Origin: Petrotoga mexicana DSM 14811
Lineage (GTDB): Bacteria > Thermotogota > Thermotogae > Petrotogales > Petrotogaceae
Assembly (NCBI RefSeq): GCF_002895565.1
Contig: NZ_AZRN01000001.1
Span: forward strand, 1-64,000
Length of the DNA stretch: 64,000 bases
Reading direction: 5' to 3'
The translations under genes and the position numbers were made by a program. Of the stretch, positions 1-64,000 are shown piece after piece; the stretch's first letter is position 1; each line of letters starts with the position of its first letter. The notes beneath the pieces were generated by a model. The model was not told where the DNA came from. It made no database searches and was given only the letters and a program-made list of their open reading frames with translations.

Positions 1-58
1 CCCTCCGCCCCGCTCCCCACCCGTTTTGGTTCTTGGGGGTTTGGGGGTTCACCCCCAA
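1..58. repeat. Dispersed repeat fragment plus G-rich hairpin
   Basis: Bases 1-29 are the reverse complement of the GGGTGGGGAGCGGGG module of the repeat family found throughout this window, and this is the only copy seen in that orientation. It is followed by a hairpin with stem TTGGGGG (41-47) and CCCCCAA (52-58) around a TTCA loop. The hairpin ends in AACGT, as does a similar hairpin at 15117-15135. No gene is visible here. Confidence 0.6.
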
Positions 59-119
59 CGTGTAATGATAGCACAAAAAATATGAAAATTAGTAAATTAT
101 GAAAATAAGAAAAAAATTG

Positions 120-128
120 TGGTAAAAT
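120..128 (+). promoter_or_regulatory. Possible extended -10 promoter of cinA
   Basis: TGGTAAAAT (120-128) fits an extended -10 element about 40 bases before the cinA start. No convincing -35 hexamer lies 17 bases upstream, so this is a weak call. Confidence 0.3.
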
Positions 129-169
129 ATAGTGATTTAGTTTAGCTAAAACATTTAGGAGTGACAACA

Positions 170-1381
170 TTGAAGTCTTGTATAATTGCAACAGGTAATG
201 AACTAACAGAAGGTATTATATTAGACAAAAATTCAAAATACCTTGCTGAAAAGCTCAAAAATACAGGATATGATACCTTAAAAATAACAAATGTAAAAGA
301 TGATTTATCTTTGATAAAATTATCCATTGAAGAATCATTAAAAATGTGTGATAAAATATTTATAACAGGTGGATTGGGACCTACAGAAGACGATTTAACA
401 GTTCAAGCTGTTTCTGAAAGTTGTAATATAGATATTGTATTTAATGAAGATTTATTTGAGAAAATAAACCAGTATTATTACAACAAAACAGAAAAACACC
501 TAAGTATTTTAAAGAAACAAAGTTACGTTTTAAAAAATGCTGATATACTGCAAAATCCAATAGGAAGTGCACCAGGACAAAAAGTTCAGGTTAAAGGTAA
601 AATTATTTATTTATTACCCGGACCATATAATGAGATGAAAGCAATCTTTGATACGTATATATATAATGAATTAAAAAGTAATATGAAAAAAGATCATGTA
701 GAATATTCCCTTTATTTTTATGGTTTAACAGAAGCTGAGTTAATGCAAGAGGTTTCAGTTATCTTAAAAAATTATGATTACTCTACTAAAATTGAAGAAT
801 ATGTTGGTCCAAGTTTAAGAATTAGAATGCAAAAAAATGACAATTTCGAACCTATATTGGAAAAGATACTATCTCAATTTAGTAAGTATTTTATTGGTTT
901 TAAAAATTTAGAAAATACTTTATTTGAAGCATTAATGGGATCTTCAAAAACACTTTCTTTTGCTGAGTCATGTACCGGAGGGATGCTTTCGGATACATTG
1001 GTATCCGTTCCAGGTGCTTCTAATGTGCTTAAAGGTGCAGTGGTAACGTATTCTAATGACTCAAAAGTAAAATTATTGAACGTTAAAAAAGAAACGATAG
1101 GGAAATATGGAGCTGTGAGCGAAGAAACCGTCAAAGAAATGGCCTATGGTTTAAAGAAAATTATGGAAAGCGATATCTGTGTATCTGTTAGTGGCATAGC
1201 AGGGCCAAGCTCTGGAAGTGAGCAAAAACCTGTTGGCACAGTTTGGTTTGGTTTTCTCACTAACCAAGATTTTGTTGCCGTAAAAGAAGTTTTTTCAGGG
1301 GAACGGGATGAAATTCGAAAAAGAGCCACTTACTATGCTTTTTGGAATATTTTAAATTTGGTTCGAAATCAAAATCCTTAG
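170..1381 (+). CDS. cinA: CinA family protein (nicotinamide mononucleotide deamidase-like)
   Basis: The N-terminal half is a molybdopterin-binding-like (MoCF) domain with the typical opening (I-I-A-T-G-N-E-L) and the T-G-G-L-G-P-T-x-D-D motif. The C-terminal half (about residues 240-397) is the CinA amidohydrolase domain, with A-E-S-C-T-G-G and V-S-G-I-A-G-P-S. In other bacteria such proteins deamidate NMN and some are linked to competence or DNA damage. TTG at 170 is preferred over the in-frame GTG at 161, because the ribosome site AGGAG (157-161) is 8 bases before it and would overlap the GTG. The length (about 403 residues) is normal. It lies just upstream of cheA, but a shared function is not implied. 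Confidence 0.9.
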   Translation: MKSCIIATGNELTEGIILDKNSKYLAEKLKNTGYDTLKITNVKDDLSLIKLSIEESLKMCDKIFITGGLGPTEDDLTVQAVSESCNIDIVFNEDLFEKINQYYYNKTEKHLSILKKQSYVLKNADILQNPIGSAPGQKVQVKGKIIYLLPGPYNEMKAIFDTYIYNELKSNMKKDHVEYSLYFYGLTEAELMQEVSVILKNYDYSTKIEEYVGPSLRIRMQKNDNFEPILEKILSQFSKYFIGFKNLENTLFEALMGSSKTLSFAESCTGGMLSDTLVSVPGASNVLKGAVVTYSNDSKVKLLNVKKETIGKYGAVSEETVKEMAYGLKKIMESDICVSVSGIAGPSSGSEQKPVGTVWFGFLTNQDFVAVKEVFSGERDEIRKRATYYAFWNILNLVRNQNP

Positions 1382-1419
1382 AAAAGGGTAAGAATACTTT
1401 GAAATAGGAGGGGATAGAA

Positions 1420-3441
1420 TTGTCGAATTACGATGTGTATTTAAATGTCTTTTTAGAGGAATCTAAAGAAAATATTCAAGAACTTAATGATCTTCTACTT
1501 GAACTTGAAAAAGATAAAAGTAATCTAGAAATAATAAACAATATTTTCAGAGTAATCCACACCTTAAAAGGTATGGCGGGTACAATGGAGTTTGATACGT
1601 TGGCTAAATTTTCACATAAATTGGAAAATGTATTAGATTCATTAAGAAATAAAAAGATTGACTTAACCGATGATCTGATGGATTTTTTGTTTAAAGCTTC
1701 TGATGCATTAGAAGAGAGCATTTCAGATATAGCCCAAGGGGGAAATGGCGGTATAGAAAAACTGGAAAAATTGTTGGACAAAATTGACTTATATGGAGAA
1801 TTAGCTGGTTCGTCTAAACCACCTAAGGATAAAACAACTGAAAAAGAAGAAAATACAGGTAAACAGAGTAACGACATTTATTCCAAAATGGGCGAAGAAA
1901 CTAAGGAACTTTTAGAGGATGTTTTCAAAAAAGCAAAAGAAAGGAATCTAAACTTTTTAATTTTGAAGGTTATTTTAGAGGATGGTGTACAGTTAAAGCA
2001 GGCAAGAGCTTACGCTATACATCACAAATTAGAAGACAACGGTTGTGAGATAGTTTATACGTATCCTAGTGTTGAAGAGATAGAAAAAGAGAATTTTGAT
2101 AAAGAGTTGATTTTTGGTGTTGTTACCTCTAAAAGTATTGGAGAGATAGCAGAGCTCGTCAATAAAGTTGCCGAAGTGGAATCGGTTTATGTAGATGAAT
2201 TTTCAACGAACAATCTCTTTAGATCAAAAGAAATGAATGAGGACGAGGAAAAAGAATCAAATCAAAAGGGTGTAGAGAACAATAAAAAAGAAGTTAAGCT
2301 TTCGAAAAGTATAAGAGTAGATATAAACAAATTGGATGATTTAATGAATTTAATGGCTGAACTCGTTATAGCTCGAAGTAGAATCATTGAAACTTTAAGT
2401 AAGTACGATGTAAAAGAAGTAGATGAAAGTTTAACACAACTCTCAAGGATAACATTAGATCTTCAGAATGTTGTTATGAAAATTAGAATGGTTCCTGTCG
2501 CATTTGTCTTCAATAGATTTCCGAGACTTGTACGAGATCTTGCAAAAGAGGTGGGCAAAAAAGTGAACTTTGTGATCCAAGGAGAAGAAACAGAATTAGA
2601 TAGAACTGTAGTTGATGAAATAGGTGAACCATTAGTTCATTTATTACGGAACTCCATAGATCATGGTATAGAAGGCCCTCATGAGCGTTTGGCCAAAGGT
2701 AAACCTGAAACCGGAACTTTGAAGTTATCAGCTAGGCATGAAGGTAACGGAGTTATCATAGAAGTCGAAGATGATGGAAAAGGGTTCGATAAAAATGAGA
2801 TACTCCGCACTGCTATAAATAAGGGGTTGACTAGCTCATCAGAAGCATCGAAATTAAGCGATGAGGAAATATACAATTTCGTCTTTTTACCAGGGTTTTC
2901 TACTAAAACAGTTTCTACAGAATTGTCAGGTAGAGGAGTTGGAATGGATGTAGTTAAAAGCACTATAGAGAGTTTGAAGGGGACTATTTCTTTGGAAACA
3001 AAAAAGGAAAAAGGTACAAAGATAAGTATTAGTTTGCCTCTTACCTTGGCAATTATCGAAGCTCTTTTAATAACTGTAAATGAGCATGTTTATGCTATAC
3101 CTATTGCCAACATTGATACGACTCAAAGAATAAGTGATGGTGAGTTAAAGGTTGTCCAAGGTCAAGAAGTTTTCCTTTTGAGAGGAGAAGTAATGCCTAT
3201 AGTGCGTTTAAGGAAGTTATTTGGTTATGAAAAGAAAAATGATTCTTCTAACGAATATATTATTATTGTGAAAGTGGGAAACAAAAAGTATGGGGTTGTT
3301 GTCGATAAATTATTAGGTCAAGATGATATAGTGATTAAATCTTTGGGATCTTTGCTGAATGATGTAAAGGAGTTTAGCGGAGGTGCAATTTTAGGAGACG
3401 GGAGAATAGCTCTAATATTGGATGTAGCTTCTCTAATATAA
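1420..3441 (+). CDS. cheA: Chemotaxis histidine kinase CheA
   Basis: CheA autophosphorylates in response to chemoreceptors and passes phosphate to CheY. The domains in order are: P1 phosphotransfer domain with the phospho-accepting His47 in I-H-T-L-K-G; P2-like domain (about 155-270); P3 dimerisation domain (about 295-360); P4 ATPase with the N-box L-L-R-N-S-I-D-H-G, the G1 box D-D-G-K-G-F-D, P-G-F-S-T-K and [10 protein letters not shown]; and a C-terminal CheW-like P5 domain. The TTG start is supported by a strong TAGGAGGGGA ribosome site at about 1405-1413. The 673-residue length is typical. It heads the cheA-cheW-cheY block. No cheB or cheR lies in the window. Confidence 0.97.
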
Positions 3442-3459
3442 TAAATAATTTAAATACCC

Positions 3460-3490
3460 TAGCTGCGGGTCGAAGGGGCACTAAAGCAAG
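3460..3490 (+). repeat. Short fragment of the dispersed repeat family
   Basis: The stretch around 3461-3486 (AGCTGCGGGTCGAAGGGGCA and following bases) matches the GGGCTGCGGGGCGAAGGGGCGCTAA module seen elsewhere. It lies in the 101-base cheA-cheW gap, so the family also enters the flagellar operon. Confidence 0.5.
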
Positions 3491-3542
3491 TTTTATATCT
3501 TCAAAAGTAGTATATAAATAGTTGTAAAAGAGGGGGAAATAT

Positions 3543-3971
3543 ATGATGGAAGACGTGCTTTCTTTCAAAATTGTGGATCAAGAATATGCTTTGCCAGTAG
3601 AGAATATAGAAAGTGTTGTAGATAAGGCTGATGTAACACCCGTTCCGAATTCAAAATACTTCCTAGTTGGTTTAATTAATTTAAGGGGAAGAATAGTTCC
3701 TGTTATCGAATTAACTAAAATTTTAGGGATTGATGTTCCCGATGACCACATTTATGAAAATATCCTTGTGTTAAAAATAAACGAAGAGGAGATAGGAATG
3801 TATGTGGATGATGTTGAAAACGTTCTTTCCATCGATCCCACCAAGTTAGAAAAATTTCAATCAAAAGAGTCTGTTTACTCAGATAAAGTTAAAGGGGTTA
3901 TAAAGATAGAAAATAGGTTGATTGTATATCTAGATTTAGAAAGTATCTTAGAAGCCGAGTTTAAAAAATAA
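3543..3971 (+). CDS. cheW: Chemotaxis coupling protein CheW
   Basis: A 142-residue single-domain CheW protein, which links chemoreceptors to CheA. Seen are the opening F-K-I-V-D-Q-E-Y-A-L-P-V, the central G-L-I-N-L-R-G-R-I-V-P-V-I-E-L that is diagnostic for the family, and the C-terminal V-K-G-V-I-K-I. ATG at 3543 and ATG at 3546 are both possible after the GAGGGGG site (about 3530-3536). It lies between cheA and cheY, apparently in one operon. Confidence 0.95.
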   Translation: MMEDVLSFKIVDQEYALPVENIESVVDKADVTPVPNSKYFLVGLINLRGRIVPVIELTKILGIDVPDDHIYENILVLKINEEEIGMYVDDVENVLSIDPTKLEKFQSKESVYSDKVKGVIKIENRLIVYLDLESILEAEFKK

Positions 3972-3999
3972 AAATTTTAAAGTCTTCGGAGGTGTTTTA

Positions 4000-4359
4000 A
4001 TGGGTAAAACTGTCTTAATAGTAGATGATGCAGCTTTTATGAGAATGATGCTTAAAGACATCTTAACGAAAGGAAACTATGAAGTAGTGGGAGAAGCTAG
4101 CAACGGTCAAGAAGCTGTTGAAAAGTATCAAGAATTAAAACCCGATTTTGTCACGATGGATATAACTATGCCTGTTAAAGATGGTATTCAAGCTACAAAA
4201 GAAATAATGAAAATAGACCCCAACGCCAAGATTATAGTTTGTAGCGCCATGGGGCAACAAGCTATGGTTATAGAGTCCATTCAGGCTGGTGCAAAAGATT
4301 TTATTGTGAAACCATTTCAAGCTAATAGGGTTATAGAAGCTTTACAAAAGTTGGAGTAG
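4000..4359 (+). CDS. cheY: Chemotaxis response regulator CheY
   Basis: A 119-residue stand-alone receiver domain that binds the flagellar switch when phosphorylated. The acidic pair is Asp9/Asp10, the phospho-acceptor is Asp54 (T-M-D-I-T-M-P), the switch Ser is Ser82 (V-C-S-A-M) and the conserved Lys is Lys104 (V-K-P-F). There is no output domain. A CGGAGGTG ribosome site precedes the ATG. CheC and CheD, encoded about 9 kb downstream, are expected to dephosphorylate it or modulate that step. Confidence 0.97.
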   Translation: MGKTVLIVDDAAFMRMMLKDILTKGNYEVVGEASNGQEAVEKYQELKPDFVTMDITMPVKDGIQATKEIMKIDPNAKIIVCSAMGQQAMVIESIQAGAKDFIVKPFQANRVIEALQKLE

Positions 4360-4364
4360 TTTAA

Positions 4365-4748
4365 ATGCCCACTGACTATGCAACTCCTAGTAGTAATTTG
4401 GTTAATGTGTCATTTTGGTTCGTAGCCATAATTTTACTCATCATACTTCTTGTGGTATTTTATTATATACTGGCTAAAACATTAAAAAAGGGACCTAAAA
4501 GTAAAGAAGTTAAGATGGTAAAAAAATATTATCTAGATAGGAATTTATATGTTGGAGTATTGAAAGTTTTTAAAGAATATTACATTATATTGGCTACTTC
4601 CAATTCTAGTGAAATAATAAGAAAGTTAGAAGAAGATGAGGTTCAGGAAATTATGAATGAACACCCTAAATTTCTTGAAACCTTTTCTAATATACTGAAA
4701 AAAGATAAAAATTCAAGGGGAAGGGAAGAAGAAAAATCAGAAAAGTAA
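4365..4748 (+). CDS. fliO: Flagellar export protein FliO-like
   Basis: A 127-residue protein with one strongly hydrophobic segment (about residues 16-36) followed by a charged cytoplasmic domain. This is the layout of FliO (FliZ), which helps FliP assemble in the export gate. Sequence similarity in this family is low, so the call relies mainly on size, topology and position directly before fliP. The tail is rich in Lys and Glu. Its 3' end overlaps the inferred start of fliP. Confidence 0.75.
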   Translation: MPTDYATPSSNLVNVSFWFVAIILLIILLVVFYYILAKTLKKGPKSKEVKMVKKYYLDRNLYVGVLKVFKEYYIILATSNSSEIIRKLEEDEVQEIMNEHPKFLETFSNILKKDKNSRGREEEKSEK

Positions 4749-5503
4749 AGACGATAATAACTCTTATTCTTTTTATCATATCTTTTAGTTTAGTTTTTTC
4801 TCAAAATACTCTTCAACTCCCAGGGGTAGATATACAGATAAACCCGAATGAAGAAGTTAATACTTTAACACCGACGTTGACAATACTTTTAATCGTAACC
4901 GTTTTGTCCTTAGCCCCAGGGTTTTTAATGTTATTTACTTCATTTACAAGAATAGTTGTTGTGTTAAGCTTTTTGAGACAGGCTATGGGCACCAGGCAAG
5001 CTCCTCCAAATCAAGTAATGTTGGCTTTGGCCCTTTTTTTAACCATAATGATAATGTTTCCTGTTTTTAATGGGGTGTATCAAGAGGCAATTATCCCGTA
5101 CAACCAAAATGAGATTGACTATCAAGAAGCAATACAAATTAGTTGGCAGCAATTCAAAGATTTCATGATTTCAGAGATTGTGGCACATAAAAATGAAGAT
5201 GATATCTATATGCTTTCATCTTCAATGAATATAGAGATAGATAATATCGAAGAAACTCCTTTTCAAATTCTGGTACCTGCCTTTGCAATAAGCGAGTTAG
5301 AAATCGCCTTTAAAATGAGTATATTACTCTATCTGCCTTTTATAATAGTAGATATGGTGGTAGCAAGTATTCTGTTATCTATGGGGATGATCATGATACC
5401 TCCGATTCTGATTTCTTTACCTTTTAAAATAATGATTTTCGTGATGGTAAACGGATGGGATCTCTTAATTGGAGGATTAGTAAGGAGTTTTGTGGGAGGA
5501 TGA
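4736..5503 (+). CDS. fliP: Flagellar export gate protein FliP, apparent ATC start
   Basis: FliP is a core component of the export gate in the basal-body membrane. Seen are L-A-P-G-F-L-M-L-F-T-S-F-T-R, A-P-P-N-Q-V and the C-terminal membrane helices. The first standard start codon in frame is TTG at 4877, but that would drop a conserved N-terminus. The frame stays open upstream to a stop at 4706 and encodes a good signal peptide (R-K-V-K, then a hydrophobic stretch ending S-L-V-F-S) and an L-Q-L-P-G-V motif. E. coli FliP has a comparable signal peptide and A-Q-L-P-G-I. No ATG, GTG or TTG exists in this frame before 4877. ATC at 4736, after the purine-rich GGGAAG, would give a protein starting M-R-K-V-K. 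It overlaps fliO by 13 bases. Identity is certain; the start is inferred. Confidence 0.9.
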   Translation: MRKVKTIITLILFIISFSLVFSQNTLQLPGVDIQINPNEEVNTLTPTLTILLIVTVLSLAPGFLMLFTSFTRIVVVLSFLRQAMGTRQAPPNQVMLALALFLTIMIMFPVFNGVYQEAIIPYNQNEIDYQEAIQISWQQFKDFMISEIVAHKNEDDIYMLSSSMNIEIDNIEETPFQILVPAFAISELEIAFKMSILLYLPFIIVDMVVASILLSMGMIMIPPILISLPFKIMIFVMVNGWDLLIGGLVRSFVGG

Positions 5504-5507
5504 TCTC

Positions 5508-5774
5508 ATGAGTGAAGAGGTACTAATAGAGATTTTTGAAAACGGTATAATGCTCTTTTTAAAAGTAGTCTCTCCAATTTTAATAATAAGTGTAGCGGTG
5601 GGGTTGATTATTAGTATCTTCCAAGCCGTTACACAGCTTCACGAACAGACGTTGACATTTGCACCTAAAATTATAATAACTTTTCTTTCGTTGGTTTTAA
5701 TGTTCTCGTGGATAATGCAAAACATATCAGATTTTTCATTCGAATTATTCACTTATTATTTGGGAATGATTTAG
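5508..5774 (+). CDS. fliQ: Flagellar export gate protein FliQ
   Basis: An 88-residue protein with two membrane segments, matching FliQ of the export gate. Seen are F-E-N-G-I-M-L-F-L-K near the start and the Q-A-V-T-Q-L-H-E-Q-T-L-T-F-A-P-K motif typical of the family. ATG at 5508 is chosen over the upstream in-frame TTG at 5490 because GGGAGGATGA lies just before the ATG and the length then fits. It begins 4 bases after fliP. Confidence 0.95.
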   Translation: MSEEVLIEIFENGIMLFLKVVSPILIISVAVGLIISIFQAVTQLHEQTLTFAPKIIITFLSLVLMFSWIMQNISDFSFELFTYYLGMI

Positions 5775-6548
5775 GTGGTGCTGGAAAATCTGACATACCA
5801 TCTATGGGTTTATTTTTTCATCTTTGCTAGGTTGGCTGGAATTACTTTTTTTATTCCTTTTTTTAGTACTCGTTTTGTTCCAGTTCATGTGAAAGTTTTT
5901 ATAACGCTTTTTATTTCTTATTTGGTGCTATTTGAGGTTAACGGAACTTTTCCTATAAATTCACCTCCTTTGTTGATAATTTTTTATTTGTTGATGAATT
6001 TTGTTTTTGGAAGTAGTGTAGGGTTAATAGCCAATATTTTGTTCTATGCCTTTCAATTTGCTGGAGAAACGATAGGTATACAAATGGGATTTGCAATGGC
6101 GAATGTTTTCGATCCTGTAACTAGCGACGAAGTCTCTTTAATTTCAGAGCTTTCATTTTTGTTCAGTATGTTGCTTTTTTTTATCCTTAAGGGGCCGTTA
6201 ATTTTATACTCAATAATTATTGATTCCTTCAACAAGGTTCCTGTGGTTTTTACTCTAGCACCTGATGGATTTATGGTTTTTTCTCAAAAATTATTCGATG
6301 TATTTACTATAGGCCTTCAGCTTTCGATGCCATTTATCGCATTTATGATCCTTTTGAAAGTTGCTTTGGGAATAGTTTCTAGATTGATACCTCAGGTAAA
6401 TGTTTTTATGGTTGGTATTCCACTAGAAATACTGGTAGGATTTTTACTTTTTTTAGGAGTGATATTGATTTGGGAAGATCAGTTTACTACTCTATTCTTT
6501 CAACTAATAGAATGGATGAAAAGTTCAATGATCCTTCTATTTCAATAA
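5775..6548 (+). CDS. fliR: Flagellar export gate protein FliR
   Basis: A 257-residue integral membrane protein with several hydrophobic helices, of the usual FliR length. Family signatures include the early F-A-R-L-A-G-I, the E-T-I-G-I-Q-M-G-F-A segment and F-D-P-V-T near residue 112. It starts directly after the fliQ stop with GTG-GTG; either codon could be used (5775 or 5778), preceded by TTTAGGTGG. Its 3' end overlaps flhB. Confidence 0.93.
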   Translation: MVLENLTYHLWVYFFIFARLAGITFFIPFFSTRFVPVHVKVFITLFISYLVLFEVNGTFPINSPPLLIIFYLLMNFVFGSSVGLIANILFYAFQFAGETIGIQMGFAMANVFDPVTSDEVSLISELSFLFSMLLFFILKGPLILYSIIIDSFNKVPVVFTLAPDGFMVFSQKLFDVFTIGLQLSMPFIAFMILLKVALGIVSRLIPQVNVFMVGIPLEILVGFLLFLGVILIWEDQFTTLFFQLIEWMKSSMILLFQ

Positions 6549-7603
6549 ACCTTCAACTTTTTGCAGATCCAGATAAAACTGAAGATCCCACACCTAGGCG
6601 ATTAGAAAAAGCTCGAGAAGAGGGAAACATCCCCCAATCGAACGAATTTAACATGGCAGTTAGTTTTTTGTCAATTTCGCTTTTTTTGTGGATAATATTT
6701 GAGCCCCTCCTTAATGATATTTTTAAGGTTTTTTACGATTATTTATCTTTAGATTTAGATTATTCACCAACAGATTTGCTTGGATATGAGATTACGGCAC
6801 ATATGAACTTATACATAAAATTGATACTGTTTTTTGTTGTTGCCGTGGTAGTTTCTTCCCTTTTGGGAATGATTCAAACCAAATTTTTATTTACTTTTAA
6901 ATCTTTAAAATTGGATCTGAGTAAGATAAACCCCATTAAAGGATTCAAAAGACTATTTTCTTTAAGATCTGTGGTGGAGCTAATTAAGTCTCTTTTAAAA
7001 CTAACCATATTAGGGTTGTTAACTTATAATATCATAAAAGCCAATTGGTATAAGATACTCTCGTTGGCGGAGGAAGAAACTTCTTTTTCCTTTAATGTGA
7101 TTTTTGATTTAGTTATTAATATACTGTTTCAATTAGGAATAGCCTTACTTCTTCTCAGTTTATTTGATTTTTGGTACCAGAGATATGAATATAAAAAAGA
7201 GCTAAAAATGAGCAATTATGAGGTCAAACAAGAACGAAAGGAAATAGAAGGAAACCCAGAAATTAAACAAAGGCAAAGAGAATTGATGAGAAATTTAGCA
7301 AGAAGTAGAATGATGCAAAAAGTACCTGAAGCGGACGTTGTTGTTACCAATCCTACTCATTATGCTGTAGCGATAGAGTACAAACCTGAAGAAATGCAGG
7401 CTCCAATAGTTGTAGCAAAAGGAAAAGATGAAGTCGCCTTTAAGATAAGAGAAATTGCCTTTAAACATGGAATCCCAATCTTAGAAAGACCTGCTTTGGC
7501 AAGAAAAATTTATGAGAAAGTTGACTTAAACGAAGAAATACCAGAAGACCTATACACCTTAGTTGCAGAAGTACTAGCTTATGTCTACAAACTCAGTTAT
7601 TAA
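6470..7603 (+). CDS. flhB: Flagellar export switch protein FlhB
   Basis: FlhB switches export specificity after cleaving itself. Seen are the N-terminal K-T-E-D-P-T-P-R-R-L-E-K-A-R-E-E-G signature, four membrane helices, and the autocleavage motif N-P-T-H (residues 294-297 from this start). Two starts are possible. TTG at 6470 has a good AGGAG site (6455-6459) and overlaps fliR by 79 bases. ATG at 6512 overlaps by 37 bases but lacks a ribosome site. The common family length (about 350-380) allows both. Confidence 0.93.
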   Translation: MGRSVYYSILSTNRMDEKFNDPSISINLQLFADPDKTEDPTPRRLEKAREEGNIPQSNEFNMAVSFLSISLFLWIIFEPLLNDIFKVFYDYLSLDLDYSPTDLLGYEITAHMNLYIKLILFFVVAVVVSSLLGMIQTKFLFTFKSLKLDLSKINPIKGFKRLFSLRSVVELIKSLLKLTILGLLTYNIIKANWYKILSLAEEETSFSFNVIFDLVINILFQLGIALLLLSLFDFWYQRYEYKKELKMSNYEVKQERKEIEGNPEIKQRQRELMRNLARSRMMQKVPEADVVVTNPTHYAVAIEYKPEEMQAPIVVAKGKDEVAFKIREIAFKHGIPILERPALARKIYEKVDLNEEIPEDLYTLVAEVLAYVYKLSY

Positions 7604-7621
7604 ATCATTGGGAGGTTAGCG

Positions 7622-9754
7622 ATGAATTTTAATAAAATAAAAGGGTTAGATGTAGCAATTTCCATACTTATCGTGGGGATAGTTGTGTTGATGGTTATAC
7701 CTATTCCTACCTTTTTGCTAGACTTCTTGCAGCTATTGAACATAATCGTTTCTATTATAATCTTATTGGCCACTTTATATTTGAAAAGGGCATTGGATAT
7801 TTCTATTTTTCCATCTTTGTTACTGGTTATGACCATCTTTAGGTTGGCGTTGAACGTTTCGTCTACTCGTTTGATACTCCTAAACGGTAAAAATTTTGAA
7901 GGAAAAGTAATAAGAGCCTTCGGTGACTTTGTTGTCGGTGGAAATTATATTGTGGGAATCATAATCTTTTTGATCCTTGTTATAATACAATTTCTTGTAA
8001 TAACTAAAGGAACAGAAAGAATATCTGAAGTAGCCGCAAGGTTCACTTTGGATGCCATGCCTGGCAAACAGATGAGTATAGATGCTGACATGTCTTCCGG
8101 TTTGATTAACGAAGAAGAAGCTAGACAAAGAAGAGAAGACATAAGAAGAGAAGCCGATTTTTATGGTGCAATGGATGGAGCTAGTAAATTTGTAAGAGGG
8201 GATGCAATAGCTGGATTAATAATAACTCTGATAAATTTAGTTGGGGGTTTAATAATTGGGATGTTACAGCAGGGACTGACGATCGCAGAGGCGGCGGAAG
8301 TATTTGCTCTACTAACCGTTGGTGACGGACTTGTTGCTCAAATTCCTGCGTTGTTGATTTCAACTTCTGCAGGTATGATAGTATCAAGAGCCGCCTCAAA
8401 AGATAATTTTGGTGTAGATTTAATAAGACAACTTACTTCTGACACAAGGGTTTTGAATATAGCAGGCGGAATAATAATATTTTTAGGTATGTTAACACCA
8501 ATTCCAGTTTTTCCATCGTTGATTTTAGGAGGAAGTTTACTTTTTGTAGCTTACGTGAGTAGAGTGAGTGAAGGCCAACTAGCATTTGAAACAACGGGTT
8601 CGAGTGGCGGAGGAATGGGAAGCTCAACCGCACCAAAAGTTGAAAACAGGGGTGTTTCTGGCGGTTTTGCACCACCTCTTACCACTCCAGAAGAAGTTTC
8701 AGAAGTCTTACAAGGTGATACAATTGAAGTAGACATTGGATATGGATTGATACCTTTAGCTGATCCAGATCAAGGCGGCGACCTATTGGATAGGATAACC
8801 GTTGTTCGAAAACAATTAGCTTATGAATTGGGTATAGTTATCTCTCCCATTCGAATAAGGGACAGCGTTCTATTAAGTTCGAATGAATACGTTATTAAAT
8901 TGAGAGGCGTTGAAGTTGGTAGATTCGAATTGATCCCCGACAGACTTCTTGCTATAAACTCAGGTATGGCTTCTGAAGAATTACCTGGTATAAAGACAAA
9001 AGAGCCTGCCTTCGGTTTAGAAGCCTTCTGGATAGACGAAAGTTTAAAAGAGGAAGCTATAGAAAAAGGTTACACTACTGTTGACGCACCCAGCGTTTTT
9101 GCCACTCATCTTTCTGAAACCATTAAAAAATATGCTCACGAAATTATTGGAACAAAAGAATTAGAAATATTAATCGATGGATTGAGAGTTAATTATGCCA
9201 ATCTTGTAGATACCCTTATTCCAACAATGCTAAAAATACATGAACTAAAAAAAGTTTTAAGTGAACTATTGTATGAAAGGATTTCAATAAGAAATCTGCC
9301 CTTAATTTTTGAGAGTTTGATAGAGGCAGTCGATAAATATGGAAACAATATTGAGAATTTAGTAGAGTATGTCAGAAGATCTTTAGGTAGGCAAATAGCG
9401 GAAAATTTAAGGTCTGACGATGGAGAATTACATGTTACCGCATTGGATCCATCCATAGAGAAAAAATTATCGGAATCAATAAGAGAAACGGATTCGGGAA
9501 GGGTTATAATACTCGAACCAGAATATTCAAATATTTTGGTACAAAGAATATCCAAATCTCTTGAAAACATGATGATGAAAGGCTTTAATCCTACATTAAT
9601 TTGTTCCAAAAACATAAGATATCCATTCGCTAGATTTATCTTAAAATTTATTCAAAACATCAGTATTATAGCATACGAAGAAATACCTTCGGATACTTCT
9701 CTCAACGTGAATGAAATAGTGAAAATAGAAGGTGAGAGATCCAATGCAAATTAA
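7622..9754 (+). CDS. flhA: Flagellar export protein FlhA
   Basis: A 710-residue FlhA, the large export-gate subunit with an N-terminal membrane domain of about eight helices and a C-terminal cytoplasmic domain that docks chaperone-substrate complexes. Seen are S-I-F-P-S-L-L-L, the FHIPEP-region motif V-R-G-D-A-I-A-G-L-I-I-T, and a Gly/Ser-rich linker near residue 325 between the membrane and cytoplasmic halves. A GGAGGTTAGCG ribosome site precedes the ATG. Its end overlaps flhF by 11 bases. Confidence 0.96.
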   Translation: MNFNKIKGLDVAISILIVGIVVLMVIPIPTFLLDFLQLLNIIVSIIILLATLYLKRALDISIFPSLLLVMTIFRLALNVSSTRLILLNGKNFEGKVIRAFGDFVVGGNYIVGIIIFLILVIIQFLVITKGTERISEVAARFTLDAMPGKQMSIDADMSSGLINEEEARQRREDIRREADFYGAMDGASKFVRGDAIAGLIITLINLVGGLIIGMLQQGLTIAEAAEVFALLTVGDGLVAQIPALLISTSAGMIVSRAASKDNFGVDLIRQLTSDTRVLNIAGGIIIFLGMLTPIPVFPSLILGGSLLFVAYVSRVSEGQLAFETTGSSGGGMGSSTAPKVENRGVSGGFAPPLTTPEEVSEVLQGDTIEVDIGYGLIPLADPDQGGDLLDRITVVRKQLAYELGIVISPIRIRDSVLLSSNEYVIKLRGVEVGRFELIPDRLLAINSGMASEELPGIKTKEPAFGLEAFWIDESLKEEAIEKGYTTVDAPSVFATHLSETIKKYAHEIIGTKELEILIDGLRVNYANLVDTLIPTMLKIHELKKVLSELLYERISIRNLPLIFESLIEAVDKYGNNIENLVEYVRRSLGRQIAENLRSDDGELHVTALDPSIEKKLSESIRETDSGRVIILEPEYSNILVQRISKSLENMMMKGFNPTLICSKNIRYPFARFILKFIQNISIIAYEEIPSDTSLNVNEIVKIEGERSNAN

Positions 9755-11060
9755 AAAACTTACCGTTAAGACAATTTCTGAAGCAATGGAGAAGATAAGA
9801 AGAGAATTCGGGGAAGACGCCTATATTTTAGACACGAAAAAAGTGAAAAAAGGTGGATTTTTTGGAATCGGTGGAGAAAAATATATCGAAGTAACTGTTT
9901 TGAGTGAGGAAAACATAAATTCTGAGAACAAACCTCAAAAATCCAAAAATCACCCGCAAGAATCTAATAATACCTATACGCTAAACGATCTAATAAAAAG
10001 GAATACACCTGAATTTTATAGAAAAAAAGAAAGAGAAGAAAAAATAGCAAAACCATCGTACTTAAATAGTGATAATGGATCCAACGGTAAACATTCAAAA
10101 GATGATTTAACAGAGTTTATAAAAACGAGTAGAGAAATATCTTCTAAGATAGACAAAAGTGCAGAAGCATTTTATCATCAACACATCCAAAGGGAACCTT
10201 CTGAAAGTGGCATCAAAGATAGTTTAAAATTACAAGATCTAATGAATATGGTTGAAAAGTTGAACAAAAAAATGGAAGCAAACAATCTCTATCTTCAAGA
10301 TATAAAGGATAAGCTATACGAAAAATCGTATTCAAGAGTTTTCATTGAATCCTTTTTAAATCAATTGAATGATTTAAAAGTAGAAGAAAATTGGAAAAAT
10401 CAAGAAATTATAAGGACCAGATTTGAAAAAAAACTTTATCAAAGCTTAGAAATTTTAAATTTTGGTGATATAAAGAATAAAGTTATGTTTATAGGTCCTA
10501 CAGGAGTGGGAAAAACGACAACGTTGGCAAAAATAGCCGCTAACTTAAAAAAAATGAATAAAAAAATTGCACTAATTACAATCGACACGTACAGAATAGC
10601 TGCAACAGATCAGTTAAAAACTTATGCAGATATACTAGGTATTTCTCTTCACATTTGTTATACCCCGTCTGACCTTAAAATTGCTTTGGAATCACTTTTG
10701 AATTTTGATGTAATTCTAATAGACACAGCTGGAAGAAGCCATAAGAACAATTTACAGATGGGTGAACTCAAAGTGTTCAAAGACGTAGTTGAGCCTGATT
10801 ACAATATAATGCTGTTATCCTCCAACACAAATTGTGAAGATATGATGCATATTTACGATAATTTTTCTTATCTAAAACCCAACGCATTAATTTTTACAAA
10901 GATGGATGAAACCTCATCATATGGTCAATTATTTTCTTTTCTGGAATATTCTAAATTACCTTTGTTGGGTATAACAGACGGTCAAAGAGTTCCTGAAGAT
11001 TTGAAGTTTCCTTCTAAAGAATGGCTGACCCGTTCAGCAGTGGAGGAGGTATTTAAATGA
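9744..11060 (+). CDS. flhF: Flagellar SRP-type GTPase FlhF
   Basis: FlhF controls flagellar placement and number. The protein has a basic N-terminal segment, a variable middle with many charged residues (about 55-200), and an SRP-type NG domain. The GTPase motifs are G-P-T-G-V-G-K-T (about 251-258), D-T-A-G-R-S and T-K-M-D-E. ATG at 9744 is chosen because the upstream in-frame start at 9732 lies on top of the AAGGTGAGA ribosome site. It overlaps flhA upstream and flhG downstream (4 bases), so translational coupling is likely. Confidence 0.95.
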   Translation: MQIKKLTVKTISEAMEKIRREFGEDAYILDTKKVKKGGFFGIGGEKYIEVTVLSEENINSENKPQKSKNHPQESNNTYTLNDLIKRNTPEFYRKKEREEKIAKPSYLNSDNGSNGKHSKDDLTEFIKTSREISSKIDKSAEAFYHQHIQREPSESGIKDSLKLQDLMNMVEKLNKKMEANNLYLQDIKDKLYEKSYSRVFIESFLNQLNDLKVEENWKNQEIIRTRFEKKLYQSLEILNFGDIKNKVMFIGPTGVGKTTTLAKIAANLKKMNKKIALITIDTYRIAATDQLKTYADILGISLHICYTPSDLKIALESLLNFDVILIDTAGRSHKNNLQMGELKVFKDVVEPDYNIMLLSSNTNCEDMMHIYDNFSYLKPNALIFTKMDETSSYGQLFSFLEYSKLPLLGITDGQRVPEDLKFPSKEWLTRSAVEEVFK

Positions 11061-11911
11061 ACCGTATATATCGAGATCAGGCAGCTAGTTTAAGAGAAGA
11101 ATTTTCTAACACACAAACAAAGATCATAACAGTTGTAAGCGGAAAGGGTGGAGTTGGTAAGTCGGTATTGTCGGTGAATATCGCTGCTGATCTAGCAACA
11201 CATGGGAAACGAATACTTTTATTTGATTCGGATGCTGGTTTCGCAAACGCTTCTATTCTGATGGGGAATACTGTGAAAATCACGTTGAGCGAATATATGA
11301 GGGGTAATGTTACCTTCAACGATTGCGTTCAAGATACGGAGTATGGTGTCAAAATAATAAGCAGCGGTTTTGATTTCACAGATTGGAAGGTCTTTCAAAA
11401 TAATTTCACTGATTCGATCATGGATGAATTTTTAAATTTGTTGAAAGAAGTCGATTATTTTATAATAGATGTTGGTGCAGGTTATTCTGAAAAACTCAAT
11501 AATTTTTATCTAAATTCGGATACTATCTTTCTAATAACGGTTCCCGAACCGACAGCGGTAGTTAACGCCTACACCTTGCTGAAAGCTTTATCGGTTTTGA
11601 ATGTAAATGGGGAAATAGAGATAATTCTAAATATGATCAAAAATAAAAACGAAGTTGAGATGGTTAAATCCGTCTTAAGTAGAACCGCAAAAAGGTTTTT
11701 AAACAGAGAAATAAATAACTTTCATGAAATTTCTTACGATGAAAACGTTCATTTGAGTGTGAAGAGGCAGATACCTTTGATTTCATTGAAAGAAAACAGT
11801 AAGTTTTCAAAAGATATAAAAAAGATTACCTCCGATATACTCAATATCAAAACCTCTTCCCATATTAATTTTACGCAGAGATTGAAAGAGATGTTTGGGA
11901 AAGGACATTGA
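11057..11911 (+). CDS. flhG: MinD-like ATPase FlhG (FleN/YlxH)
   Basis: A 284-residue ParA/MinD-family ATPase with the deviant Walker A S-G-K-G-G-V-G-K-S (residues 28-36), D-S-D-A-G-F-A-N-A and I-I-D-V-G-A-G. Placed directly after flhF (ATGA overlap), it is FlhG, which limits flagellar number and works with FlhF. GGAGGAGGT precedes the ATG inside flhF. Confidence 0.93.
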   Translation: MNRIYRDQAASLREEFSNTQTKIITVVSGKGGVGKSVLSVNIAADLATHGKRILLFDSDAGFANASILMGNTVKITLSEYMRGNVTFNDCVQDTEYGVKIISSGFDFTDWKVFQNNFTDSIMDEFLNLLKEVDYFIIDVGAGYSEKLNNFYLNSDTIFLITVPEPTAVVNAYTLLKALSVLNVNGEIEIILNMIKNKNEVEMVKSVLSRTAKRFLNREINNFHEISYDENVHLSVKRQIPLISLKENSKFSKDIKKITSDILNIKTSSHINFTQRLKEMFGKGH

Positions 11912-11923
11912 TGTTCGGAACGA

Positions 11924-11980
11924 AAGGGCCACAGCTTCCTTCCTTAGAAGGGCGGGCATCGAGGCGAAGGGGCGATATAG
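11924..11980 (+). repeat. Degenerate copy of the dispersed repeat
   Basis: GGGCCACAGCTTCCTTCCTT followed by a GGCGGGCATCGAGGCGAAGGGGCG-like stretch aligns with the GGGACCGCAGGTCCCTTCCTT and GGGCTGCGGGGCGAAGGGGCGCTA modules found elsewhere. It lies in the 94-base gap between flhG and the PilZ gene. Confidence 0.55.
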
Positions 11981-12005
11981 AATATAGATAGAAAAGGGGT
12001 TTAAG

Positions 12006-12704
12006 ATGTCTGATTTTGTCGAAAAAGTAAGCTCAAAGAATGTTTTATACACTAATATGCCTCTGGATTTGGAAATTCAAGAAAAAGGAATTCAAGGAGT
12101 TTATAAAAGTATTCTTTACGAATACGACTTCAACAGTAATCTAGCTAAAATAGGAATGCCCATTTTTAAAGGTGCATATCTGCAAATTTTTCGAGGTACA
12201 AATCTAAAAGTAAGAGCATACTCTTCAAGGGCTGTTTATTTATTCAAAAGCAAAGTTTATAGTAGTGGAAAAGAAGGGAATATCAGATACCTTATAATAA
12301 ACATTCCTGAAATAATTTTTAGAGTACAAAGACGAGAACATGCTAGGATCCCTTTTTCAGAGGAAGGTACCTTTTATCTGAAAGAAGACCAAGAAAATAG
12401 TAAAACTGAGGAGAACCTTCAACCTACCAAATACCGGTTTATAACTAAAGATTTCAGTGCTGGAGGATTGTCTATCGTTACCTCTAAAGAGATGAAAGTC
12501 GGACAAAGAATAACAATAAATTTAGTTTTAAAAAATGAAGTCAGACTCGAAAACATAGAATCTGAGGTTGTTCGGTTTATTGATAAAACTACAAGTAGAG
12601 AATACATTTATGGAATTAAGTTTTTAAACTTAACAAGAGAAAAAGAAGAAGAACTGGTGAGGTTTGTTTTCAAATTCGAGCGAGAGTTATTTAAAAAGAT
12701 TTGA
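12006..12704 (+). CDS. PilZ-domain protein, YcgR-like
   Basis: A 232-residue protein with an N-terminal YcgR-N-like beta domain (about 10-95) and a C-terminal PilZ domain. The cyclic-di-GMP signature is visible: R-V-Q-R-R-E-H-A-R (RxxxR) near residue 100 and D-F-S-A-G-G-L (DxSxxG) about 50 residues later. YcgR proteins brake or bias the flagellar motor when they bind cyclic-di-GMP. The location between flhG and cheC supports a motility role. Binding is inferred from the motif. Confidence 0.88.
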   Translation: MSDFVEKVSSKNVLYTNMPLDLEIQEKGIQGVYKSILYEYDFNSNLAKIGMPIFKGAYLQIFRGTNLKVRAYSSRAVYLFKSKVYSSGKEGNIRYLIINIPEIIFRVQRREHARIPFSEEGTFYLKEDQENSKTEENLQPTKYRFITKDFSAGGLSIVTSKEMKVGQRITINLVLKNEVRLENIESEVVRFIDKTTSREYIYGIKFLNLTREKEEELVRFVFKFERELFKKI

Positions 12705-12741
12705 TACAGTACCGTTTTTAGATTAAAAAGGGGGAAGTTTA

Positions 12742-13374
12742 ATGTCCATCTATGATGAGATTAACGAACAAAAATTGGATGCATTGAAGGAATTAGGAAA
12801 CATAGGTGCAGGTAATGCAGCGACAGCTATTTCAACGATGTTGAACAAGAAAATTGATATCACAGTTCCTTCTGCTGAAATTATTCCTCTTTCAGAATTA
12901 TGGGAGGAGTTTACTGATCCTGAAGAGATAACAGCAGGGTCGATGGTAGAAATCGGTGGGGAACTGCACGGGGCAATTTTGTTTCTGCTAGGAACCGAAG
13001 AGACTAAAAATATTTTAGAGTTGTTAATGCTTCCTAGACCTGAAGACTTAACCCAAATTGATGAAATGACTTCTTCAGCCATCGGTGAAATTGGCAATAT
13101 TATGTGTAGCTCTTATATATCCGCACTTTCAAATTTCACAGGTTTGAACATACATTCTTTGCCCCCAAAAATTACAGTGGATATGTTAACAGCCATAGTT
13201 TCTGAATCTTCTCTTATGGTTACTGAAGGTAGCGATTTTGTAATCCTAATTAGAACAGAAATAAATATTGAAGAGTATGAAGGGAACGTAAAAGGCTTCT
13301 TAATATATTTATCAGACGAACAAAATATTTTAAAATTATTAAAAACCTTAGGAATGGGGACGAATAATGACTGA
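12742..13374 (+). CDS. cheC: CheY-P phosphatase CheC
   Basis: A 210-residue CheC with two repeats of the phosphatase motif: E-L-G-N-I-G-A-G-N-A-A-T-A near residue 16 and E-I-G-N-I-M-C-S-S-Y-I-S-A near residue 115, each followed by a conserved Pro. CheC proteins hydrolyse CheY phosphate and bind CheD. A good GGGGGAAG site precedes the ATG. It overlaps cheD by 8 bases. Confidence 0.94.
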   Translation: MSIYDEINEQKLDALKELGNIGAGNAATAISTMLNKKIDITVPSAEIIPLSELWEEFTDPEEITAGSMVEIGGELHGAILFLLGTEETKNILELLMLPRPEDLTQIDEMTSSAIGEIGNIMCSSYISALSNFTGLNIHSLPPKITVDMLTAIVSESSLMVTEGSDFVILIRTEINIEEYEGNVKGFLIYLSDEQNILKLLKTLGMGTNND

Positions 13375-13864
13375 GAGCAAGAAAAAAATAATAGGAATTG
13401 GAGAATACATAGTAGATAAAAATCCGGCGATTTTGGTCACGTTAGGGTTAGGTTCCTGTGTGGCGGTTTGTTTACGAGATAAAAAAAACCTCATTGGAGG
13501 GTTAGTCCACGTAATGCTTCCTGAAAGTAGAAGCAGCAAAAAGGATGAAAAGATCGGTAAATATGCAGACACAGGTATAAAAGCGATAATAGATGGAATT
13601 GTTGATTTAGGTGGAAACGTTAAATATCTGGAAGCTAAGATAGCGGGAGGAGCAGCGATGTTCAAAAACTCCAATAATTCTTTGAATGTTGGAGCCAAGA
13701 ACGTTGAAGCTGTGAGACAAATTTTGAAAGAAAACGACATAAAAATAATCGCTGAAGATACTGGAGGAAATAGAGCTAGAAGTGTTGAATTTAACATTTC
13801 AAATGGGGAACTAAAGGTTAAGAAGGTTGGCGGAGGAGAAAAGGTTGAAATCACAGTAATTTAA
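13367..13864 (+). CDS. cheD: Chemoreceptor glutamine deamidase CheD
   Basis: A 165-residue CheD, which deamidates receptor glutamines and modulates CheC. The catalytic residues appear with the family spacing: Thr25 (V-T-L-G-L-G-S), Cys31 (S-C-V-A-V) and His48 (G-L-V-H-V-M-L-P). Its ATG overlaps the end of cheC (ATGACTGA), consistent with coupled synthesis of interacting partners. Confidence 0.95.
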   Translation: MTESKKKIIGIGEYIVDKNPAILVTLGLGSCVAVCLRDKKNLIGGLVHVMLPESRSSKKDEKIGKYADTGIKAIIDGIVDLGGNVKYLEAKIAGGAAMFKNSNNSLNVGAKNVEAVRQILKENDIKIIAEDTGGNRARSVEFNISNGELKVKKVGGGEKVEITVI

Positions 13865-13876
13865 GGTGGCAAATGA

Positions 13877-14572
13877 ATGAAATACAAAATTAATGAAGAA
13901 CAATTGGTAATGGAATTTTTGCCGAAAATAAAGATTATAGCTTTAAATTTAAAAACCACTTTACCTAAAAATATAGACGTGGAGGATTTGATTCAGGAGG
14001 GGATTATAGGATTACTTCAATCATATAAGAGATACAACCCGGAGAAAGGCACTTCTTTTTACACCTATGCTTTAAAAAGGATAAAAGGTTCTATGTATGA
14101 TTATCTAAGGAGGATAGATTGGCTTCCAAAAGAGATAAGGAGTTTAGTAAAAAAGTACGAAGATTTGATTTATGAATGTAAAGATAATGAGTACATAGAC
14201 GATAATTCAGTAGCAGAAAAACTTCATATTGAAAAAAATGATGTTGACAAGATAAAGTTCTCCTTGAGTAAAAGGCAGATCCTTCAGTTGGATGAATATT
14301 TTTTAAACAGCGAAGAAGAGAACTGGCTTGAATATATACAGGAAGAAAACGACCCTGAAATACTTGCTTATAAAGATATCTTACATGACAAATTAAAAGA
14401 AAGTATCGAGAAACTAGAAGAAAGAGAAAAACTGATACTCTCCCTTTATTACAACGAAGGTTTAACCTTTAAAGAAATTGGAAATGTTTTAGAAATAAGT
14501 GAATCACGGGTTTCTCAGTTACATTCAGTAATATTGGTTAAATTAAAAAAAATGATTCAAGGAAGTGAATAA
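13877..14572 (+). CDS. fliA: Flagellar sigma factor FliA (sigma-28)
   Basis: A 231-residue group 3 sigma factor. Region 2 shows D-V-E-D-L-I-Q-E-G-I-I-G-L and Y-T-Y-A-L-K-R-I-K-G-S-M-Y-D-Y-L-R, typical of FliA/WhiG. Region 4 shows E-R-E-K-L-I-L-S-L-Y-Y and a helix-turn-helix with E-I-S-E-S-R-V-S-Q-L-H. It directs late flagellar gene transcription. No anti-sigma factor FlgM is recognised next to it. Confidence 0.94.
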   Translation: MKYKINEEQLVMEFLPKIKIIALNLKTTLPKNIDVEDLIQEGIIGLLQSYKRYNPEKGTSFYTYALKRIKGSMYDYLRRIDWLPKEIRSLVKKYEDLIYECKDNEYIDDNSVAEKLHIEKNDVDKIKFSLSKRQILQLDEYFLNSEEENWLEYIQEENDPEILAYKDILHDKLKESIEKLEEREKLILSLYYNEGLTFKEIGNVLEISESRVSQLHSVILVKLKKMIQGSE

Positions 14573-14574
14573 AT

Positions 14575-14880
14575 ATGGCTTCACTTCACGAATTACAAAT
14601 ATTGGTAACCAAATCTATAGATGTTGCAAATAATGTGCAAGCAATATCTCATTCTTACGATGCAGCCAAAAATATGTTACTAGTTAAACAAGCGAGTGAA
14701 TATTCTCAAAACCTACAAAAAAGGATAAAAAATAAAGGCCAAGTTGAAAAGAAAAATGTTGATAATAAATCATCCACTGGGATTTCCTCTCAGAGGTCTT
14801 TAAGTAATGAAAACAAAGACATTGTAAAGAGGCATGTGGTAGATGAATACAGAGGTAAACTTTTGGATTTAAGGTTATAA
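14575..14880 (+). CDS. Small protein of unknown function after fliA
   Basis: A 101-residue, soluble, basic protein starting 2 bases after the fliA stop, so probably cotranscribed. The first 55 residues look helical, with no signal peptide or membrane helix; the middle is Lys/Ser/Asn-rich and probably disordered. I do not recognise the family. A flagellar role, such as an anti-sigma factor or export chaperone, is only a guess from position. Confidence 0.65.
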   Translation: MASLHELQILVTKSIDVANNVQAISHSYDAAKNMLLVKQASEYSQNLQKRIKNKGQVEKKNVDNKSSTGISSQRSLSNENKDIVKRHVVDEYRGKLLDLRL

Positions 14881-14899
14881 GTATCTATCCTTATGTGTA

Positions 14900-15140
14900 G
14901 GAAAGGGTTAAAAGGTCAGAAACTTCTTTATCCTTATGGGCGGGCTGCGGGGCGAAGGGGCGCTAATAAAGACTAAGCACAGCTTACAGGAAAATCCTAT
15001 AAACAATTAAGTTGCCAAAAGAAGAGTCTGTTTTTAAAAGGGTCAAAGGGCGGAGCTCTGTTTGCCGTAGTGTGCAAACTATGTTTTTAAATGATTTTGA
15101 ACTTGATTTGGGGTTTTTAAGGGGAACCCCCTTAACGTCC
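14900..15140 (+). repeat. Dispersed repeat copy with G-rich hairpin
   Basis: This gap of about 290 bases holds the GGGCGGGCTGCGGGGCGAAGGGGCGCTAA-type module, a TAAGC-ACA-GCTTA triloop hairpin and a degraded AGGGCGGAGCTCT module. At 15117-15135 there is a perfect 8-bp hairpin, TTAAGGGG and CCCCTTAA around AAC, ending AACGT like the hairpin at 41-58. No gene is visible. Confidence 0.7.
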
Positions 15141-15166
15141 AGGTATGAAAGGAGAAATAAAAATTT

Positions 15167-15664
15167 ATGTTAGGTTATTTTACAATATACAAATCAGAAG
15201 ACGAAATGTTTTCAGGTGGATTATTGATTCTCAATGAAAATGGAATCCCTGTTTCCTTTAAATACACAGAACCAATAAAACCTTCCAAAATCCAAAAAAT
15301 AATTTATGGATCGAACCTAAAAAATTATTTAGCCTTTCAAATACTCAGTAATGGAGAATTATACTCGCCTCACAACGTGGACTTAATACTAACGGACGAC
15401 AGTGATCTAATAAATTATATCGATATTGACAAAGTTATAATGTATATAATGGAAGTAAGCAGTGATAAAGGCTTTGAGGTTAAAGAAAAAGAGGGTATAA
15501 TTCCCATGAATCAAAATTCTAGCCTAAGATTTTATTCTTCGAAAGTGCTAGATTCTCTTACTTTGAAGAAAATCAAATCCTACATAGAAATTTTTGATAT
15601 CTTTGAACCATTTACTCGTTTAAAAGAGGCTTTGGTGTATATATGTTCCTCAAAAGAAAAATAA
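15167..15664 (+). CDS. Conserved-looking protein of unknown function
   Basis: A 165-residue soluble protein with mixed alpha/beta character and no recognised motif. A GAAAGGAG ribosome site lies upstream (about 15147). It overlaps the next gene by 22 bases and appears to form a unit with it and mfd. I cannot assign a function. Confidence 0.65.
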   Translation: MLGYFTIYKSEDEMFSGGLLILNENGIPVSFKYTEPIKPSKIQKIIYGSNLKNYLAFQILSNGELYSPHNVDLILTDDSDLINYIDIDKVIMYIMEVSSDKGFEVKEKEGIIPMNQNSSLRFYSSKVLDSLTLKKIKSYIEIFDIFEPFTRLKEALVYICSSKEK

Positions 15665-16344
15665 CTATCAACCAAGTTAACCTTTCATTTGATACCCCTA
15701 TAAATTTCGTACTTTTTCAGAATATAAATTTTCAACTTCTACCTTCAAAAACCCAAAACCTAAAAATAAAGACCGTTAATATCAACGAGTTAGTAAAGAT
15801 AACAGAACTCCCTTCGACTGAAGAGGGAATTACCTTTATTGAAGAAACAGACCAACTTTTACCAAAAAAAATAATTAATTTGGATTTTATTAAGATTAAT
15901 ATAATTAAAAGTTCTTCTTTGTCTGGTATAAATATAAAGGATAGTGAAATTAAGATAGGGGTTAGTTTAATAAACGTGCTAATGTCAACGAATACAATTC
16001 TAAATACGACAAAAATGATAGAATTTAATATTAAAGAAAGTGTGCCTCAAAAAATAGTAGTTAAACCAATTAGAAAAGTTTTAAAAAGACCTGTTTCGAA
16101 GGAATACATTCTACAGTTGGCACAAGAGATTGCATCATCAAAAAAATTACAAAAGATAAAACTATCATTCCTAGGCTTTTATGTTAAAGTTCCTATAGCA
16201 GAAGAGATAAATTATTATTGGAAAGGTGAAAAATTAATATGCTTTCTCAAAAATAATGAAGCAGACATTACTGACTATTTTGATTGTGCCGCTTTTTTTG
16301 ATTCTGAGAACAATAAGAAGTATTTGAAGTTTATCAGGAGGTAA
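15643..16344 (+). CDS. Protein of unknown function upstream of mfd
   Basis: A 233-residue protein, rich in Ile, Lys and Asn, without signal peptide or clear membrane helices. The C-terminal third includes a K-I-K-L-S-F-L-G-F-Y-V-K-V-P segment. I do not recognise the family. It overlaps the preceding gene, and its last codons (AGG AGG TAA) double as the ribosome site of mfd, so these genes are likely coupled. Confidence 0.65.
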   Translation: MFLKRKITINQVNLSFDTPINFVLFQNINFQLLPSKTQNLKIKTVNINELVKITELPSTEEGITFIEETDQLLPKKIINLDFIKINIIKSSSLSGINIKDSEIKIGVSLINVLMSTNTILNTTKMIEFNIKESVPQKIVVKPIRKVLKRPVSKEYILQLAQEIASSKKLQKIKLSFLGFYVKVPIAEEINYYWKGEKLICFLKNNEADITDYFDCAAFFDSENNKKYLKFIRR

Positions 16345-16351
16345 TGTTGAA

Positions 16352-19276
16352 TTGATTAGAAAAGAACTTGTAAATTTTCTAGACTCGATAAAAAAAGTCA
16401 ACAAACAGAAAATTTTAGTTTTACCGGATGGATATCTCCAAGATTTCGATGAGGATGGAGAGATTTTCATTTATCCGGATTTTGACATATTTCCATTTGA
16501 AAATTTGGATATCTCTCCAAACATCAAAGCAAATAGGATGAAAACATTATATGCCTTATTAACGAAAAAGAGCGCTACTATTTTAACTACTTTTTCATCT
16601 TTAATAAAGTACACCTTACCTAAAAATGAATTTGTAAGCAAAAAGATCAAAGTTGGAGATACGTTCGATCTTGAATCTAATGTTCCTTACAACTTAGGAT
16701 ACAACCTTTCTGAAGAGGTAACTAGTCCTGGAGAATATTCTAAAAGAGGTTTTGTAAGGGACTTTTTTATTCCAATTTACGAACAACCTGTAAGAATAGA
16801 ATTATGGGATGATGAAATAGATAGAATATCTCTTTTCGATACATATTCTCAAAGATCGATTGAAAATTTAAATGAAGTAGAGATAATTCCCGGATCTGAA
16901 ATCCTGAAATTTGGCAACAACTTAAAAATTTACGAGGAGAGGTTAAAAAAATATATTAATGAAGCAAATGGGAAAGAGCTACTAACTCTTGATCAATTCA
17001 ACACTCTCCCAGGAATCTTTTACAAAGATAAAAATACAATATTAAGTTATCTAAATGAAGACAGAGATATTTATTTAATAAACAAAGAAGAAATCATAAA
17101 ATCTTACTCGGAAAAAGAAAAAGAAAATTATGAAATGTGTGACACCGAACTAAAACGAAAAATATATAAAATGTTTTCAGGACATAACCTTGAAATTTTG
17201 AACAAAATAAAATACGATGAAGTAAAACTTACCTTAGAAAAGATTTATTTTATCAAACCCAAAAAGGAAGACAAAAGGTTGGAATATATACCCCTTCTTG
17301 ATTGGGAAGATCTAAATGAAGGGGACTTGGTGGTACACGAAGATTATGGAATAGGAATATATCACGGCGTTAACAAAGTTGAGACCCCTTTGGGTTTGAG
17401 AGAGTTTGTAACATTAGAATATTCAGATAATTCAAGGGTATACGTCCCAGTAGGTAGGTTAGACAAACTATCTAAATACATCGGAGACCCTGAATCAGTT
17501 AAAATATCTTCTTTGAACAGCAAAAGGTGGAAAAATACGAAGCAAAAGGTAAAAGAAGAAATTAAACTAAAGATCAAAGAACTTCAAAAAATCTATGCAT
17601 TAAGAGAAAATCAACGAGGGATACAACTATTCGGAGATTCTGAATTGGAAGAAAAATTCAAAGAAACCTTTCCTTACGTTGAAACACCTGACCAAGAAAA
17701 GAGTATCAGCGAGGTTATGAAAGATCTTGAAAGTGAAAAACCAATGGACAGATTGTTGTCAGGTGATTCTGGATTTGGTAAAACTGAAGTTGCTATGAGA
17801 GCAGCTTTCAGAACGGTTGTTTCGAATTATCAAGTGCTACTATTAGCTCCAACAACGATACTCGCTAAACAGCATTACGAAAATTTCAAACAAAGAATGG
17901 ACCCTTTTGGAATTAAGATAGCTTTAGTTACTCGTCATAAAACACCAAAAGAAAAGAAAGATCTTTTTGAAAGCATAAAAAAAGGCCAAGTAGATATAGT
18001 AATAGGGACGCACGCTTTATTATCAGATTTACTGCAGGTAAAAAACCTTGGGTTAGTGATAGTAGACGAAGAACAAAGATTTGGAGTACTTCAAAAAGAA
18101 AAATTCAAAAAGTTAAGCGAGGGAGTAAACTTCCTTATGATGAGTGCCACTCCTATACCTAGAACCCTATACATGTCGATTAGCGGTTTAAGGGACATAT
18201 CCACGATATCGACGCCGCCTGTAGGTAGGTTACCTATTCAAACATTTATTGGGAAATATTCAGATAAGTTAGTACGTACGGCTATTTTGAGAGAGAAATC
18301 TAGAGGCGGACAAACGATCTATATTCACAACAGAGTGCAAGAATTGAATGAACTGTACAAAAAATTACAAAACCTTGTTCCAGAAGTTAAGATAACAATG
18401 GTACATGGTGGAACACCAAAAAAGGAATTCATAAAATCTATTAACGAGTTGTACGATGGAAATATCGATCTACTTCTTTCAACAACAATAATAGAAAATG
18501 GGATAGATATACCCAATGTTAATACCCTTATCCTAGACGATCCAGAAAGATATGGAATCTCTCAGTTATATCAAATTAAAGGAAGAGTTGGAAGATCTAA
18601 CAGAAGAGCTTTTGTCTACTTTCTTTTTAAAAAAGAAGTCACCCCTCAAACCAAAAAAAGGCTGGAAGCGATCAAACAGTACAATGAACCAGGAAGTGGA
18701 TTAAAGCTTGCTTTGAGAGATTTAGAAATTCGTGGATACGGGGATATATTGGGAATAGAGCAAAAAGGTCATATTAATGCGATAGGGTACCATCTATACC
18801 ATGAGATGTTGAATAAAATTTTATTCGAATATGGAATTAACAAGGAAGAAGAAATTCAAAAACCTCAAACCTATACAGAAATAAAAGGTATAAAAGGTTC
18901 CATAGTTATTCCAGAATCATATATCTCTAATTCTATTGAAAGAATGAGAATATATAGAAGAATATCGGTGGCTAAAACAGTTGATGATGTTGAGGATATA
19001 AGGTCTGAAATACGCGATAAATACGGTAAACTTCCAGAAGAAGTAGAAAGATTATTTCAGTACGCTCTGATAAAAGTTAAAGCTAATATGGAAGGAATTA
19101 AAGAGATAGAAATAGGAGACACATACATATCTTTTAAATTCGAAAATGATGTAAATCCTGTCATTGAAAAATACAATAAATATTCAAGAAAGATTACTTT
19201 TTATCCAGAAACGAAAGAGCTCATTAGTTATGGGCCAAAAGACCATATGAAATACATGGAAAAGGTTTTTTCATAA
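16352..19276 (+). CDS. mfd: Transcription-repair coupling factor Mfd
   Basis: Mfd displaces stalled RNA polymerase and recruits UvrA. Seen are an abbreviated UvrB-like N-terminus, a CarD-like RNA polymerase interaction domain (D-L-V-V-H-E-D-Y-G-I-G-I-Y, about residues 325-340), and SF2 translocase motifs with Walker A G-D-S-G-F-G-K-T (471-478), DEEQ (572-575), M-S-A-T-P-I-P-R-T and Q-I-K-G-R-V-G-R-S. A C-terminal TRCF domain follows. At 974 residues it is shorter than E. coli Mfd (about 1150), mainly at the N-terminus. The TTG start follows CAGGAGGTAA. Confidence 0.96.
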   Translation: MIRKELVNFLDSIKKVNKQKILVLPDGYLQDFDEDGEIFIYPDFDIFPFENLDISPNIKANRMKTLYALLTKKSATILTTFSSLIKYTLPKNEFVSKKIKVGDTFDLESNVPYNLGYNLSEEVTSPGEYSKRGFVRDFFIPIYEQPVRIELWDDEIDRISLFDTYSQRSIENLNEVEIIPGSEILKFGNNLKIYEERLKKYINEANGKELLTLDQFNTLPGIFYKDKNTILSYLNEDRDIYLINKEEIIKSYSEKEKENYEMCDTELKRKIYKMFSGHNLEILNKIKYDEVKLTLEKIYFIKPKKEDKRLEYIPLLDWEDLNEGDLVVHEDYGIGIYHGVNKVETPLGLREFVTLEYSDNSRVYVPVGRLDKLSKYIGDPESVKISSLNSKRWKNTKQKVKEEIKLKIKELQKIYALRENQRGIQLFGDSELEEKFKETFPYVETPDQEKSISEVMKDLESEKPMDRLLSGDSGFGKTEVAMRAAFRTVVSNYQVLLLAPTTILAKQHYENFKQRMDPFGIKIALVTRHKTPKEKKDLFESIKKGQVDIVIGTHALLSDLLQVKNLGLVIVDEEQRFGVLQKEKFKKLSEGVNFLMMSATPIPRTLYMSISGLRDISTISTPPVGRLPIQTFIGKYSDKLVRTAILREKSRGGQTIYIHNRVQELNELYKKLQNLVPEVKITMVHGGTPKKEFIKSINELYDGNIDLLLSTTIIENGIDIPNVNTLILDDPERYGISQLYQIKGRVGRSNRRAFVYFLFKKEVTPQTKKRLEAIKQYNEPGSGLKLALRDLEIRGYGDILGIEQKGHINAIGYHLYHEMLNKILFEYGINKEEEIQKPQTYTEIKGIKGSIVIPESYISNSIERMRIYRRISVAKTVDDVEDIRSEIRDKYGKLPEEVERLFQYALIKVKANMEGIKEIEIGDTYISFKFENDVNPVIEKYNKYSRKITFYPETKELISYGPKDHMKYMEKVFS

Positions 19277-19288
19277 GAGGTGACAAAG

Positions 19289-20647
19289 ATGTTGAATGAT
19301 ACAATAGTTGCCATTTCATCTCCAATTGGCACGGGAGCTATAGGGGTGGTAAGAATTTCGGGCAATCACGTTAAAAACATAATAGATCAAGCATTAAAAA
19401 GAAAAAAATATACCCCTAAGAAGATGTACTATGGTTGGCTTTACAATAAAGAAGGAGAAAAAGTCGATGAGATTACCTGGGTATACCATTCACAACCTCA
19501 CTCTTATACAGGAGAGGATATGCTTGAAATATTTTGCCATGGTGGTAAACTTATCACTTATGCTGTATTCAATACAATTATAAAATATGGGGCAAGACAA
19601 GCTTTACCTGGAGAGTTTACAAAACGTGCTGTTTTAAACGGTAAGATGGATCTCATAAAAGCAGAAGCTGTAAACAATGTGATTACTTCAGAGACTGAAA
19701 TCTCTTTAAAAGCGTCTTTTAATCAACTTAAAAATGCTCTTTCTGAAAAAATCAATAACATAAAAAACAGTTTGCTAAATATCTCTGCCCAGATCGAGGT
19801 AGAAATGGATTATCCAGATGACATAGAATTTGAAGATCACAATTTGAAAAACAAATTAGTTCATATCGTAAATAGTATGGATCAACTACTAAAAGAAGCT
19901 GACAATGGTATTATAGCCGTTGAAGGTGTTAGAACAGTTATAGTAGGAAAACCGAACTCCGGGAAAAGCACCTTGTTAAACGCCTTTTTGAGAAAAGATA
20001 GAGCAATTGTAACAGACATTCCTGGGACAACTAGGGATACTATAGAAGAAAATCTGAACATAAACGGTATATACTTAAAACTTATAGATACAGCCGGAAT
20101 ACGATACACAGAAGACACGTTGGAAAGGGTTGGAATAGAAAGGACCATAAATTCCATAAAGAACTCTCATCTAATCTTGTTTGTCTTGGATGGCACAACC
20201 CCTTTTACACAGGAAGATGAAATAATTTATACTAAATTAAATGAATTGGGAGATAAAATTGTTATAATTGTATTGAATAAATCCGATTCTCCTAATTTTA
20301 AAGAGAGCAATTATCTTTCTTTGAAACAAAAAAATCAAAATGATTTTGTTATAATTTCTGCAAAGAACGGAGAGATTAAAACTTTGGAAGATAAGATATA
20401 TGAAAAGTTTTTTGAAAAGGTCAACATAGAAGAGCCAACTCTAACTAACCAAAGGCAAAAGATGACCTTAGAATCATCTAAAGAGTCCGTTTTAAACGCC
20501 ATCAATTCGCTAGAGAAAGGTTTTTCTAACGATGTAATTATGTACGACATAAGAAAAGCACTTGAAAAGATCTATGAACTCTCTGGCGAAAATTATACTG
20601 AACAATTACTGGATAAAATCTTTTCCACGTTCTGCGTTGGAAAGTAG
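19289..20647 (+). CDS. mnmE: tRNA modification GTPase MnmE
   Basis: MnmE with MnmG modifies the wobble uridine of several tRNAs. The N-terminal folate-binding domain opens D-T-I-V-A-I-S-S-P-I-G-T-G-A-I-G-V-V-R. The inserted G domain has G-K-P-N-S-G-K-S-T, D-T-A-G-I-R and N-K-S-D. The protein ends in F-C-V-G-K with the conserved Cys. ATG at 19289 is chosen because AAGAGG (19275-19280) lies about 8 bases upstream; the in-frame GTG at 19280 overlaps that site. Confidence 0.95.
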   Translation: MLNDTIVAISSPIGTGAIGVVRISGNHVKNIIDQALKRKKYTPKKMYYGWLYNKEGEKVDEITWVYHSQPHSYTGEDMLEIFCHGGKLITYAVFNTIIKYGARQALPGEFTKRAVLNGKMDLIKAEAVNNVITSETEISLKASFNQLKNALSEKINNIKNSLLNISAQIEVEMDYPDDIEFEDHNLKNKLVHIVNSMDQLLKEADNGIIAVEGVRTVIVGKPNSGKSTLLNAFLRKDRAIVTDIPGTTRDTIEENLNINGIYLKLIDTAGIRYTEDTLERVGIERTINSIKNSHLILFVLDGTTPFTQEDEIIYTKLNELGDKIVIIVLNKSDSPNFKESNYLSLKQKNQNDFVIISAKNGEIKTLEDKIYEKFFEKVNIEEPTLTNQRQKMTLESSKESVLNAINSLEKGFSNDVIMYDIRKALEKIYELSGENYTEQLLDKIFSTFCVGK

Positions 20648-20659
20648 GAGGTAAAATAT

Positions 20660-21364
20660 ATGTATCGGTTAGTTTCTATTTTTTTTGGACTAATCCCCTT
20701 AATACAATTTTTCATAAAAGGATGGTACTTTTTTGGAATATCTTCTATAGGTTTAATTATTTCATATTTTATTCTTAAAAAGAGGGGATCAAAACCATTC
20801 ATCACAGAAGGGGCACTCTTATTAATCTCACAACTTTTTATGAATATAATTGGGCTATCAAATATGCCGATATTTTTATATATCTCTTTGGCAGCGGTTT
20901 TGATTTTCGTTGCCTCAAGAGATGAAAAGATAGTTGACGATTTGAAAGATTATATAAAAGAAACAGGTCACTCTAAAGAAAATTGGGATTTTGAAATATG
21001 TTTTTTTGGAATGGGACAGATTAGAAATATTGATCAATTAACAAATTTATCCACTGCCGCATTTGGTTTTTCAGACAAAGGTATAGCTTTCAACACTAAG
21101 TTGGGAAGTGGGTATTATACGAGGTTTATTGATTATAACGAAATAGATGATTTCGGCATGTTCAAATTACAAAAGAAACAAGAGTTGTACTATCCCAAAA
21201 TAAGAGATATGTTCATCTGGCCAAGTAATATGAGCACGATGCATAAACCGTATATAAACACCTACGGATTATATCTTTTAGTGGGGGATGAGTCCTTAAC
21301 TTTTTACGAATCACCAAGCATCATACTTAAAATATCCGAGCATTTAGAAGAAATGGGGCGATAG
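20660..21364 (+). CDS. Membrane protein of unknown function
   Basis: A 234-residue protein with about four hydrophobic segments in the first 85 residues, then a soluble C-terminal part of about 145 residues containing several beta-like stretches. I do not recognise the family. AGGAGGTAAAATAT precedes the ATG. It lies 3 bases before an ABC-2 permease gene, so a partnership is plausible but unproven. Confidence 0.7.
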   Translation: MYRLVSIFFGLIPLIQFFIKGWYFFGISSIGLIISYFILKKRGSKPFITEGALLLISQLFMNIIGLSNMPIFLYISLAAVLIFVASRDEKIVDDLKDYIKETGHSKENWDFEICFFGMGQIRNIDQLTNLSTAAFGFSDKGIAFNTKLGSGYYTRFIDYNEIDDFGMFKLQKKQELYYPKIRDMFIWPSNMSTMHKPYINTYGLYLLVGDESLTFYESPSIILKISEHLEEMGR

Positions 21365-21367
21365 ACA

Positions 21368-22543
21368 ATGAAAGTTTTGAAGATGTCATGGTATGAGATA
21401 AAAAAAGTACTTAGAAATCGAGGAGTATTAATCTTAAGTGTTATAATACCTATTATTTTAGCCTATTTTGGCTCTTCATTCTATCCTACTGATATGGCGC
21501 AAGATTTCCAATTAGCTTTATACAATGAAGATAACAGTCTTTTAGGTAATTTAGGTTTTATTTTGATAAAACAATTTTTGAATTTTGAGAACACCATTGA
21601 AATTAAAAATGAGGAACAATTAAATCAACTAATTAAAGAAGCAAACTATGATTCAATACTGATCATTCCAAAAGGTTTTACGCAAGATTTAGTTGATCGC
21701 AAGCAAACGGTTTTGTACATAATACCAAATCCTCACAAAATTCAGAATAGTATGATGGTCTATACCGGATTTAAAGCTGTTTTTGATGAGCTTGCAGGGA
21801 TACCCGAAATAAAAGTGGGCTCCACTACGGAATTCTTACTTCAAGGAGGTATTGGAATCGATGAAACGAGGCCCAAACCAGAGATAAAAATGCTTATTCC
21901 TAACGCCTCAGATGGTTCTTTGGTTGTTTCTCCCACCACAAATTTAGGGATTAATGATATGTTTGCTCCCATCGTAGCGGTGGTTGTAATCCTCTTGTTA
22001 TCTATGATAGGAATAGCCTCTTCTATCGGTCAAGCTAGAGAAGTTGGATTACTGGATCTATACATATCAAACGGATTAAAAACGCGGGAATTCATTTTAT
22101 CAAAAATAATATCGTACATAATAATAGGCTTCGTTGCAGGGATGTTCTCGTGGTATATGTTCAGAATTTTTGGCGTTCAATCCCAAGGTAATCCATGGAA
22201 TTTAATCTTACTCGTTTTAGTATCTGTATTCTCTTTCACCTCTTTTGGTTTGTTTTTATCTTCTTTTTTAAAAACGGCTCGTGCTGCCTCTTTCCTTGTA
22301 ACGGCAATGATAGGAGGGATGTTGGTCTTTGGTGGTGTTTTGATCCCAATACCTACAGGAAGTATTCTTGAAAAGACAGCAAACCTATTTCCTGTTAAAT
22401 ACTCTTTAGATGGCTGGAGAAAAATAACGGTATTAGGGTATGGCTTAAGTGATCTAAGTTTTGAAATCTTAATATTGTTAGGTTTTGGAATTGTTTTCTG
22501 TGTGGCATCATTGTTGCTAATTCAAGCCACGCAAGAAACATAG
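21368..22543 (+). CDS. ABC-2 type transporter permease
   Basis: A 391-residue permease of the ABC-2 family. It has one N-terminal membrane helix (about 17-37), a large extracytoplasmic domain (about 40-200) and five or six C-terminal helices, as in LinJ/YhaP-type drug or lipid exporters. G-Q-A-R-E-V-G-L-L-D-L near residue 222 is typical of the cytoplasmic coupling region. No ATPase gene lies next to it in the window. The substrate is unknown. Confidence 0.82.
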   Translation: MKVLKMSWYEIKKVLRNRGVLILSVIIPIILAYFGSSFYPTDMAQDFQLALYNEDNSLLGNLGFILIKQFLNFENTIEIKNEEQLNQLIKEANYDSILIIPKGFTQDLVDRKQTVLYIIPNPHKIQNSMMVYTGFKAVFDELAGIPEIKVGSTTEFLLQGGIGIDETRPKPEIKMLIPNASDGSLVVSPTTNLGINDMFAPIVAVVVILLLSMIGIASSIGQAREVGLLDLYISNGLKTREFILSKIISYIIIGFVAGMFSWYMFRIFGVQSQGNPWNLILLVLVSVFSFTSFGLFLSSFLKTARAASFLVTAMIGGMLVFGGVLIPIPTGSILEKTANLFPVKYSLDGWRKITVLGYGLSDLSFEILILLGFGIVFCVASLLLIQATQET

Positions 22544-22568
22544 GGGAGGTTTAGGAGGGTTTAATTCG

Positions 22569-23375
22569 ATGAATGTTATAGCCTTTTTAACGGATTGGGG
22601 ACTTTCTTCATATTATGTCTCCGTGTGTAAATCCGTTATAAAAAGAATAAATAAAAATGCTGATATAATTGATATCACACATAGTGCAGGACATTTTAAT
22701 ATAAAGAAGTATGCAGCTCTAATTTTCAGGGCTTGTCGAGATTTTGAAGAAGGTACCGTCTTTTTGTGTGTTGTTGATCCAACCGTAGGTAGCCCTAGGA
22801 AACCGATCGCTTTGAAAACGTCAAAATACAACTATTATTTTGTTGGTCCAGATAACGGTTTATTTACTTTGGTGATCCAAGAGTTCGGAGTTGAAGAATC
22901 TGTTGAGTTAGCCGACAAGAGATTTTTCTATAAAACCGATTATTCATCAACATTTCATGGGCGTGATATATTTGCACCAGTGACTGCATACATTTCTAAA
23001 GGTATCAATATCGATCATTTTGGACCAAAAACTGAAAAATTAGTAACTTTCGAAGTACAAAAACCTATCATTGAAGGCAACAAAGTAATATGTGATTATT
23101 TATATTCAGATGATTTTGGGAATATAGAAACTAACTTATCTTCCAACTATCTTGAGCATTTAGATCTAGGCAAAAAGGTAACAGTTGAAATAAACGGAGC
23201 AAAAAACACAGCAAGAGTCGTTAATAACTACGCTGAAGTAAAGAAAGGTGAATTATTGTTACATATTGATAGCTCAGGATTTTATGAGATTTCTGCCAAT
23301 CAATCAAATGCAGCTCATAAATTTAACCTAACCGATGATTTTGAAGGGAAGGTAAAGATTTATCTTGAATTATAA
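22569..23375 (+). CDS. S-adenosylmethionine hydrolase (DUF62 family)
   Basis: A 268-residue member of the SAM hydroxide adenosyltransferase (DUF62) family, which splits SAM to adenosine and methionine. Seen are the N-terminal F-L-T-D-W-G with the conserved Asp, V-V-D-P-T-V-G, G-P-D-N-G-L-F and T-F-H-G-R-D-I-F-A-P-V-T-A. The length is typical. Two purine-rich sites, GGGAGG and AGGAGGG, precede the ATG. The chlorinase/fluorinase branch is less likely but cannot be excluded by eye. Confidence 0.9.
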   Translation: MNVIAFLTDWGLSSYYVSVCKSVIKRINKNADIIDITHSAGHFNIKKYAALIFRACRDFEEGTVFLCVVDPTVGSPRKPIALKTSKYNYYFVGPDNGLFTLVIQEFGVEESVELADKRFFYKTDYSSTFHGRDIFAPVTAYISKGINIDHFGPKTEKLVTFEVQKPIIEGNKVICDYLYSDDFGNIETNLSSNYLEHLDLGKKVTVEINGAKNTARVVNNYAEVKKGELLLHIDSSGFYEISANQSNAAHKFNLTDDFEGKVKIYLEL

Positions 23376-23982
23376 ATCCATAAAAGATCCTATCGAAGTT
23401 ACATATACGGTAGAAAGATCAAAATTTATTGGAAATATCGCCAAGGTCAACTCGGTTGATGAAGCACAAAAATTTATAAAAGAGATTTCTCAAAGATATA
23501 ATAACGCCACACACAACTGTTGGGCTTATAAGGTGCATGAGAAAGGAAGGGGAATCGCTAATTATTCTGATAACAACGAACCATCTGGCACCGCGGGTAA
23601 GCCTATTTACGGGGTAATAGAAAAATTTGGTCTATCAAACGTGGCGATAGTAGTTACGAGGTATTTTGGAGGAGTGAAATTAGGGATTCGGGGTTTAATA
23701 GATGCGTATTCTAAAACTGCTGAAGAAGTTGTTAAAGCCTCTAAAGTAGTCACCTACGAGAAGACATTTATTTACGAGGCAAAATGTGACTACAGTAATT
23801 TTTCCTTCATACAAAATCTCATTCAAAAACAGAATAACTTCAAAATAATAGAGCAAAATTTTTCAGACGAAGTTTATTTCATATTTGAAGTATTGGAGCA
23901 TAATCAAGAAGACGTTTTATCATTAATAAAAAACAAGGTGTACAATTTAAATTTTATCGGCAATTCGGAGGGAATTTCATGA
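23365..23982 (+). CDS. YigZ/IMPACT family protein
   Basis: A 205-residue UPF0029 protein. The N-terminal IMPACT domain has S-K-F-I-G-N, A-T-H-N-C-W-A-Y, D-N-N-E-P-S-G-T-A-G-K-P and V-T-R-Y-F-G-G-V-K-L-G; the C-terminal domain is the ferredoxin-like UPF0029 type. Function is poorly known; the human homologue affects translational control. The TTG start at 23365 lies inside the end of the SAM hydrolase gene. The stop overlaps the dnaX ATG. Confidence 0.9.
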   Translation: MNYKSIKDPIEVTYTVERSKFIGNIAKVNSVDEAQKFIKEISQRYNNATHNCWAYKVHEKGRGIANYSDNNEPSGTAGKPIYGVIEKFGLSNVAIVVTRYFGGVKLGIRGLIDAYSKTAEEVVKASKVVTYEKTFIYEAKCDYSNFSFIQNLIQKQNNFKIIEQNFSDEVYFIFEVLEHNQEDVLSLIKNKVYNLNFIGNSEGIS

Positions 23983-25382
23983 ACAACAATTTATACAGAA
24001 AATACAGGCCTTTAGATTTTGATGAAATTTTAGGACAACCTCATGTAGTAAAATACTTTAAAAACGCTTTAAACAAGCAAGAGGTCTCTCATGCATATAT
24101 TTTCTCGGGTCCGCGGGGCACCGGAAAAACCACTACCGCCAGGATACTTGCCAAAGTATTAAATTGCAAGGATCCTCAAGGGTACAATCCATGCAACAAA
24201 TGCGAGAACTGTGTTTCTATAAACAATAACAGTTTTTTGGATGTAATAGAAATGGATGCGGCTTCGAATAGAGGAATAGACGAAATTAGAAACATCAGGG
24301 ACTCCTCCAATTACAGACCAGTCTATGGGAAATACAAAGTATATATAATCGATGAATTTCATATGTTGACAAGAGAAGCATTCAACGCGCTATTAAAAAC
24401 GTTAGAAGAACCACCTTCACATGTTATTTTTATTTTAGCAACTACAAATTTGGAAAAAGTCCCTGATACCATCATTTCTAGGGCTCAAATTATAAACTTC
24501 AAAAATTTAGGTCAGAATGAAATAGTAGAAGGGTTAAAAAATATAGCAAGCTCTGAAGGAATAGAATATGAGTTAGATGCCCTGCAAATCATAGCTAAAA
24601 GGGCAAAAGGTGGGATGAGAGATGCCATATCTATGTTGGAACAAGTAGAAAAATTTGGAGAGATGAAGATCACCCACCAAGACACCCTCGACATATTAGG
24701 TTTATTTGACGAAAATTTTATTGTTCAATTCATAGAAAATGTTTCCAATTCAAAAACAGATGAATTTTTGGCACAATCTGAAGATCTGTTCAATTTAGGA
24801 AAAGACCCAGAAATTCTTTTGGAGCAGGCCATAGAATACATATTTGAATCACTAATTACTAATAAAAAAGATAACTTAATTCAACTAATGGGTGCCTTCA
24901 ACAATATACTTAAAGATTTAAAATACAGTGAAAATAAAAGGTTGATTTTCGATGTGGAGATCTTAGATTTCATGTACAAAAATTCAACTACTTCCGTGCC
25001 TTTGCCCCATGAAAATAAAAAAACTCCAAATAGAAAACAAGTAGCCACAGAATCCGTTCCCAACGAAACTCAACACCCAATTATGAAGAAAATCCTTGAT
25101 TACTTCAGTGACCCACATGAAAAGAAGTCCAACATGGCGATATACTTCGCTTTGCTTTATTCAAATCCAGAAATTGAAAACGATAAAATACACTTCAAAT
25201 TTTCTTCAGACCAAAAGCTAGAATTTGAGATTCTAAAAAAGTATGTAGATGAATTAAAAGTGAATATATTTTTACTGATCGATGGATCGTACGAAATCAC
25301 TTTTTCTCTCGAAGGTGGCGAGGTGGAAAGTCTGACCCAGCAAAAAGAAAAAGCCAATTTGAGAGAAAAGAAACTGTTCTGA
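23979..25382 (+). CDS. dnaX: DNA polymerase III subunit gamma/tau
   Basis: DnaX loads the sliding clamp. Seen are Y-R-K-Y-R-P at the N-terminus, Walker A G-P-R-G-T-G-K-T (about 44-51), a four-Cys zinc module (C-K-D-P, C-N-K-C-E-N-C), I-D-E-F-H-M-L-T, T-L-E-E-P-P and the sensor region. Domain III and a short C-terminal tail follow. At 467 residues it resembles a short gamma-like form. No obvious A-rich slippery site was noticed. CGGAGGG precedes the ATG. Confidence 0.95.
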   Translation: MNNNLYRKYRPLDFDEILGQPHVVKYFKNALNKQEVSHAYIFSGPRGTGKTTTARILAKVLNCKDPQGYNPCNKCENCVSINNNSFLDVIEMDAASNRGIDEIRNIRDSSNYRPVYGKYKVYIIDEFHMLTREAFNALLKTLEEPPSHVIFILATTNLEKVPDTIISRAQIINFKNLGQNEIVEGLKNIASSEGIEYELDALQIIAKRAKGGMRDAISMLEQVEKFGEMKITHQDTLDILGLFDENFIVQFIENVSNSKTDEFLAQSEDLFNLGKDPEILLEQAIEYIFESLITNKKDNLIQLMGAFNNILKDLKYSENKRLIFDVEILDFMYKNSTTSVPLPHENKKTPNRKQVATESVPNETQHPIMKKILDYFSDPHEKKSNMAIYFALLYSNPEIENDKIHFKFSSDQKLEFEILKKYVDELKVNIFLLIDGSYEITFSLEGGEVESLTQQKEKANLREKKLF

Positions 25383-25391
25383 GGGAATTAC

Positions 25392-26228
25392 ATGCTTTAT
25401 ATAATCTCTGCAATGGGCATTGAAGCACGAGCGATAATAAAATATTTAAATTTAAAAAAAACAACAGATAGACCTTTTGAGACTTATCAAAACGAAGAAG
25501 CTCATCTTGTAATATCAGGGGTAGGAAAAATCAATGCAGCCGGAGCTACATCTTATTTATTGAAAGATACCTTAAAGGATCTTAACCATAGTGATTATGC
25601 AATAAATTTAGGAATATGCGGTAGTTTAAATAACAAATTTAATGTAGGCGATCTAGTTTTAGTTAATAAAGTAGTAGATTATGAGAAAAAAAGAAAGTAC
25701 TATACGGATATCTTAGTCAAACACAACCTAAAAGAAGGCTCTATACAAAGTATAGATACTCTCCACAGCAATTATGAATTTGAAGAAGATCTAGTCGATA
25801 TGGAATCATCGGCTTTTTTTGAAATTGCTTCAAAATTTTTGTCTGTGCATCAGGTATATGTGCTAAAAATAGTCTCTGATAAAGTGAGTAAAAATCAACC
25901 ATTAGAAAGACTGACTAACAAATATATAGATGAGTTGATTTACGATAAATTAGAAGAAATTTTTTCTTTCACAAAATTGGTGAGTTCTCTACTAAAGTTA
26001 TTTCAACCTATTCTTCAACAACAAGACGAAGAAATTATAAAAAAGATATCTATTACTTTGAAACTAACGTTCTCACAGACCAAACAACTTGAAAATGCAT
26101 ATGCATATTTCAAATCGAATAAAAAAGTAAGCCCTTTATTCTTAGAAGAATATTTTAACTACATTCCGAAAAGTAAAAAAGAAAGGGATGCGATTTTTGA
26201 AGATCTCAAAACAAAACTATACAAATGA
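25392..26228 (+). CDS. Nucleoside phosphorylase/MTA-SAH nucleosidase-like protein
   Basis: Residues 1-190 resemble the nucleoside phosphorylase fold: I-S-A-M-G-I-E-A at the start, V-S-G-V-G-K-I-N-A-A (phosphate/ribose site), N-L-G-I-C-G-S-L and D-M-E-S-S-A-F-F-E-I-A, the ribose-binding Met-Glu motif of MTA/SAH nucleosidases. A C-terminal extension of about 85 residues, mostly helical, is not part of that fold. The gene overlaps the SPL-like radical SAM gene by 41 bases. This suggests, without proof, that it removes an adenosine product made by that enzyme. Confidence 0.75.
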   Translation: MLYIISAMGIEARAIIKYLNLKKTTDRPFETYQNEEAHLVISGVGKINAAGATSYLLKDTLKDLNHSDYAINLGICGSLNNKFNVGDLVLVNKVVDYEKKRKYYTDILVKHNLKEGSIQSIDTLHSNYEFEEDLVDMESSAFFEIASKFLSVHQVYVLKIVSDKVSKNQPLERLTNKYIDELIYDKLEEIFSFTKLVSSLLKLFQPILQQQDEEIIKKISITLKLTFSQTKQLENAYAYFKSNKKVSPLFLEEYFNYIPKSKKERDAIFEDLKTKLYK

Positions 26229-27237
26229 AACTTTCTCACACATCTACATCGAAAAAGATGCCTTAAATTATCCACTAACCAATGAAATTACAAGCAAACT
26301 CAACAAAAGTAAGATAGTCTATATTGATAATTACAATGAAATATTCTCCAGGAAAAACCAAAACCCTTTTCTACAAAAGCTCTCACCGTCTCTGATTCTG
26401 GCAGTTAACAAGGGTGATTTTATCTATAAAGGGTCACCTTTGTGCCATGATTTTGAACAACAAAATTTCTACTACACAAATTTCATAGTTAATTGTCTAT
26501 TCGATTGCGATTACTGTTATTTGAAAGGCATGAACTTCTCTTCCCACATTTTATTCTTTGTTAATCTCTCAGATTACTTTCATGAATTAAGCAGATTGAT
26601 AAACGAGATTAAAGAACGCCCCGAACGGGGTCAAGGAAAAATTTATCTAAGTATATCATATGATTCAGACATCCTTCTTTTTGAAGGAATCTATCCATTT
26701 TTAAAAGAATGGATAGAGTTTGCTGAGGCAAACCCTCTAATAACTATAGAAATCCGCACTAAATCAACCAATTATAAAAAATTCCTGAATTACTCTCCAT
26801 TAGAAAATTTGATCATTACATGGAGCATATCCCCACAGGAAGCAATAGAAAAATATGAAAAAAACACCCCCTCTTTAGAAAGAAGGTTAATGGCTATATC
26901 TCAATTGCTACAAAAAGGGTGGAAAGTCAATTTAGCGTTGGATCCTATACTTTATATCGGAGAAAATTGGCAAGAGAAATACAAGGAGTTTATTAACTCG
27001 ATATCTAAAAAAATTAACCTAAAAAAGATTAACGCAATTACACTAGGAGTATTTAGAATTCCAGTTGACTATCTAAAAAGATTTAAAAAGTTTTTTAAAT
27101 CCCCGATTGCATTTTTTCCTTATCAAACCACAAATGGTGTATCCACCTACCCTGAGGAATTAAAAAGTAAAATGATCGAATTCGTCTATTCAGAACTAGA
27201 AAAAATATATAATAAGACAAATATATACGTAGTTTGA
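26188..27237 (+). CDS. Spore photoproduct lyase-like radical SAM protein
   Basis: A 349-residue protein with the SPL-type cluster motif C-L-F-D-C-D-Y-C (Cx3Cx2C) in N-C-L-F-D-C-D-Y-C-Y-L-K-G, followed by T-I-E-I-R-T-K-S and L-I-I-T-W-S-I-S-P, all as in the spore photoproduct lyase family. SPL repairs a UV thymine dimer specific to spores, yet nothing in the window suggests sporulation. A different radical SAM reaction or another DNA lesion is possible. The ATG at 26188 lies inside the upstream gene, after AGAAAGGG. Confidence 0.82.
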   Translation: MRFLKISKQNYTNETFSHIYIEKDALNYPLTNEITSKLNKSKIVYIDNYNEIFSRKNQNPFLQKLSPSLILAVNKGDFIYKGSPLCHDFEQQNFYYTNFIVNCLFDCDYCYLKGMNFSSHILFFVNLSDYFHELSRLINEIKERPERGQGKIYLSISYDSDILLFEGIYPFLKEWIEFAEANPLITIEIRTKSTNYKKFLNYSPLENLIITWSISPQEAIEKYEKNTPSLERRLMAISQLLQKGWKVNLALDPILYIGENWQEKYKEFINSISKKINLKKINAITLGVFRIPVDYLKRFKKFFKSPIAFFPYQTTNGVSTYPEELKSKMIEFVYSELEKIYNKTNIYVV

Positions 27238-27253
27238 TTGTTTTAGAAAAATA

Positions 27254-27271
27254 GACGGACAATTGTCCGTC
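27254..27271. terminator. Palindromic terminator between convergent genes
   Basis: GACGGACAATTGTCCGTC is a perfect 18-base palindrome between the SPL-like gene and speE. On the minus strand it is followed by TATTTTT, so it should end the speD-speE transcript. The plus-strand tail (ATTATTT) is weaker. Confidence 0.7.
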
Positions 27272-27272
27272 A

Positions 27273-28151
27273 TTATTTACTGAATTCACTAATTAATTTT
27301 TTTACAAAAACAGGTAGAGAAAAAGATGCAACATGTACTTCTTCATCGTAGTATTTAAGTTCTTTATTAAACTCTTTAACTTTTTCAGGGTCAAAATCTT
27401 TTATTGGATCCAAATTTTTTGAGGCAAACGTCCATGTCCACGTACCCGGCATATATTGAGGTACATAACCCATATACAATCGTGCTATATTGAAGGTATT
27501 GCTGATTCTCCTATACGCTCTTACCATCCATTCTTTCTTTAAAAAAGGCTCCTCGGTTTGTGCGGAAAAAACTCCGTTTTCATTCAAGGCTTCAAAACAA
27601 TTTTGATAAAACTTTTCGGTGAAAAGCAGTCCTCCTTCACCTTCGGTGGGATCTGTGGAATCAATCAATATAACGTCGAATTCATATTTAAATTGAGAAA
27701 CGAATTTACTCCCATCTTCATAAACCAATTCCACCTTTGGATTTTTTAACTCATAAGAAATGTTAGGTAAATACTTTAAAGCAGCTTCTACAACCTTTTT
27801 ATCCAATTCACAAAGAACAACTTTCTCTACTGAATCATGTTTCAATACTTCTCTGACAGTTCCTCCATCCCCTCCACCGATTATCAAAACCTTCTTGGGA
27901 TTAGGATGTATGAACAAAGGAACGTGTGAGATCATTTCATGATAAACAAATTCATCTGAATCTCTCGTCATAATGACTCCATCTAACGAGAATAGTTTTC
28001 CAAACGCGGGTGTTTCGTATATATCTATTCTTTGATATTCTGTTTGCTCGGTATAAATATGATTAGTTGTTTCTGTAAAGACTCCCACATTATGTGCTTT
28101 ATCGTACTCGGTAAAAATAGTATGTGGAAAGGTATAATTATTTTCAGCCAT
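27273..28151 (-). CDS. speE: Spermidine synthase
   Basis: SpeE transfers aminopropyl groups from decarboxylated SAM to a polyamine. Seen are G-G-G-D-G-G-T-V-R-E-V, the acidic D-S-T-D-P-T-E-G-E-G active-site loop, and Y-E-D-G-S. The length of 292 residues matches the family; thermophile enzymes can accept several polyamines. ATG at 28151, after GAGGTGA, is preferred over the in-frame TTG at 28154. It overlaps the speD stop, so translation is likely coupled. Confidence 0.95.
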   Translation of the reverse strand: MAENNYTFPHTIFTEYDKAHNVGVFTETTNHIYTEQTEYQRIDIYETPAFGKLFSLDGVIMTRDSDEFVYHEMISHVPLFIHPNPKKVLIIGGGDGGTVREVLKHDSVEKVVLCELDKKVVEAALKYLPNISYELKNPKVELVYEDGSKFVSQFKYEFDVILIDSTDPTEGEGGLLFTEKFYQNCFEALNENGVFSAQTEEPFLKKEWMVRAYRRISNTFNIARLYMGYVPQYMPGTWTWTFASKNLDPIKDFDPEKVKEFNKELKYYDEEVHVASFSLPVFVKKLISEFSK

Positions 28152-28549
28152 CAACTCACCTCAACTTTATGCGACGAATTTTCAGGAATTCCAATAGTAG
28201 AAAAGACTCCTCGTTTAAATTCCTGACTCTCCTGTCTTTTTGAATTTAAAGCATCTTTCAAATAGTAAAAAGCTTTCCATGGATCGACAGAATCTCCACA
28301 AGTATATATATCTAAAGAAGCATAATTATATTCAGGCCAAGTGTGTATTGCCAAATGAGATTCAGAAACAATTATTGCTCCACTTACCCCATGTGGTAAG
28401 AATCTATGAAATGTAGAAGTAACTATTGTTGCCCCCGATTCAATGGCTGCTTTTTTCATTAAATATTCTATTTGTTGAACATCGTTTAGTATCTCTTCAT
28501 CGCAATCGTATAATTCTGATATTAAATGTCTTCCTAGGGATTTTGCCAT
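28151..28549 (-). CDS. speD: S-adenosylmethionine decarboxylase proenzyme
   Basis: A 132-residue prokaryotic-type SpeD. The self-cleavage site is Glu63-Ser64 in V-S-E-S-H-L-A-I-H-T-W-P-E, which yields the pyruvoyl group. The conserved catalytic Cys lies in Y-T-C-G-D. It supplies decarboxylated SAM to SpeE. AAAGGAGG is well placed before the ATG. Confidence 0.95.
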   Translation of the reverse strand: MAKSLGRHLISELYDCDEEILNDVQQIEYLMKKAAIESGATIVTSTFHRFLPHGVSGAIIVSESHLAIHTWPEYNYASLDIYTCGDSVDPWKAFYYLKDALNSKRQESQEFKRGVFSTIGIPENSSHKVEVS

Positions 28550-28563
28550 CTCTCAATCCTCCT

Positions 28564-29100
28564 TTAAAATATTTCTATCCATATTAGAGTTGCTGTTTTT
28601 GAAGTACTTTTATTTTTTATGAAATGTTTCTTATTGGCTGAATAAAAAAAAGTTTCCTCTTTACGTACTAGATAAACTTCTTTGTTGAGGTATAACTCTA
28701 TCTCTCCTTCGATCACATATCCCAATTCCACACCTTCATGGGGTTTTTCGATATCAGTCGAACAACCTGGTTGCAAAACCACTAAAGAAGGTTCTATATT
28801 TTTTGGTTCCGACGTTGTTAAAAGAAGTTCTTCTTTAACTCCTTTTGGTGTATCATATATAGGTATTCGATCTTCTTTTGTGAAAACAATCTTTTCCTTA
28901 TTTTCAAGATTTGAAAAAAAATCTTTCAAATCTGTTCCTAAGGCTCTTAGTATCATTTCCAAATTTTCAACAGTTGGGGAAGCTAAATCCCTTTCAACTT
29001 GGGAAATAAAACCTCTTGTTAAATCAGATCTAGTTGCGAGTTCCTCTTGGGTCATGTTTCTCATTATTCTAAGACTTTTTATCTTTTCACCTATTTGCAT
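28564..29100 (-). CDS. HTH-cupin transcriptional regulator of the polyamine operon
   Basis: A 178-residue XRE-type regulator: helix-turn-helix at residues 1-60 (M-T-Q-E-E-L-A-x-R-S-D-L-T-R-G-F-I-S-Q-V-E) and a cupin domain at about 105-175 (P-H-E-G-V-E-L-G-Y-V-I-E-G). Similar proteins, such as PuuR, control polyamine genes. It is the first gene of a unit with speD and speE, 14 bases upstream of speD. Autoregulation and polyamine sensing are inferred from this layout. Confidence 0.9.
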   Translation of the reverse strand: MQIGEKIKSLRIMRNMTQEELATRSDLTRGFISQVERDLASPTVENLEMILRALGTDLKDFFSNLENKEKIVFTKEDRIPIYDTPKGVKEELLLTTSEPKNIEPSLVVLQPGCSTDIEKPHEGVELGYVIEGEIELYLNKEVYLVRKEETFFYSANKKHFIKNKSTSKTATLIWIEIF

Positions 29101-29158
29101 TCAAGGTTCCTCCAATAAACTATCAAAAATGCACAGTTAATTAAACAAGTCGGTTAAT

Positions 29159-29187
29159 ATTATAAATTTTTATTTTATATTTGTCAA
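29159..29187 (-). promoter_or_regulatory. Sigma-70-type promoter of the regulator-speD-speE operon
   Basis: On the minus strand, TTGACA (29187-29182) and TATAAT (29164-29159) are separated by exactly 17 bases. Just downstream is the near-palindrome GTTAATTAAAC (about 29146-29156 on the plus strand), a candidate operator for the HTH regulator; that role is inference. Confidence 0.85.
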
Positions 29188-29237
29188 TTACGAGAATTTA
29201 CATTTATGTTTCCACAACATCAATAATGAGTTGTTTG

Positions 29238-29246
29238 TGTTATACT
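29238..29246 (+). promoter_or_regulatory. Extended -10 promoter of the mre operon
   Basis: TGTTATACT (29238-29246) is a good extended -10 element about 80 bases before mreB. The -35 region is poor, which is acceptable for this promoter type. Confidence 0.55.
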
Positions 29247-29280
29247 AATTATTAGTTAGCTGATTAGGAATATTCTAAAC

Positions 29281-29296
29281 AAAATGGGTGGGGAGC
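29281..29296 (+). repeat. Repeat-module fragment in the mreB leader
   Basis: AAAATGGGTGGGGAGC matches the AAAACGGGTGGGGAGCGGGG module of the dispersed repeat family. It would lie in the untranslated leader of mreB. Confidence 0.45.
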
Positions 29297-29327
29297 ATAA
29301 TATACTTTTAAGGAGGACTTTTATATA

Positions 29328-30347
29328 ATGCGATCGTATTTGAGGCCTTATCTTGGTATCGATTTGGGAACAGCAAACACCTTAGTTTATATGAAAGGTA
29401 AAGGGATAATTCTAAATGAACCTTCCGTTATAGCTATCAATAAAGAAACGTCAGAATTGCTTAAAGTAGGAAAAGAAGCTAAGAAAATGATTGGAAAAAC
29501 ACCTGCTAATATAATCGCCGTTAGACCACTAAAAGAGGGTGTAATAGCAGATTATAATGTCGCTATGACTATGCTTAAGTACTTTATAAACACAGCATTG
29601 AATGGTTTTAGCTTTTTTAAACCATCTGTAGTTGTGGGAATACCTACAGATGCAACTCAAGTAGAAAGAAATGCTCTGAGAGAAGCTGCTTTGGATGCCG
29701 GTTCTAGTAAAGCTTTTTTAATTGAAGAAGCTATGGCAACGGCTATTGGCGCTGGTTTAGATGTAGAAGAACCATCCGGTAATATGATTGTAGATATAGG
29801 TGGAGGTACCACAGAAATAGCTGTAATTTCATTAGGAAATATTGTATTATCCAAATCTATAAGGGTAGCGGGAGATCTGATCGATCAAGAAATTATCAAT
29901 CACATAAAATCAAAATACAATATGGTAATAGGAGAAAAAACCGCTGAGAGGATAAAAATTGAGATTGGTAATGTTTTTGATAGCCCCCAATACAGTGATT
30001 TAAGTATGGAAGTGATAGGCTTAGACGTTCTATCTGGACTTCCAAAGAGTGTTACGATCACAGGCTCAGAGATAAGAAATGCAATGCGAGTCCCTGTTTC
30101 CAAGATAGTTGAAAATATTAAATTGGCCATTGAAGAAACTCCACCTGAACTTTTGTATGATATCGTTAATAGAGGTATATTTTTAGCTGGTGGAGGAGCG
30201 ATGATTAAAGGTATAAAGGAGTTGCTAGAAAAAGAAACGTTGATAAGAGTTGTAATAGCGGATGATCCAATAACTTGTGTGGCTAGAGGGGCTGGAATGG
30301 TTATTGACAAGATTAATCTTATAAAAAGTATATCTCAAAAAGCTTAA
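29328..30347 (+). CDS. mreB: Rod-shape determining protein MreB
   Basis: An actin-like ATPase that guides wall synthesis. Seen are the phosphate 1 motif G-I-D-L-G-T-A-N-T, the connect region I-E-E-A-M-A-T-A-I-G-A-G, the phosphate 2 motif V-D-I-G-G-G-T-T-E and the adenosine motif L-A-G-G-G-A. The 339-residue length is standard. AAGGAGGA precedes the ATG. It heads an mreB-mreC-mreD-PBP cluster. Confidence 0.97.
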   Translation: MRSYLRPYLGIDLGTANTLVYMKGKGIILNEPSVIAINKETSELLKVGKEAKKMIGKTPANIIAVRPLKEGVIADYNVAMTMLKYFINTALNGFSFFKPSVVVGIPTDATQVERNALREAALDAGSSKAFLIEEAMATAIGAGLDVEEPSGNMIVDIGGGTTEIAVISLGNIVLSKSIRVAGDLIDQEIINHIKSKYNMVIGEKTAERIKIEIGNVFDSPQYSDLSMEVIGLDVLSGLPKSVTITGSEIRNAMRVPVSKIVENIKLAIEETPPELLYDIVNRGIFLAGGGAMIKGIKELLEKETLIRVVIADDPITCVARGAGMVIDKINLIKSISQKA

Positions 30348-30348
30348 T

Positions 30349-31026
30349 ATGAGATATTTTGGGATATTATTTTTAGTAATTTTGATCTTTATTTCAATAT
30401 TATTTAATACTTTTGAGAACTTAGGTGGTATTTTAGATCCGCTAACATACTCGTTTGATATGGTTTTTTCACTGTTTCATTCTAAAATTTCGGAAAGGAA
30501 TGTAAGCGCTGAAAAAATTTCTAGTATCTTAGATGAACTCAAAAAAGAGCCTCTGTATATAATTGAAAGTAAAAGTAGTGAAAATATAGATTTAACGATC
30601 CCTCGAGGTATAATTTTAAATGAAACTAATCGTTCTTTTAACGTTTTAACGAGCAATGAAGGTAATTTAGAAAAAGGTTATTTAGCTGTTTCTACGGATG
30701 GGAATCTTTTGGGTTTTGTTGAAAATACATTCTCAGATAGAGTAGTGGTGAGAAAATTAGGTTGGGGGAACCAACAATTTTTTGGAAAAATAGGTGTTGT
30801 AGATGTTTTAATAAAAGAAGATAAAGGCAATTTATTGGTCGAAATACCTGATAATTATAAAGTTGTAATGGAAGAATACCTAAAGATAGATCTTCCTGCT
30901 TATGTAAAAACCGTAGAAAAAGAGGGTATACTTTTATCAGGTGAGATTGTTTCTAAATATGGAGACCTTTATCTTTTCAACCCTGTGGTGATTGATGATT
31001 TTTTAGTGTACTTTTTTCCTTATTAA
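30349..31026 (+). CDS. mreC: Rod-shape determining protein MreC
   Basis: A 225-residue protein with an N-terminal membrane anchor (about residues 4-22), a short helical stretch and a C-terminal beta-domain containing G-Y-L-A-V-S-T-D-G-N-L-L-G-F-V and further beta-strands, as in MreC. It starts one base after the mreB stop. It is shorter than many MreC proteins (about 280). Confidence 0.85.
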   Translation: MRYFGILFLVILIFISILFNTFENLGGILDPLTYSFDMVFSLFHSKISERNVSAEKISSILDELKKEPLYIIESKSSENIDLTIPRGIILNETNRSFNVLTSNEGNLEKGYLAVSTDGNLLGFVENTFSDRVVVRKLGWGNQQFFGKIGVVDVLIKEDKGNLLVEIPDNYKVVMEEYLKIDLPAYVKTVEKEGILLSGEIVSKYGDLYLFNPVVIDDFLVYFFPY

Positions 31027-31044
31027 AAAGAGAAGTGATAATAT

Positions 31045-31458
31045 ATGATGTATTTGATTTATTTTTTATTAGCTCTAATTACCGCTTCATTTGATAGATG
31101 GTTAGGAGAAATTCTTTTTTTTGTCTTTCCTATAATTGTCTTATATGTGTCAAATCTTGAAAAAGATGACCATAGACTTCTTTTTTTCGTATTTATATAT
31201 ACTATTTTTTATTTCAATTCAAGGTTTGAATTGGGATTCCTCGCGATAATATTTTTCGCTATATTCCTTCTCATCAACTTTTTCTTACATCAGTTGGAAA
31301 TGACTTTAATTAAAGCATTGATATACACGGGTGTTTTGTCATTGTATATGAGTGTCATTACTTCTTCTCTTTATCCTTTTTTCTTAGACATGATAATCAT
31401 CTTTGTATTATATTTTATGAACATGAGGCTGGTTTTGGATGAAAGAAAAAAGAGCTAA
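31045..31458 (+). CDS. mreD: MreD-like membrane protein
   Basis: A 137-residue protein, almost entirely hydrophobic, with about four or five membrane helices. Size, topology and location between mreC and a class B penicillin-binding protein make it MreD-like. The primary sequence alone is not diagnostic. Its end overlaps the next gene by 20 bases. Confidence 0.7.
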   Translation: MMYLIYFLLALITASFDRWLGEILFFVFPIIVLYVSNLEKDDHRLLFFVFIYTIFYFNSRFELGFLAIIFFAIFLLINFFLHQLEMTLIKALIYTGVLSLYMSVITSSLYPFFLDMIIIFVLYFMNMRLVLDERKKS

Positions 31459-33148
31459 AATACTGTTTTCTTTATTTTTTTTGGGTATTGCATTACTTTT
31501 TGCTAGATCATTTCAATTGCAGATTTTAAACTGGAATAAATACACGATGGAAGTTCAAGAGTTATCAACAAGAATTGTAAAAGATTCTCCTAAAAGAGGA
31601 AATATATACGATAGAAATGGGAATTTGTTGGCATGGAACCAAAGGATATATAATTTAACGAATTTAGGAGGAACGTTGAGTGAAGAAACAGAAGCTGAAT
31701 TGTACCAAGTTCTAAAAGGTGTGGTAGATAATCCGTATACCGTAATAGATAAATTAAATTTTCAAAAAAGAGTGAATTTAGAAATAAATTCAGTGACAGC
31801 TCAAAAGATAGCAAATATTGACAAAAATCTACAAGTTGAAGAAAGATATATAAGAAAGTATGCCCACGAATCTTTATACCATGTCTTAGGTTATGTTGAC
31901 AATGAAGGTACTCCAAGGTCAGGATTGGAATTGGTGTTTGATAAAAAATTACAGGGTCAGCCAGGGTACAAAATGATCAATATTGCAACAAATGAATCCG
32001 TTTCACCTACTATAGCCAACGCACATTCTATTAATGGAAACAATATTTATTTGACATTAGATTTAGATTTACAGATAAAGGCATACAATTATTTAAAAGA
32101 AAATAACTACAATGGTTCGGTGATAATCTCAGAACCAAAAACCGGAGAAATATTAGTATTTGTTAGTTATCCTTCCGTAGATCCTAATTTGTTTGCTCAA
32201 GGAATGAGTAATTTAGAGTTTCAAAGAATTTTGAATGATAATAATATGCCTTTGTTAAATAGAGCTACATCTGCATTGTACCCACCCGGGTCTATTATAA
32301 AACCTTTTGTTGCATATGCTGCCCTTGAAGGTGGTATCTCTCCACAAGCAACCATAAATTCGACTGGAAGATACGATTTAAAAAACTCTCAAGGTAACAT
32401 TATCGCATCTTATTACGATTGGTATACATTGGGACATGGTGAAACCGATTTGGTAAAATCCCTGAGGGCATCGGTTAACTCTTATTATTATTGGCTTGGA
32501 GAAAAGTTGGGGATAGACTACTTGAATAGTGTTGCGGATAGATTTGATATTACTTCTAAAACAGGTATAGAAATACCAAATGAAAAAGTTGGGATTTTTC
32601 CAGATCCAGAATGGAAATATGATAAATTTGATACCATATGGTATCCAGGAGAAACATTATTAACGTATATAGGTCAAGGTTACGTCACAATGACTCCCCT
32701 TCAAATTCTAAGAATATATAATATTCTTGCTACACAAGGTGAATATTATCAATTCAGCTTATTTAAAAAGGAAGAAGATGCTTTTGGAAATATCATAAAT
32801 CAAAATGTGCCTTTACTTAGAGATTCTTACGAAATGAACGAAGAATATCTGAAATACATTTACCAAGGTATGGTAGAAGTAACCTCATTCAGTGGACCAC
32901 CTGGTGAAGAAGGTACTGCTTATCAATCGTTTAGCGATTTCCCAATAACGGTCGCTGGAAAGACAGGTACCGCAGAAGTAGGAGGTGGAAAACCTGCTCA
33001 TTCATGGTTCGCTGGTTTTTTACCAGCAAATAACCCACAGTACTCGATTGTGGTCATTATAGAAAATGGAGGGATGGGATCCACTGGTGCAGCACCTATT
33101 GCTAGAGAGATACTCGATGATCTAGTTGAAAAATATCATATTCAATAA
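31439..33148 (+). CDS. mrdA: Penicillin-binding protein 2 (class B transpeptidase)
   Basis: A 569-residue class B PBP: N-terminal membrane anchor (about 8-26), dimerisation/pedestal domain with R-G-N-I-Y-D-R-N-G, and transpeptidase domain. The catalytic motifs are S285-I-I-K288 in P-G-S-I-I-K-P, S345-V-N347 and K508-T-G510. Position in the mre cluster indicates the elongation-specific PBP2. It overlaps mreD by 20 bases. Confidence 0.92.
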   Translation: MKEKRAKILFSLFFLGIALLFARSFQLQILNWNKYTMEVQELSTRIVKDSPKRGNIYDRNGNLLAWNQRIYNLTNLGGTLSEETEAELYQVLKGVVDNPYTVIDKLNFQKRVNLEINSVTAQKIANIDKNLQVEERYIRKYAHESLYHVLGYVDNEGTPRSGLELVFDKKLQGQPGYKMINIATNESVSPTIANAHSINGNNIYLTLDLDLQIKAYNYLKENNYNGSVIISEPKTGEILVFVSYPSVDPNLFAQGMSNLEFQRILNDNNMPLLNRATSALYPPGSIIKPFVAYAALEGGISPQATINSTGRYDLKNSQGNIIASYYDWYTLGHGETDLVKSLRASVNSYYYWLGEKLGIDYLNSVADRFDITSKTGIEIPNEKVGIFPDPEWKYDKFDTIWYPGETLLTYIGQGYVTMTPLQILRIYNILATQGEYYQFSLFKKEEDAFGNIINQNVPLLRDSYEMNEEYLKYIYQGMVEVTSFSGPPGEEGTAYQSFSDFPITVAGKTGTAEVGGGKPAHSWFAGFLPANNPQYSIVVIIENGGMGSTGAAPIAREILDDLVEKYHIQ

Positions 33149-33149
33149 A

Positions 33150-33325
33150 AAAAGGCGGGATGCGGAGCGAAGAGGTAAGGGCTCCTTTATCCTTATGGGT
33201 GGGGAGCGGGGGAAGGGCGCTATAGATATAGATAGTTTTATAAAGAAAATTCTGCTTTTAAAAAAGGATCACAGGGCGGAGCTCTCCCCTTACTGGGCTA
33301 GGACCGCAGGTCCTTTTAGTAAATC
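33150..33325 (+). repeat. Dispersed repeat copies
   Basis: The gap holds a GGCGGGATGCGGAGCGAAGAGG-like module, a second GGGTGGGGAGCGGGGGAAGGGCGCTA module, GGATCACAGGGCGGAGCTCT and GGACCGCAGGTCC, in the same order as the units at 39.5-40.0 kb. Open frames through it are side effects of the repeat. Confidence 0.75.
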
Positions 33326-33342
33326 AAAAGGAGATGAATTTC

Positions 33343-34584
33343 ATGAAGAAAATGTATGTATTTTTTATGCTCATCGTTTTTTTAAGTATAACGGTTCTTT
33401 CTGAGAATTATACCTTTATCTTTAAAGATGTTCAACTGTTCTATACAGTTTCTAACGAAACCTCATTCTTTGTTCCTGAGGGTTTTGACGTGCTTTGGAT
33501 CAGTGGAGTGGATTCTTGGGAACTCAAAAAGGTGTATCAACATTTCCCTTTTAAGATCACTTCATTGGAAGATTACACTCAAAAATCTATCGAAGCTATA
33601 GATGAGGACATTTACAAGATTGTTGGAACAAATGAAATTCTATTTTTCAATCCTCAATTAAATCGTTGGTGCGTTACTGATGAAAAGAATAAAGATAAGA
33701 TTCAACCCCCTACTCAAATTTTATTGAAAAACCCTAAGAACGCCGTAATTGCTTTAAAGGGAGAGGGGTCATGGGAAATTATCTATGAAATGAAAAATGA
33801 CGGAACTTTCAGCAAAAACGTTCAAATCAACGGTGTTCCTGTTGGGCAAACCAATCTATACTTAGTCAACGAATATCTTAACTTGTCTCCTCGCGATTAC
33901 TTAGAGAGTACAAAGTTATTGAGTAACACACGTATGGCAAGTGAAGATGATTTTGAAATAGTTGCACAAGAAGCAATTCTAAGTCAAACTTATACAATGA
34001 ATCTTGGAAGAGTCAATTTTCAAAATAGTTTAATGAACGTTAGGATATCCCAAAACGATATATTGTCATATGAAGACAGAAACGTAATTAATTTTTCTTT
34101 GTACACCAATATAACAAATTATACAAAAACCGAGATAATCAGACACGTAGAAAACACGAAATACAATGGTTTAGGAATAGAGTTACCTTCGGGAAAGGTT
34201 TGGATCCATGAGGAATTCGATAGTGAAAGTTTTCCAATAAAGTTAGCGTACATTAATGATACTCCCGTTGGAGACACGTTCAAGATAAACTTAGGTGAGA
34301 GTTGGGATGTACAATATAAAATAGAAAAATTGTCTGATGTTGAAGTTAAATCGGCAAATTCCCGAATAGTAGACCTTTTGATCAGTGTGAAAAACTTCAG
34401 TAAAGGCAAACAAATCGTTAACTTGAGTATGTCTACACCCAATATCGAAATAGATGAAATGCAAATAGAAGGAAATTATCAAAATTTAAAAAACAACTCG
34501 GAAAAAGGTAAAATTGATATTGTTTTCGATATAATAGATGAAGTAAGAATAAGAATGACGATTAAGACTATCCTTAGAGAATAA
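33343..34584 (+). CDS. Secreted DUF4139-like protein
   Basis: A 413-residue protein with an N-terminal signal peptide (K-K-M-Y-V, then a hydrophobic stretch to about residue 20). The C-terminal half resembles the DUF4139 domain: L-P-S-G-K-V-W-I-H-E, then N-D-T-P-V-G-D-T-F-K-I-N-L-G-E-S-W-D-V. Function is unknown; it should act outside the membrane. ATG at 33343 is chosen because AAAAGGAG (about 33326-33332) is 10 bases upstream and would collide with the ATG at 33334. It overlaps the convergent DUF123 gene by 11 bases. Confidence 0.75.
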   Translation: MKKMYVFFMLIVFLSITVLSENYTFIFKDVQLFYTVSNETSFFVPEGFDVLWISGVDSWELKKVYQHFPFKITSLEDYTQKSIEAIDEDIYKIVGTNEILFFNPQLNRWCVTDEKNKDKIQPPTQILLKNPKNAVIALKGEGSWEIIYEMKNDGTFSKNVQINGVPVGQTNLYLVNEYLNLSPRDYLESTKLLSNTRMASEDDFEIVAQEAILSQTYTMNLGRVNFQNSLMNVRISQNDILSYEDRNVINFSLYTNITNYTKTEIIRHVENTKYNGLGIELPSGKVWIHEEFDSESFPIKLAYINDTPVGDTFKINLGESWDVQYKIEKLSDVEVKSANSRIVDLLISVKNFSKGKQIVNLSMSTPNIEIDEMQIEGNYQNLKNNSEKGKIDIVFDIIDEVRIRMTIKTILRE

Positions 34585-34975
34585 AGTTTTTAATAATTTC
34601 AAAAAAATAGTCGATATTATCAATGAGATAAAGATTTGATTTTACAGTTAAATCAGATGCACCAAAACCTTCAATAAACTGAAATTTCTGGGCAAATTCT
34701 TTGGAGATATCTTCTTCAAGGCGTTTGTGTGAAGGTAGCATAGCGATAAATATTATTTTGTTTGCTTTGTTCTCTAAAATACCATCTATATGCCAGTGTT
34801 TTTGATATGCCTTCTCCTTGAAAGTCATATGTCTACCCACTCTTTGGTAGAGGTTTTTCATAGCGGAACCTATATAGGCATACAAACCTTTATTGATCTT
34901 TATCTCTTTGTGATGTAAGTTTACTATACAATCTTTTTTTATCTCAATCAGTAAAATGTAAGATCCTTTATTCGT
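34574..34975 (-). CDS. DUF123 (GIY-YIG-related, Uri family) protein with ACG in place of a start codon
   Basis: The product matches the DUF123/Uri-type endonuclease-like family: K-G-S-Y-I-L-L-I-E, K-G-L-Y-A-Y-I-G-S-A, R-V-G-R-H and K-H-W-H-I-D. The first standard start codon in frame is TTG at 34885, which would delete the conserved first 30 residues. The frame stays open upstream, and a GGAGGGA ribosome site (about 34987-34981) is followed 7 bases later by ACG (34975-34973), then codons for N-K-G-S-Y. ACG stands where ATG would be expected. The gene may be weakly translated or decaying. Confidence 0.7.
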   Translation of the reverse strand, partial: TNKGSYILLIEIKKDCIVNLHHKEIKINKGLYAYIGSAMKNLYQRVGRHMTFKEKAYQKHWHIDGILENKANKIIFIAMLPSHKRLEEDISKEFAQKFQFIEGFGASDLTVKSNLYLIDNIDYFFEIIKNFIL

Positions 34976-35005
34976 CTCTATCCCTCCAAGAGAAAGGTGA
35001 ATTTT

Positions 35006-35536
35006 ATGATTAACTCCATCAAGCCAGAGAATTTTAACCCATACTTGGGCTATAAATTAGACCCAGGTGAACCAGGGTTGTCTAATAGTTCTCCTGCCTC
35101 TTTGAGTATACTTAGGGTGGCGGCCCATGAGTTGGGGAATATAAACCAATTTAAATCTCAGGCTCTGAAAAAAGGTGGAATTGTTATATATACAGACATC
35201 GACCTTAATCTTAAAAGAAGAGGAGGTTTTTTAGCCGCTGTTGGAGGACAATCCAAAGCTGTTATTTTGTATAGAAAAGAAATAAGCAAAAGTACTCCAC
35301 AAGATCCCGCTTATGAATTGCAAAATACAGAGAAACACACCGACGAAACAAAAGATATAAAGCAAAAGATCGAAAAAGAAATTCAAAAAATAACGAATGA
35401 ATTAAGAACAGAAACGGATCCAGAAAAAATTAAAAAGTTACTCAGCACCCTTCAATCTTTAGAAATTTATAAAAGTAATAGCTCTTCTTTAGATTTGGAG
35501 TTTATTTTAGGATTAACATTGGATCTAACGGTTTGA
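35006..35536 (+). CDS. Protein of unknown function
   Basis: A 176-residue soluble protein. The N-terminal half has P-x-L-G-Y-K-L-D-P-G-E-P-G, A-A-H-E-L-G-N-I-N-Q-F and a Gly-rich G-G-F-L-A-A-V-G-G-Q segment. The C-terminal half is charged and probably coiled coil (about 110-155). The His-Glu pair recalls a metalloprotease helix, but a second His at the usual spacing is absent. ATG at 35006 follows AAAGGTGA, which overlaps the alternative GTG at 34997. Not recognised. Confidence 0.65.
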   Translation: MINSIKPENFNPYLGYKLDPGEPGLSNSSPASLSILRVAAHELGNINQFKSQALKKGGIVIYTDIDLNLKRRGGFLAAVGGQSKAVILYRKEISKSTPQDPAYELQNTEKHTDETKDIKQKIEKEIQKITNELRTETDPEKIKKLLSTLQSLEIYKSNSSSLDLEFILGLTLDLTV

Positions 35537-36527
35537 TTCTAAAACTTCTTCTCTTTTATTACTTTTCTCCCATATCTCTTGGGGTTGGTCTTTTTCTATA
35601 AAATTAATCACCCAACGCCCCACAATTCTTTTGAATATATAACTTGATTTATGTCCTGCCAATAAACTTTTCACTTTTTTATTTGGTAATAAGTGTTGAA
35701 GATTATTTGTGGCTTTATGTGGCATGATCTTATCGAAAAGAGCTTTTATAAAAAGGACAGGTTGATTAACGAACTTAGCATAACTCAGAGAGTCGTAATG
35801 ATAACAAGTGATAGGTGTTTTTTGGAATATATCATCTATAGAATTGATATTATTTTTTACAAAGTTTGCCGCATCACTTCTAAATTTTTTACAAAACTCC
35901 TCGGAATCACACCCAAATGAATTTTTTTCTTTTGCGTATCTTTCCCTGACTTTTTCCGTATATGGTGAGTAAAAGTTTATCCATCTCCAATTCCCACCTG
36001 TGATCATCAAGATGCCTTTTTTAATCCTCTTATCGAGAGCTAGAGTCATAGTACCAATGATTCCTCCAAAAGATACCCCCATTAAGTACAAATGATTTTC
36101 GGAAAAATCATCGAAGGTTTCAAGCAAATCTATTGTCCTTCGAACGTCTTTTACAGAATTGTGAAAAAGTATGGTACATTCCTTTGGCTCGGGTGAATAA
36201 TAAGGGTCACCATCTTCTATATCATTTGGTTTTCTACTTAGATGGTAAGGAAGGATCACAACACTTGTTCTGTATCCAAATTTCTTAAAATACCTTCCGT
36301 ACCATTCAAGGTATGGAACGTTGTTGGGTCCAATACCGTGCAGAAAGACTATATCCCCTTTAACTTTTTGTTCTGGTTTAAACATATGAATGACCTGAGT
36401 TTCGTTCTCTTTGTAGATAGGGTCAGTATATACCGTGTCGAAAGTATAAACAGAATAATCGTTTTCATCTCTTACTTTGTAATTTATTGGGGTTTTAGGA
36501 TAATTAAAAATATAGTCCGTTGTTCAT
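35525..36527 (-). CDS. Alpha/beta hydrolase with apparent N-terminal frameshift
   Basis: The intact part (ATG at 36385 to 35525, 286 residues) is an alpha/beta hydrolase: H-G-I-G near the oxyanion site, nucleophile elbow G-V-S-F-G-G, Asp in A-L-F-D-K and His in A-G-H-K. Upstream, the same frame stays open and reads like protein (Y-K-V-R-D-E-N-D-Y-S-V-Y-T-F). It lacks a start codon before the stop at about 36527. In the neighbouring frame, ATG at 36527-36525 after GAGGTG gives M-N-N-G-L-Y-F and joins the main frame if one T is removed from the T5 run (36510-36506). Either the base is an error or the gene is shifted. Substrate unknown. Confidence 0.75.
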
Positions 36528-36671
36528 CACCTCGTGTTTTAAACGTGAAATTGATATTTATACATCTCTATTTTACAAAATTATATTTACTTCTTCTTAA
36601 AAGAAATATTATAAAATTCTGTTATTATAATAAAAAATACCTATATAGGGTATAGGAGGTGGAAGAATAAC

Positions 36672-36914
36672 ATGCAACATGTAAAGATAAAGGTTTATAC
36701 AACTCCAAGTTGTCCTTGGTGCAGAAAAGCCAAATCGTATTTTAGAGGTTTAGGAATAAAATTTAAAGAAGTTGATGTTTCAAAAGATCCAAAAGCGGCA
36801 GAAGAATTAGTTCGAAGAACTCATCAAATGGGGACACCGGTAATTCAAATTGGAAATCATTATATAATCGGTTTTGATAAAAACAAAATAGATAGTATAC
36901 TTGGAATAAACTAA
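36672..36914 (+). CDS. Glutaredoxin-like protein
   Basis: An 80-residue glutaredoxin/NrdH-type thiol oxidoreductase. The redox motif is C-P-W-C (residues 14-17) in T-T-P-S-C-P-W-C-R-K-A-K; the cis-Pro motif T-P-V-I-Q-I and G-F-D follow. AGGAGG (36654-36659) is 12 bases before the ATG. A TATAAT-like element lies at 36626-36631 without a good -35. The partner reductase is not in the window. Confidence 0.9.
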   Translation: MQHVKIKVYTTPSCPWCRKAKSYFRGLGIKFKEVDVSKDPKAAEELVRRTHQMGTPVIQIGNHYIIGFDKNKIDSILGIN

Positions 36915-36959
36915 AACAATAATTTCAACAATAATCAAAAAGTAACTTTTTGTTATTCT

Positions 36960-36988
36960 TTGTGTTATTTGAATATGTTATCTTATAA
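36960..36988 (+). promoter_or_regulatory. Possible promoter of the lysine operon
   Basis: TTGTGT (36960-36965) and TTATAA (36983-36988) with a 17-base spacer lie just upstream of the lysine riboswitch. Both hexamers differ from consensus, so the call is moderate. Confidence 0.45.
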
Positions 36989-37003
36989 CAAAGTTAATTA
37001 TTT

Positions 37004-37174
37004 AAAGCGGAGGCGCAACCGAGAATAGTAACTTCTTCTATTTGTAGAGGGTATTTTAGAAGAAGCGAAAGGCGAGGTTGCCGAAGAAGTAAGAAGAAAG
37101 CCCTCATCTTCTGACTTCTGGGTATGTGGGGAATACCTACATAACTGTCACGTGAAGAACGTGGAGAGCCGCTG
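37004..37174 (+). ncRNA. Lysine riboswitch (L box)
   Basis: The conserved core is directly readable: GCGGAGGCGCAACCGAGAATAG at the 5' side, GAAAGGCGAGGTTGCCGAAG in the middle, then the GGGTATGTGGGGAATACC hairpin, CTGTCACGTGAAGAACGTGG and the closing GAGAGCCGC. The arrangement matches the T. maritima asd riboswitch closely. It lies upstream of asd and the rest of the lysine genes and is followed by a terminator, so lysine binding should stop transcription. Confidence 0.93.
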
Positions 37175-37204
37175 AAAATGAGAAAAAAATATTTTCTTAT
37201 TATT

Positions 37205-37239
37205 AAGACCTCTCCACTGTGAGAGGTCTTCGATTTTTT
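37205..37239 (+). terminator. Riboswitch-controlled terminator
   Basis: AAGACCTCTC (37205-37214) pairs with GAGAGGTCTT (37221-37230) around CACTGT, followed by CGA and six T. It lies between the lysine aptamer and asd, in the right place for an intrinsic terminator used when lysine is bound. Confidence 0.9.
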
Positions 37240-37252
37240 GGAGGTGCTTTTT

Positions 37253-38224
37253 TTGAAAGTTGGAGTTGTAGGAGCTACCGGTGAGGTAGGAAGAACATTT
37301 TTAAAGTTATTTGAAGAATACAAACTAATAAACGAAATTTCCGAATTGCGTTTGTTTGCATCGGAAAGGTCTCAAGGGCAAGAGATCGAGGTCGGTTCTA
37401 AAAGATATACCGTGGAAAAGCTGCAAGAAGAGAATATGAAAGAGAAGTTTGATTACCTTTTTTTCTCGGCAGGCGCCTCGGTGTCAAAAAGATTCGCTCC
37501 CATAGCACAAAAATCCGGAAATGTTGTAATAGACAATTCTTCACAATTTAGGATGGACGAAACGATTCCACTTGTTGTTCCAGAAATTAATGCAGAGTTG
37601 TTGAAAAATTATAAAGGAATAATTGCAAACCCTAACTGTTCAACCATTCAAATGGTTTTGGCCCTTAACGGCATCCATCGTGAGCTAGGTTTAAAAGAGA
37701 TAGTTGTCTCTACATATCAGGCAGTATCTGGCGCTGGAAACAAGGGCATAACTGAACTTTTAAACCAAGAAAAAGGGATAAACGAAGTGAATCATTTTCC
37801 AAGGATCATAAAGAACAACGTTATACCATTGATAGGCGAAAAAAAGGAGAACGGCTTTACTTTTGAAGAAGAAAAGATGATAAACGAACCTAGAAAAATT
37901 TTTTCTGATGAAGAAATTAAAATATTTCCGACAACAGTTAGAGTGCCTGTACTCTACGGACATTCTGAATCGATTTTCTTCAGAACAAAGCTGGATTCTT
38001 CTGTTGATGAGATTATAAAATTGGTTGAATCAACTCCAAACGTCGAGTACAACGAGGAAAAAATCACCCCCGTAGAAATTGCGGGAAGTGATATTACATT
38101 TGTCTCTAGAATAAGAAAGATCGAAGAAAAAACCTTTTTGATATGGGTTATAGCGGATAATATAAGAGTTGGTGCTGCTACCAATGCAATTAGAATACTT
38201 CAAAAACACAGGGAATTGAACTGA
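37253..38224 (+). CDS. asd: Aspartate-semialdehyde dehydrogenase
   Basis: Asd reduces aspartyl phosphate to the semialdehyde, the branch point to lysine. Seen are the Rossmann motif G-A-T-G-E-V-G, the catalytic Cys129 in A-N-P-N-C-S-T, and H-S-E-S with the active-site His. The TTG start at 37253 is preferred because GGAGGTG (37240-37246) lies just upstream; 323 residues is typical. First gene of the riboswitch-controlled lysine operon. Confidence 0.95.
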   Translation: MKVGVVGATGEVGRTFLKLFEEYKLINEISELRLFASERSQGQEIEVGSKRYTVEKLQEENMKEKFDYLFFSAGASVSKRFAPIAQKSGNVVIDNSSQFRMDETIPLVVPEINAELLKNYKGIIANPNCSTIQMVLALNGIHRELGLKEIVVSTYQAVSGAGNKGITELLNQEKGINEVNHFPRIIKNNVIPLIGEKKENGFTFEEEKMINEPRKIFSDEEIKIFPTTVRVPVLYGHSESIFFRTKLDSSVDEIIKLVESTPNVEYNEEKITPVEIAGSDITFVSRIRKIEEKTFLIWVIADNIRVGAATNAIRILQKHRELN

Positions 38225-38234
38225 GGTGCAGGGA

Positions 38235-39467
38235 TTGAAAAAAGAACTTCCCTTTTCAGAGAAAGAGTTAAATACTTTATTAAAGAGAGTACAAACACCT
38301 TTTTATCTCTACGATGAAGAAGGTATAAGAAATAGAATAAGAACATTAAAAGATGCTTTTTCTTGGGTTGATTTCAAAGAGTTTTTTGCTGTGAAGGCAA
38401 CCCCCAATCCCAACATATTAAAGATCACAAAAGAAGAAGGTTGTGGAGTAGATTGTAGCTCAATGGCAGAACTGGTGGCAGCAGAAAAAAGCGGGTTCGT
38501 GAATAGTGATATTCTCTTTACATCCAACGATACCCCATTGCAAGAGTATGAAAAGGCTTTATCTTTAAACGCCATTTTGAATCTTGACGATGTAAGTCAC
38601 ATTGATTTATTGAAAGAAAAGCATGCGTTACCTGACATGATGTCCATCAGATACAATCCAGGCGGGAATTTTGGGAACGAGATAATAGGGAATTTAAAGG
38701 AATCAAAATTTGGAGTACCAAAAAGGGATCTTATAAATGGTTTCGCGAGACTTAAAGATTATGGGGTTAAAAGATTCGGACTGCATGCGATGTTGATCTC
38801 AAACGAATTGAACCCTCAAAATATCATAAAAGTCGCCCAATTTCTTTTTGAAACCGCTGTGGAAGTGAATAAAAAATTAAGGATAGATTTTGAATTCATT
38901 AATCTCGGTGGCGGTTTTGGTATACCTTATAAACCTGAAGAAAAGGAACTTGATATATACTACATATCACGTCAAATAAAAAAAATGTATGAGGATATTT
39001 TACTGGAAAATGGACTAAAACCTCCAAAAATATATATGGAGCATGGAAGATACATCACGGGTCCTAATGGTTACCTCATTACAAAAGTCTTGCATATAAA
39101 AAATTCTTACAAAAAATATGCGGGAATTGACGCTAACTCTGCAAATTTACTGAGACCCGCTATGTACAAGGCTTATCATCATATAACGGTATTAAATAAA
39201 AATTCTGATGAAAAAACAGAGTTGTACGATGTAGTGGGATCGTTATGCGAAAATAACGACAAACTCGCAACAGATCGATTATTACCAAAATTGGAACGAG
39301 GAGACGTCTTAGTTTTTCATGATGTTGGCGCACATGGATACTCCATGGGATATAATTATAATGGAAAATTAAGATCTGCTGAGTATTTGTTCACCAAAGA
39401 TAGAGAATTCAAAATGATAAGAAGAGCCGAAACGTTGGATGATTACTTTGCTACTTTAAATTTCTAA
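38235..39467 (+). CDS. lysA: Diaminopimelate decarboxylase
   Basis: The last step to lysine. A PLP fold III decarboxylase with the PLP Lys in A-V-K-A-T-P-N-P, G-V-D-C-S-S-M-A-E-L, the Gly-rich L-G-G-G-F-G-I-P phosphate-binding loop, E-H-G-R-Y and the C-terminal G-S-L-C-E-N-N-D motif with the active-site Cys. TTG at 38235 follows GAGGTGCAGGGA; the GTG at 38226 overlaps that site. Found early in the operon rather than last. Confidence 0.92.
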   Translation: MKKELPFSEKELNTLLKRVQTPFYLYDEEGIRNRIRTLKDAFSWVDFKEFFAVKATPNPNILKITKEEGCGVDCSSMAELVAAEKSGFVNSDILFTSNDTPLQEYEKALSLNAILNLDDVSHIDLLKEKHALPDMMSIRYNPGGNFGNEIIGNLKESKFGVPKRDLINGFARLKDYGVKRFGLHAMLISNELNPQNIIKVAQFLFETAVEVNKKLRIDFEFINLGGGFGIPYKPEEKELDIYYISRQIKKMYEDILLENGLKPPKIYMEHGRYITGPNGYLITKVLHIKNSYKKYAGIDANSANLLRPAMYKAYHHITVLNKNSDEKTELYDVVGSLCENNDKLATDRLLPKLERGDVLVFHDVGAHGYSMGYNYNGKLRSAEYLFTKDREFKMIRRAETLDDYFATLNF

Positions 39468-39479
39468 GTAAGATAGGCT

Positions 39480-40010
39480 GCATTTCCTTATGGGGGGGAG
39501 TAGATTTTAAGAACCTCAGGTCCCTTCCATAATGGTAGACAAGCCTGGTTAAGGGGGCCGCAGGTCCCTTCCTTAAAAACGAGCGGGCCGCGGGGTGAAA
39601 GGGCGCTAACAAAGTATAAGCCCAGCTTACAAAAATAGTTTTAAAAAGGTCACAGGGCGGAGCCCTCTCCCACCAGGGTCTAAGGGACCGCAGGTCCCTT
39701 CCTTAAAACGGGTGGGAAGCGGGGAGAAGGGGCGCTAACAAAGACTAAGCACAGCTTACAAAAAAATGTTTTAAAAGGGTCACAGGGCGAAGCCCTCCCC
39801 CACCAGGGTCTAAGGGACACAGATCCCTTCCTTAAAACGGGTGGGAAGCGGGGTGAAAGGGCGCTATCAAAATCTAAGCGCAACTTACAAAAAAATGTTT
39901 TAAAAGGGTCACAGGGCGGAGCCCTCCCCCACCAGGGTCTAAGGGACCGCAGGTCCCTTCCATAAAACGGGTGGGGAGCGGGGTGAAAGGGCGCTATAAA
40001 CAGAGATATA
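39480..40010 (+). repeat. Tandem array of the ~130-bp repeat
   Basis: The gap of about 560 bases between lysA and dapA is almost entirely repeat. The marker TAAGGGA recurs at 39681, 39811 and 39940 (period 129-130), with partial units before and after. Each unit has GGGACC-GCA-GGTCCC, then GGGTGGGGAGCGGGGTGAAAG, a TAAGC...GCTTA hairpin and CACAGGGCGGAGCCCTCC. There is no credible gene inside. Confidence 0.9.
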
Positions 40011-40033
40011 AAACTTTAAAGGAGGAATCCCAA

Positions 40034-40912
40034 ATGTTTACTGGTGTTGGAACAGCTATTATCACACCTTTCGACAAGGAAACAAACGTCGATTATAATT
40101 CATTAAAAACTTTTGTTAAATATCAGCTTGATAATGGTGTTGACAGTTTAATAGTTTTAGGAACTACTGGAGAAGCACCTGCTATTGAAGAGGAAGAAAG
40201 AGAAAAAATAGTCAATACCGTAGTAGAAATTGTCAATAAAAAGGTTCCCGTTATTGTGGGAACGGGGACAAACAACGTGAATCACGTTTTGAAAAACAAT
40301 AAATTGGCTGAAAGTGCTGGTGCAGATGGTTTATTAATCGTCACCCCTTACTACAATAAGAGCACGCAAAAAGGATTGATAGAGTATTTTAAGTACATCT
40401 CTGAAAGAACAACTTTACCAATAATAATGTACAACGTTCCTTCGAGAACTGGCATGAATATAAATCCAGAAACAGCCGTTTCTATCCACGAAAACTGTAA
40501 AAACGTTATTGGAGTAAAAGAAGCAAGTAGTAATATATCTCAAATTGTAGAATTATTTTCAATAAAGCCAGATTCTCTAAAGGTATTTTCCGGAAACGAT
40601 GATCAAGTGCTTCCTATAATGAGCTTAGGAGGAGATGGACTTATCTCGGTTACGTCTAATGTTGCCCCAAAACCTTTCGTTGAATTGACTCATAGCATTC
40701 TTAACAACGATTTAGAAAAGGCAAGAAAATTAAACAATCAATTTATGAAACTCAACAAACTTTTATTCAAAGAGGTCAACCCCATTCCTGTCAAATACGC
40801 CGTTTCTTTGTTAGGTTTATGCGAAAATGTCGTGAGATTACCGTTGGTGAAAGCAAGTCAAGAAACAGAGAAACTTCTAAAAGAAGAGATGGAAAGGTTG
40901 AATTTACTATGA
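40034..40912 (+). CDS. dapA: 4-hydroxy-tetrahydrodipicolinate synthase
   Basis: DapA condenses aspartate semialdehyde with pyruvate. Seen are G-T-T-G-E-A-P-A, Tyr133 in M-Y-N-V-P-S-R-T-G, and the Schiff-base Lys162 in G-V-K-E-A-S, the same positions as in well-studied enzymes within one residue. ATG at 40034 follows GGAGGAATCC. Its 292-residue length is standard. The stop overlaps the dapB ATG. Confidence 0.96.
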   Translation: MFTGVGTAIITPFDKETNVDYNSLKTFVKYQLDNGVDSLIVLGTTGEAPAIEEEEREKIVNTVVEIVNKKVPVIVGTGTNNVNHVLKNNKLAESAGADGLLIVTPYYNKSTQKGLIEYFKYISERTTLPIIMYNVPSRTGMNINPETAVSIHENCKNVIGVKEASSNISQIVELFSIKPDSLKVFSGNDDQVLPIMSLGGDGLISVTSNVAPKPFVELTHSILNNDLEKARKLNNQFMKLNKLLFKEVNPIPVKYAVSLLGLCENVVRLPLVKASQETEKLLKEEMERLNLL

Positions 40913-41547
40913 AGATAGGCATAGTCGGATACAAAGGACGAATGGGAAAAGAAATAAAAGACCTCTTTGAGGAAAAGAATCATGAATTTGTCTGGGGATA
41001 CGATAAAGATGGTGAGTATTTTCAAGAAACCCCCCAAATTATTATCGATTTTTCACTTCCCGAAGTTTTTGAAAAAACTGAAGATTACGTGAAAAAATTT
41101 AACGTTCCATTGATCATTGGAACAACAGGGCTTCAAGATGAACAGATTGAAGCTTTAAAGGCTTTAGCTAAAGATGTACCTGTAGTTCAAAGCTACAACT
41201 TTTCGATCGGCATACAATTGTTTCTAAAGATGGTGGACTTTTTGAAAGATAAAATCGACGGGTGGGATATTGAGATAGTTGAAACACATCATAGATTTAA
41301 AAAAGATAAGCCTTCTGGAACAGCCAAGATGATAAAAGAAAGCTTGGATAAAGATGTACCTATAAGCTCATTAAGATTGGGAAATGTAGCAGGGGATCAT
41401 GTATTGTACATGGCGAACTTGGGCGAAGTTCTCAGTATTTCTCATAGGGCTTTATCAAGAAGAGCTTTCGCGGAAGGGGTCCTTAAGTCCGCAGAGTTTG
41501 TAACCAATAAAAAGAATGGGTATTTTACCTTTACAGATGTAATTTAA
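40909..41547 (+). CDS. dapB: 4-hydroxy-tetrahydrodipicolinate reductase
   Basis: A 212-residue DapB, the short form also typical of Thermotoga. N-terminal nucleotide site G-I-V-G-Y-K-G-R-M-G-K; catalytic motif E-T-H-H-R-F-K-K-D-K-P-S-G-T-A-K. The ATG overlaps the dapA stop (ATGA), indicating coupling; longer in-frame starts inside dapA are not credible. Confidence 0.95.
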   Translation: MKIGIVGYKGRMGKEIKDLFEEKNHEFVWGYDKDGEYFQETPQIIIDFSLPEVFEKTEDYVKKFNVPLIIGTTGLQDEQIEALKALAKDVPVVQSYNFSIGIQLFLKMVDFLKDKIDGWDIEIVETHHRFKKDKPSGTAKMIKESLDKDVPISSLRLGNVAGDHVLYMANLGEVLSISHRALSRRAFAEGVLKSAEFVTNKKNGYFTFTDVI

Positions 41548-41548
41548 G

Positions 41549-41910
41549 CGGATCAGGTCACAGGGCGGAGCCCTCCCCCACTAGGGTCTAAGGGACCGCA
41601 GGTCCCTTCCATAAAACGGGTGGGGAGCGGGGTGAAAGGGCGCTAACAAAGTCTAAGCATAGCTTACAAAAAATAGTTTTAAAAGGGTCACAGGGCGGAG
41701 CCCTTCCCCCGCAGGGTCTAAGGGACCGTAGGTCCCTTCCATAAAACGGGTGGGGAGCGGGGTGGAAGGGTGCTAACAAAGTCTAAGCATAGCTTACAAA
41801 AAATTGTTTTAAAAGGGTCACAGGGCGGAGCCCTCCCCCACTAGGGTCTAAGGGACCGCAGGTCCCTTCCTTAAAATGGGTGGGGAACGGGGTGAAAGGG
41901 CGCTAAAACA
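41549..41910 (+). repeat. Second tandem array of the ~130-bp repeat
   Basis: TAAGGGA markers at 41589, 41719 and 41849 show an exact 130-base period. The units match the array at 39.5-40.0 kb nearly base for base. The middle hairpin here reads TAAGC-ATA-GCTTA. The array lies between dapB and dapH in the sense orientation. Confidence 0.9.
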
Positions 41911-41927
41911 GTTAATAGGAGGTCATC

Positions 41928-42629
41928 ATGAACACCGAAGAAATAATAAATTTAATAGCAAACTCAAAGAAAAAGAATCCTTTAAAGATCTATATTAAAG
42001 GTAACCTCAAAGAAATAGATTTTTCCAATGTAGAATTTTACGGTAACAACGAATTCGGAATCTTGTTTTGCGAAGAAGAAGATTTCAAAACAATTTATGA
42101 GAATAATAAAGATTCTATAATTAATTACAGAATAGAAAGAGATAGAAAGAATTCAGCTATACCTTTGGCAGATTTATCTAAATACAACGCGAGAATAGAA
42201 CCAGGTGCTATAATAAGGGATCTTGTGGAGATAGGCGACGGTTGTGTTATTATGATGGGTGCCGTCATCAATATAGGAGCTTGTATTAAAGAAAACACCA
42301 TGATAGATATGAATGTTGTTATAGGAGGAAGGGCTCAAATAGGTAAAAATTGCCATATTGGTGCAGGAGCAGTTATAGCAGGAGTAATAGAACCACCGAG
42401 TGCTCAACCAGTGGTGATTGAGGATAATGTTCTCATTGGAGCTAACGCAGTGGTATTAGAAGGGGTCAAAGTAGGTCAGGGATCAATAATCGGTGCAGGT
42501 TCTGTTGTAATTTCTGATGTCGAACCTTACTCTGTGATAGCCGGAGTCCCTGCGAAATTCATTAAGAAGGTTGACGATAAAACAAAAGCCAAAACGCAAC
42601 TTGTAGAAGGACTTAGAAATTTGAAATAA
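41928..42629 (+). CDS. dapH: Tetrahydrodipicolinate N-acetyltransferase
   Basis: A 233-residue DapH. The N-terminal domain resembles the DapH-specific part; the rest is a left-handed beta helix with repeated hexapeptides ([29 protein letters not shown]) and the P-A-K end. It shows that this organism uses the acetylated branch to lysine. AATAGGAGGTC precedes the ATG. Confidence 0.94.
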
Positions 42630-42663
42630 TTTATTTATATAAATTTACCGGGGTGGATTACTT

Positions 42664-43863
42664 ATGAAATTGATAGTTCAAAAGTATGGAGGAAGTTCTC
42701 TTGCAGATTCTGAAAGGTTGAACAATGTTGCCAAGAGAATATGTAACAAAGTAGAAGAAGGGTTTAAAGTATTAGTTGTGGTTTCTGCAAGAGGAGAGAC
42801 CACAAATAGATTGATATCATTAGCTAAAGAAACAGTTAAAAATCCTGAGCCACGAGAATTGGATATGCTTTTAGCTACAGGAGAACAGATCAGTGCTTCG
42901 CTGTTATCGATGATGTTGAACGATAGAGGTATCAAATCAAAATCCATGAATGCCTTTCAATTAAGATTATTAACTACTTCTGACTACAATGAGGCTCAGA
43001 TCAAAGCAATAAACAAAGATACAATCCACAAAAACCTTACAAACAACGATGTTTTAGTTATTACAGGATTTCAAGGTGTTACAGAAGAAGGAGATTTAAC
43101 AACCTTGGGAAGAGGGGGTTCTGATACTTCCGCGGTGGCTCTAGCCGCTTCTCTAAACGTTAAATGTGAAATTTACAGTAATTTTGCCGGTATTTATACC
43201 GTTGATCCAAAGATTTATCCCCAAGCAAAAAAATTAAAGTACGTTACTTACGATGAAATGCTAGAAATGGCGGCTTTAGGAGCGAAAGTATTGCACCCAA
43301 GGTCGGTAGAAATCGCTAAAAAGTTTAATGTGGAGTTATACTGTGCATCGTCTTTTTCAGATGAGGAGGGAAGTTACGTGGTCGATAATTACAACGAATA
43401 TATAGAAGAACCTGTTGTAACCGGTTTAAGTGTGGATGAAAATCAAATTCAAGTCACTATTTTTAATCTTCCAACGGGCCATTTTTTTATTAATAAAATT
43501 TTTGAAATCGCCGCCAACAAAAACTTAAACATTGATATGATATCCGTTATAAAAAATAATGAAAAAGTTGATATCTCTTTCAGCATCGTAGACAGTGTAA
43601 TCGATAATTTTAGAGAACTTTTAAATGAATCCATTAAAAATTATCAAGAGAATTTTATCGATTTTAAAAATGATTTAGTTAAAATCTCAGTAGTTGGAAT
43701 AGGTATGAAAAAGGCAAGAGGGGTGGCTTCCCGGTTTTTTAAGGCTATTGAAGATATCCCTATTTTTTTGGTGACTACTTCGGAAATAAAAATTTCATGT
43801 TTGATTCCAAAAGAGTATAAACAAAAAGCTGTTGAAAGTTTAGCAAAGGAGTTTGATTTATGA
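42664..43863 (+). CDS. lysC: Aspartate kinase
   Basis: A 399-residue monofunctional aspartokinase, the first step of the pathway. N-terminal kinase domain with V-Q-K-Y-G-G-S-S-L, G-R-G-G-S-D-T-S-A and D-P-K-I-Y-P; two C-terminal ACT domains (about 260-399) for feedback control. It lies in the lysine operon, so a lysine-sensitive isoform is likely. The stop overlaps the next ATG. Confidence 0.94.
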   Translation: MKLIVQKYGGSSLADSERLNNVAKRICNKVEEGFKVLVVVSARGETTNRLISLAKETVKNPEPRELDMLLATGEQISASLLSMMLNDRGIKSKSMNAFQLRLLTTSDYNEAQIKAINKDTIHKNLTNNDVLVITGFQGVTEEGDLTTLGRGGSDTSAVALAASLNVKCEIYSNFAGIYTVDPKIYPQAKKLKYVTYDEMLEMAALGAKVLHPRSVEIAKKFNVELYCASSFSDEEGSYVVDNYNEYIEEPVVTGLSVDENQIQVTIFNLPTGHFFINKIFEIAANKNLNIDMISVIKNNEKVDISFSIVDSVIDNFRELLNESIKNYQENFIDFKNDLVKISVVGIGMKKARGVASRFFKAIEDIPIFLVTTSEIKISCLIPKEYKQKAVESLAKEFDL

Positions 43864-44999
43864 GCCTACTAAAAGTCTACAATCCGTTTCCAATAAAAAT
43901 TGATAGAGCGGAAGGTTGTTACATTTACGATAAAACTGGGAAGGCGTTTATGGACACATTTGCTGGAATAGGAGTAATGAGTTTTGGACATTCTCACCCA
44001 TCTTTGTTACAAGCTTTGAAGGAAAAGATGGATAGATATATGCACACCTCTAATTTTTTTCTCGATGAAGATGCCATTTTCGTATCAGAAAAACTAGTTA
44101 ATTTCACGGGGAAGAATGGTACAGTTTACTTCAGTAATTCTGGAGCAGAGGCAACAGAGGCTGCTTTAAAAGCTATTAAAAAAAGAGCAACAGATAGAAG
44201 GAATAAGATCGTTTTTTTCGAGAATGGTTTTCACGGTAGAACTTTAGGTGCACTTTCTATAAACGGTTTTAAAGATCTAAGAAAACCCTTTGAACCCTTG
44301 CTTCCCAACACTATAGAACTGAAGTATAACGATGTTGAGGATTTAAGTAGATACTTCGATCTATTTGGAGAAGAAACGTTGGCTGTTTTTGTAGAACCGA
44401 TTCTGGGATCAGGCGGAATAGTATCAATCAAACCAGAATTTGCATCTCTGATAGAGGACTTAAAAAAGAAATATAATTTTATTTTAGTCTGCGATGAGGT
44501 TCAAGCCGGGCTTGGGCGAACGGGAAAAATTTTTTCATATCAGCATTTTGGGCTGTCTCCTAATATTATAACCATTGGGAAATCCATAGGCGGTGGCATA
44601 CCTTTGGGGGGGGCGATATTTCTTGAAAATCTATCTCAGGCTTTTGAAAAAGGAGAACACGGCTCAACTTTTGCTCCAAATCCTGTAGCCCTTGCGGGAG
44701 CTAGGTTCGTTGTGGAAAACATTCCTTCTCTTCTGAAAGATGTTGAAGAAAAAGGAAATTACATAATGCAATATTTAAGAGAGAAAAATTTTGAAAAAGT
44801 AAAAGAAGTTCGAGGCAAAGGTTTGATGATTGGCATAGAGTTAAAAGAAGAGGACCCTCAAATGAGGGAAAAAGGTCTACAAGAGGGCCTTTTGTTGAAT
44901 GTACTCCATAATAGTGTGATTCGTCTACTGCCTCCTTTAAATATTGAATATAACGATATCGAAAAGATGTTGACAAAATTAGAGAAGGTTTTAAAATGA
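43860..44999 (+). CDS. patA: N-acetyl-LL-diaminopimelate aminotransferase (ArgD/PatA-like)
   Basis: A 379-residue class III PLP aminotransferase: N-S-G-A-E-A-T-E-A-A-L-K, C-D-E-V-Q-A-G-L-G-R-T-G with the PLP Asp, and the PLP Lys in T-I-G-K-S-I-G-G-G. By sequence alone it could be an acetylornithine aminotransferase. Placement between lysC and the N-acetyl-DAP deacetylase points to the acetylated DAP substrate. It overlaps both neighbours by 4 bases. Confidence 0.82.
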   Translation: MSLLKVYNPFPIKIDRAEGCYIYDKTGKAFMDTFAGIGVMSFGHSHPSLLQALKEKMDRYMHTSNFFLDEDAIFVSEKLVNFTGKNGTVYFSNSGAEATEAALKAIKKRATDRRNKIVFFENGFHGRTLGALSINGFKDLRKPFEPLLPNTIELKYNDVEDLSRYFDLFGEETLAVFVEPILGSGGIVSIKPEFASLIEDLKKKYNFILVCDEVQAGLGRTGKIFSYQHFGLSPNIITIGKSIGGGIPLGGAIFLENLSQAFEKGEHGSTFAPNPVALAGARFVVENIPSLLKDVEEKGNYIMQYLREKNFEKVKEVRGKGLMIGIELKEEDPQMREKGLQEGLLLNVLHNSVIRLLPPLNIEYNDIEKMLTKLEKVLK

Positions 45000-46105
45000 T
45001 CCTTTCACCGTACGAATTGAGACATAAAATACATGAGAATCCAGAATTATCTCTTGAAGAGTATCAAACTACAGAATTATTGGAAAGAACCATAAAAGAA
45101 GCCGCTTCCTTTTACAATGTTGATATTAACGTATATAGACCTCTAAAAACAGGGCTTATTGTTGAGTATAATGGCGACAGTGGCGATGAGTACCTTCTTT
45201 TTAGGGCAGATATCGATGCTTTAAATATAAAAGAAAAGACCGACGTTGATTTCAAATCAAAAAAAGAATACATGCACGCATGTGGTCATGACGTTCATAC
45301 TGCTATTTTGTATGGTTTTTTTATCAACGTAATAAAAAATAAAGTAAAAAAAAATATAATATTTTTATTTCAACCTGCAGAAGAATCAAAGGGTGGAGCC
45401 CAAAAGGTCATCGAAAGTGGAATATTGGATAAATTCAATATAAAAGCGGCTTTCGCCCTACACGTCAACGATGACTTCCCCCTGGGGACCATCGCTTCAA
45501 CGCGTGGTACGCTTTTTGCTTCAGCCCTTGAGTTCTTTGTGGATTTTGAAGGTGTTTCTTCACATCTTGCCTTTCCCCATCAATCTAAAAATGCATTAAA
45601 CGCCCTTCGCATATTTTTAGATGTGCTTGATAAACTTCCAAAAAATCCCATGGAACCTTTTGTAATCGGCGTTGGTAAAGTAAGTGCAGGTAGCGCGATC
45701 AACATTCTACCAGGGAACTCCCATGTTGAAGGAAGTATCAGAGGTGTTAATTCCGAAAATAGCCTAAAATATTTCGAAGATATGAAAAATATACTGTCAG
45801 GGATAAAGACCATGACAGGGGTTGATTATTCGTTAAGCAAAGGGTCTTTCTATTCGGAAGTCGTTAACGATTCTTTGCTATACGACAAATTTATTCCTAA
45901 ACTCTCAAAAACCTTTAATTTTATTGACTGTGGCTTAAAAATGACGGGTGAGGATTTTGGCTTTATATCAAGAAAATATCCCGCACTAATGTGTTGGTTA
46001 GGGAGTTCCAAAGGCGAACACCACGGTCTTCATAACCCTGAATTTTTGCCTCCCGATGAGGTAATAGATGTTGGGATAAAGGTTTTTGAAACATTTTTAG
46101 ATTAA
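44996..46105 (+). CDS. N-acetyldiaminopimelate deacetylase (M20 family)
   Basis: A 369-residue M20D amidohydrolase with metal ligands in H-A-C-G-H-D-V-H-T, P-A-E-E-S-K-G-G-A and T-G-E-D-F-G-F. The family includes amino-acylases, but the operon (dapH, aminotransferase) makes it the deacetylase that gives LL-DAP. No dapF epimerase lies in the window. Its stop overlaps the convergent ispD stop within TTAA. Confidence 0.85.
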   Translation: MILSPYELRHKIHENPELSLEEYQTTELLERTIKEAASFYNVDINVYRPLKTGLIVEYNGDSGDEYLLFRADIDALNIKEKTDVDFKSKKEYMHACGHDVHTAILYGFFINVIKNKVKKNIIFLFQPAEESKGGAQKVIESGILDKFNIKAAFALHVNDDFPLGTIASTRGTLFASALEFFVDFEGVSSHLAFPHQSKNALNALRIFLDVLDKLPKNPMEPFVIGVGKVSAGSAINILPGNSHVEGSIRGVNSENSLKYFEDMKNILSGIKTMTGVDYSLSKGSFYSEVVNDSLLYDKFIPKLSKTFNFIDCGLKMTGEDFGFISRKYPALMCWLGSSKGEHHGLHNPEFLPPDEVIDVGIKVFETFLD

Positions 46106-46785
46106 GGATTCAATTCAAAAAAACATCTGGCTAGTTCAAAATCCTTTTTTTTCGTTAGTTTGATGTTATTTTTATGATCTTCCACAATCGATGTTTCATA
46201 ACCAGCATGAATAAATATAGATGCGTCATCTGTGAAAGAAGATAAGATCTTTTCCACATTTTGATAAGCTTTAAGTAATTTGGCAAAATCGAAAGTTTGA
46301 GGGGTATGATGCAGATAAATCTGGGATCTTTCTAAAGTTTTTAAAATCCGACCGTTATTGACTTGAGAAACCGTGTTTTCTGCCATTTCTGCCAAAACAG
46401 CCCCTCCTATGTCTTTTGCTTCGTAGATGCTTTCATCTATTTTTTTAATATCAACGAAAGGTCTTACGGCATCGTGAATGCAAACTAAATCAGGCTTATT
46501 ATCTTTTTTACTCAAATACAACAGGGCGTTATAAACGCTTTCTTGTCTGCTGCTACCGCCAATTACCACATTCTCAAATTTTGAGAAGATTTTAACTTCT
46601 TTTTCTGTTAAATCCACGTAGTTTCTATGAGATACCACGAGAAACTTATCTATTAATTTTGACTGCTGGAATTTTTCAGCTGATATTCTCAATATTGTTT
46701 TGTTATTTAATTTTACAAATTGTTTTGGAATTTCAAACCCCGCTCTTTTCCCTTCTCCAGCTGCTACTATAATCGCATAAACCAT
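46102..46785 (-). CDS. ispD: 2-C-methyl-D-erythritol 4-phosphate cytidylyltransferase
   Basis: IspD acts in the MEP isoprenoid pathway. Seen are A-A-G-E-G-K-R, P-K-Q-F-V-K-L, I-H-D-A-V-R-P-F-V, H-T-P-Q-T-F and the C-terminal D-D-A-S-I. ATG at 46785 (after AAAGGGTGA) is preferred over the GTG at 46794 that overlaps the ribosome site. A TarI-like ribitol cytidylyltransferase is a less likely alternative. Confidence 0.9.
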   Translation of the reverse strand: MVYAIIVAAGEGKRAGFEIPKQFVKLNNKTILRISAEKFQQSKLIDKFLVVSHRNYVDLTEKEVKIFSKFENVVIGGSSRQESVYNALLYLSKKDNKPDLVCIHDAVRPFVDIKKIDESIYEAKDIGGAVLAEMAENTVSQVNNGRILKTLERSQIYLHHTPQTFDFAKLLKAYQNVEKILSSFTDDASIFIHAGYETSIVEDHKNNIKLTKKKDFELARCFFELNP

Positions 46786-46919
46786 TTTCTTCACCCTTTA
46801 TTATTTTTTGTATTTTAAAAAATAGATTTAGTAGAACTTCATCTTTTTTTTAAATAATTAATTTAACTTTTGATATAATAGATTGATAAACTTATTATAA
46901 TATATTTTTGGCAGAATTG

Positions 46920-47255
46920 TGCGCACGGTGGGGTCACAGGGCGGAGCCCTCCCCCACCAGAGTCTAAGGGACCGCAGCTCCCTTCCTAAAAAGGGTACGC
47001 TGCTGGCTGATGGAGTGCTAATAAAGACCCTTTTCCTCACGGGTGGGGAACGTAGCAAAGGGGAGCTAATAAAGGCCCTTCTCCTCACGGGTGGGGAGCG
47101 GGGTGAAAGGGCGCTAACAAAGTATAAGCGCAGCTTACAAAAAAATGTTTTAAAAGGGGTCACAGGGCGGAGCCCTCCCCCACCAGAGTCTAAGGGGACC
47201 GCAGGTCCCTTCCTAAAAAGGGTACGCTGCTGGGCGAAGGGGAGCAAATATCATA
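46920..47255 (+). repeat. Repeat-filled gap between ispD and the ROK gene
   Basis: About 520 bases separate ispD and the ROK gene. From 46920 on, at least two full units are visible: GGTCACAGGGCGGAGCCCTC at 46932 and again near 47158, GGGACCGCAG palindromes near 46969 and 47197, plus extra GGGTGGGGAACG and GGGTGGGGAGCGGGGTG modules. AT-rich sequence at 46860-46910 has TATAAT-like strings but no clear -35. Confidence 0.85.
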
Positions 47256-47304
47256 GAAACAAATATTACAGAAGACAGCAAATACACTTCAAGGAGTGAT
47301 GGCA

Positions 47305-48255
47305 ATGTTAGTAGTAGGGATCGATTTGGGAGGCACTGAGATAAAAGCTGGGTTAGTCGATGAAAAAAAGGGAATAATTAAAAAGATTTCTAGGCCTACA
47401 GAAGTTGAAAAGGGAAATGCCCAGGTAATAGCTAATATAACAAAAACAGTGAAAGATTTAACGGAAAACACTGAATTTTCAGCAATTGGAATAGGTTCAC
47501 CAGGTTCTATAGATAGAAAAAATGGAATTGTGAGATTTTCACCAAACTTTCCAAACTGGCGAAATTTTGAATTAGTTCGCTTGATAAAAGAAAATATAAA
47601 TGTTGACGTCTTTTTAGAAAACGATGCCAATGCCTTCGCACTTGGAGAATGGTATTTCGGGAAAGCAAAGGGGTTGCACGATTTCATTGCTTTAACCATA
47701 GGAACAGGCATAGGTTCAGGTGTAGTTTGTAACAACATATTTTTAACAGGTAAAGATGGTCTTGCCCCAGAATTGGGTCATGTTGTGGTTGTACCAAATG
47801 GTCCACAATGCGGATGTGGTAATAGAGGATGTGTTGAAGCTACTTCTTCTGCAAAATATATAGCATTAGAAGCCAAGAATTTGATAGATAGGTACCCAGA
47901 CAGCCTCGTTTTAAAATTAGCCGGGAAAAAGGAAAAGATTGAATCAAAGCACGTTTTTCAAGCTTATGAAAAAAATGATCCTCTTGCCAGTGTAGTGTGT
48001 AATTTTGCCATTGATGCACTTGCACGGGCTATTGGAGGTTATGTTCATGCCTTTAATCCTGAAAAAATTATAATCGGCGGAGGATTAAGCAGAGCAGGTG
48101 ATGCTCTTTTTGTCCCATTAAGAGAAATGACGAAAAAATATGTTATGAGCAGTTTCGCCGATACTTACACCATAGAACAATCATCTTTAGTGGAAGATGC
48201 AGGCATTTTAGGAGCAGCATCTGCAGCCTTTTATGCCGAAGAAAAACCCTTATAG
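47305..48255 (+). CDS. ROK family sugar kinase
   Basis: A 316-residue ROK kinase, probably a glucokinase. N-terminal ATP motif G-I-D-L-G-G-T-E-I-K-A-G, E-N-D-A-N-A-F-A-L-G-E-W with the catalytic Asp, T-I-G-T-G-I-G-S-G, E-L-G-H and the zinc motif C-G-C-G-N-R-G-C-V-E. No DNA-binding domain, so an enzyme and not a ROK repressor. ATG at 47305 is 8 bases after AAGGAG; GTG/ATG at 47296/47299 overlap the site. Exact sugar unknown. Confidence 0.88.
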   Translation: MLVVGIDLGGTEIKAGLVDEKKGIIKKISRPTEVEKGNAQVIANITKTVKDLTENTEFSAIGIGSPGSIDRKNGIVRFSPNFPNWRNFELVRLIKENINVDVFLENDANAFALGEWYFGKAKGLHDFIALTIGTGIGSGVVCNNIFLTGKDGLAPELGHVVVVPNGPQCGCGNRGCVEATSSAKYIALEAKNLIDRYPDSLVLKLAGKKEKIESKHVFQAYEKNDPLASVVCNFAIDALARAIGGYVHAFNPEKIIIGGGLSRAGDALFVPLREMTKKYVMSSFADTYTIEQSSLVEDAGILGAASAAFYAEEKPL

Positions 48256-48352
48256 TTCATAATCAAGAATCTCTTATCTAGAACCGAAAGAAAGTTTCGC
48301 ACGCATTGGTTCTTGCTGTATAAAACAAAGATAAATGCAAAAAACTATATAT

Positions 48353-48382
48353 AATCCCCGTCTGTAGTAACGGGGATTTTCC
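48353..48382. terminator. Bidirectional terminator between ROK gene and degV
   Basis: AATCCCCGT (48353-48361) pairs with ACGGGGATT (48370-48378), followed by TT on the plus strand; the minus strand runs into ATTATATA. It separates convergent genes. Confidence 0.8.
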
Positions 48383-48397
48383 AATATTTAATGCACT

Positions 48398-49234
48398 TTA
48401 AAAAGCAAGTATAACTCCACCTTCATTGGCATAAACGGTACTTATCCCTGCAGTTTCCACAATAATTATGTCTCTAAAATTATATCTATTAGCTGCCTCT
48501 TTTTTAATATACTCGGCTCTCTCGAGAGCATTACAATGAGCAATTCCTAAAACTTTATCTTTCAAATTATTCCCCACTTCTCCTATTTTATCAACTAGCT
48601 TTTTAATCGCATTTTTGCTTCCTCGTGCTTTATCCAATAAAGTTATAGTACCTTCTTTAGTACCTGCCAGAATAGGTTTTATATTCAAAAAAGAGGCAAA
48701 CTGACCTTTCAATTTTCCCATACGTCCTGCTTTGATAAGGTTATCTAGCGAATCAAGCACAAATAAGGTCTGCATCTCTTCTATATATTTTTCTGCTTTT
48801 TTTATTATTTCTTCCCTACCGAGTTTTGCTTCAATTAATTCACCAATTTTGTAAGCAATCATTGTTTCACCGACAGAAGCGCTAAAAGAATTGAATACTT
48901 TCACGAATTTGTCTTTAGCTTCTTCCAATAAAATATTCTTAGCGAGAACCGCATTCTGATAACTCGAACTTAGCTCCTTAGATAAGGTAACTACAAAGGT
49001 ATTTTCATATTTCTCGTATAAATTTAGAAATGGCTTAGGACCTGGACTGGCGGTTTTAGGAACTTCGGTAGAGTTTCTCATCGCCTCCAGTAGTTTTTCA
49101 CGGTCTAGATTCTCATCATCTATAAAATGCTGATCACCAACATCAATAAATAATGGAACTGTCGATATATCAAATCTTTCTTTAATTTCTTTTGTTAAAT
49201 CACAACAACTGTCAACTACTATTTTAAACTTCAC
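48398..49234 (-). CDS. DegV family fatty-acid-binding protein
   Basis: A 278-residue DegV protein: I-V-V-D-S-C-C-D-L at the start, T-A-S-P-G-P at the ligand entrance, T-L-S-K-E-L-S-S-S-Y-Q-N-A, and A-G-R-M-G-K-L-K-G. Members bind fatty acids, in some bacteria as part of FakB-type kinase systems; no FakA gene is nearby. The frame is full length. Confidence 0.92.
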   Translation of the reverse strand: MKFKIVVDSCCDLTKEIKERFDISTVPLFIDVGDQHFIDDENLDREKLLEAMRNSTEVPKTASPGPKPFLNLYEKYENTFVVTLSKELSSSYQNAVLAKNILLEEAKDKFVKVFNSFSASVGETMIAYKIGELIEAKLGREEIIKKAEKYIEEMQTLFVLDSLDNLIKAGRMGKLKGQFASFLNIKPILAGTKEGTITLLDKARGSKNAIKKLVDKIGEVGNNLKDKVLGIAHCNALERAEYIKKEAANRYNFRDIIIVETAGISTVYANEGGVILAF

Positions 49235-49282
49235 TATTTTATTCCCTCCATTGAGCTTAATTATATTTAATCAGCTTTATTG

Positions 49283-49294
49283 TATATTATACCA
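49283..49294 (-). promoter_or_regulatory. Extended -10 promoter of degV
   Basis: On the minus strand, TTGGTATAAT (about 49295-49286) gives an extended -10 about 50 bases before the degV start. The -35 region (GTCGAT) is weak. Confidence 0.5.
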
Positions 49295-49369
49295 ATATAT
49301 CATAAAAAATCGACTTTTTAATGAAATTTTTATTTATAAAAATATTCCAAAATCGATTAATCATAGAAC

Positions 49370-49585
49370 ATGCCCGAAGGGATAAAACTTCGGTTGTGAA
49401 GCATAAGTGCCAATTGTGTGGTGAGCTGCGAGGCAAAGGGGCACTAACAAAGATCCTTTTCCTTATGGGTGGGCAGTGGGGGAAGGACACTAACAAAGAT
49501 CCTTTTCCTTATGTGTGAAAAACAGGGTTAAAGGGACCGCAGGTCCCTCTTCCACACGGGTGGGCAGCGGAGGAAGGGCGCTATA
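49370..49585 (+). repeat. Repeat copies upstream of a nuclease remnant
   Basis: Three degraded GGTGGGCAGCGG..GAAGG..GCTAACAAAG modules and one intact AGGGACCGCAGGTCCCT palindrome (about 49534-49550). With the remnant downstream this makes a stretch of about 630 bases (49235-49870) without an intact gene. Confidence 0.7.
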
Positions 49586-49649
49586 AAACTCATTATACAA
49601 GAGATATATGATAAGATAGCTCACCTTCAAAAAGATATGATATAATTAA

Positions 49650-50128
49650 AAAGACTCCATATTCAAAGAATTATTTGAAGACAGAACCGTATTCTATGAC
49701 TTCCTAAAAGCCTTTCTACCAAAAGAAATCACAAAACAAATAAAAGAGACAGATTTAAAACGTGAACAAACTGAACTAATAGGCAAAGACTTCTCCATAA
49801 AAAGATCAGACATACTATAAATAGGCATCGCCAATGGATCTAACAAACCGGTTACCAAGAGCTAAAAGAAATGGAGGTGCCAAAAATGTTTGACACATTA
49901 GAAGAGATAGTAAAAAGAGACAGAGAAAAAGCTAAATTAGAAGGTAAAGTTGAAGGGAAACTTGAAGGAGAAAGAGAATTAATCATAGAAATTCTAAACC
50001 AAAGGTTTGAAGAAGATTTTGATAAAAGATTAGAAGAAAAGATTAGAAAAGCAAATGAAGAAACCATAAATCAAATAAAGAAAAATATTCTAAGTATTAC
50101 ATTAGAAGAACTAAAAAAGTTATTGTAA
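49650..50128 (+). pseudogene. Remnant of an Rpn-family (PD-(D/E)XK) nuclease/transposase gene
   Basis: Two pieces of one protein are visible in different frames. At 49650-49820 the translation runs K-D-S-I-F-K-E-L-F-E-D-R-T-V-F-Y-D-F-L, ending in a stop after S-D-I-L, which matches the N-terminus of Rpn-type recombination-promoting nucleases. From about 49850, Y-Q-E-L-K-E-M-E-V-P-K-M-F-D and a Lys/Glu-rich coiled coil to the stop at 50128 match the C-terminus. The middle, including the catalytic core, and the start codon are missing. The distal ORF starting at 49871 has a GGAGGTGCC site and might still be translated. Confidence 0.75.
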
Positions 50129-50196
50129 GAATGCTAGGAGGCAAATCCTTTGTCAAGTATCTCATCAACCATTTTTATTATACAGCCACTCCTCAC

Positions 50197-50225
50197 TTGA
50201 CAAGGTTAGAAAAATATGTTATACT
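50197..50225 (+). promoter_or_regulatory. Promoter of the trp operon
   Basis: TTGACA (50197-50202), exactly 17 bases, TATACT (50220-50225). The -35 lies in the right arm of an inverted repeat (TTGTCAAGT 50150-50158 and ACTTGACAA 50195-50203), a possible protein-binding site. Confidence 0.9.
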
Positions 50226-50256
50226 AAAATTAATCTGATATTAATGGGGTAATAGC

Positions 50257-50346
50257 ATGTTTGATCAAGAAAATCTTTTTTTAAAAACACCCAAGTTAAA
50301 AAACAATACAATAAATATAATTAATTGGTGGTGGCATCTCGGATAG
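50257..50346 (+). CDS. trpL: trp leader peptide with three consecutive Trp codons
   Basis: A 29-codon frame from ATG at 50257 to TAG at 50346. It contains TGG TGG TGG (50326-50334) followed by H-L-G-stop. A weak GGGGT site precedes the ATG. It begins about 30 bases after the trp promoter. The Trp triplet lies immediately upstream of segment 1 of the attenuator, the textbook position for ribosome-mediated attenuation. It is not homologous in sequence to E. coli trpL beyond that logic. Confidence 0.9.
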   Translation: MFDQENLFLKTPKLKNNTINIINWWWHLG

Positions 50347-50410
50347 GGATGCCAGTGTAAATCTGCCTAGAAAGTAATCAAAGGGCATCCCTTGAGGGAT
50401 GCCCTTTTTT
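50333..50410 (+). terminator. trp attenuator
   Basis: Four segments: 1 GGCATC (50333-50338), 2 GGGATGCC (50346-50353), 3 GGGCATCCC (50383-50391), 4 GGGATGCCC (50396-50404) followed by TTTTTT. 3:4 is a 9-bp terminator, 2:3 an 8-bp perfect antiterminator, 1:2 a 6-bp pause-type hairpin. A ribosome stalled on the Trp codons would mask segment 1 and favour 2:3. All pairings are read from sequence; the mechanism is inferred from known trp attenuators. Confidence 0.93.
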
Positions 50411-50517
50411 AATTTAGGAGGTCTTTTTCCTATTAAAAAAGGGATAAAAGGACCTCCTTTTATTTTTTTAAAAAGCACAAACTTAGCAAAAAATTTAAAG
50501 CCGAGAAGGAGGGGAAT

Positions 50518-51996
50518 ATGTTTACAAAAAAGTCTGTAATAAATCAATCAATTTTACCAATTGTAGAAAAAATAAGCCTAGAAAATCCTGATCCGACGGT
50601 AATTTATAAAAAAATTGCTTTAAATAATCCATATTCGTTTATATTAGAAAATCTTTCGATCAACGAAAAAAAGTATTCCTTAATAGGAATCACTCCATTA
50701 AAAGTCGTGAAATTAAATTATATCGCCAAGAAAAAGACGAAACTTATTTTTTTTGAAAAAGGTAAAACTTTTTTTGATGAAAGTACAGATTACATATCTT
50801 TTTTAAAGGAACAGTTAGAAAGTATTCAGTATGAAAGTATTCTAAATATCCCAGATTTATTTGCAAGTTTTGTCGGATACTTCGGTTATGAAATTATTTC
50901 CATTTGGGAAGATATATACCATAATGAAATGGATAAAGATCTCAAACATGGAGATTTACCACTATCTATCTTAGTGTTTCCAAGAATCTCGTTGATATTA
51001 GATCAAAGTGAAAAAGTGGGGTATTTGGTAAATGTTGTTGATAGTGGATCAGAGGAAGATATAGAAAGTCGAATTTCTTTGGCTAAACATGAAAATCATC
51101 AGATATTAAAAGATTTAGAAAAAACTTCTACTCAAAAGGAAGGAGAAAAAAACAACGATCAAGTCAAATTGAAGATCAAACACCACACAAGTAAAGAAGA
51201 ATTCGTCGAAAAAGTAGAAAAAACAAAAAATTATATAAACGCTGGTGAGGCTTTTCAAATCGTCTTATCTCAAAGGTTTTCTTGCAAAATAACGCAACAT
51301 CCTTTTGAAATATATGAAAATCTAAGAAAGATAAACCCTTCACCTTACATGTTTTATCTTAATTTTCCAGAAGCAACCATTATTGGCTCTTCTCCAGAAA
51401 TGCTCGTAAAAGTTGAAGGGCAAAGAGTAATCACCAGGCCCCTTGCTGGTACAAGAAAGAGAGGGGAAACTCCCCAAGCAGATGAAGCCATAGAAAAAGA
51501 ACTCTTAAGTGATGAGAAAGAAAGAGCAGAACACATAATGCTGGTCGATCTTGCAAGGAACGATTTAGGCAGGGTATGTAAAGAAGGAAGTGTTAAGGTT
51601 ACAAAATTTTTTGGAATTGAAAAATATTCACATGTGATGCACATCTATTCGCAAGTTGAAGGTTTAAAAAAGGATTATTTAAACTCACTTGATGTATTGA
51701 AATCTTTGTTCCCAGCGGGGACTGTATCAGGAGCACCAAAGATTAGGGCAATTGAAATAATTGATGAATTGGAAGACGAACCAAGAGAAATCTATGCCGG
51801 CGTTGTTGGATACATTGATACAAAGGGAAATTTAGATACAAGTATCGCAATCAGGACGATGGTGTGCAAAGAAAATGAAGTAAGGATACAAGCTGGTGCT
51901 GGTATAGTGTCTTATTCCATCGCTGAAAATGAGTATTATGAAACAGTCAACAAGGCAATGGCAATGTTCAAATCTTTAGAAAAGGGGGATTGTTGA
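50518..51996 (+). CDS. trpE: Anthranilate synthase component I
   Basis: A 492-residue chorismate-binding enzyme. Seen are S-F-I-L-E-N near the N-terminus (region of the Trp feedback site), G-E-A-F-Q-I-V-L-S-Q-R-F, R-P-L-A-G-T-R-K-R-G, D-L-A-R-N-D-L-G-R-V and G-A-P-K-I-R-A-I-E-I-I. AAGGAGGGGAAT precedes the ATG. The first structural gene behind the attenuator. Confidence 0.96.
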   Translation: MFTKKSVINQSILPIVEKISLENPDPTVIYKKIALNNPYSFILENLSINEKKYSLIGITPLKVVKLNYIAKKKTKLIFFEKGKTFFDESTDYISFLKEQLESIQYESILNIPDLFASFVGYFGYEIISIWEDIYHNEMDKDLKHGDLPLSILVFPRISLILDQSEKVGYLVNVVDSGSEEDIESRISLAKHENHQILKDLEKTSTQKEGEKNNDQVKLKIKHHTSKEEFVEKVEKTKNYINAGEAFQIVLSQRFSCKITQHPFEIYENLRKINPSPYMFYLNFPEATIIGSSPEMLVKVEGQRVITRPLAGTRKRGETPQADEAIEKELLSDEKERAEHIMLVDLARNDLGRVCKEGSVKVTKFFGIEKYSHVMHIYSQVEGLKKDYLNSLDVLKSLFPAGTVSGAPKIRAIEIIDELEDEPREIYAGVVGYIDTKGNLDTSIAIRTMVCKENEVRIQAGAGIVSYSIAENEYYETVNKAMAMFKSLEKGDC

Positions 51997-51997
51997 G

Positions 51998-52588
51998 ATG
52001 ATTCTTTTGATAGACAATTACGACTCATTCACCTACAACATCTATCAAACAGCGTGTGAGTTCGATGATGTTTTGGTCTATAGAAACGACAAAGTATCTG
52101 TAAAAGATATTGAAATGCTCAAGCCTTCTCACATAATAATTTCTCCGGGTCCAGGTGTTCCCAAAGATGCTGGGATTTCCATTGAAATGATTAAACACTT
52201 CAAAGGAATAATTCCAATTCTTGGAATCTGTTTAGGCCATCAGTGTATTGCCGAGGCTTTCAATGGAAAGGTTGTCAGAGCAAAAGAGATATTCCATGGA
52301 AAGACTTCTAAGATATATATCAAAGAAAAAAAGGATATATTTCAAGGTATAGATAGCCCCTTTGAAGCTACCAGATACCATTCACTTATCGTGTCAAACG
52401 AGATGTTCCCGAAAGAATTAAAAATAACCGCCTCTACACAAGACGGAGAGATCATGGCCTTAAGGCACATTAGTTACCAAATATATGGGGTACAATTCCA
52501 TCCAGAATCTATCTTAACAACAGTGGGACCGAGATTAATAGAGAATTTTATAAATATTAAAGTTGAAAGGGGTGTCAGCTATGTTTAA
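51998..52588 (+). CDS. trpG: Anthranilate synthase component II (glutamine amidotransferase)
   Basis: A 196-residue class I amidotransferase: D-N-Y-D-S-F-T-Y-N at the start, I-L-G-I-C-L-G-H-Q with the nucleophilic Cys, and V-Q-F-H-P-E-S with the catalytic His. It is a separate gene, unlike the trpGD fusion known in T. maritima. It begins 1 base after trpE and overlaps trpD. Confidence 0.96.
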   Translation: MILLIDNYDSFTYNIYQTACEFDDVLVYRNDKVSVKDIEMLKPSHIIISPGPGVPKDAGISIEMIKHFKGIIPILGICLGHQCIAEAFNGKVVRAKEIFHGKTSKIYIKEKKDIFQGIDSPFEATRYHSLIVSNEMFPKELKITASTQDGEIMALRHISYQIYGVQFHPESILTTVGPRLIENFINIKVERGVSYV

Positions 52589-53615
52589 TTACTATCTTCA
52601 AAAAGTTGTAAAAGGTGAAAATTTGAGTTTGGACGAGATGGAACAGGCTATGGAGATGATTATGGAAGGTAAAGTAACTCACAGTCAACTTTCTGGTTTT
52701 TTAGTTGCTCTGCATATGAAAGGAGAAACGGTGGAAGAAATCACAGCAAGTGCAAAAGTTATGAAAGAAAAAGCAACACCAATAAGTATTGAAAGCGACG
52801 AACTTATGGATACATGTGGAACAGGTGGAGATGCTAAGGGGACCTTCAACATTTCTACCGCTGTAGCCTTTATCTTGGCAGCAGCTGGAGTGGCTGTTGC
52901 AAAACACGGTAACAGATCTGTATCAAGTAAAAGTGGGAGTGCTGATGTTTTAGAATCTCTTGGAGTCAATATATCATTACCCCCTTCTTCAGTTGAAAGA
53001 TGTTTGAAAGAGATAAATATAGCCTTTCTTTTTGCTCAAGATTTTCATAAAGCTACTAAACATGCTGCTGTACCAAGAAAAGAATTAGGAATAAGAACCA
53101 TTTTTAACGTATTAGGACCTTTAACGAATCCTGCAAATGTAAAATATCAATTAATGGGTATATACGATCCAAACTTAGTTTACCCCATAGCAGAGGTTTT
53201 GAATAACTTGGGAGTTAAAAGAGCGATGGTTGTTCATGGTTCGGAAGGCATAGATGAATTTTCTCTGTCAGGAAAGAATAAAGTGGCGTTTTTAAATGAA
53301 GGTAAGATAGAAAAGTTAGAAATATCCCCGGAAGATTTAGGGCTGAAAAAATGCAGTATACAAGATATCCAAGGCGGAAGCGCAGAAGAAAATAGAAGAA
53401 TAATATTAAACATATTTAACGGTGAAATGGGTCCCAAAAGGGATGTGGTCGTTTTGAATTCGGCAGCCGGGTTATATGTGGCAAACAAAGTCAACAGTTT
53501 AGAAGAAGGCATTATTTATGCACAAGAGATAATTGATAGTGGAAAAGCAATGAAAAAATTGGAAGAGATGGTAGAGTTTACTAACTTTCTATCTTTACAA
53601 GCAAAAACTTCCTAA
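52581..53615 (+). CDS. trpD: Anthranilate phosphoribosyltransferase
   Basis: A 344-residue TrpD with D-T-C-G-T-G-G-D (PRPP site), K-H-G-N-R-S-V-S-S-K-S-G-S-A-D and R-T-I-F-N-V-L-G-P-L-T-N-P. ATG at 52581 follows AAGGGGTGTC and overlaps the trpG end by 8 bases; the upstream in-frame start at 52563 is unneeded. The next gene is separated by a repeat copy. Confidence 0.95.
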   Translation: MFNYYLQKVVKGENLSLDEMEQAMEMIMEGKVTHSQLSGFLVALHMKGETVEEITASAKVMKEKATPISIESDELMDTCGTGGDAKGTFNISTAVAFILAAAGVAVAKHGNRSVSSKSGSADVLESLGVNISLPPSSVERCLKEINIAFLFAQDFHKATKHAAVPRKELGIRTIFNVLGPLTNPANVKYQLMGIYDPNLVYPIAEVLNNLGVKRAMVVHGSEGIDEFSLSGKNKVAFLNEGKIEKLEISPEDLGLKKCSIQDIQGGSAEENRRIILNIFNGEMGPKRDVVVLNSAAGLYVANKVNSLEEGIIYAQEIIDSGKAMKKLEEMVEFTNFLSLQAKTS

Positions 53616-53639
53616 ATTTCCCTAGAATAAAAGGGCAGT

Positions 53640-53842
53640 GAAATAAACAAAGGGGCACAAACATATATTAAACAGTAGTTCACAAAAAATCTTTTTTTTA
53701 AAGGGTCACAGGGCGGAGCCCTCCACCTCCACTGAGCTAGGGACCGCAGGTCCCTTCCATAATGGTAGACAAGTTGGGTTAAGGGACCAGCAGGTCCCTT
53801 CCTTAAAGGGCGGGCTGCGGGGCGAAGGGGCGCTAAAATAGT
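53640..53842 (+). repeat. Dispersed repeat inside the trp operon (trpD-trpC)
   Basis: AAGGGTCACAGGGCGGAGCCCTCC, two GGGACC..GGTCCC palindromes (about 53740 and 53782, the second with loop AGCA) and GGGCGGGCTGCGGGGCGAAGGGGCGCTA, in sense orientation. It fills nearly the whole 250-base gap. No terminator tail is seen, so it need not break the operon. Confidence 0.85.
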
Positions 53843-53868
53843 GAAAAATTGAGATAAAGGAGGAAAAG

Positions 53869-54630
53869 ATGTATTTAGAAAAAATAGTAGAAACAAAAAA
53901 GGAAGAAGTAGCAAAGCTAAAAGAAAAGAAAATCTCCCTAAAAGACTCCTTCCAAAAAGGAAAATTAACTTTAATAGCGGAAATTAAAAAGGCCTCACCA
54001 AGTAAAGGAATCATTTCAACGAATTTTGACCCACAAAGGCAGTTAGAGTTATATATAAAAGCTGGTGCAGATGCTATTTCTATTCTAACTGATGAAAAAT
54101 ATTTTCAAGGTAGTACAAAAATTTTAAAAGAATTAAGAGCCAAAACAAATCTTCCTATTTTAAGAAAAGATTTCATAATCGATCCCATACAGATTTACCA
54201 GTCATTATTTCTGGGAGCCAACGTTATTTTACTCATAGCTTCAATACTAACAAAAAAAGAGATCTCTGATTTTCTTAAGATATCAAAAGATATAGGTTTA
54301 GAAGCCATAGTCGAAGTTCATAACCGCCAAGAATTAATAAAGGTTTTAGATACCGAAACTGAAATATTGGGAATAAATAATAGGGATTTAAATGATTTTT
54401 CTGTTAGCCTACGAAACACTGAAAAACTACTTGAAGAACTTGAAAAATTAGATAAACGTAAGGATTTTTATGTTATTTCAGAAAGTGGGATTAAAGAAAA
54501 AAGTGACATCGATTACCTTAGAAGTTTAGAAGTAGATGGGGTATTAATAGGAGAAACTCTAATGAAAGAAAACGATCCGGTTTCGAAGATTGGGGAACTA
54601 TTTCCAGAAAAAAGGAGTAATTTGCAGTGA
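53869..54630 (+). CDS. trpC: Indole-3-glycerol phosphate synthase
   Basis: A 253-residue TIM barrel with L-I-A-E-I-K-K-A-S-P-S-K-G near the start, I-L-T-D-E-K-Y-F-Q-G, L-R-K-D-F-I-I-D, I-L-G-I-N-N-R-D-L and V-I-S-E-S-G-I. AAAGGAGGAAAAG precedes the ATG. The stop overlaps the trpF GTG. Confidence 0.96.
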   Translation: MYLEKIVETKKEEVAKLKEKKISLKDSFQKGKLTLIAEIKKASPSKGIISTNFDPQRQLELYIKAGADAISILTDEKYFQGSTKILKELRAKTNLPILRKDFIIDPIQIYQSLFLGANVILLIASILTKKEISDFLKISKDIGLEAIVEVHNRQELIKVLDTETEILGINNRDLNDFSVSLRNTEKLLEELEKLDKRKDFYVISESGIKEKSDIDYLRSLEVDGVLIGETLMKENDPVSKIGELFPEKRSNLQ

Positions 54631-55253
54631 TCAGGATAAAAGTTTGTGGAATCACAAACATTGAAGACGCCATTAACATATCCAAAGCTGGGGTAGATGC
54701 TTTAGGTTTCATTTTAGCCGAAAGCCCGAGAAAAGTTGAATTATCAAAGATTCTTGAAATATCTAAAGAGTTACCTCCCTTTGTAAGCAGAGTAGCTGTA
54801 GTAGTCAATCCTAATAAAGAAGAAATAGAAAAAATTGAAAGAAGTAAAGTATTTGATTACGTTCAATTTCACGGATCAGAAGATGCAAATATAATTAAAA
54901 ATTGCAAGTTAAAAACAATAAAAGCTATTAAAATTGAAAATAAGAGTTCTTTGGAAGAAATATCCAAGTACAATGATTTTGTGGATTACTTCTTATTTGA
55001 TACAAAAATTGGTGAAAAGATAGGTGGTACAGGACATACTTTCAATTGGGAGATTTTAAAAGAAGCAAATATAAAAAAACCTTTCATCTTAGCCGGTGGT
55101 TTGAGCCCAGAAAACGTAGTTGAAGCTATAAAAACAATCAAACCCAATGCTGTTGATCTAAACAGTAAAGTTGAATTGTATCCAGGTAAAAAAGATATTA
55201 GATCAATAAAAGAAACTATTGAAAAGGTAAAAAATTTAGAAATAAATGGATAA
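54627..55253 (+). CDS. trpF: Phosphoribosylanthranilate isomerase
   Basis: A 208-residue TrpF: K-V-C-G-I-T-N with the catalytic Cys, F-I-L-A-E-S-P-R, V-Q-F-H-G-S-E, G-G-T-G-H-T-F-N-W and L-A-G-G-L-S-P-E-N-V. GTG start overlapping the trpC stop (GTGA). Confidence 0.96.
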   Translation: MIRIKVCGITNIEDAINISKAGVDALGFILAESPRKVELSKILEISKELPPFVSRVAVVVNPNKEEIEKIERSKVFDYVQFHGSEDANIIKNCKLKTIKAIKIENKSSLEEISKYNDFVDYFLFDTKIGEKIGGTGHTFNWEILKEANIKKPFILAGGLSPENVVEAIKTIKPNAVDLNSKVELYPGKKDIRSIKETIEKVKNLEING

Positions 55254-55257
55254 TTTT

Positions 55258-55417
55258 AAAAGAGTGGGAGCAGGGCGAAGGGTCTTTAACGCACGTTTTA
55301 GAAACAAGATTTTGATTTTAAAAGGGTCACAGGGCGGAGCCGTCCACCCCCCACTGGGTTAGGGACCTCAGGTCCCTTTCTAAAGAAGGGTGGGGAGCGG
55401 GGCGAAGGGGTGCTATA
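55258..55417 (+). repeat. Dispersed repeat inside the trp operon (trpF-trpB)
   Basis: Order as in the tandem units: a GTGGGAGCAGGGCGAAGGG remnant, AAAGGGTCACAGGGCGGAGC, GGGACCTCAGGTCCC (about 55361) and GGGTGGGGAGCGGGGCGAAG. Sense orientation, filling the 208-base gap. Confidence 0.85.
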
Positions 55418-55461
55418 ACAAACTTTTAAATTGCAAAAAACAAGAAGGAGGATGAAATTTT

Positions 55462-56643
55462 ATGAAAAAGGCTTATTTTGGTCAGTATGGAGGTAAATAC
55501 GTTCCAGAAACGTTAATTCCGGCACTTGAAGAATTGGAGGAAGCTCACGAAAAATATTCAAAAGATCCTGATTTTATAGACGAATACCAAGGTTTGTTGA
55601 AAGATTACTGTGGAAGGCCTACCCCTTTATATTTTGCTGAAAGATTTACAGAATACCTTAATGGTCCAAAGATATATCTAAAAAGAGAAGATTTAAATCA
55701 TACAGGAGCACACAAAATAAATAACGCGTTGGGGCAAGTATTACTTGCAAAAAAAATGAATAAAAAAAGAATAATAGCAGAGACCGGTGCAGGCCAGCAT
55801 GGTGTAGCAACAGCGACCGCTGCTGCTAGATTTGGTTTGGAATGTGTAGTTTACATGGGGGCAGAAGATATTGAAAGGCAAGCCCTCAACGTATATAAAA
55901 TGAAGATGTTGGGAGCAAAAGTAGTGCCTGTATACAGTGGTAGTCAAACTTTAAAGGAAGCCATAAATGAAGCTATTAGAGACTGGGTTACAAACGTTGA
56001 AAACACGCACTACGTTATAGGCTCTGTTGTAGGGCCACATCCATATCCTAAAATAGTTAGAGATTTTCAAAGGGTTATTGGTGATGAATCTAAAAATCAG
56101 ATTTTAGAAAAAGAAGGAAGGCTGCCTGATTATATAGTTGCATGTGTTGGCGGAGGCAGTAACGCTATGGGTATATTTTACCCTTTTATAGAAGATAAAG
56201 ATGTTGAATTGATAGGAGTGGAAGCCGCAGGGAAAGGATTAGAAACTGGGCAACATGCAGCTTCCTTGACTGCGGGGAAAATAGGTGTACTTCACGGGAG
56301 TAAATCTTACGTTTTACAAGATGAAGACGGTCAAATTCAACTTGCATATTCTATTTCTGCAGGTTTAGATTATCCGGGTGTAGGACCTGAACATAGTTAT
56401 CTACACGATGAAAAAAGAGCTCAGTATGTATCCATAACAGATGAAGAAGCGTTGCAAGGTTTCGAACTTTTAACGAAATTGGAGGGAATCATCCCAGCAT
56501 TTGAAAGTTCGCATGCAATCGCTTACGCTATGAAAATTGCACCCTCACTCGATAAAGATAAGATCATGCTGATAAATCTTTCTGGAAGGGGAGACAAAGA
56601 TGTGGATTCTTATAGAAAGCTTGGTAGGGAGGTAATAGAATGA
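55462..56643 (+). CDS. trpB: Tryptophan synthase beta chain
   Basis: A 393-residue TrpB1: [12 protein letters not shown] Lys85 in [22 protein letters not shown], and the phosphate loop G-G-G-S-N-A. AAGAAGGAGGATG precedes the ATG. The stop overlaps the trpA ATG. Confidence 0.97.
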
Positions 56644-57416
56644 GCAAAATAAGTGAAGCATTCAAAAATAAAAAGGCTTTAATCACCTATGTAACAGCCG
56701 GAGATCCAAGTTTAGAGGCTACAAAAGAAATTATATTAGAATTGAACAAAGATGGTGTTGATATTATAGAGGTAGGAATACCTTTTTCTGATCCTTTAGC
56801 CGATGGGCCAATAATTCAAAAAGCAAGCCAAAAAGCTTTAAAAAATGGGATTACCCTTAAAAAAATTTTTGAAGCCCTGAATGAAATCAAAGAAGATGTT
56901 ACTTGCCCACTCGTTTTAATGGGTTATTACAACTCAATTCTCAATTATGGTATCGACAATTTTATAACAGACGCTGTAAATACGAGTATCTCTGGGGTAA
57001 TAATTCCAGATTTGCCTTTTGACGAAGAAGAAGAATTTTACGCAAAAATAAAAGAAAACGGTATCGATCCTATTTTACTGGTTGCTCCAAATACCTCTGA
57101 AGAGCGACTAAAAGAAATATCTAAGGTATGTTCTGGATTTTTGTACTGTGTATCAATTATGGGGGTAACAGGCGATAGCCAAGCACCTATGGAGCATTTG
57201 AAAGAGTACTCACAAAGAGTGAGAAAGTATATTGACATTCCTTTAGCCATCGGTTTTGGAATAGATAGCCCAACAAAGGCTAAAAATATTATTGAATATT
57301 TCGATGGAATAATTGTAGGTAGTGCCCTAATAAAAATAATCGATGAAAACAGCGATGACAAAGCTAAATTGCTTAAAGAAATAAAAAGCTTTACAAAAAC
57401 TTTGAAAGTATGGTAA
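56640..57416 (+). CDS. trpA: Tryptophan synthase alpha chain
   Basis: A 258-residue TIM barrel with [15 protein letters not shown] (Glu and Asp of the active site), L-M-G-Y-Y-N, P-D-L-P, and G-F-G-I. Last gene of the trp operon, followed by a terminator. Confidence 0.96.
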
Positions 57417-57418
57417 AA

Positions 57419-57443
57419 AATAGAGGCTATTCGCCTCTATTTT
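57419..57443. terminator. Bidirectional terminator of trp operon and acylphosphatase gene
   Basis: AATAGAGGC (57419-57427) pairs with GCCTCTATT (57433-57441) around TATTC. The plus strand continues with TTT, the minus strand with a run of six T, so both converging transcripts can stop here. Confidence 0.88.
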
Positions 57444-57446
57444 GAT

Positions 57447-57716
57447 TCAATATTCTATATGAAAACTTTCATAATTCCCTATGGGGAAATCTTCTTCTTG
57501 AATATCTTCTAATCTACTGAACCCATTTCCTTGTAGGATAATTTTTTTTAGTTTCAAAACTTTTTCTTCTTCACCTTGGGCAACCACCTCAACCGAACCG
57601 TCAGGTAAGTTTCTAACATACCCCTCAAGTTGAAGCCTTACTCCATGCACTCTTAAAAAATGTCTTAAACCAACACCTTGAACTCTTCCATACAGTATCC
57701 ATCTTTTGCAAATCAT
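57447..57716 (-). CDS. acyP: Acylphosphatase
   Basis: An 89-residue acylphosphatase. The active site is visible as G-R-V-Q-G-V-G-L-R-H-F (catalytic Arg) and G-Y-V-R-N-L-P-D-G-S-V-E (catalytic Asn). It hydrolyses acyl phosphates; the cellular substrate is not known. It lies 12 bases after the zinc peptidase gene. Confidence 0.93.
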   Translation of the reverse strand: MICKRWILYGRVQGVGLRHFLRVHGVRLQLEGYVRNLPDGSVEVVAQGEEEKVLKLKKIILQGNGFSRLEDIQEEDFPIGNYESFHIEY

Positions 57717-57728
57717 AGAGGATATACC

Positions 57729-58400
57729 TTAATTTCTTGAACCAGCTAACGCTAGCATTCTTAAAAGTTGAGCAATCGCCATCAACGCAGCTGCCACATA
57801 GGTTAACGCTGCGGCTGATAACACCTTTTTTGCACCTGCTACTTCCTCTTTGGACATTCCCATAACGGGTAAAAGTTTCAAAGCCCTACTACTGGCATTA
57901 AACTCAACCGGCAAGGTTATAACTGAAAATAAAACCACGAAAAGAAACAAGAAAATTCCAGCATTAAGTAAAAAAGGTGTAGAAAAAATAAGTCCAATAA
58001 AGAATATAATCCACGCCATATTAGAACCAAAACCTGCCAACGGCACAGCCAGATTCCTAAGAATTAAAGGTTTATAACCCTTAGCATGTTGTATAGCATG
58101 ACCTGCTTCGTGAGCTACCACACCCAAAGCAGCTATAGATGAACTGTTATAAGTGGAGTCAGAAAGTCTCAATACTTTTTTGGTAGGGTCATAATGATCA
58201 CTCAAAGTACCTCTTACTCTTTCGACTTTAACATCATACAACCCAACAGAATCAAGTAATCTTCTGGCAAACATATAGCCTGGCTCTCCAATTGATGCCT
58301 TTACTCGAGAATATTTGTTGAAAGTGCTACTAACTCTTGCTTGAGCCCAGATAGCTAATATCAATGGTGGGATTAACAATAACATAGTAGTATAAAACAT
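57729..58400 (-). CDS. Membrane zinc metallopeptidase (YugP family)
   Basis: A 223-residue protein with an N-terminal membrane helix, the zinc motif V-A-H-E-A-G-H-A-I-Q-H-A (HExxH), and three hydrophobic segments in the C-terminal half, matching the putative neutral zinc metallopeptidase family. GGAGGTGA precedes the ATG. Substrate unknown. Confidence 0.88.
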   Translation of the reverse strand: MFYTTMLLLIPPLILAIWAQARVSSTFNKYSRVKASIGEPGYMFARRLLDSVGLYDVKVERVRGTLSDHYDPTKKVLRLSDSTYNSSSIAALGVVAHEAGHAIQHAKGYKPLILRNLAVPLAGFGSNMAWIIFFIGLIFSTPFLLNAGIFLFLFVVLFSVITLPVEFNASSRALKLLPVMGMSKEEVAGAKKVLSAAALTYVAAALMAIAQLLRMLALAGSRN

Positions 58401-58551
58401 GATTATTCACCTCCATTTACTTTGTAAACAAGCATTTTAAAATCTACATTTCATAAAGAATTTTAGCACCTTTTCATTTAGTCTATTTTACAGAAGTGTA
58501 TACTTTTATGCCTATAAATTTTGAATTATAGAGAAAAAAACACTTTTTTAG

Positions 58552-58580
58552 TTGACAAAAATATTTTTTCCTGATAAAAT
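58552..58580 (+). promoter_or_regulatory. Promoter of the aromatic operon
   Basis: TTGACA (58552-58557), 17-base spacer, TAAAAT (58575-58580), about 30 bases before the leader peptide ATG. Confidence 0.9.
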
Positions 58581-58612
58581 AATTTTAAAGGAAAGTTGAG
58601 GAGAGAGCAAAA

Positions 58613-58711
58613 ATGATTACAAAGGTCTTAATCGAAAATCAAAATAAATATTATTGGTATTTTAGTAAGACACCCATTTTGGTGGCTTTGTTTTGTCGTA
58701 TAAAAACTTAG
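58613..58711 (+). CDS. Aromatic leader peptide (Tyr-Tyr-Trp-Tyr-Phe)
   Basis: A 32-codon frame starting at ATG 58613 after a GAGGAGAGAG ribosome site and ending in TAG at 58711. Codons 13-17 (58649-58663) read TAT TAT TGG TAT TTT, five aromatic residues in a row, one or more for each end product of the pathway. The frame then runs through attenuator segment A. Function as a sensor of charged aromatic tRNAs is inferred from position and codon content. Confidence 0.88.
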   Translation: MITKVLIENQNKYYWYFSKTPILVALFCRIKT

Positions 58712-58766
58712 TCCACAAAGATTCCAAAATGGGTGTCTACTCTTTTAGTAGACACCTATTTTTTTT
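58668..58766 (+). terminator. Aromatic-operon attenuator
   Basis: Segment A AGACACCCATTTTGG (58668-58682) and segment B CCAAAATGGGTGTCT (58724-58738) are perfect 15-base complements. B also forms a terminator with C: GGTGTCTACT (58732-58741) pairs with AGTAGACACC (58747-58756), followed by TA and eight T. A lies 4 bases after the aromatic codons. A ribosome stalled there leaves A free to pair with B (read-through); one that continues covers A and lets B:C form. The pairing is seen; the mechanism is inferred. Confidence 0.92.
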
Positions 58767-58787
58767 ATAAATACTTTGAAAATAAAT

Positions 58788-58815
58788 TAAGGGGGCGAAG
58801 GGGCGCTGAAACAAA
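58788..58815 (+). repeat. Repeat-module fragment upstream of aroF
   Basis: AGGGGGCGAAGGGGCGCTGAA matches the end of the GGGCTGCGGGGCGAAGGGGCGCTAA module. It lies between the attenuator and aroF. Confidence 0.5.
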
Positions 58816-58864
58816 CTTTAGAATCTCTAAAGACAATATTTTTAAAATTTGGAGGTGAATTCGG

Positions 58865-59884
58865 GTGGTGATCGTAATGGAGGAAAATGCAACAGAAGAA
58901 GAAGTTAGAAATGTTATTCAAAAGGTGGAAGAAGTAGGCTTTAAAGCTCATCCTGATAAAGGAGAAAATCACACGATTGTTGGGGTAGTAGGGGAAGGTG
59001 ACAGGGAATACATTTTAAACAATATCGAAACTTTCCCAGGAGTTGAAAGGGTTGTAGAGATAACTCAACCTTTCAAATTAGCAAGTAGAACATTCAAATC
59101 TAAAGACTCAATATACGACATAGGAGGGATAAAAATAGGAGGAGAAAATTTTTTAACGATTGCTGGACCTTGTGCAGTAGAAAGTAAAAAACAGGTTTTA
59201 GAAACCGCTCTATTCTTAAAAGAGAAAGGGGTTAAATTCCTAAGAGGGGGAGCTTATAAACCAAGAACCTCTCCATATTCTTTTCAAGGCTTAAAAGAAG
59301 AAGGCCTGAAGATTCTAAAAGAAGTAAGTGATGAAACTGGTCTAAAGATAGTTACAGAAGTTATGGACACCAGAGAGGTCGAGTTGGTTTCAAAATATGC
59401 CGATGTTTTACAAATAGGAACAAGAAACATGCAAAATTTTGCACTTTTAAAAGAAGTAGGTAAGCTTAACAAGCCAGTTTTACTCAAAAGGGGTTTATCA
59501 GCTACATATAAAGAATTTTTAATGTCGGCAGAATATATCATTTCTGAAGGAAACAACCAAGTTATACTGTGTGAAAGAGGAATTAGAACATTTACTGATG
59601 AAACCAGAAATACTTTAGACATCAGTGCAATACCTGTAATCAAAAGATACAGTCATTTACCTATTATTATTGATCCCAGCCACGCTAGTGGAGATTGGAG
59701 GTACGTCGCTCCTCTATCAAAAGCTGCTGTAGCCGCTGGTGCAGATGGATTAATAATAGAAGTACATCCGGATCCTAAAAACGCTCTCTCTGATGGTAAA
59801 CAATCTCTAAATTTTGAGCAATTCAGTGAATTAATGGATCAAATAAAAGCCCTATTAGAAATAGACAGTAAAATCTTGGCCTAA
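58865..59884 (+). CDS. aroF: 3-deoxy-7-phosphoheptulonate (DAHP) synthase
   Basis: The first step of the shikimate pathway. Residues 1-70 form a ferredoxin-like regulatory domain ([15 protein letters not shown]), as in T. maritima DAHP synthase, where it mediates Tyr/Phe inhibition. The catalytic barrel has [38 protein letters not shown] and D-P-S-H-A-S-G. GTG at 58865 or 58868 follows GGAGGTGA; 339 residues. Confidence 0.95.
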
Positions 59885-59918
59885 GACACATACTATACTG
59901 TCATTGGAGGAACGATTA

Positions 59919-60761
59919 ATGTTATTTGACACCGCGATAATTCTTGGCACCGGATTGATTGGAACTTCATTAGCTCTAGCCTTTAAAGAAACAAAAGAAG
60001 TAAGAAATATCATTGGATACGATATCGAGGATAATTCTTTAAAAGAAGCTTTAAAGTTAGGAGCTATCGATGAACCTGCGAAAATATCAGATATTTCAAA
60101 AGCAGATTTAATAATTTTTGCAACGCCTGTAGAAAGTACAAAAAGTATTTTACATGATACAATTAGTCTAGTAAAAGAAAATACAGTTGTAACCGATGTG
60201 GGTAGTACGAAATATAAAATTACGCAACTCTTTGATACTTTCAAAAACAAAAGGGTCAATTTCATAGGCGGTCATCCATTGGCAGGATCCGAAAAGTCTG
60301 GTCCATTAAACGCCAAGGCGGATTTATTCAAAGGGAAAAAATATATATTGATAAAAAGCGCAAATTGTGATCAAGTATATTTTAATAAGTTTGAAAGGTT
60401 GATCACAAAAATCGGAGCCATTCCAATAATGATAGATGCCGAAACTCACGATGAAATTCTCTCAGCAACAAGTCATCTGCCTCAGATAATTTCTTATTAT
60501 CTAGTAAAAACTCTGATGAATTTAAAAGAAGATAATGAAAATTATCTAAAATTAGTCGGAACTGGTTTTAAAGACACAACAAGGTTATCAAAAAGCGATC
60601 CCCAAATGTGGATCGATATATTCAAACAAAACAAAGAGAATATACTGCGTGCCATAGAGAATTTTGAAAAAGAGTTAACTGCCTTCAAGAAGAATTTAAT
60701 CGAAGATAAATACAAAGAAATAAAAGATGATTTGATCAAAATCAGTAAATTTGAGTTGTAA
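59919..60761 (+). CDS. tyrA: Prephenate dehydrogenase
   Basis: A 280-residue TyrA: NAD motif G-T-G-L-I-G-T-S-L, A-T-P-V-E-S-T, D-V-G-S-T-K, G-H-P-L-A-G-S-E-K-S-G and S-H-L-P-Q. No chorismate mutase domain is attached. ATG at 59919 is 8 bases after TGGAGG. It feeds tyrosine synthesis, matching the Tyr-rich leader. Confidence 0.94.
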   Translation: MLFDTAIILGTGLIGTSLALAFKETKEVRNIIGYDIEDNSLKEALKLGAIDEPAKISDISKADLIIFATPVESTKSILHDTISLVKENTVVTDVGSTKYKITQLFDTFKNKRVNFIGGHPLAGSEKSGPLNAKADLFKGKKYILIKSANCDQVYFNKFERLITKIGAIPIMIDAETHDEILSATSHLPQIISYYLVKTLMNLKEDNENYLKLVGTGFKDTTRLSKSDPQMWIDIFKQNKENILRAIENFEKELTAFKKNLIEDKYKEIKDDLIKISKFEL

Positions 60762-60764
60762 AGG

Positions 60765-60845
60765 CAAAGGGTGGGCTGCTGGTTTTGGGACCGCAGGTCC
60801 CTTCCTTAGAAGGGCGGGAAGCGGGGTGAAAGGGCGCTATTTATA
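60765..60845 (+). repeat. Dispersed repeat between tyrA and aroA
   Basis: GGGTGGGCTGCTGG, GGGACCGCAGGTCCCTTCCTT (about 60778) and GGGCGGGAAGCGGGGTGAAAGGGCGCTA, in sense orientation, filling most of the 133-base gap. Confidence 0.8.
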
Positions 60846-60894
60846 AAGTTTTCAAAATTTTTAAAGGCAAAAAATGAAATAAGAGGAGGCAAAG

Positions 60895-62193
60895 ATGAAA
60901 ATTGAAGTAACTCCAACAGAAAATATAAATACAGAGATCACCCTACCAGGTGATAAATCAATATCACACAGGGCACTAATCATTGGTTCCCTCGCTGAAG
61001 GTGAAACAAAAATACACAACTTTTTAAGTTCTGAAGACACCTTAAGTACGTTAAATATATTAAATTCAATAGGCGCCAATATCAAACAAATTAGCGAAGA
61101 TGAGGTAATTGTAGAGGGTAAGGGAAAAGATAATTTCATTGAACCATCCAACGTTCTAAACGCAAAAAACTCTGGTACAACAACGCGCTTAATGATGGGT
61201 GTGTTATCGGCTCAAAATTTTTACAGTGTAATTACAGGGGACGACTCTTTGAGGGAAAGGCCTATGAAAAGAGTCATAGATCCACTAAGCAAAATGGGTG
61301 GACGTTTTTTTGCGAGGAAAAATGGCGAATTTGCTCCTATCACAATATTGGGGACGAAAGATATATCCCCCATTGTTTATAAAACCCCAGTTGCAAGTGC
61401 CCAAGTTAAATCTGCTATTTTGTTGGCAGCTTTGTATGCAAAAGGAGAAACTCAAGTAATAGAACCTGCTAAATCTCGTGATCATACGGAAAGAATGTTA
61501 AAATATTTTGGTGCCAATATCACTCAAAAAGATACAACCGTTGCTATCCAAGGTCTTACTAACAATCTAAAAGGTCGGGAGTTCTTTGTGCCGGGTGATA
61601 TATCGTCTGCATCTTTTTTCATAGTTGCTGCTCTTATAACAAAAAACTCGACATTATTAATAAAAAATGTGGGAATCAACCCTACCAGAACAGGTATATT
61701 ATCCGTATTGAAAATGATGGGAGCGGATATAAAGATCATCAACGAAAAAACATTAACCAATGAGCCGGTTGGAGACTTACTCGTAAAAAGTAGTTCGTTA
61801 GAGGGTGTTGAAATAAAAGGTGAGATGATTCCTTTGATTATCGATGAAATCCCTATATTGGCGATAGCTGCTACCCAAGCCAAAGGAAAAACAACTATAA
61901 AAGATGCAAAAGAATTACGTTACAAAGAAACAGATAGAATAAGGGCTATCACCAGCGAATTAAAAAAATTGGGCATAGATGTTTTAGAAAAAGAAGATGG
62001 TTTTGATATAATCGGAGACCAAAAAATACGAGGGAACTGTACTTGTGAAAGTTACAACGACCATAGAATAGCCATGTCGCTTGCTATAGCCGGATTGATA
62101 GCAGATAATCCTATAGAAATTGATAATTTTGAATGTGTGAATATATCTTTCCCGGAATTTACAGAGATTTTTGAGAAGATAAGGTGTATATGA
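60895..62193 (+). CDS. aroA: 3-phosphoshikimate 1-carboxyvinyltransferase (EPSP synthase)
   Basis: A 432-residue EPSP synthase: L-P-G-D-K-S-I-S-H-R-A, L-N-A-K-N-S-G-T-T-T-R-L, D-D-S-L-R-E-R-P-M-K-R, K-S-A-I-L-L-A-A-L, R-D-H-T-E-R-M and Y-K-E-T-D-R-I. AGAGGAGGCAAAG precedes the ATG. It overlaps aroE by 4 bases. Confidence 0.97.
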   Translation: MKIEVTPTENINTEITLPGDKSISHRALIIGSLAEGETKIHNFLSSEDTLSTLNILNSIGANIKQISEDEVIVEGKGKDNFIEPSNVLNAKNSGTTTRLMMGVLSAQNFYSVITGDDSLRERPMKRVIDPLSKMGGRFFARKNGEFAPITILGTKDISPIVYKTPVASAQVKSAILLAALYAKGETQVIEPAKSRDHTERMLKYFGANITQKDTTVAIQGLTNNLKGREFFVPGDISSASFFIVAALITKNSTLLIKNVGINPTRTGILSVLKMMGADIKIINEKTLTNEPVGDLLVKSSSLEGVEIKGEMIPLIIDEIPILAIAATQAKGKTTIKDAKELRYKETDRIRAITSELKKLGIDVLEKEDGFDIIGDQKIRGNCTCESYNDHRIAMSLAIAGLIADNPIEIDNFECVNISFPEFTEIFEKIRCI

Positions 62194-62978
62194 TGAAAAA
62201 ATTTGGATTATTAGAATACCCCCACAAAGAAAGCTTATCAAAACAGGTTTTTAATGAATACTTTAAAAAAGCTCATATCGATGCTGTATATGAAGATATA
62301 GTCATAGTACCTGATAATTTTGACGATGAAATTAACAAATATATTGATTCTTACGATGGACTCAACGTTACTGTTCCATTCAAAGAAAAAGTGATTAAAT
62401 ACGTCGAACCTGTTGAAGAAGCTAAAGAAATAAATGCGGTTAACTGCATTTTCAATAATAAAGGTTACAACACAGATTGGAAAGGCTTTTATAACTCGTT
62501 AAATTCATCAATACTGAAAGAACCGATCGTCTTAGTTGGAGCGGGTGGTGCGAGTAAATCTATCATCTACGCTTTATACAAAATGGGCATAAAAAAGTTG
62601 TTTCTTGTAAATCGAACGGTTGAAAAAGCGGAAAAATTAAGAAAGATTTTCTTGTCAAAAATAGATATAAAAATAGAATCTTTTGATCACCTACAAAGCA
62701 TAATCCGTAGTTTTAAAACCTTCATAAACTCCACTTCTATTGGAATGTTTGGAGAATCATTTGATTTAGAAGCTAGAGACCTTTCCAACCTATCTTTAAT
62801 TTACGATATTGTTTACAACAATACCCCTCTCCAAAAGATTGCGAAAGAAAACAATATCAAATGTATAGATGGACGCACTTTTTGGTACCATCAGGCGGTA
62901 GAAAATTTGAAGATATGGAATATTTATACCCCAGAAATATTCAATGAAACCTTTAAAACTTTTGCTAGAGGTGAATAA
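62190..62978 (+). CDS. aroE: Shikimate dehydrogenase
   Basis: A 263-residue AroE: N-V-T-V-P-F-K-E-K-V with the catalytic Lys, N-A-V-N-C, N-T-D-W-K-G-F with the catalytic Asp, V-G-A-G-G-A-S-K-S nucleotide loop and N-S-T-S-I-G-M. ATG at 62190 or 62193; the first overlaps the aroA stop (ATGA). The N-terminal Y-P-H-K-E-S segment replaces the more usual P-x-x-H-S-x-S-P, a mild deviation. Confidence 0.93.
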   Translation: MMKKFGLLEYPHKESLSKQVFNEYFKKAHIDAVYEDIVIVPDNFDDEINKYIDSYDGLNVTVPFKEKVIKYVEPVEEAKEINAVNCIFNNKGYNTDWKGFYNSLNSSILKEPIVLVGAGGASKSIIYALYKMGIKKLFLVNRTVEKAEKLRKIFLSKIDIKIESFDHLQSIIRSFKTFINSTSIGMFGESFDLEARDLSNLSLIYDIVYNNTPLQKIAKENNIKCIDGRTFWYHQAVENLKIWNIYTPEIFNETFKTFARGE

Positions 62979-62979
62979 A

Positions 62980-64000
62980 ATGCAAGTAAAGATAGCCGGA
63001 GATTCACATGGTTCACAGATGATTGGATTAATAGAAGAAATCCCAGCAGGGTTAAAAATAGATATAGAAAAAATAAACATAAATCTAAGAAGAAGACAGC
63101 TAGGGTACGGCCGTGGGAACAGGATGAAATTAGAAAAAGATGAAGTAATAATCGTTTCCGGGTTATGGGAAGGAATAACTACCGGGACTCCGCTGGTTTT
63201 AATTATAAACAACAAAGCTAAAAATCCTATCAAAGAAGAAAGACATATTCCAAGACCTGGGCATGGGGATTATTCTTGTTGGTATAAATTCAGATTAGAT
63301 GATTTGAATATATACACGGAAAGGAACAGCGCACGCTGGACAAGTGTACTTACTGCGATAGGGAGCGTTGCCAAACAATTTCTTGAAAATTTTGGTATAA
63401 CAACGACGAGTTTTGTAAAATCGATTGGAAAAGTCAGTGTCGAAGAAGAAAGGTTTGAAGAAATCCAAAAAAATTTCACTTACTATATCCAAAAAAGAAA
63501 TGAATCAGAAGTTCAATGCCCTTTTGAAGATATTTCTGTAAGAATGATGGAAGAAATCAAAGAAAATGCTCTAAAAAAAGCAACCACCTTGGGAGGCAGT
63601 GTAACAACATTCGCCACAAATGTGAAACCTGGATTGGGAAGTTACGCCGATGTTTTGAACAGAGTTGATTCAAAAATAGGAAAATACTTTATGTCGATTC
63701 CTTCTGTGAAAGGGGTTTTTATAGGCAAAGAAGATGTGAGTATCCCTGGATCTGAATTCCAAGATCCTTTCAAAGTGGAAAATAGTGATATACGCAGAAC
63801 CAAGAATTACGCAGGTGGCATAGAAGCAGGGATAACCAATGGAGAAAATATAATGGTCACTACATACTTCAAACCTATTTCTACACTTGCAAATCCTCTT
63901 CCTTCTGTTGATCTTAAAACCAAAGAACCAAAAGAAGCACCTTACATAAGATCTGATTCTGTTGTTATTCCTGCTGCGACGGTAATAACAGAATGTACCC
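62980..64000 (+). CDS. aroC: Chorismate synthase, 3' end outside the window
   Basis: The frame begins with ATG at 62980, one base after the aroE stop, and runs open to the window edge (340 codons visible of an expected 360-390). Signatures are G-D-S-H-G-S, R-R-R-Q-L-G-Y-G-R-G, G-L-W-E-G-I-T-T-G-T-P-L, R-P-G-H-G-D-Y and E-R-N-S-A-R. An AGAGGTG site precedes the start. It needs reduced FMN in known enzymes. The operon may continue downstream. Confidence 0.95.
   Translation, partial: MQVKIAGDSHGSQMIGLIEEIPAGLKIDIEKININLRRRQLGYGRGNRMKLEKDEVIIVSGLWEGITTGTPLVLIINNKAKNPIKEERHIPRPGHGDYSCWYKFRLDDLNIYTERNSARWTSVLTAIGSVAKQFLENFGITTTSFVKSIGKVSVEEERFEEIQKNFTYYIQKRNESEVQCPFEDISVRMMEEIKENALKKATTLGGSVTTFATNVKPGLGSYADVLNRVDSKIGKYFMSIPSVKGVFIGKEDVSIPGSEFQDPFKVENSDIRRTKNYAGGIEAGITNGENIMVTTYFKPISTLANPLPSVDLKTKEPKEAPYIRSDSVVIPAATVITECT

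Follow-up and report, generated by a model that had tools for sequence, protein, structure and literature searches.

The genes for aromatic amino acid biosynthesis in Petrotoga mexicana DSM 14811 are very probably (roughly 0.92) controlled by a ribosome-mediated transcription attenuator located upstream of aroF. This leader is a known type of regulator in a new form, phylum-wide in the Thermotogota and built as an unusual series of three- and five-segment RNA switches. It lies in the first 64,000 nucleotides of contig NZ_AZRN01000001.1, the stretch of DNA that was analysed and is referred to here as the window. An earlier note, made from the sequence alone, had described a promoter, a 32-codon leader with five consecutive aromatic codons and a terminator, as well as a segment A that begins 4 nt after these codons and is a perfect 15-base complement of segment B, itself part of the terminator 5' arm. 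All of these elements are seen in the sequence at the positions listed in Table 1; the note's reading of the switch is essentially right, and its interpretation is partly supported.

Table 1. Features of the aro leader and of the genes that follow it in the window
Feature	Position	Strand	Basis
Sigma-70-type promoter, TTGACA (58552-58557), 17-nt spacer, TAAAAT (58575-58580), TG before the -10 box; consensus match 11/12	58552-58580	+	Sequence
Leader Shine-Dalgarno sequence GAGGAGAG	58598-58605	+	Sequence
Leader peptide ORF, 32 codons + TAG, MITKVLIENQNKYYWYFSKTPILVALFCRIKT (ATG at 58613, TAG at 58709-58711)	58613-58711	+	Sequence; orthologous leaders in relatives
Control codons TAT TAT TGG TAT TTT (Tyr Tyr Trp Tyr Phe)	58649-58663	+	Aromatic run kept upstream of aroF, 46 genomes
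Segment A AGACACCCATTTTGG, antiterminator 5' strand	58668-58682	+	Pairing, shuffles
Apical antiterminator helix, 5' strand CTTTG	58686-58690	+	Pairs in 10/10 relatives
Apical antiterminator helix, 3' strand CAAAG	58716-58720	+	Pairs in 10/10 relatives
Segment B CCAAAATGGGTGTCT, antiterminator 3' strand	58724-58738	+	Terminator 5' arm = 58726-58741
Segment C, terminator 3' arm AGTAGACACCTATTTT (58747-58762) + T-tract	58747-58766	+	Sequence
aroF, 3-deoxy-7-phosphoheptulonate synthase with N-terminal domain	58865-59884	+	NF006421, above cutoff
tyrA, prephenate dehydrogenase	59904-60761	+	Best families all prephenate dehydrogenase; below curated cutoff
aroA, 3-phosphoshikimate 1-carboxyvinyltransferase	60895-62193	+	TIGR01356, above cutoff
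aroE, shikimate dehydrogenase	62184-62978	+	Best families all shikimate dehydrogenase; below curated cutoff
aroC, chorismate synthase, extends past window end	62944-64000	+	TIGR00033, above cutoff

The leader ORF has a start codon, a Shine-Dalgarno sequence and codons for products of the pathway, and between it and aroF lies an intrinsic terminator (58726-58762) with a stem of 16 bp, a loop of 5 and a T-tract ending at 58766. The antiterminator shares a strand with this terminator and is placed such that the position of a ribosome would decide between the two. The A:B helix of the window is free of G-U pairs and scores 37, whereas 300 shuffles of the 35 nt downstream of the aromatic run gave a mean of 14.8 and a maximum of 25. 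The apical helix, which was overlooked in the earlier note, stacks above A:B and extends the antiterminator. Among the ORFs of 10-60 codons on the plus strand of the window, only the aro leader contains five consecutive aromatic codons; the minus strand has two such ORFs, both of them Phe-rich and lying antisense to trp genes.

On the contig beyond the window, aroC is followed by a fused aroK-aroB-like gene and then an aroQ-like gene, both named from their sequence by eye. The spacing and common strand of the aro genes from aroF onward suggest that they form one operon. Together they encode every step from DAHP synthase to chorismate, which is the whole shikimate pathway, as well as prephenate dehydrogenase, and this product set would suit a mixed Tyr/Trp/Phe sensor.

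Among 103 Thermotogota genomes, aroF is present in 61, a few of which hold only distant paralogues. An aromatic short ORF precedes the gene in 46 of the approximately 58 genomes with a true aroF, including T. maritima, and such leaders occur in nine families (f1, f2, f4, f6, f7, f8, f9, f10 and f11). Within the 300 nt upstream of aroF, a run of four or more aromatic codons that includes Tyr was found in a short ORF at 34 of 59 Thermotogota loci, compared with 1.04 expected from dinucleotide shuffles; the same criterion selected 3 of 61 aroF loci of other phyla. Examples of the encoded peptides are NKYYWYFSKTPILVALFCRIKT in the window and NEYYYYYWFRKTPTLVPLLCRTS, NYYYFWFNRGTCP, NYWYYGCARFMVCRP, AYSYYYNNRSICL and NYWWFYYYAGVHLRPP in relatives. 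Where no leader is visible, in most cases aroF follows other genes or is shorter, or the contig is cut off. The aroF of the window is 98% identical to that of a genome which we take to be Petrotoga mobilis, and another of the loci (L016) encodes the DAHP synthase of structures 1RZM/1VR6. The comparison that the earlier note had proposed, a search upstream of aroF in other Thermotogota for an aromatic ORF with co-varying A, B and C segments, thus gave a positive result, and its proposal of an aromatic-codon attenuator of the aro operon in a Thermotogota genome is backed by the anatomy, the orthologous leaders and the shuffles.

The RNA switch that follows the aromatic run exists in two versions. 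In the three-segment leaders (f1, f7, f9 and G056), A pairs with B and B with C, and A begins 4-9 nt after the last aromatic codon (2-9 nt across all groups). The sequence of A is AGACACCCATTTTGG in the window's group, CCCGGTTTRTGG in f7, ATGCCCTCTTCC in G056, and GTGCACCTACGG or GCACTTATGGTC in f9 and genus g5 of f1; these sequences are unrelated between groups, and for most of them the complementarity to the B of the same leader exceeds both that of shuffles and that to the B of another group. In the five-segment leaders (f10, f11, f4 and f2, comprising Thermotoga and Mesotoga-like genomes), the ORF ends together with A, and the RNA can form four helices in succession, namely A:B, B:C, C with the terminator and the terminator D:E. 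The leader of T. maritima, which is of this type, has 27 codons. For these leaders the helix test used 22 nt for A, since 35 nt takes in B. The A:B complementarity exceeded all shuffles in most representatives; in G005 it is weak, 57 of 500 shuffles being equally good.

Sequence changes that preserve pairing were found in the f7 and Thermotoga groups and, as cross-group complementarity, between the groups. Four A:B pairs of the Thermotoga group show compensatory double changes, a number matched by 0 of 500 shuffles. B:C has two compensatory pairs, and GC, UA and CG are all found at one pair of the terminator stem; C:D has one compensatory pair, which is not above shuffles. One A:B pair in the f7 group alternates between GC and AU. 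Within the window's group (A2), covariation counts for A:B are no better than in shuffles and are uninformative because 13 of the 20 pairs never vary, so the comparison across groups was used instead. The perfect pairing emphasized in the earlier note holds for A:B of the window but is not general, as the helices of relatives contain G-U pairs and mismatches. Similarly, a compact three-segment switch unlike that of trp describes the Petrotogaceae form present in the window but not the sole design in the phylum, given the five-segment leaders of Thermotoga and Mesotoga-like genomes and a further segment in two groups (the G056 and f9/g5 types). In the latter, represented by G056, G074 and G076 (loci L011, L046 and L048), a segment located past the leader stop codon can pair with the control codons over a length of 11-17 nt; this pairing would enclose A and would be a protector of a different kind from segment 1 of trp.

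This anatomy (the ORF, A:B and B:C) would serve any stalling signal, including arrest of the ribosome by the nascent aromatic peptide or by a free amino acid, as in tnaC-type or antibiotic-resistance leaders, in which ligand excess rather than starvation is sensed. The residues that follow the run are moreover constant in the window's group (K-T-P-I/T/V-L-V). Nevertheless, such arrest is very unlikely here. The constancy is explained by RNA segment A, while other groups have unrelated residues at this place (RGTCP, CARFMVCRP, AGVHLRPP, NRSICL) and share no more than the aromatic run and its distance from A. The variable number and order of the aromatic residues suits a response to tRNA supply better, and arrest by excess would raise the expression of a biosynthetic operon.

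A 5' leader that senses tRNA, a protein or a metabolite (a T-box, a TRAP-like protein or a riboswitch) could contain a terminator/antiterminator pair of similar appearance, with A:B and B:C as its alternatives and an incidental ORF. This is less probable still, as conservation of the aromatic ORF extends to leaders whose RNA sequences differ, and no Rfam family reached its gathering score in the leader of the window. At E values up to 1, a search of the leader region returned sub-threshold matches only, the best being another leader-peptide attenuator, Bacteroid-trp (RF01692), at 58633-58760 with 26.4 bits against a gathering score of 49. That RNA resembles the aro leader in being a leader-peptide RNA outside the Proteobacteria, but it is a tryptophan leader. 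T-box matches were absent from the window at the gathering score and from the leader region at E values up to 1. Elsewhere in the window (37000-37179), a lysine riboswitch aptamer (RF00168) was recognized with 113 bits. Finally, although the intrinsic terminator is strong, it can scarcely be a plain or constitutive partial terminator accompanied by a chance ORF, because the genes next upstream of the promoter lie on the opposite strand, leaving only the leader nearby on the plus strand to terminate, and because the ORF and A:B are conserved in nine families.

In the ribosome-mediated attenuator favoured here, RNA polymerase would start a few bases past the -10 box, which ends at 58580, and a ribosome would load on the leader. 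When charged tRNA-Tyr (or tRNA-Trp) is scarce, the ribosome would wait at the first codons of the YYWYF run with its leading edge short of A, so that A:B could pair once B leaves the polymerase; C would then be left without a partner, and the polymerase would read into aroF-tyrA-aroA-aroE-aroC-aroKB-aroQ. With plentiful aromatic aminoacyl-tRNAs, the ribosome would be on A while B and C are made, B:C would form and transcription would end.

To model these events, a ribosome was represented by 31 blocked nucleotides around one codon after another, and the equilibrium probabilities of base pairing in the leader of the window were calculated for 60 °C. With the ribosome stalled at Tyr1, Tyr2 or Trp3, the predicted probability of A:B is 0.81-0.87 and that of the terminator 0.10-0.17; with a stall at Tyr4 or Phe5, the terminator rises to 0.79-0.90. 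From Phe5 until the ribosome is clear of A, the terminator is predicted at 0.87-0.92, with approximately 0.92 while A is covered. Varying the assumed footprint from +12 to +18 shifts the switching codon by one. In the modelled nascent RNA, A:B is complete before C is synthesized, and the predicted switch flips inside the aromatic run in both of the two genomes scanned codon by codon. In several other relatives the equilibrium model favours the terminator in every state, as it also does for the classical trp leader of the window, and therefore kinetics must decide; the folding model illustrates the mechanism and does not prove it. The three- and five-segment versions have the same regulatory sign.

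Tyr is encoded in every leader, while Trp and Phe come and go. Runs of Tyr codons only are found in G071 and G073 (TAT TAT TAC TAT TAT), in G010 and G011 (YYYY) and in G012 (YYYYY). The suggestion that one leader senses Tyr, Trp and Phe is consistent with the mixed codons of the window, but the mixture is not conserved, and joint reading of the three amino acids is a possibility rather than a conserved property. In the window leader, the Tyr and Trp codons come first and the last codon, Phe, lies at or past the predicted switching point; Phe is therefore expected to matter least, and its codon is predicted to be a poor sensor.

Like the four-segment trp attenuator of E. coli and the trpE leader of the window, the aro leader has control codons for a product, an antiterminator and terminator that share a strand, and a presumed dependence on ribosome-polymerase coupling. 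It differs from them in that it has no conserved segment 1 (the 1:2 pause or protector hairpin), its control codons lie 4 nt before A and outside any hairpin, and three amino acids are mixed. The best candidates for a trp-type segment 1 pairing with A differ between relatives and in 14 of 15 leaders do not exceed shuffles, the exception being G071. One candidate, GTCTTA/TAAGAC, which appears in a minimum-energy fold of the window leader, was rejected, as it is lost in G050, G049 and G051; no candidate consistently beats shuffles. In the trpE leader (50257-50346, ...NIINWWWHLG), used as a control, 1:2, 2:3 and 3:4 are arranged in the classical layout, with a 1:2 occupancy of 0.96 in the ribosome-free state. 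This leader, MFDQENLFLKTPKLKNNTINIINWWWHLG, belongs to trpE (50518) and encodes three Trp codons within a classical four-segment attenuator region (50257-50425). Its WWWHL motif is kept in genera g1-g3 of the window's family, and the variants NNGWWYRARC, NNCWWHRERPSS and NNWWWKIRVRR precede trpE in G015, G002 and G052.

The his operon attenuator of Salmonella and E. coli comprises six segments. Minus its first segment, it resembles the five-segment leaders of Thermotoga and Mesotoga-like genomes in forming a cascade of more than two alternative helices; these leaders differ from it in their amino acid, in their sequences and in having no first segment that pairs with the control codons, and the window leader has three segments only. 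Multivalent attenuation, in which the codons of one leader correspond to several end products made by a common pathway, is exemplified by the ilvGMEDA and thr leaders. The aro leader is similar in its multi-product codons, although it serves the aromatic family and only Tyr is constant. The theory of stop codon placing and extra hairpins, including that of the his attenuator (PMC1183508), fits the three- and five-segment versions. Upstream of aroF in Acholeplasma, the uORFC-13-1 motif combines a terminator with a short ORF that has one or more Phe codons, and attenuation has been proposed (PMC8632094). It differs in having Phe codons rather than a Tyr-based run and in its structure, is confined to Acholeplasma and environmental sequences, and was not proposed for Thermotogota (PMC8632094). 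Leader-peptide attenuation is well established. It has been widely predicted in Proteobacteria and Actinobacteria (PMC1262725), and few cases were known outside these phyla (PMC2965389). As the earlier note had supposed, no aromatic leader of Thermotogota was found described in Rfam or in the literature located, although the comparative study of Lopatovskaya et al. 2010 (Mol Biol 44:128) might list some; attenuation is not mentioned in the main text of the study on the T. maritima transcriptome (PMC3636130).

The aro leader is thus a phylum-wide candidate amino acid sensor for Thermotogota, including the model hyperthermophile T. maritima, that would act via ribosome-polymerase coupling at high temperature in the absence of the usual trp-type first segment, and it indicates an unannotated short gene in dozens of genomes. 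Because aroF is served by versions with three and with five segments that share one leader-peptide logic, the set provides a natural series for the study of attenuator rewiring and of coupling in thermophiles. On balance, the comparison slightly favours an aromatic leader before aroF as an ancestral regulator of Thermotogota. In that case the peptide sensor and the output sign would have persisted, while the RNA switch would have been remade several times from unrelated sequences; its number of segments, three or five, would always have stayed odd, leaving the polarity unchanged.

Some leaders have probably also moved between lineages. In G071 and G073 (loci L007 and L012, family f9), aroF shares 82-83% identity with the Petrotoga-type gene, and A, B and C of the leader are nearly identical to those of the Petrotoga type; the congeneric G074 carries a different leader type. 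Judging from these sequences, the aro operon of G071 and G073 was probably acquired by transfer together with its attenuator. Two metagenome-assembled genomes labelled Deltaproteobacteria/Desulfarculales (loci L098 and L106) have the aromatic leaders MNGGLFYYCFYYYPLRGAASGTLGY and MHTGLYCFYYFYFYPGEGTASGMLSFR ahead of aroF, at a distance of approximately 210-125 nt. An intrinsic terminator comes after each of them, and comparable control of aroF may accordingly exist outside the Thermotogota.
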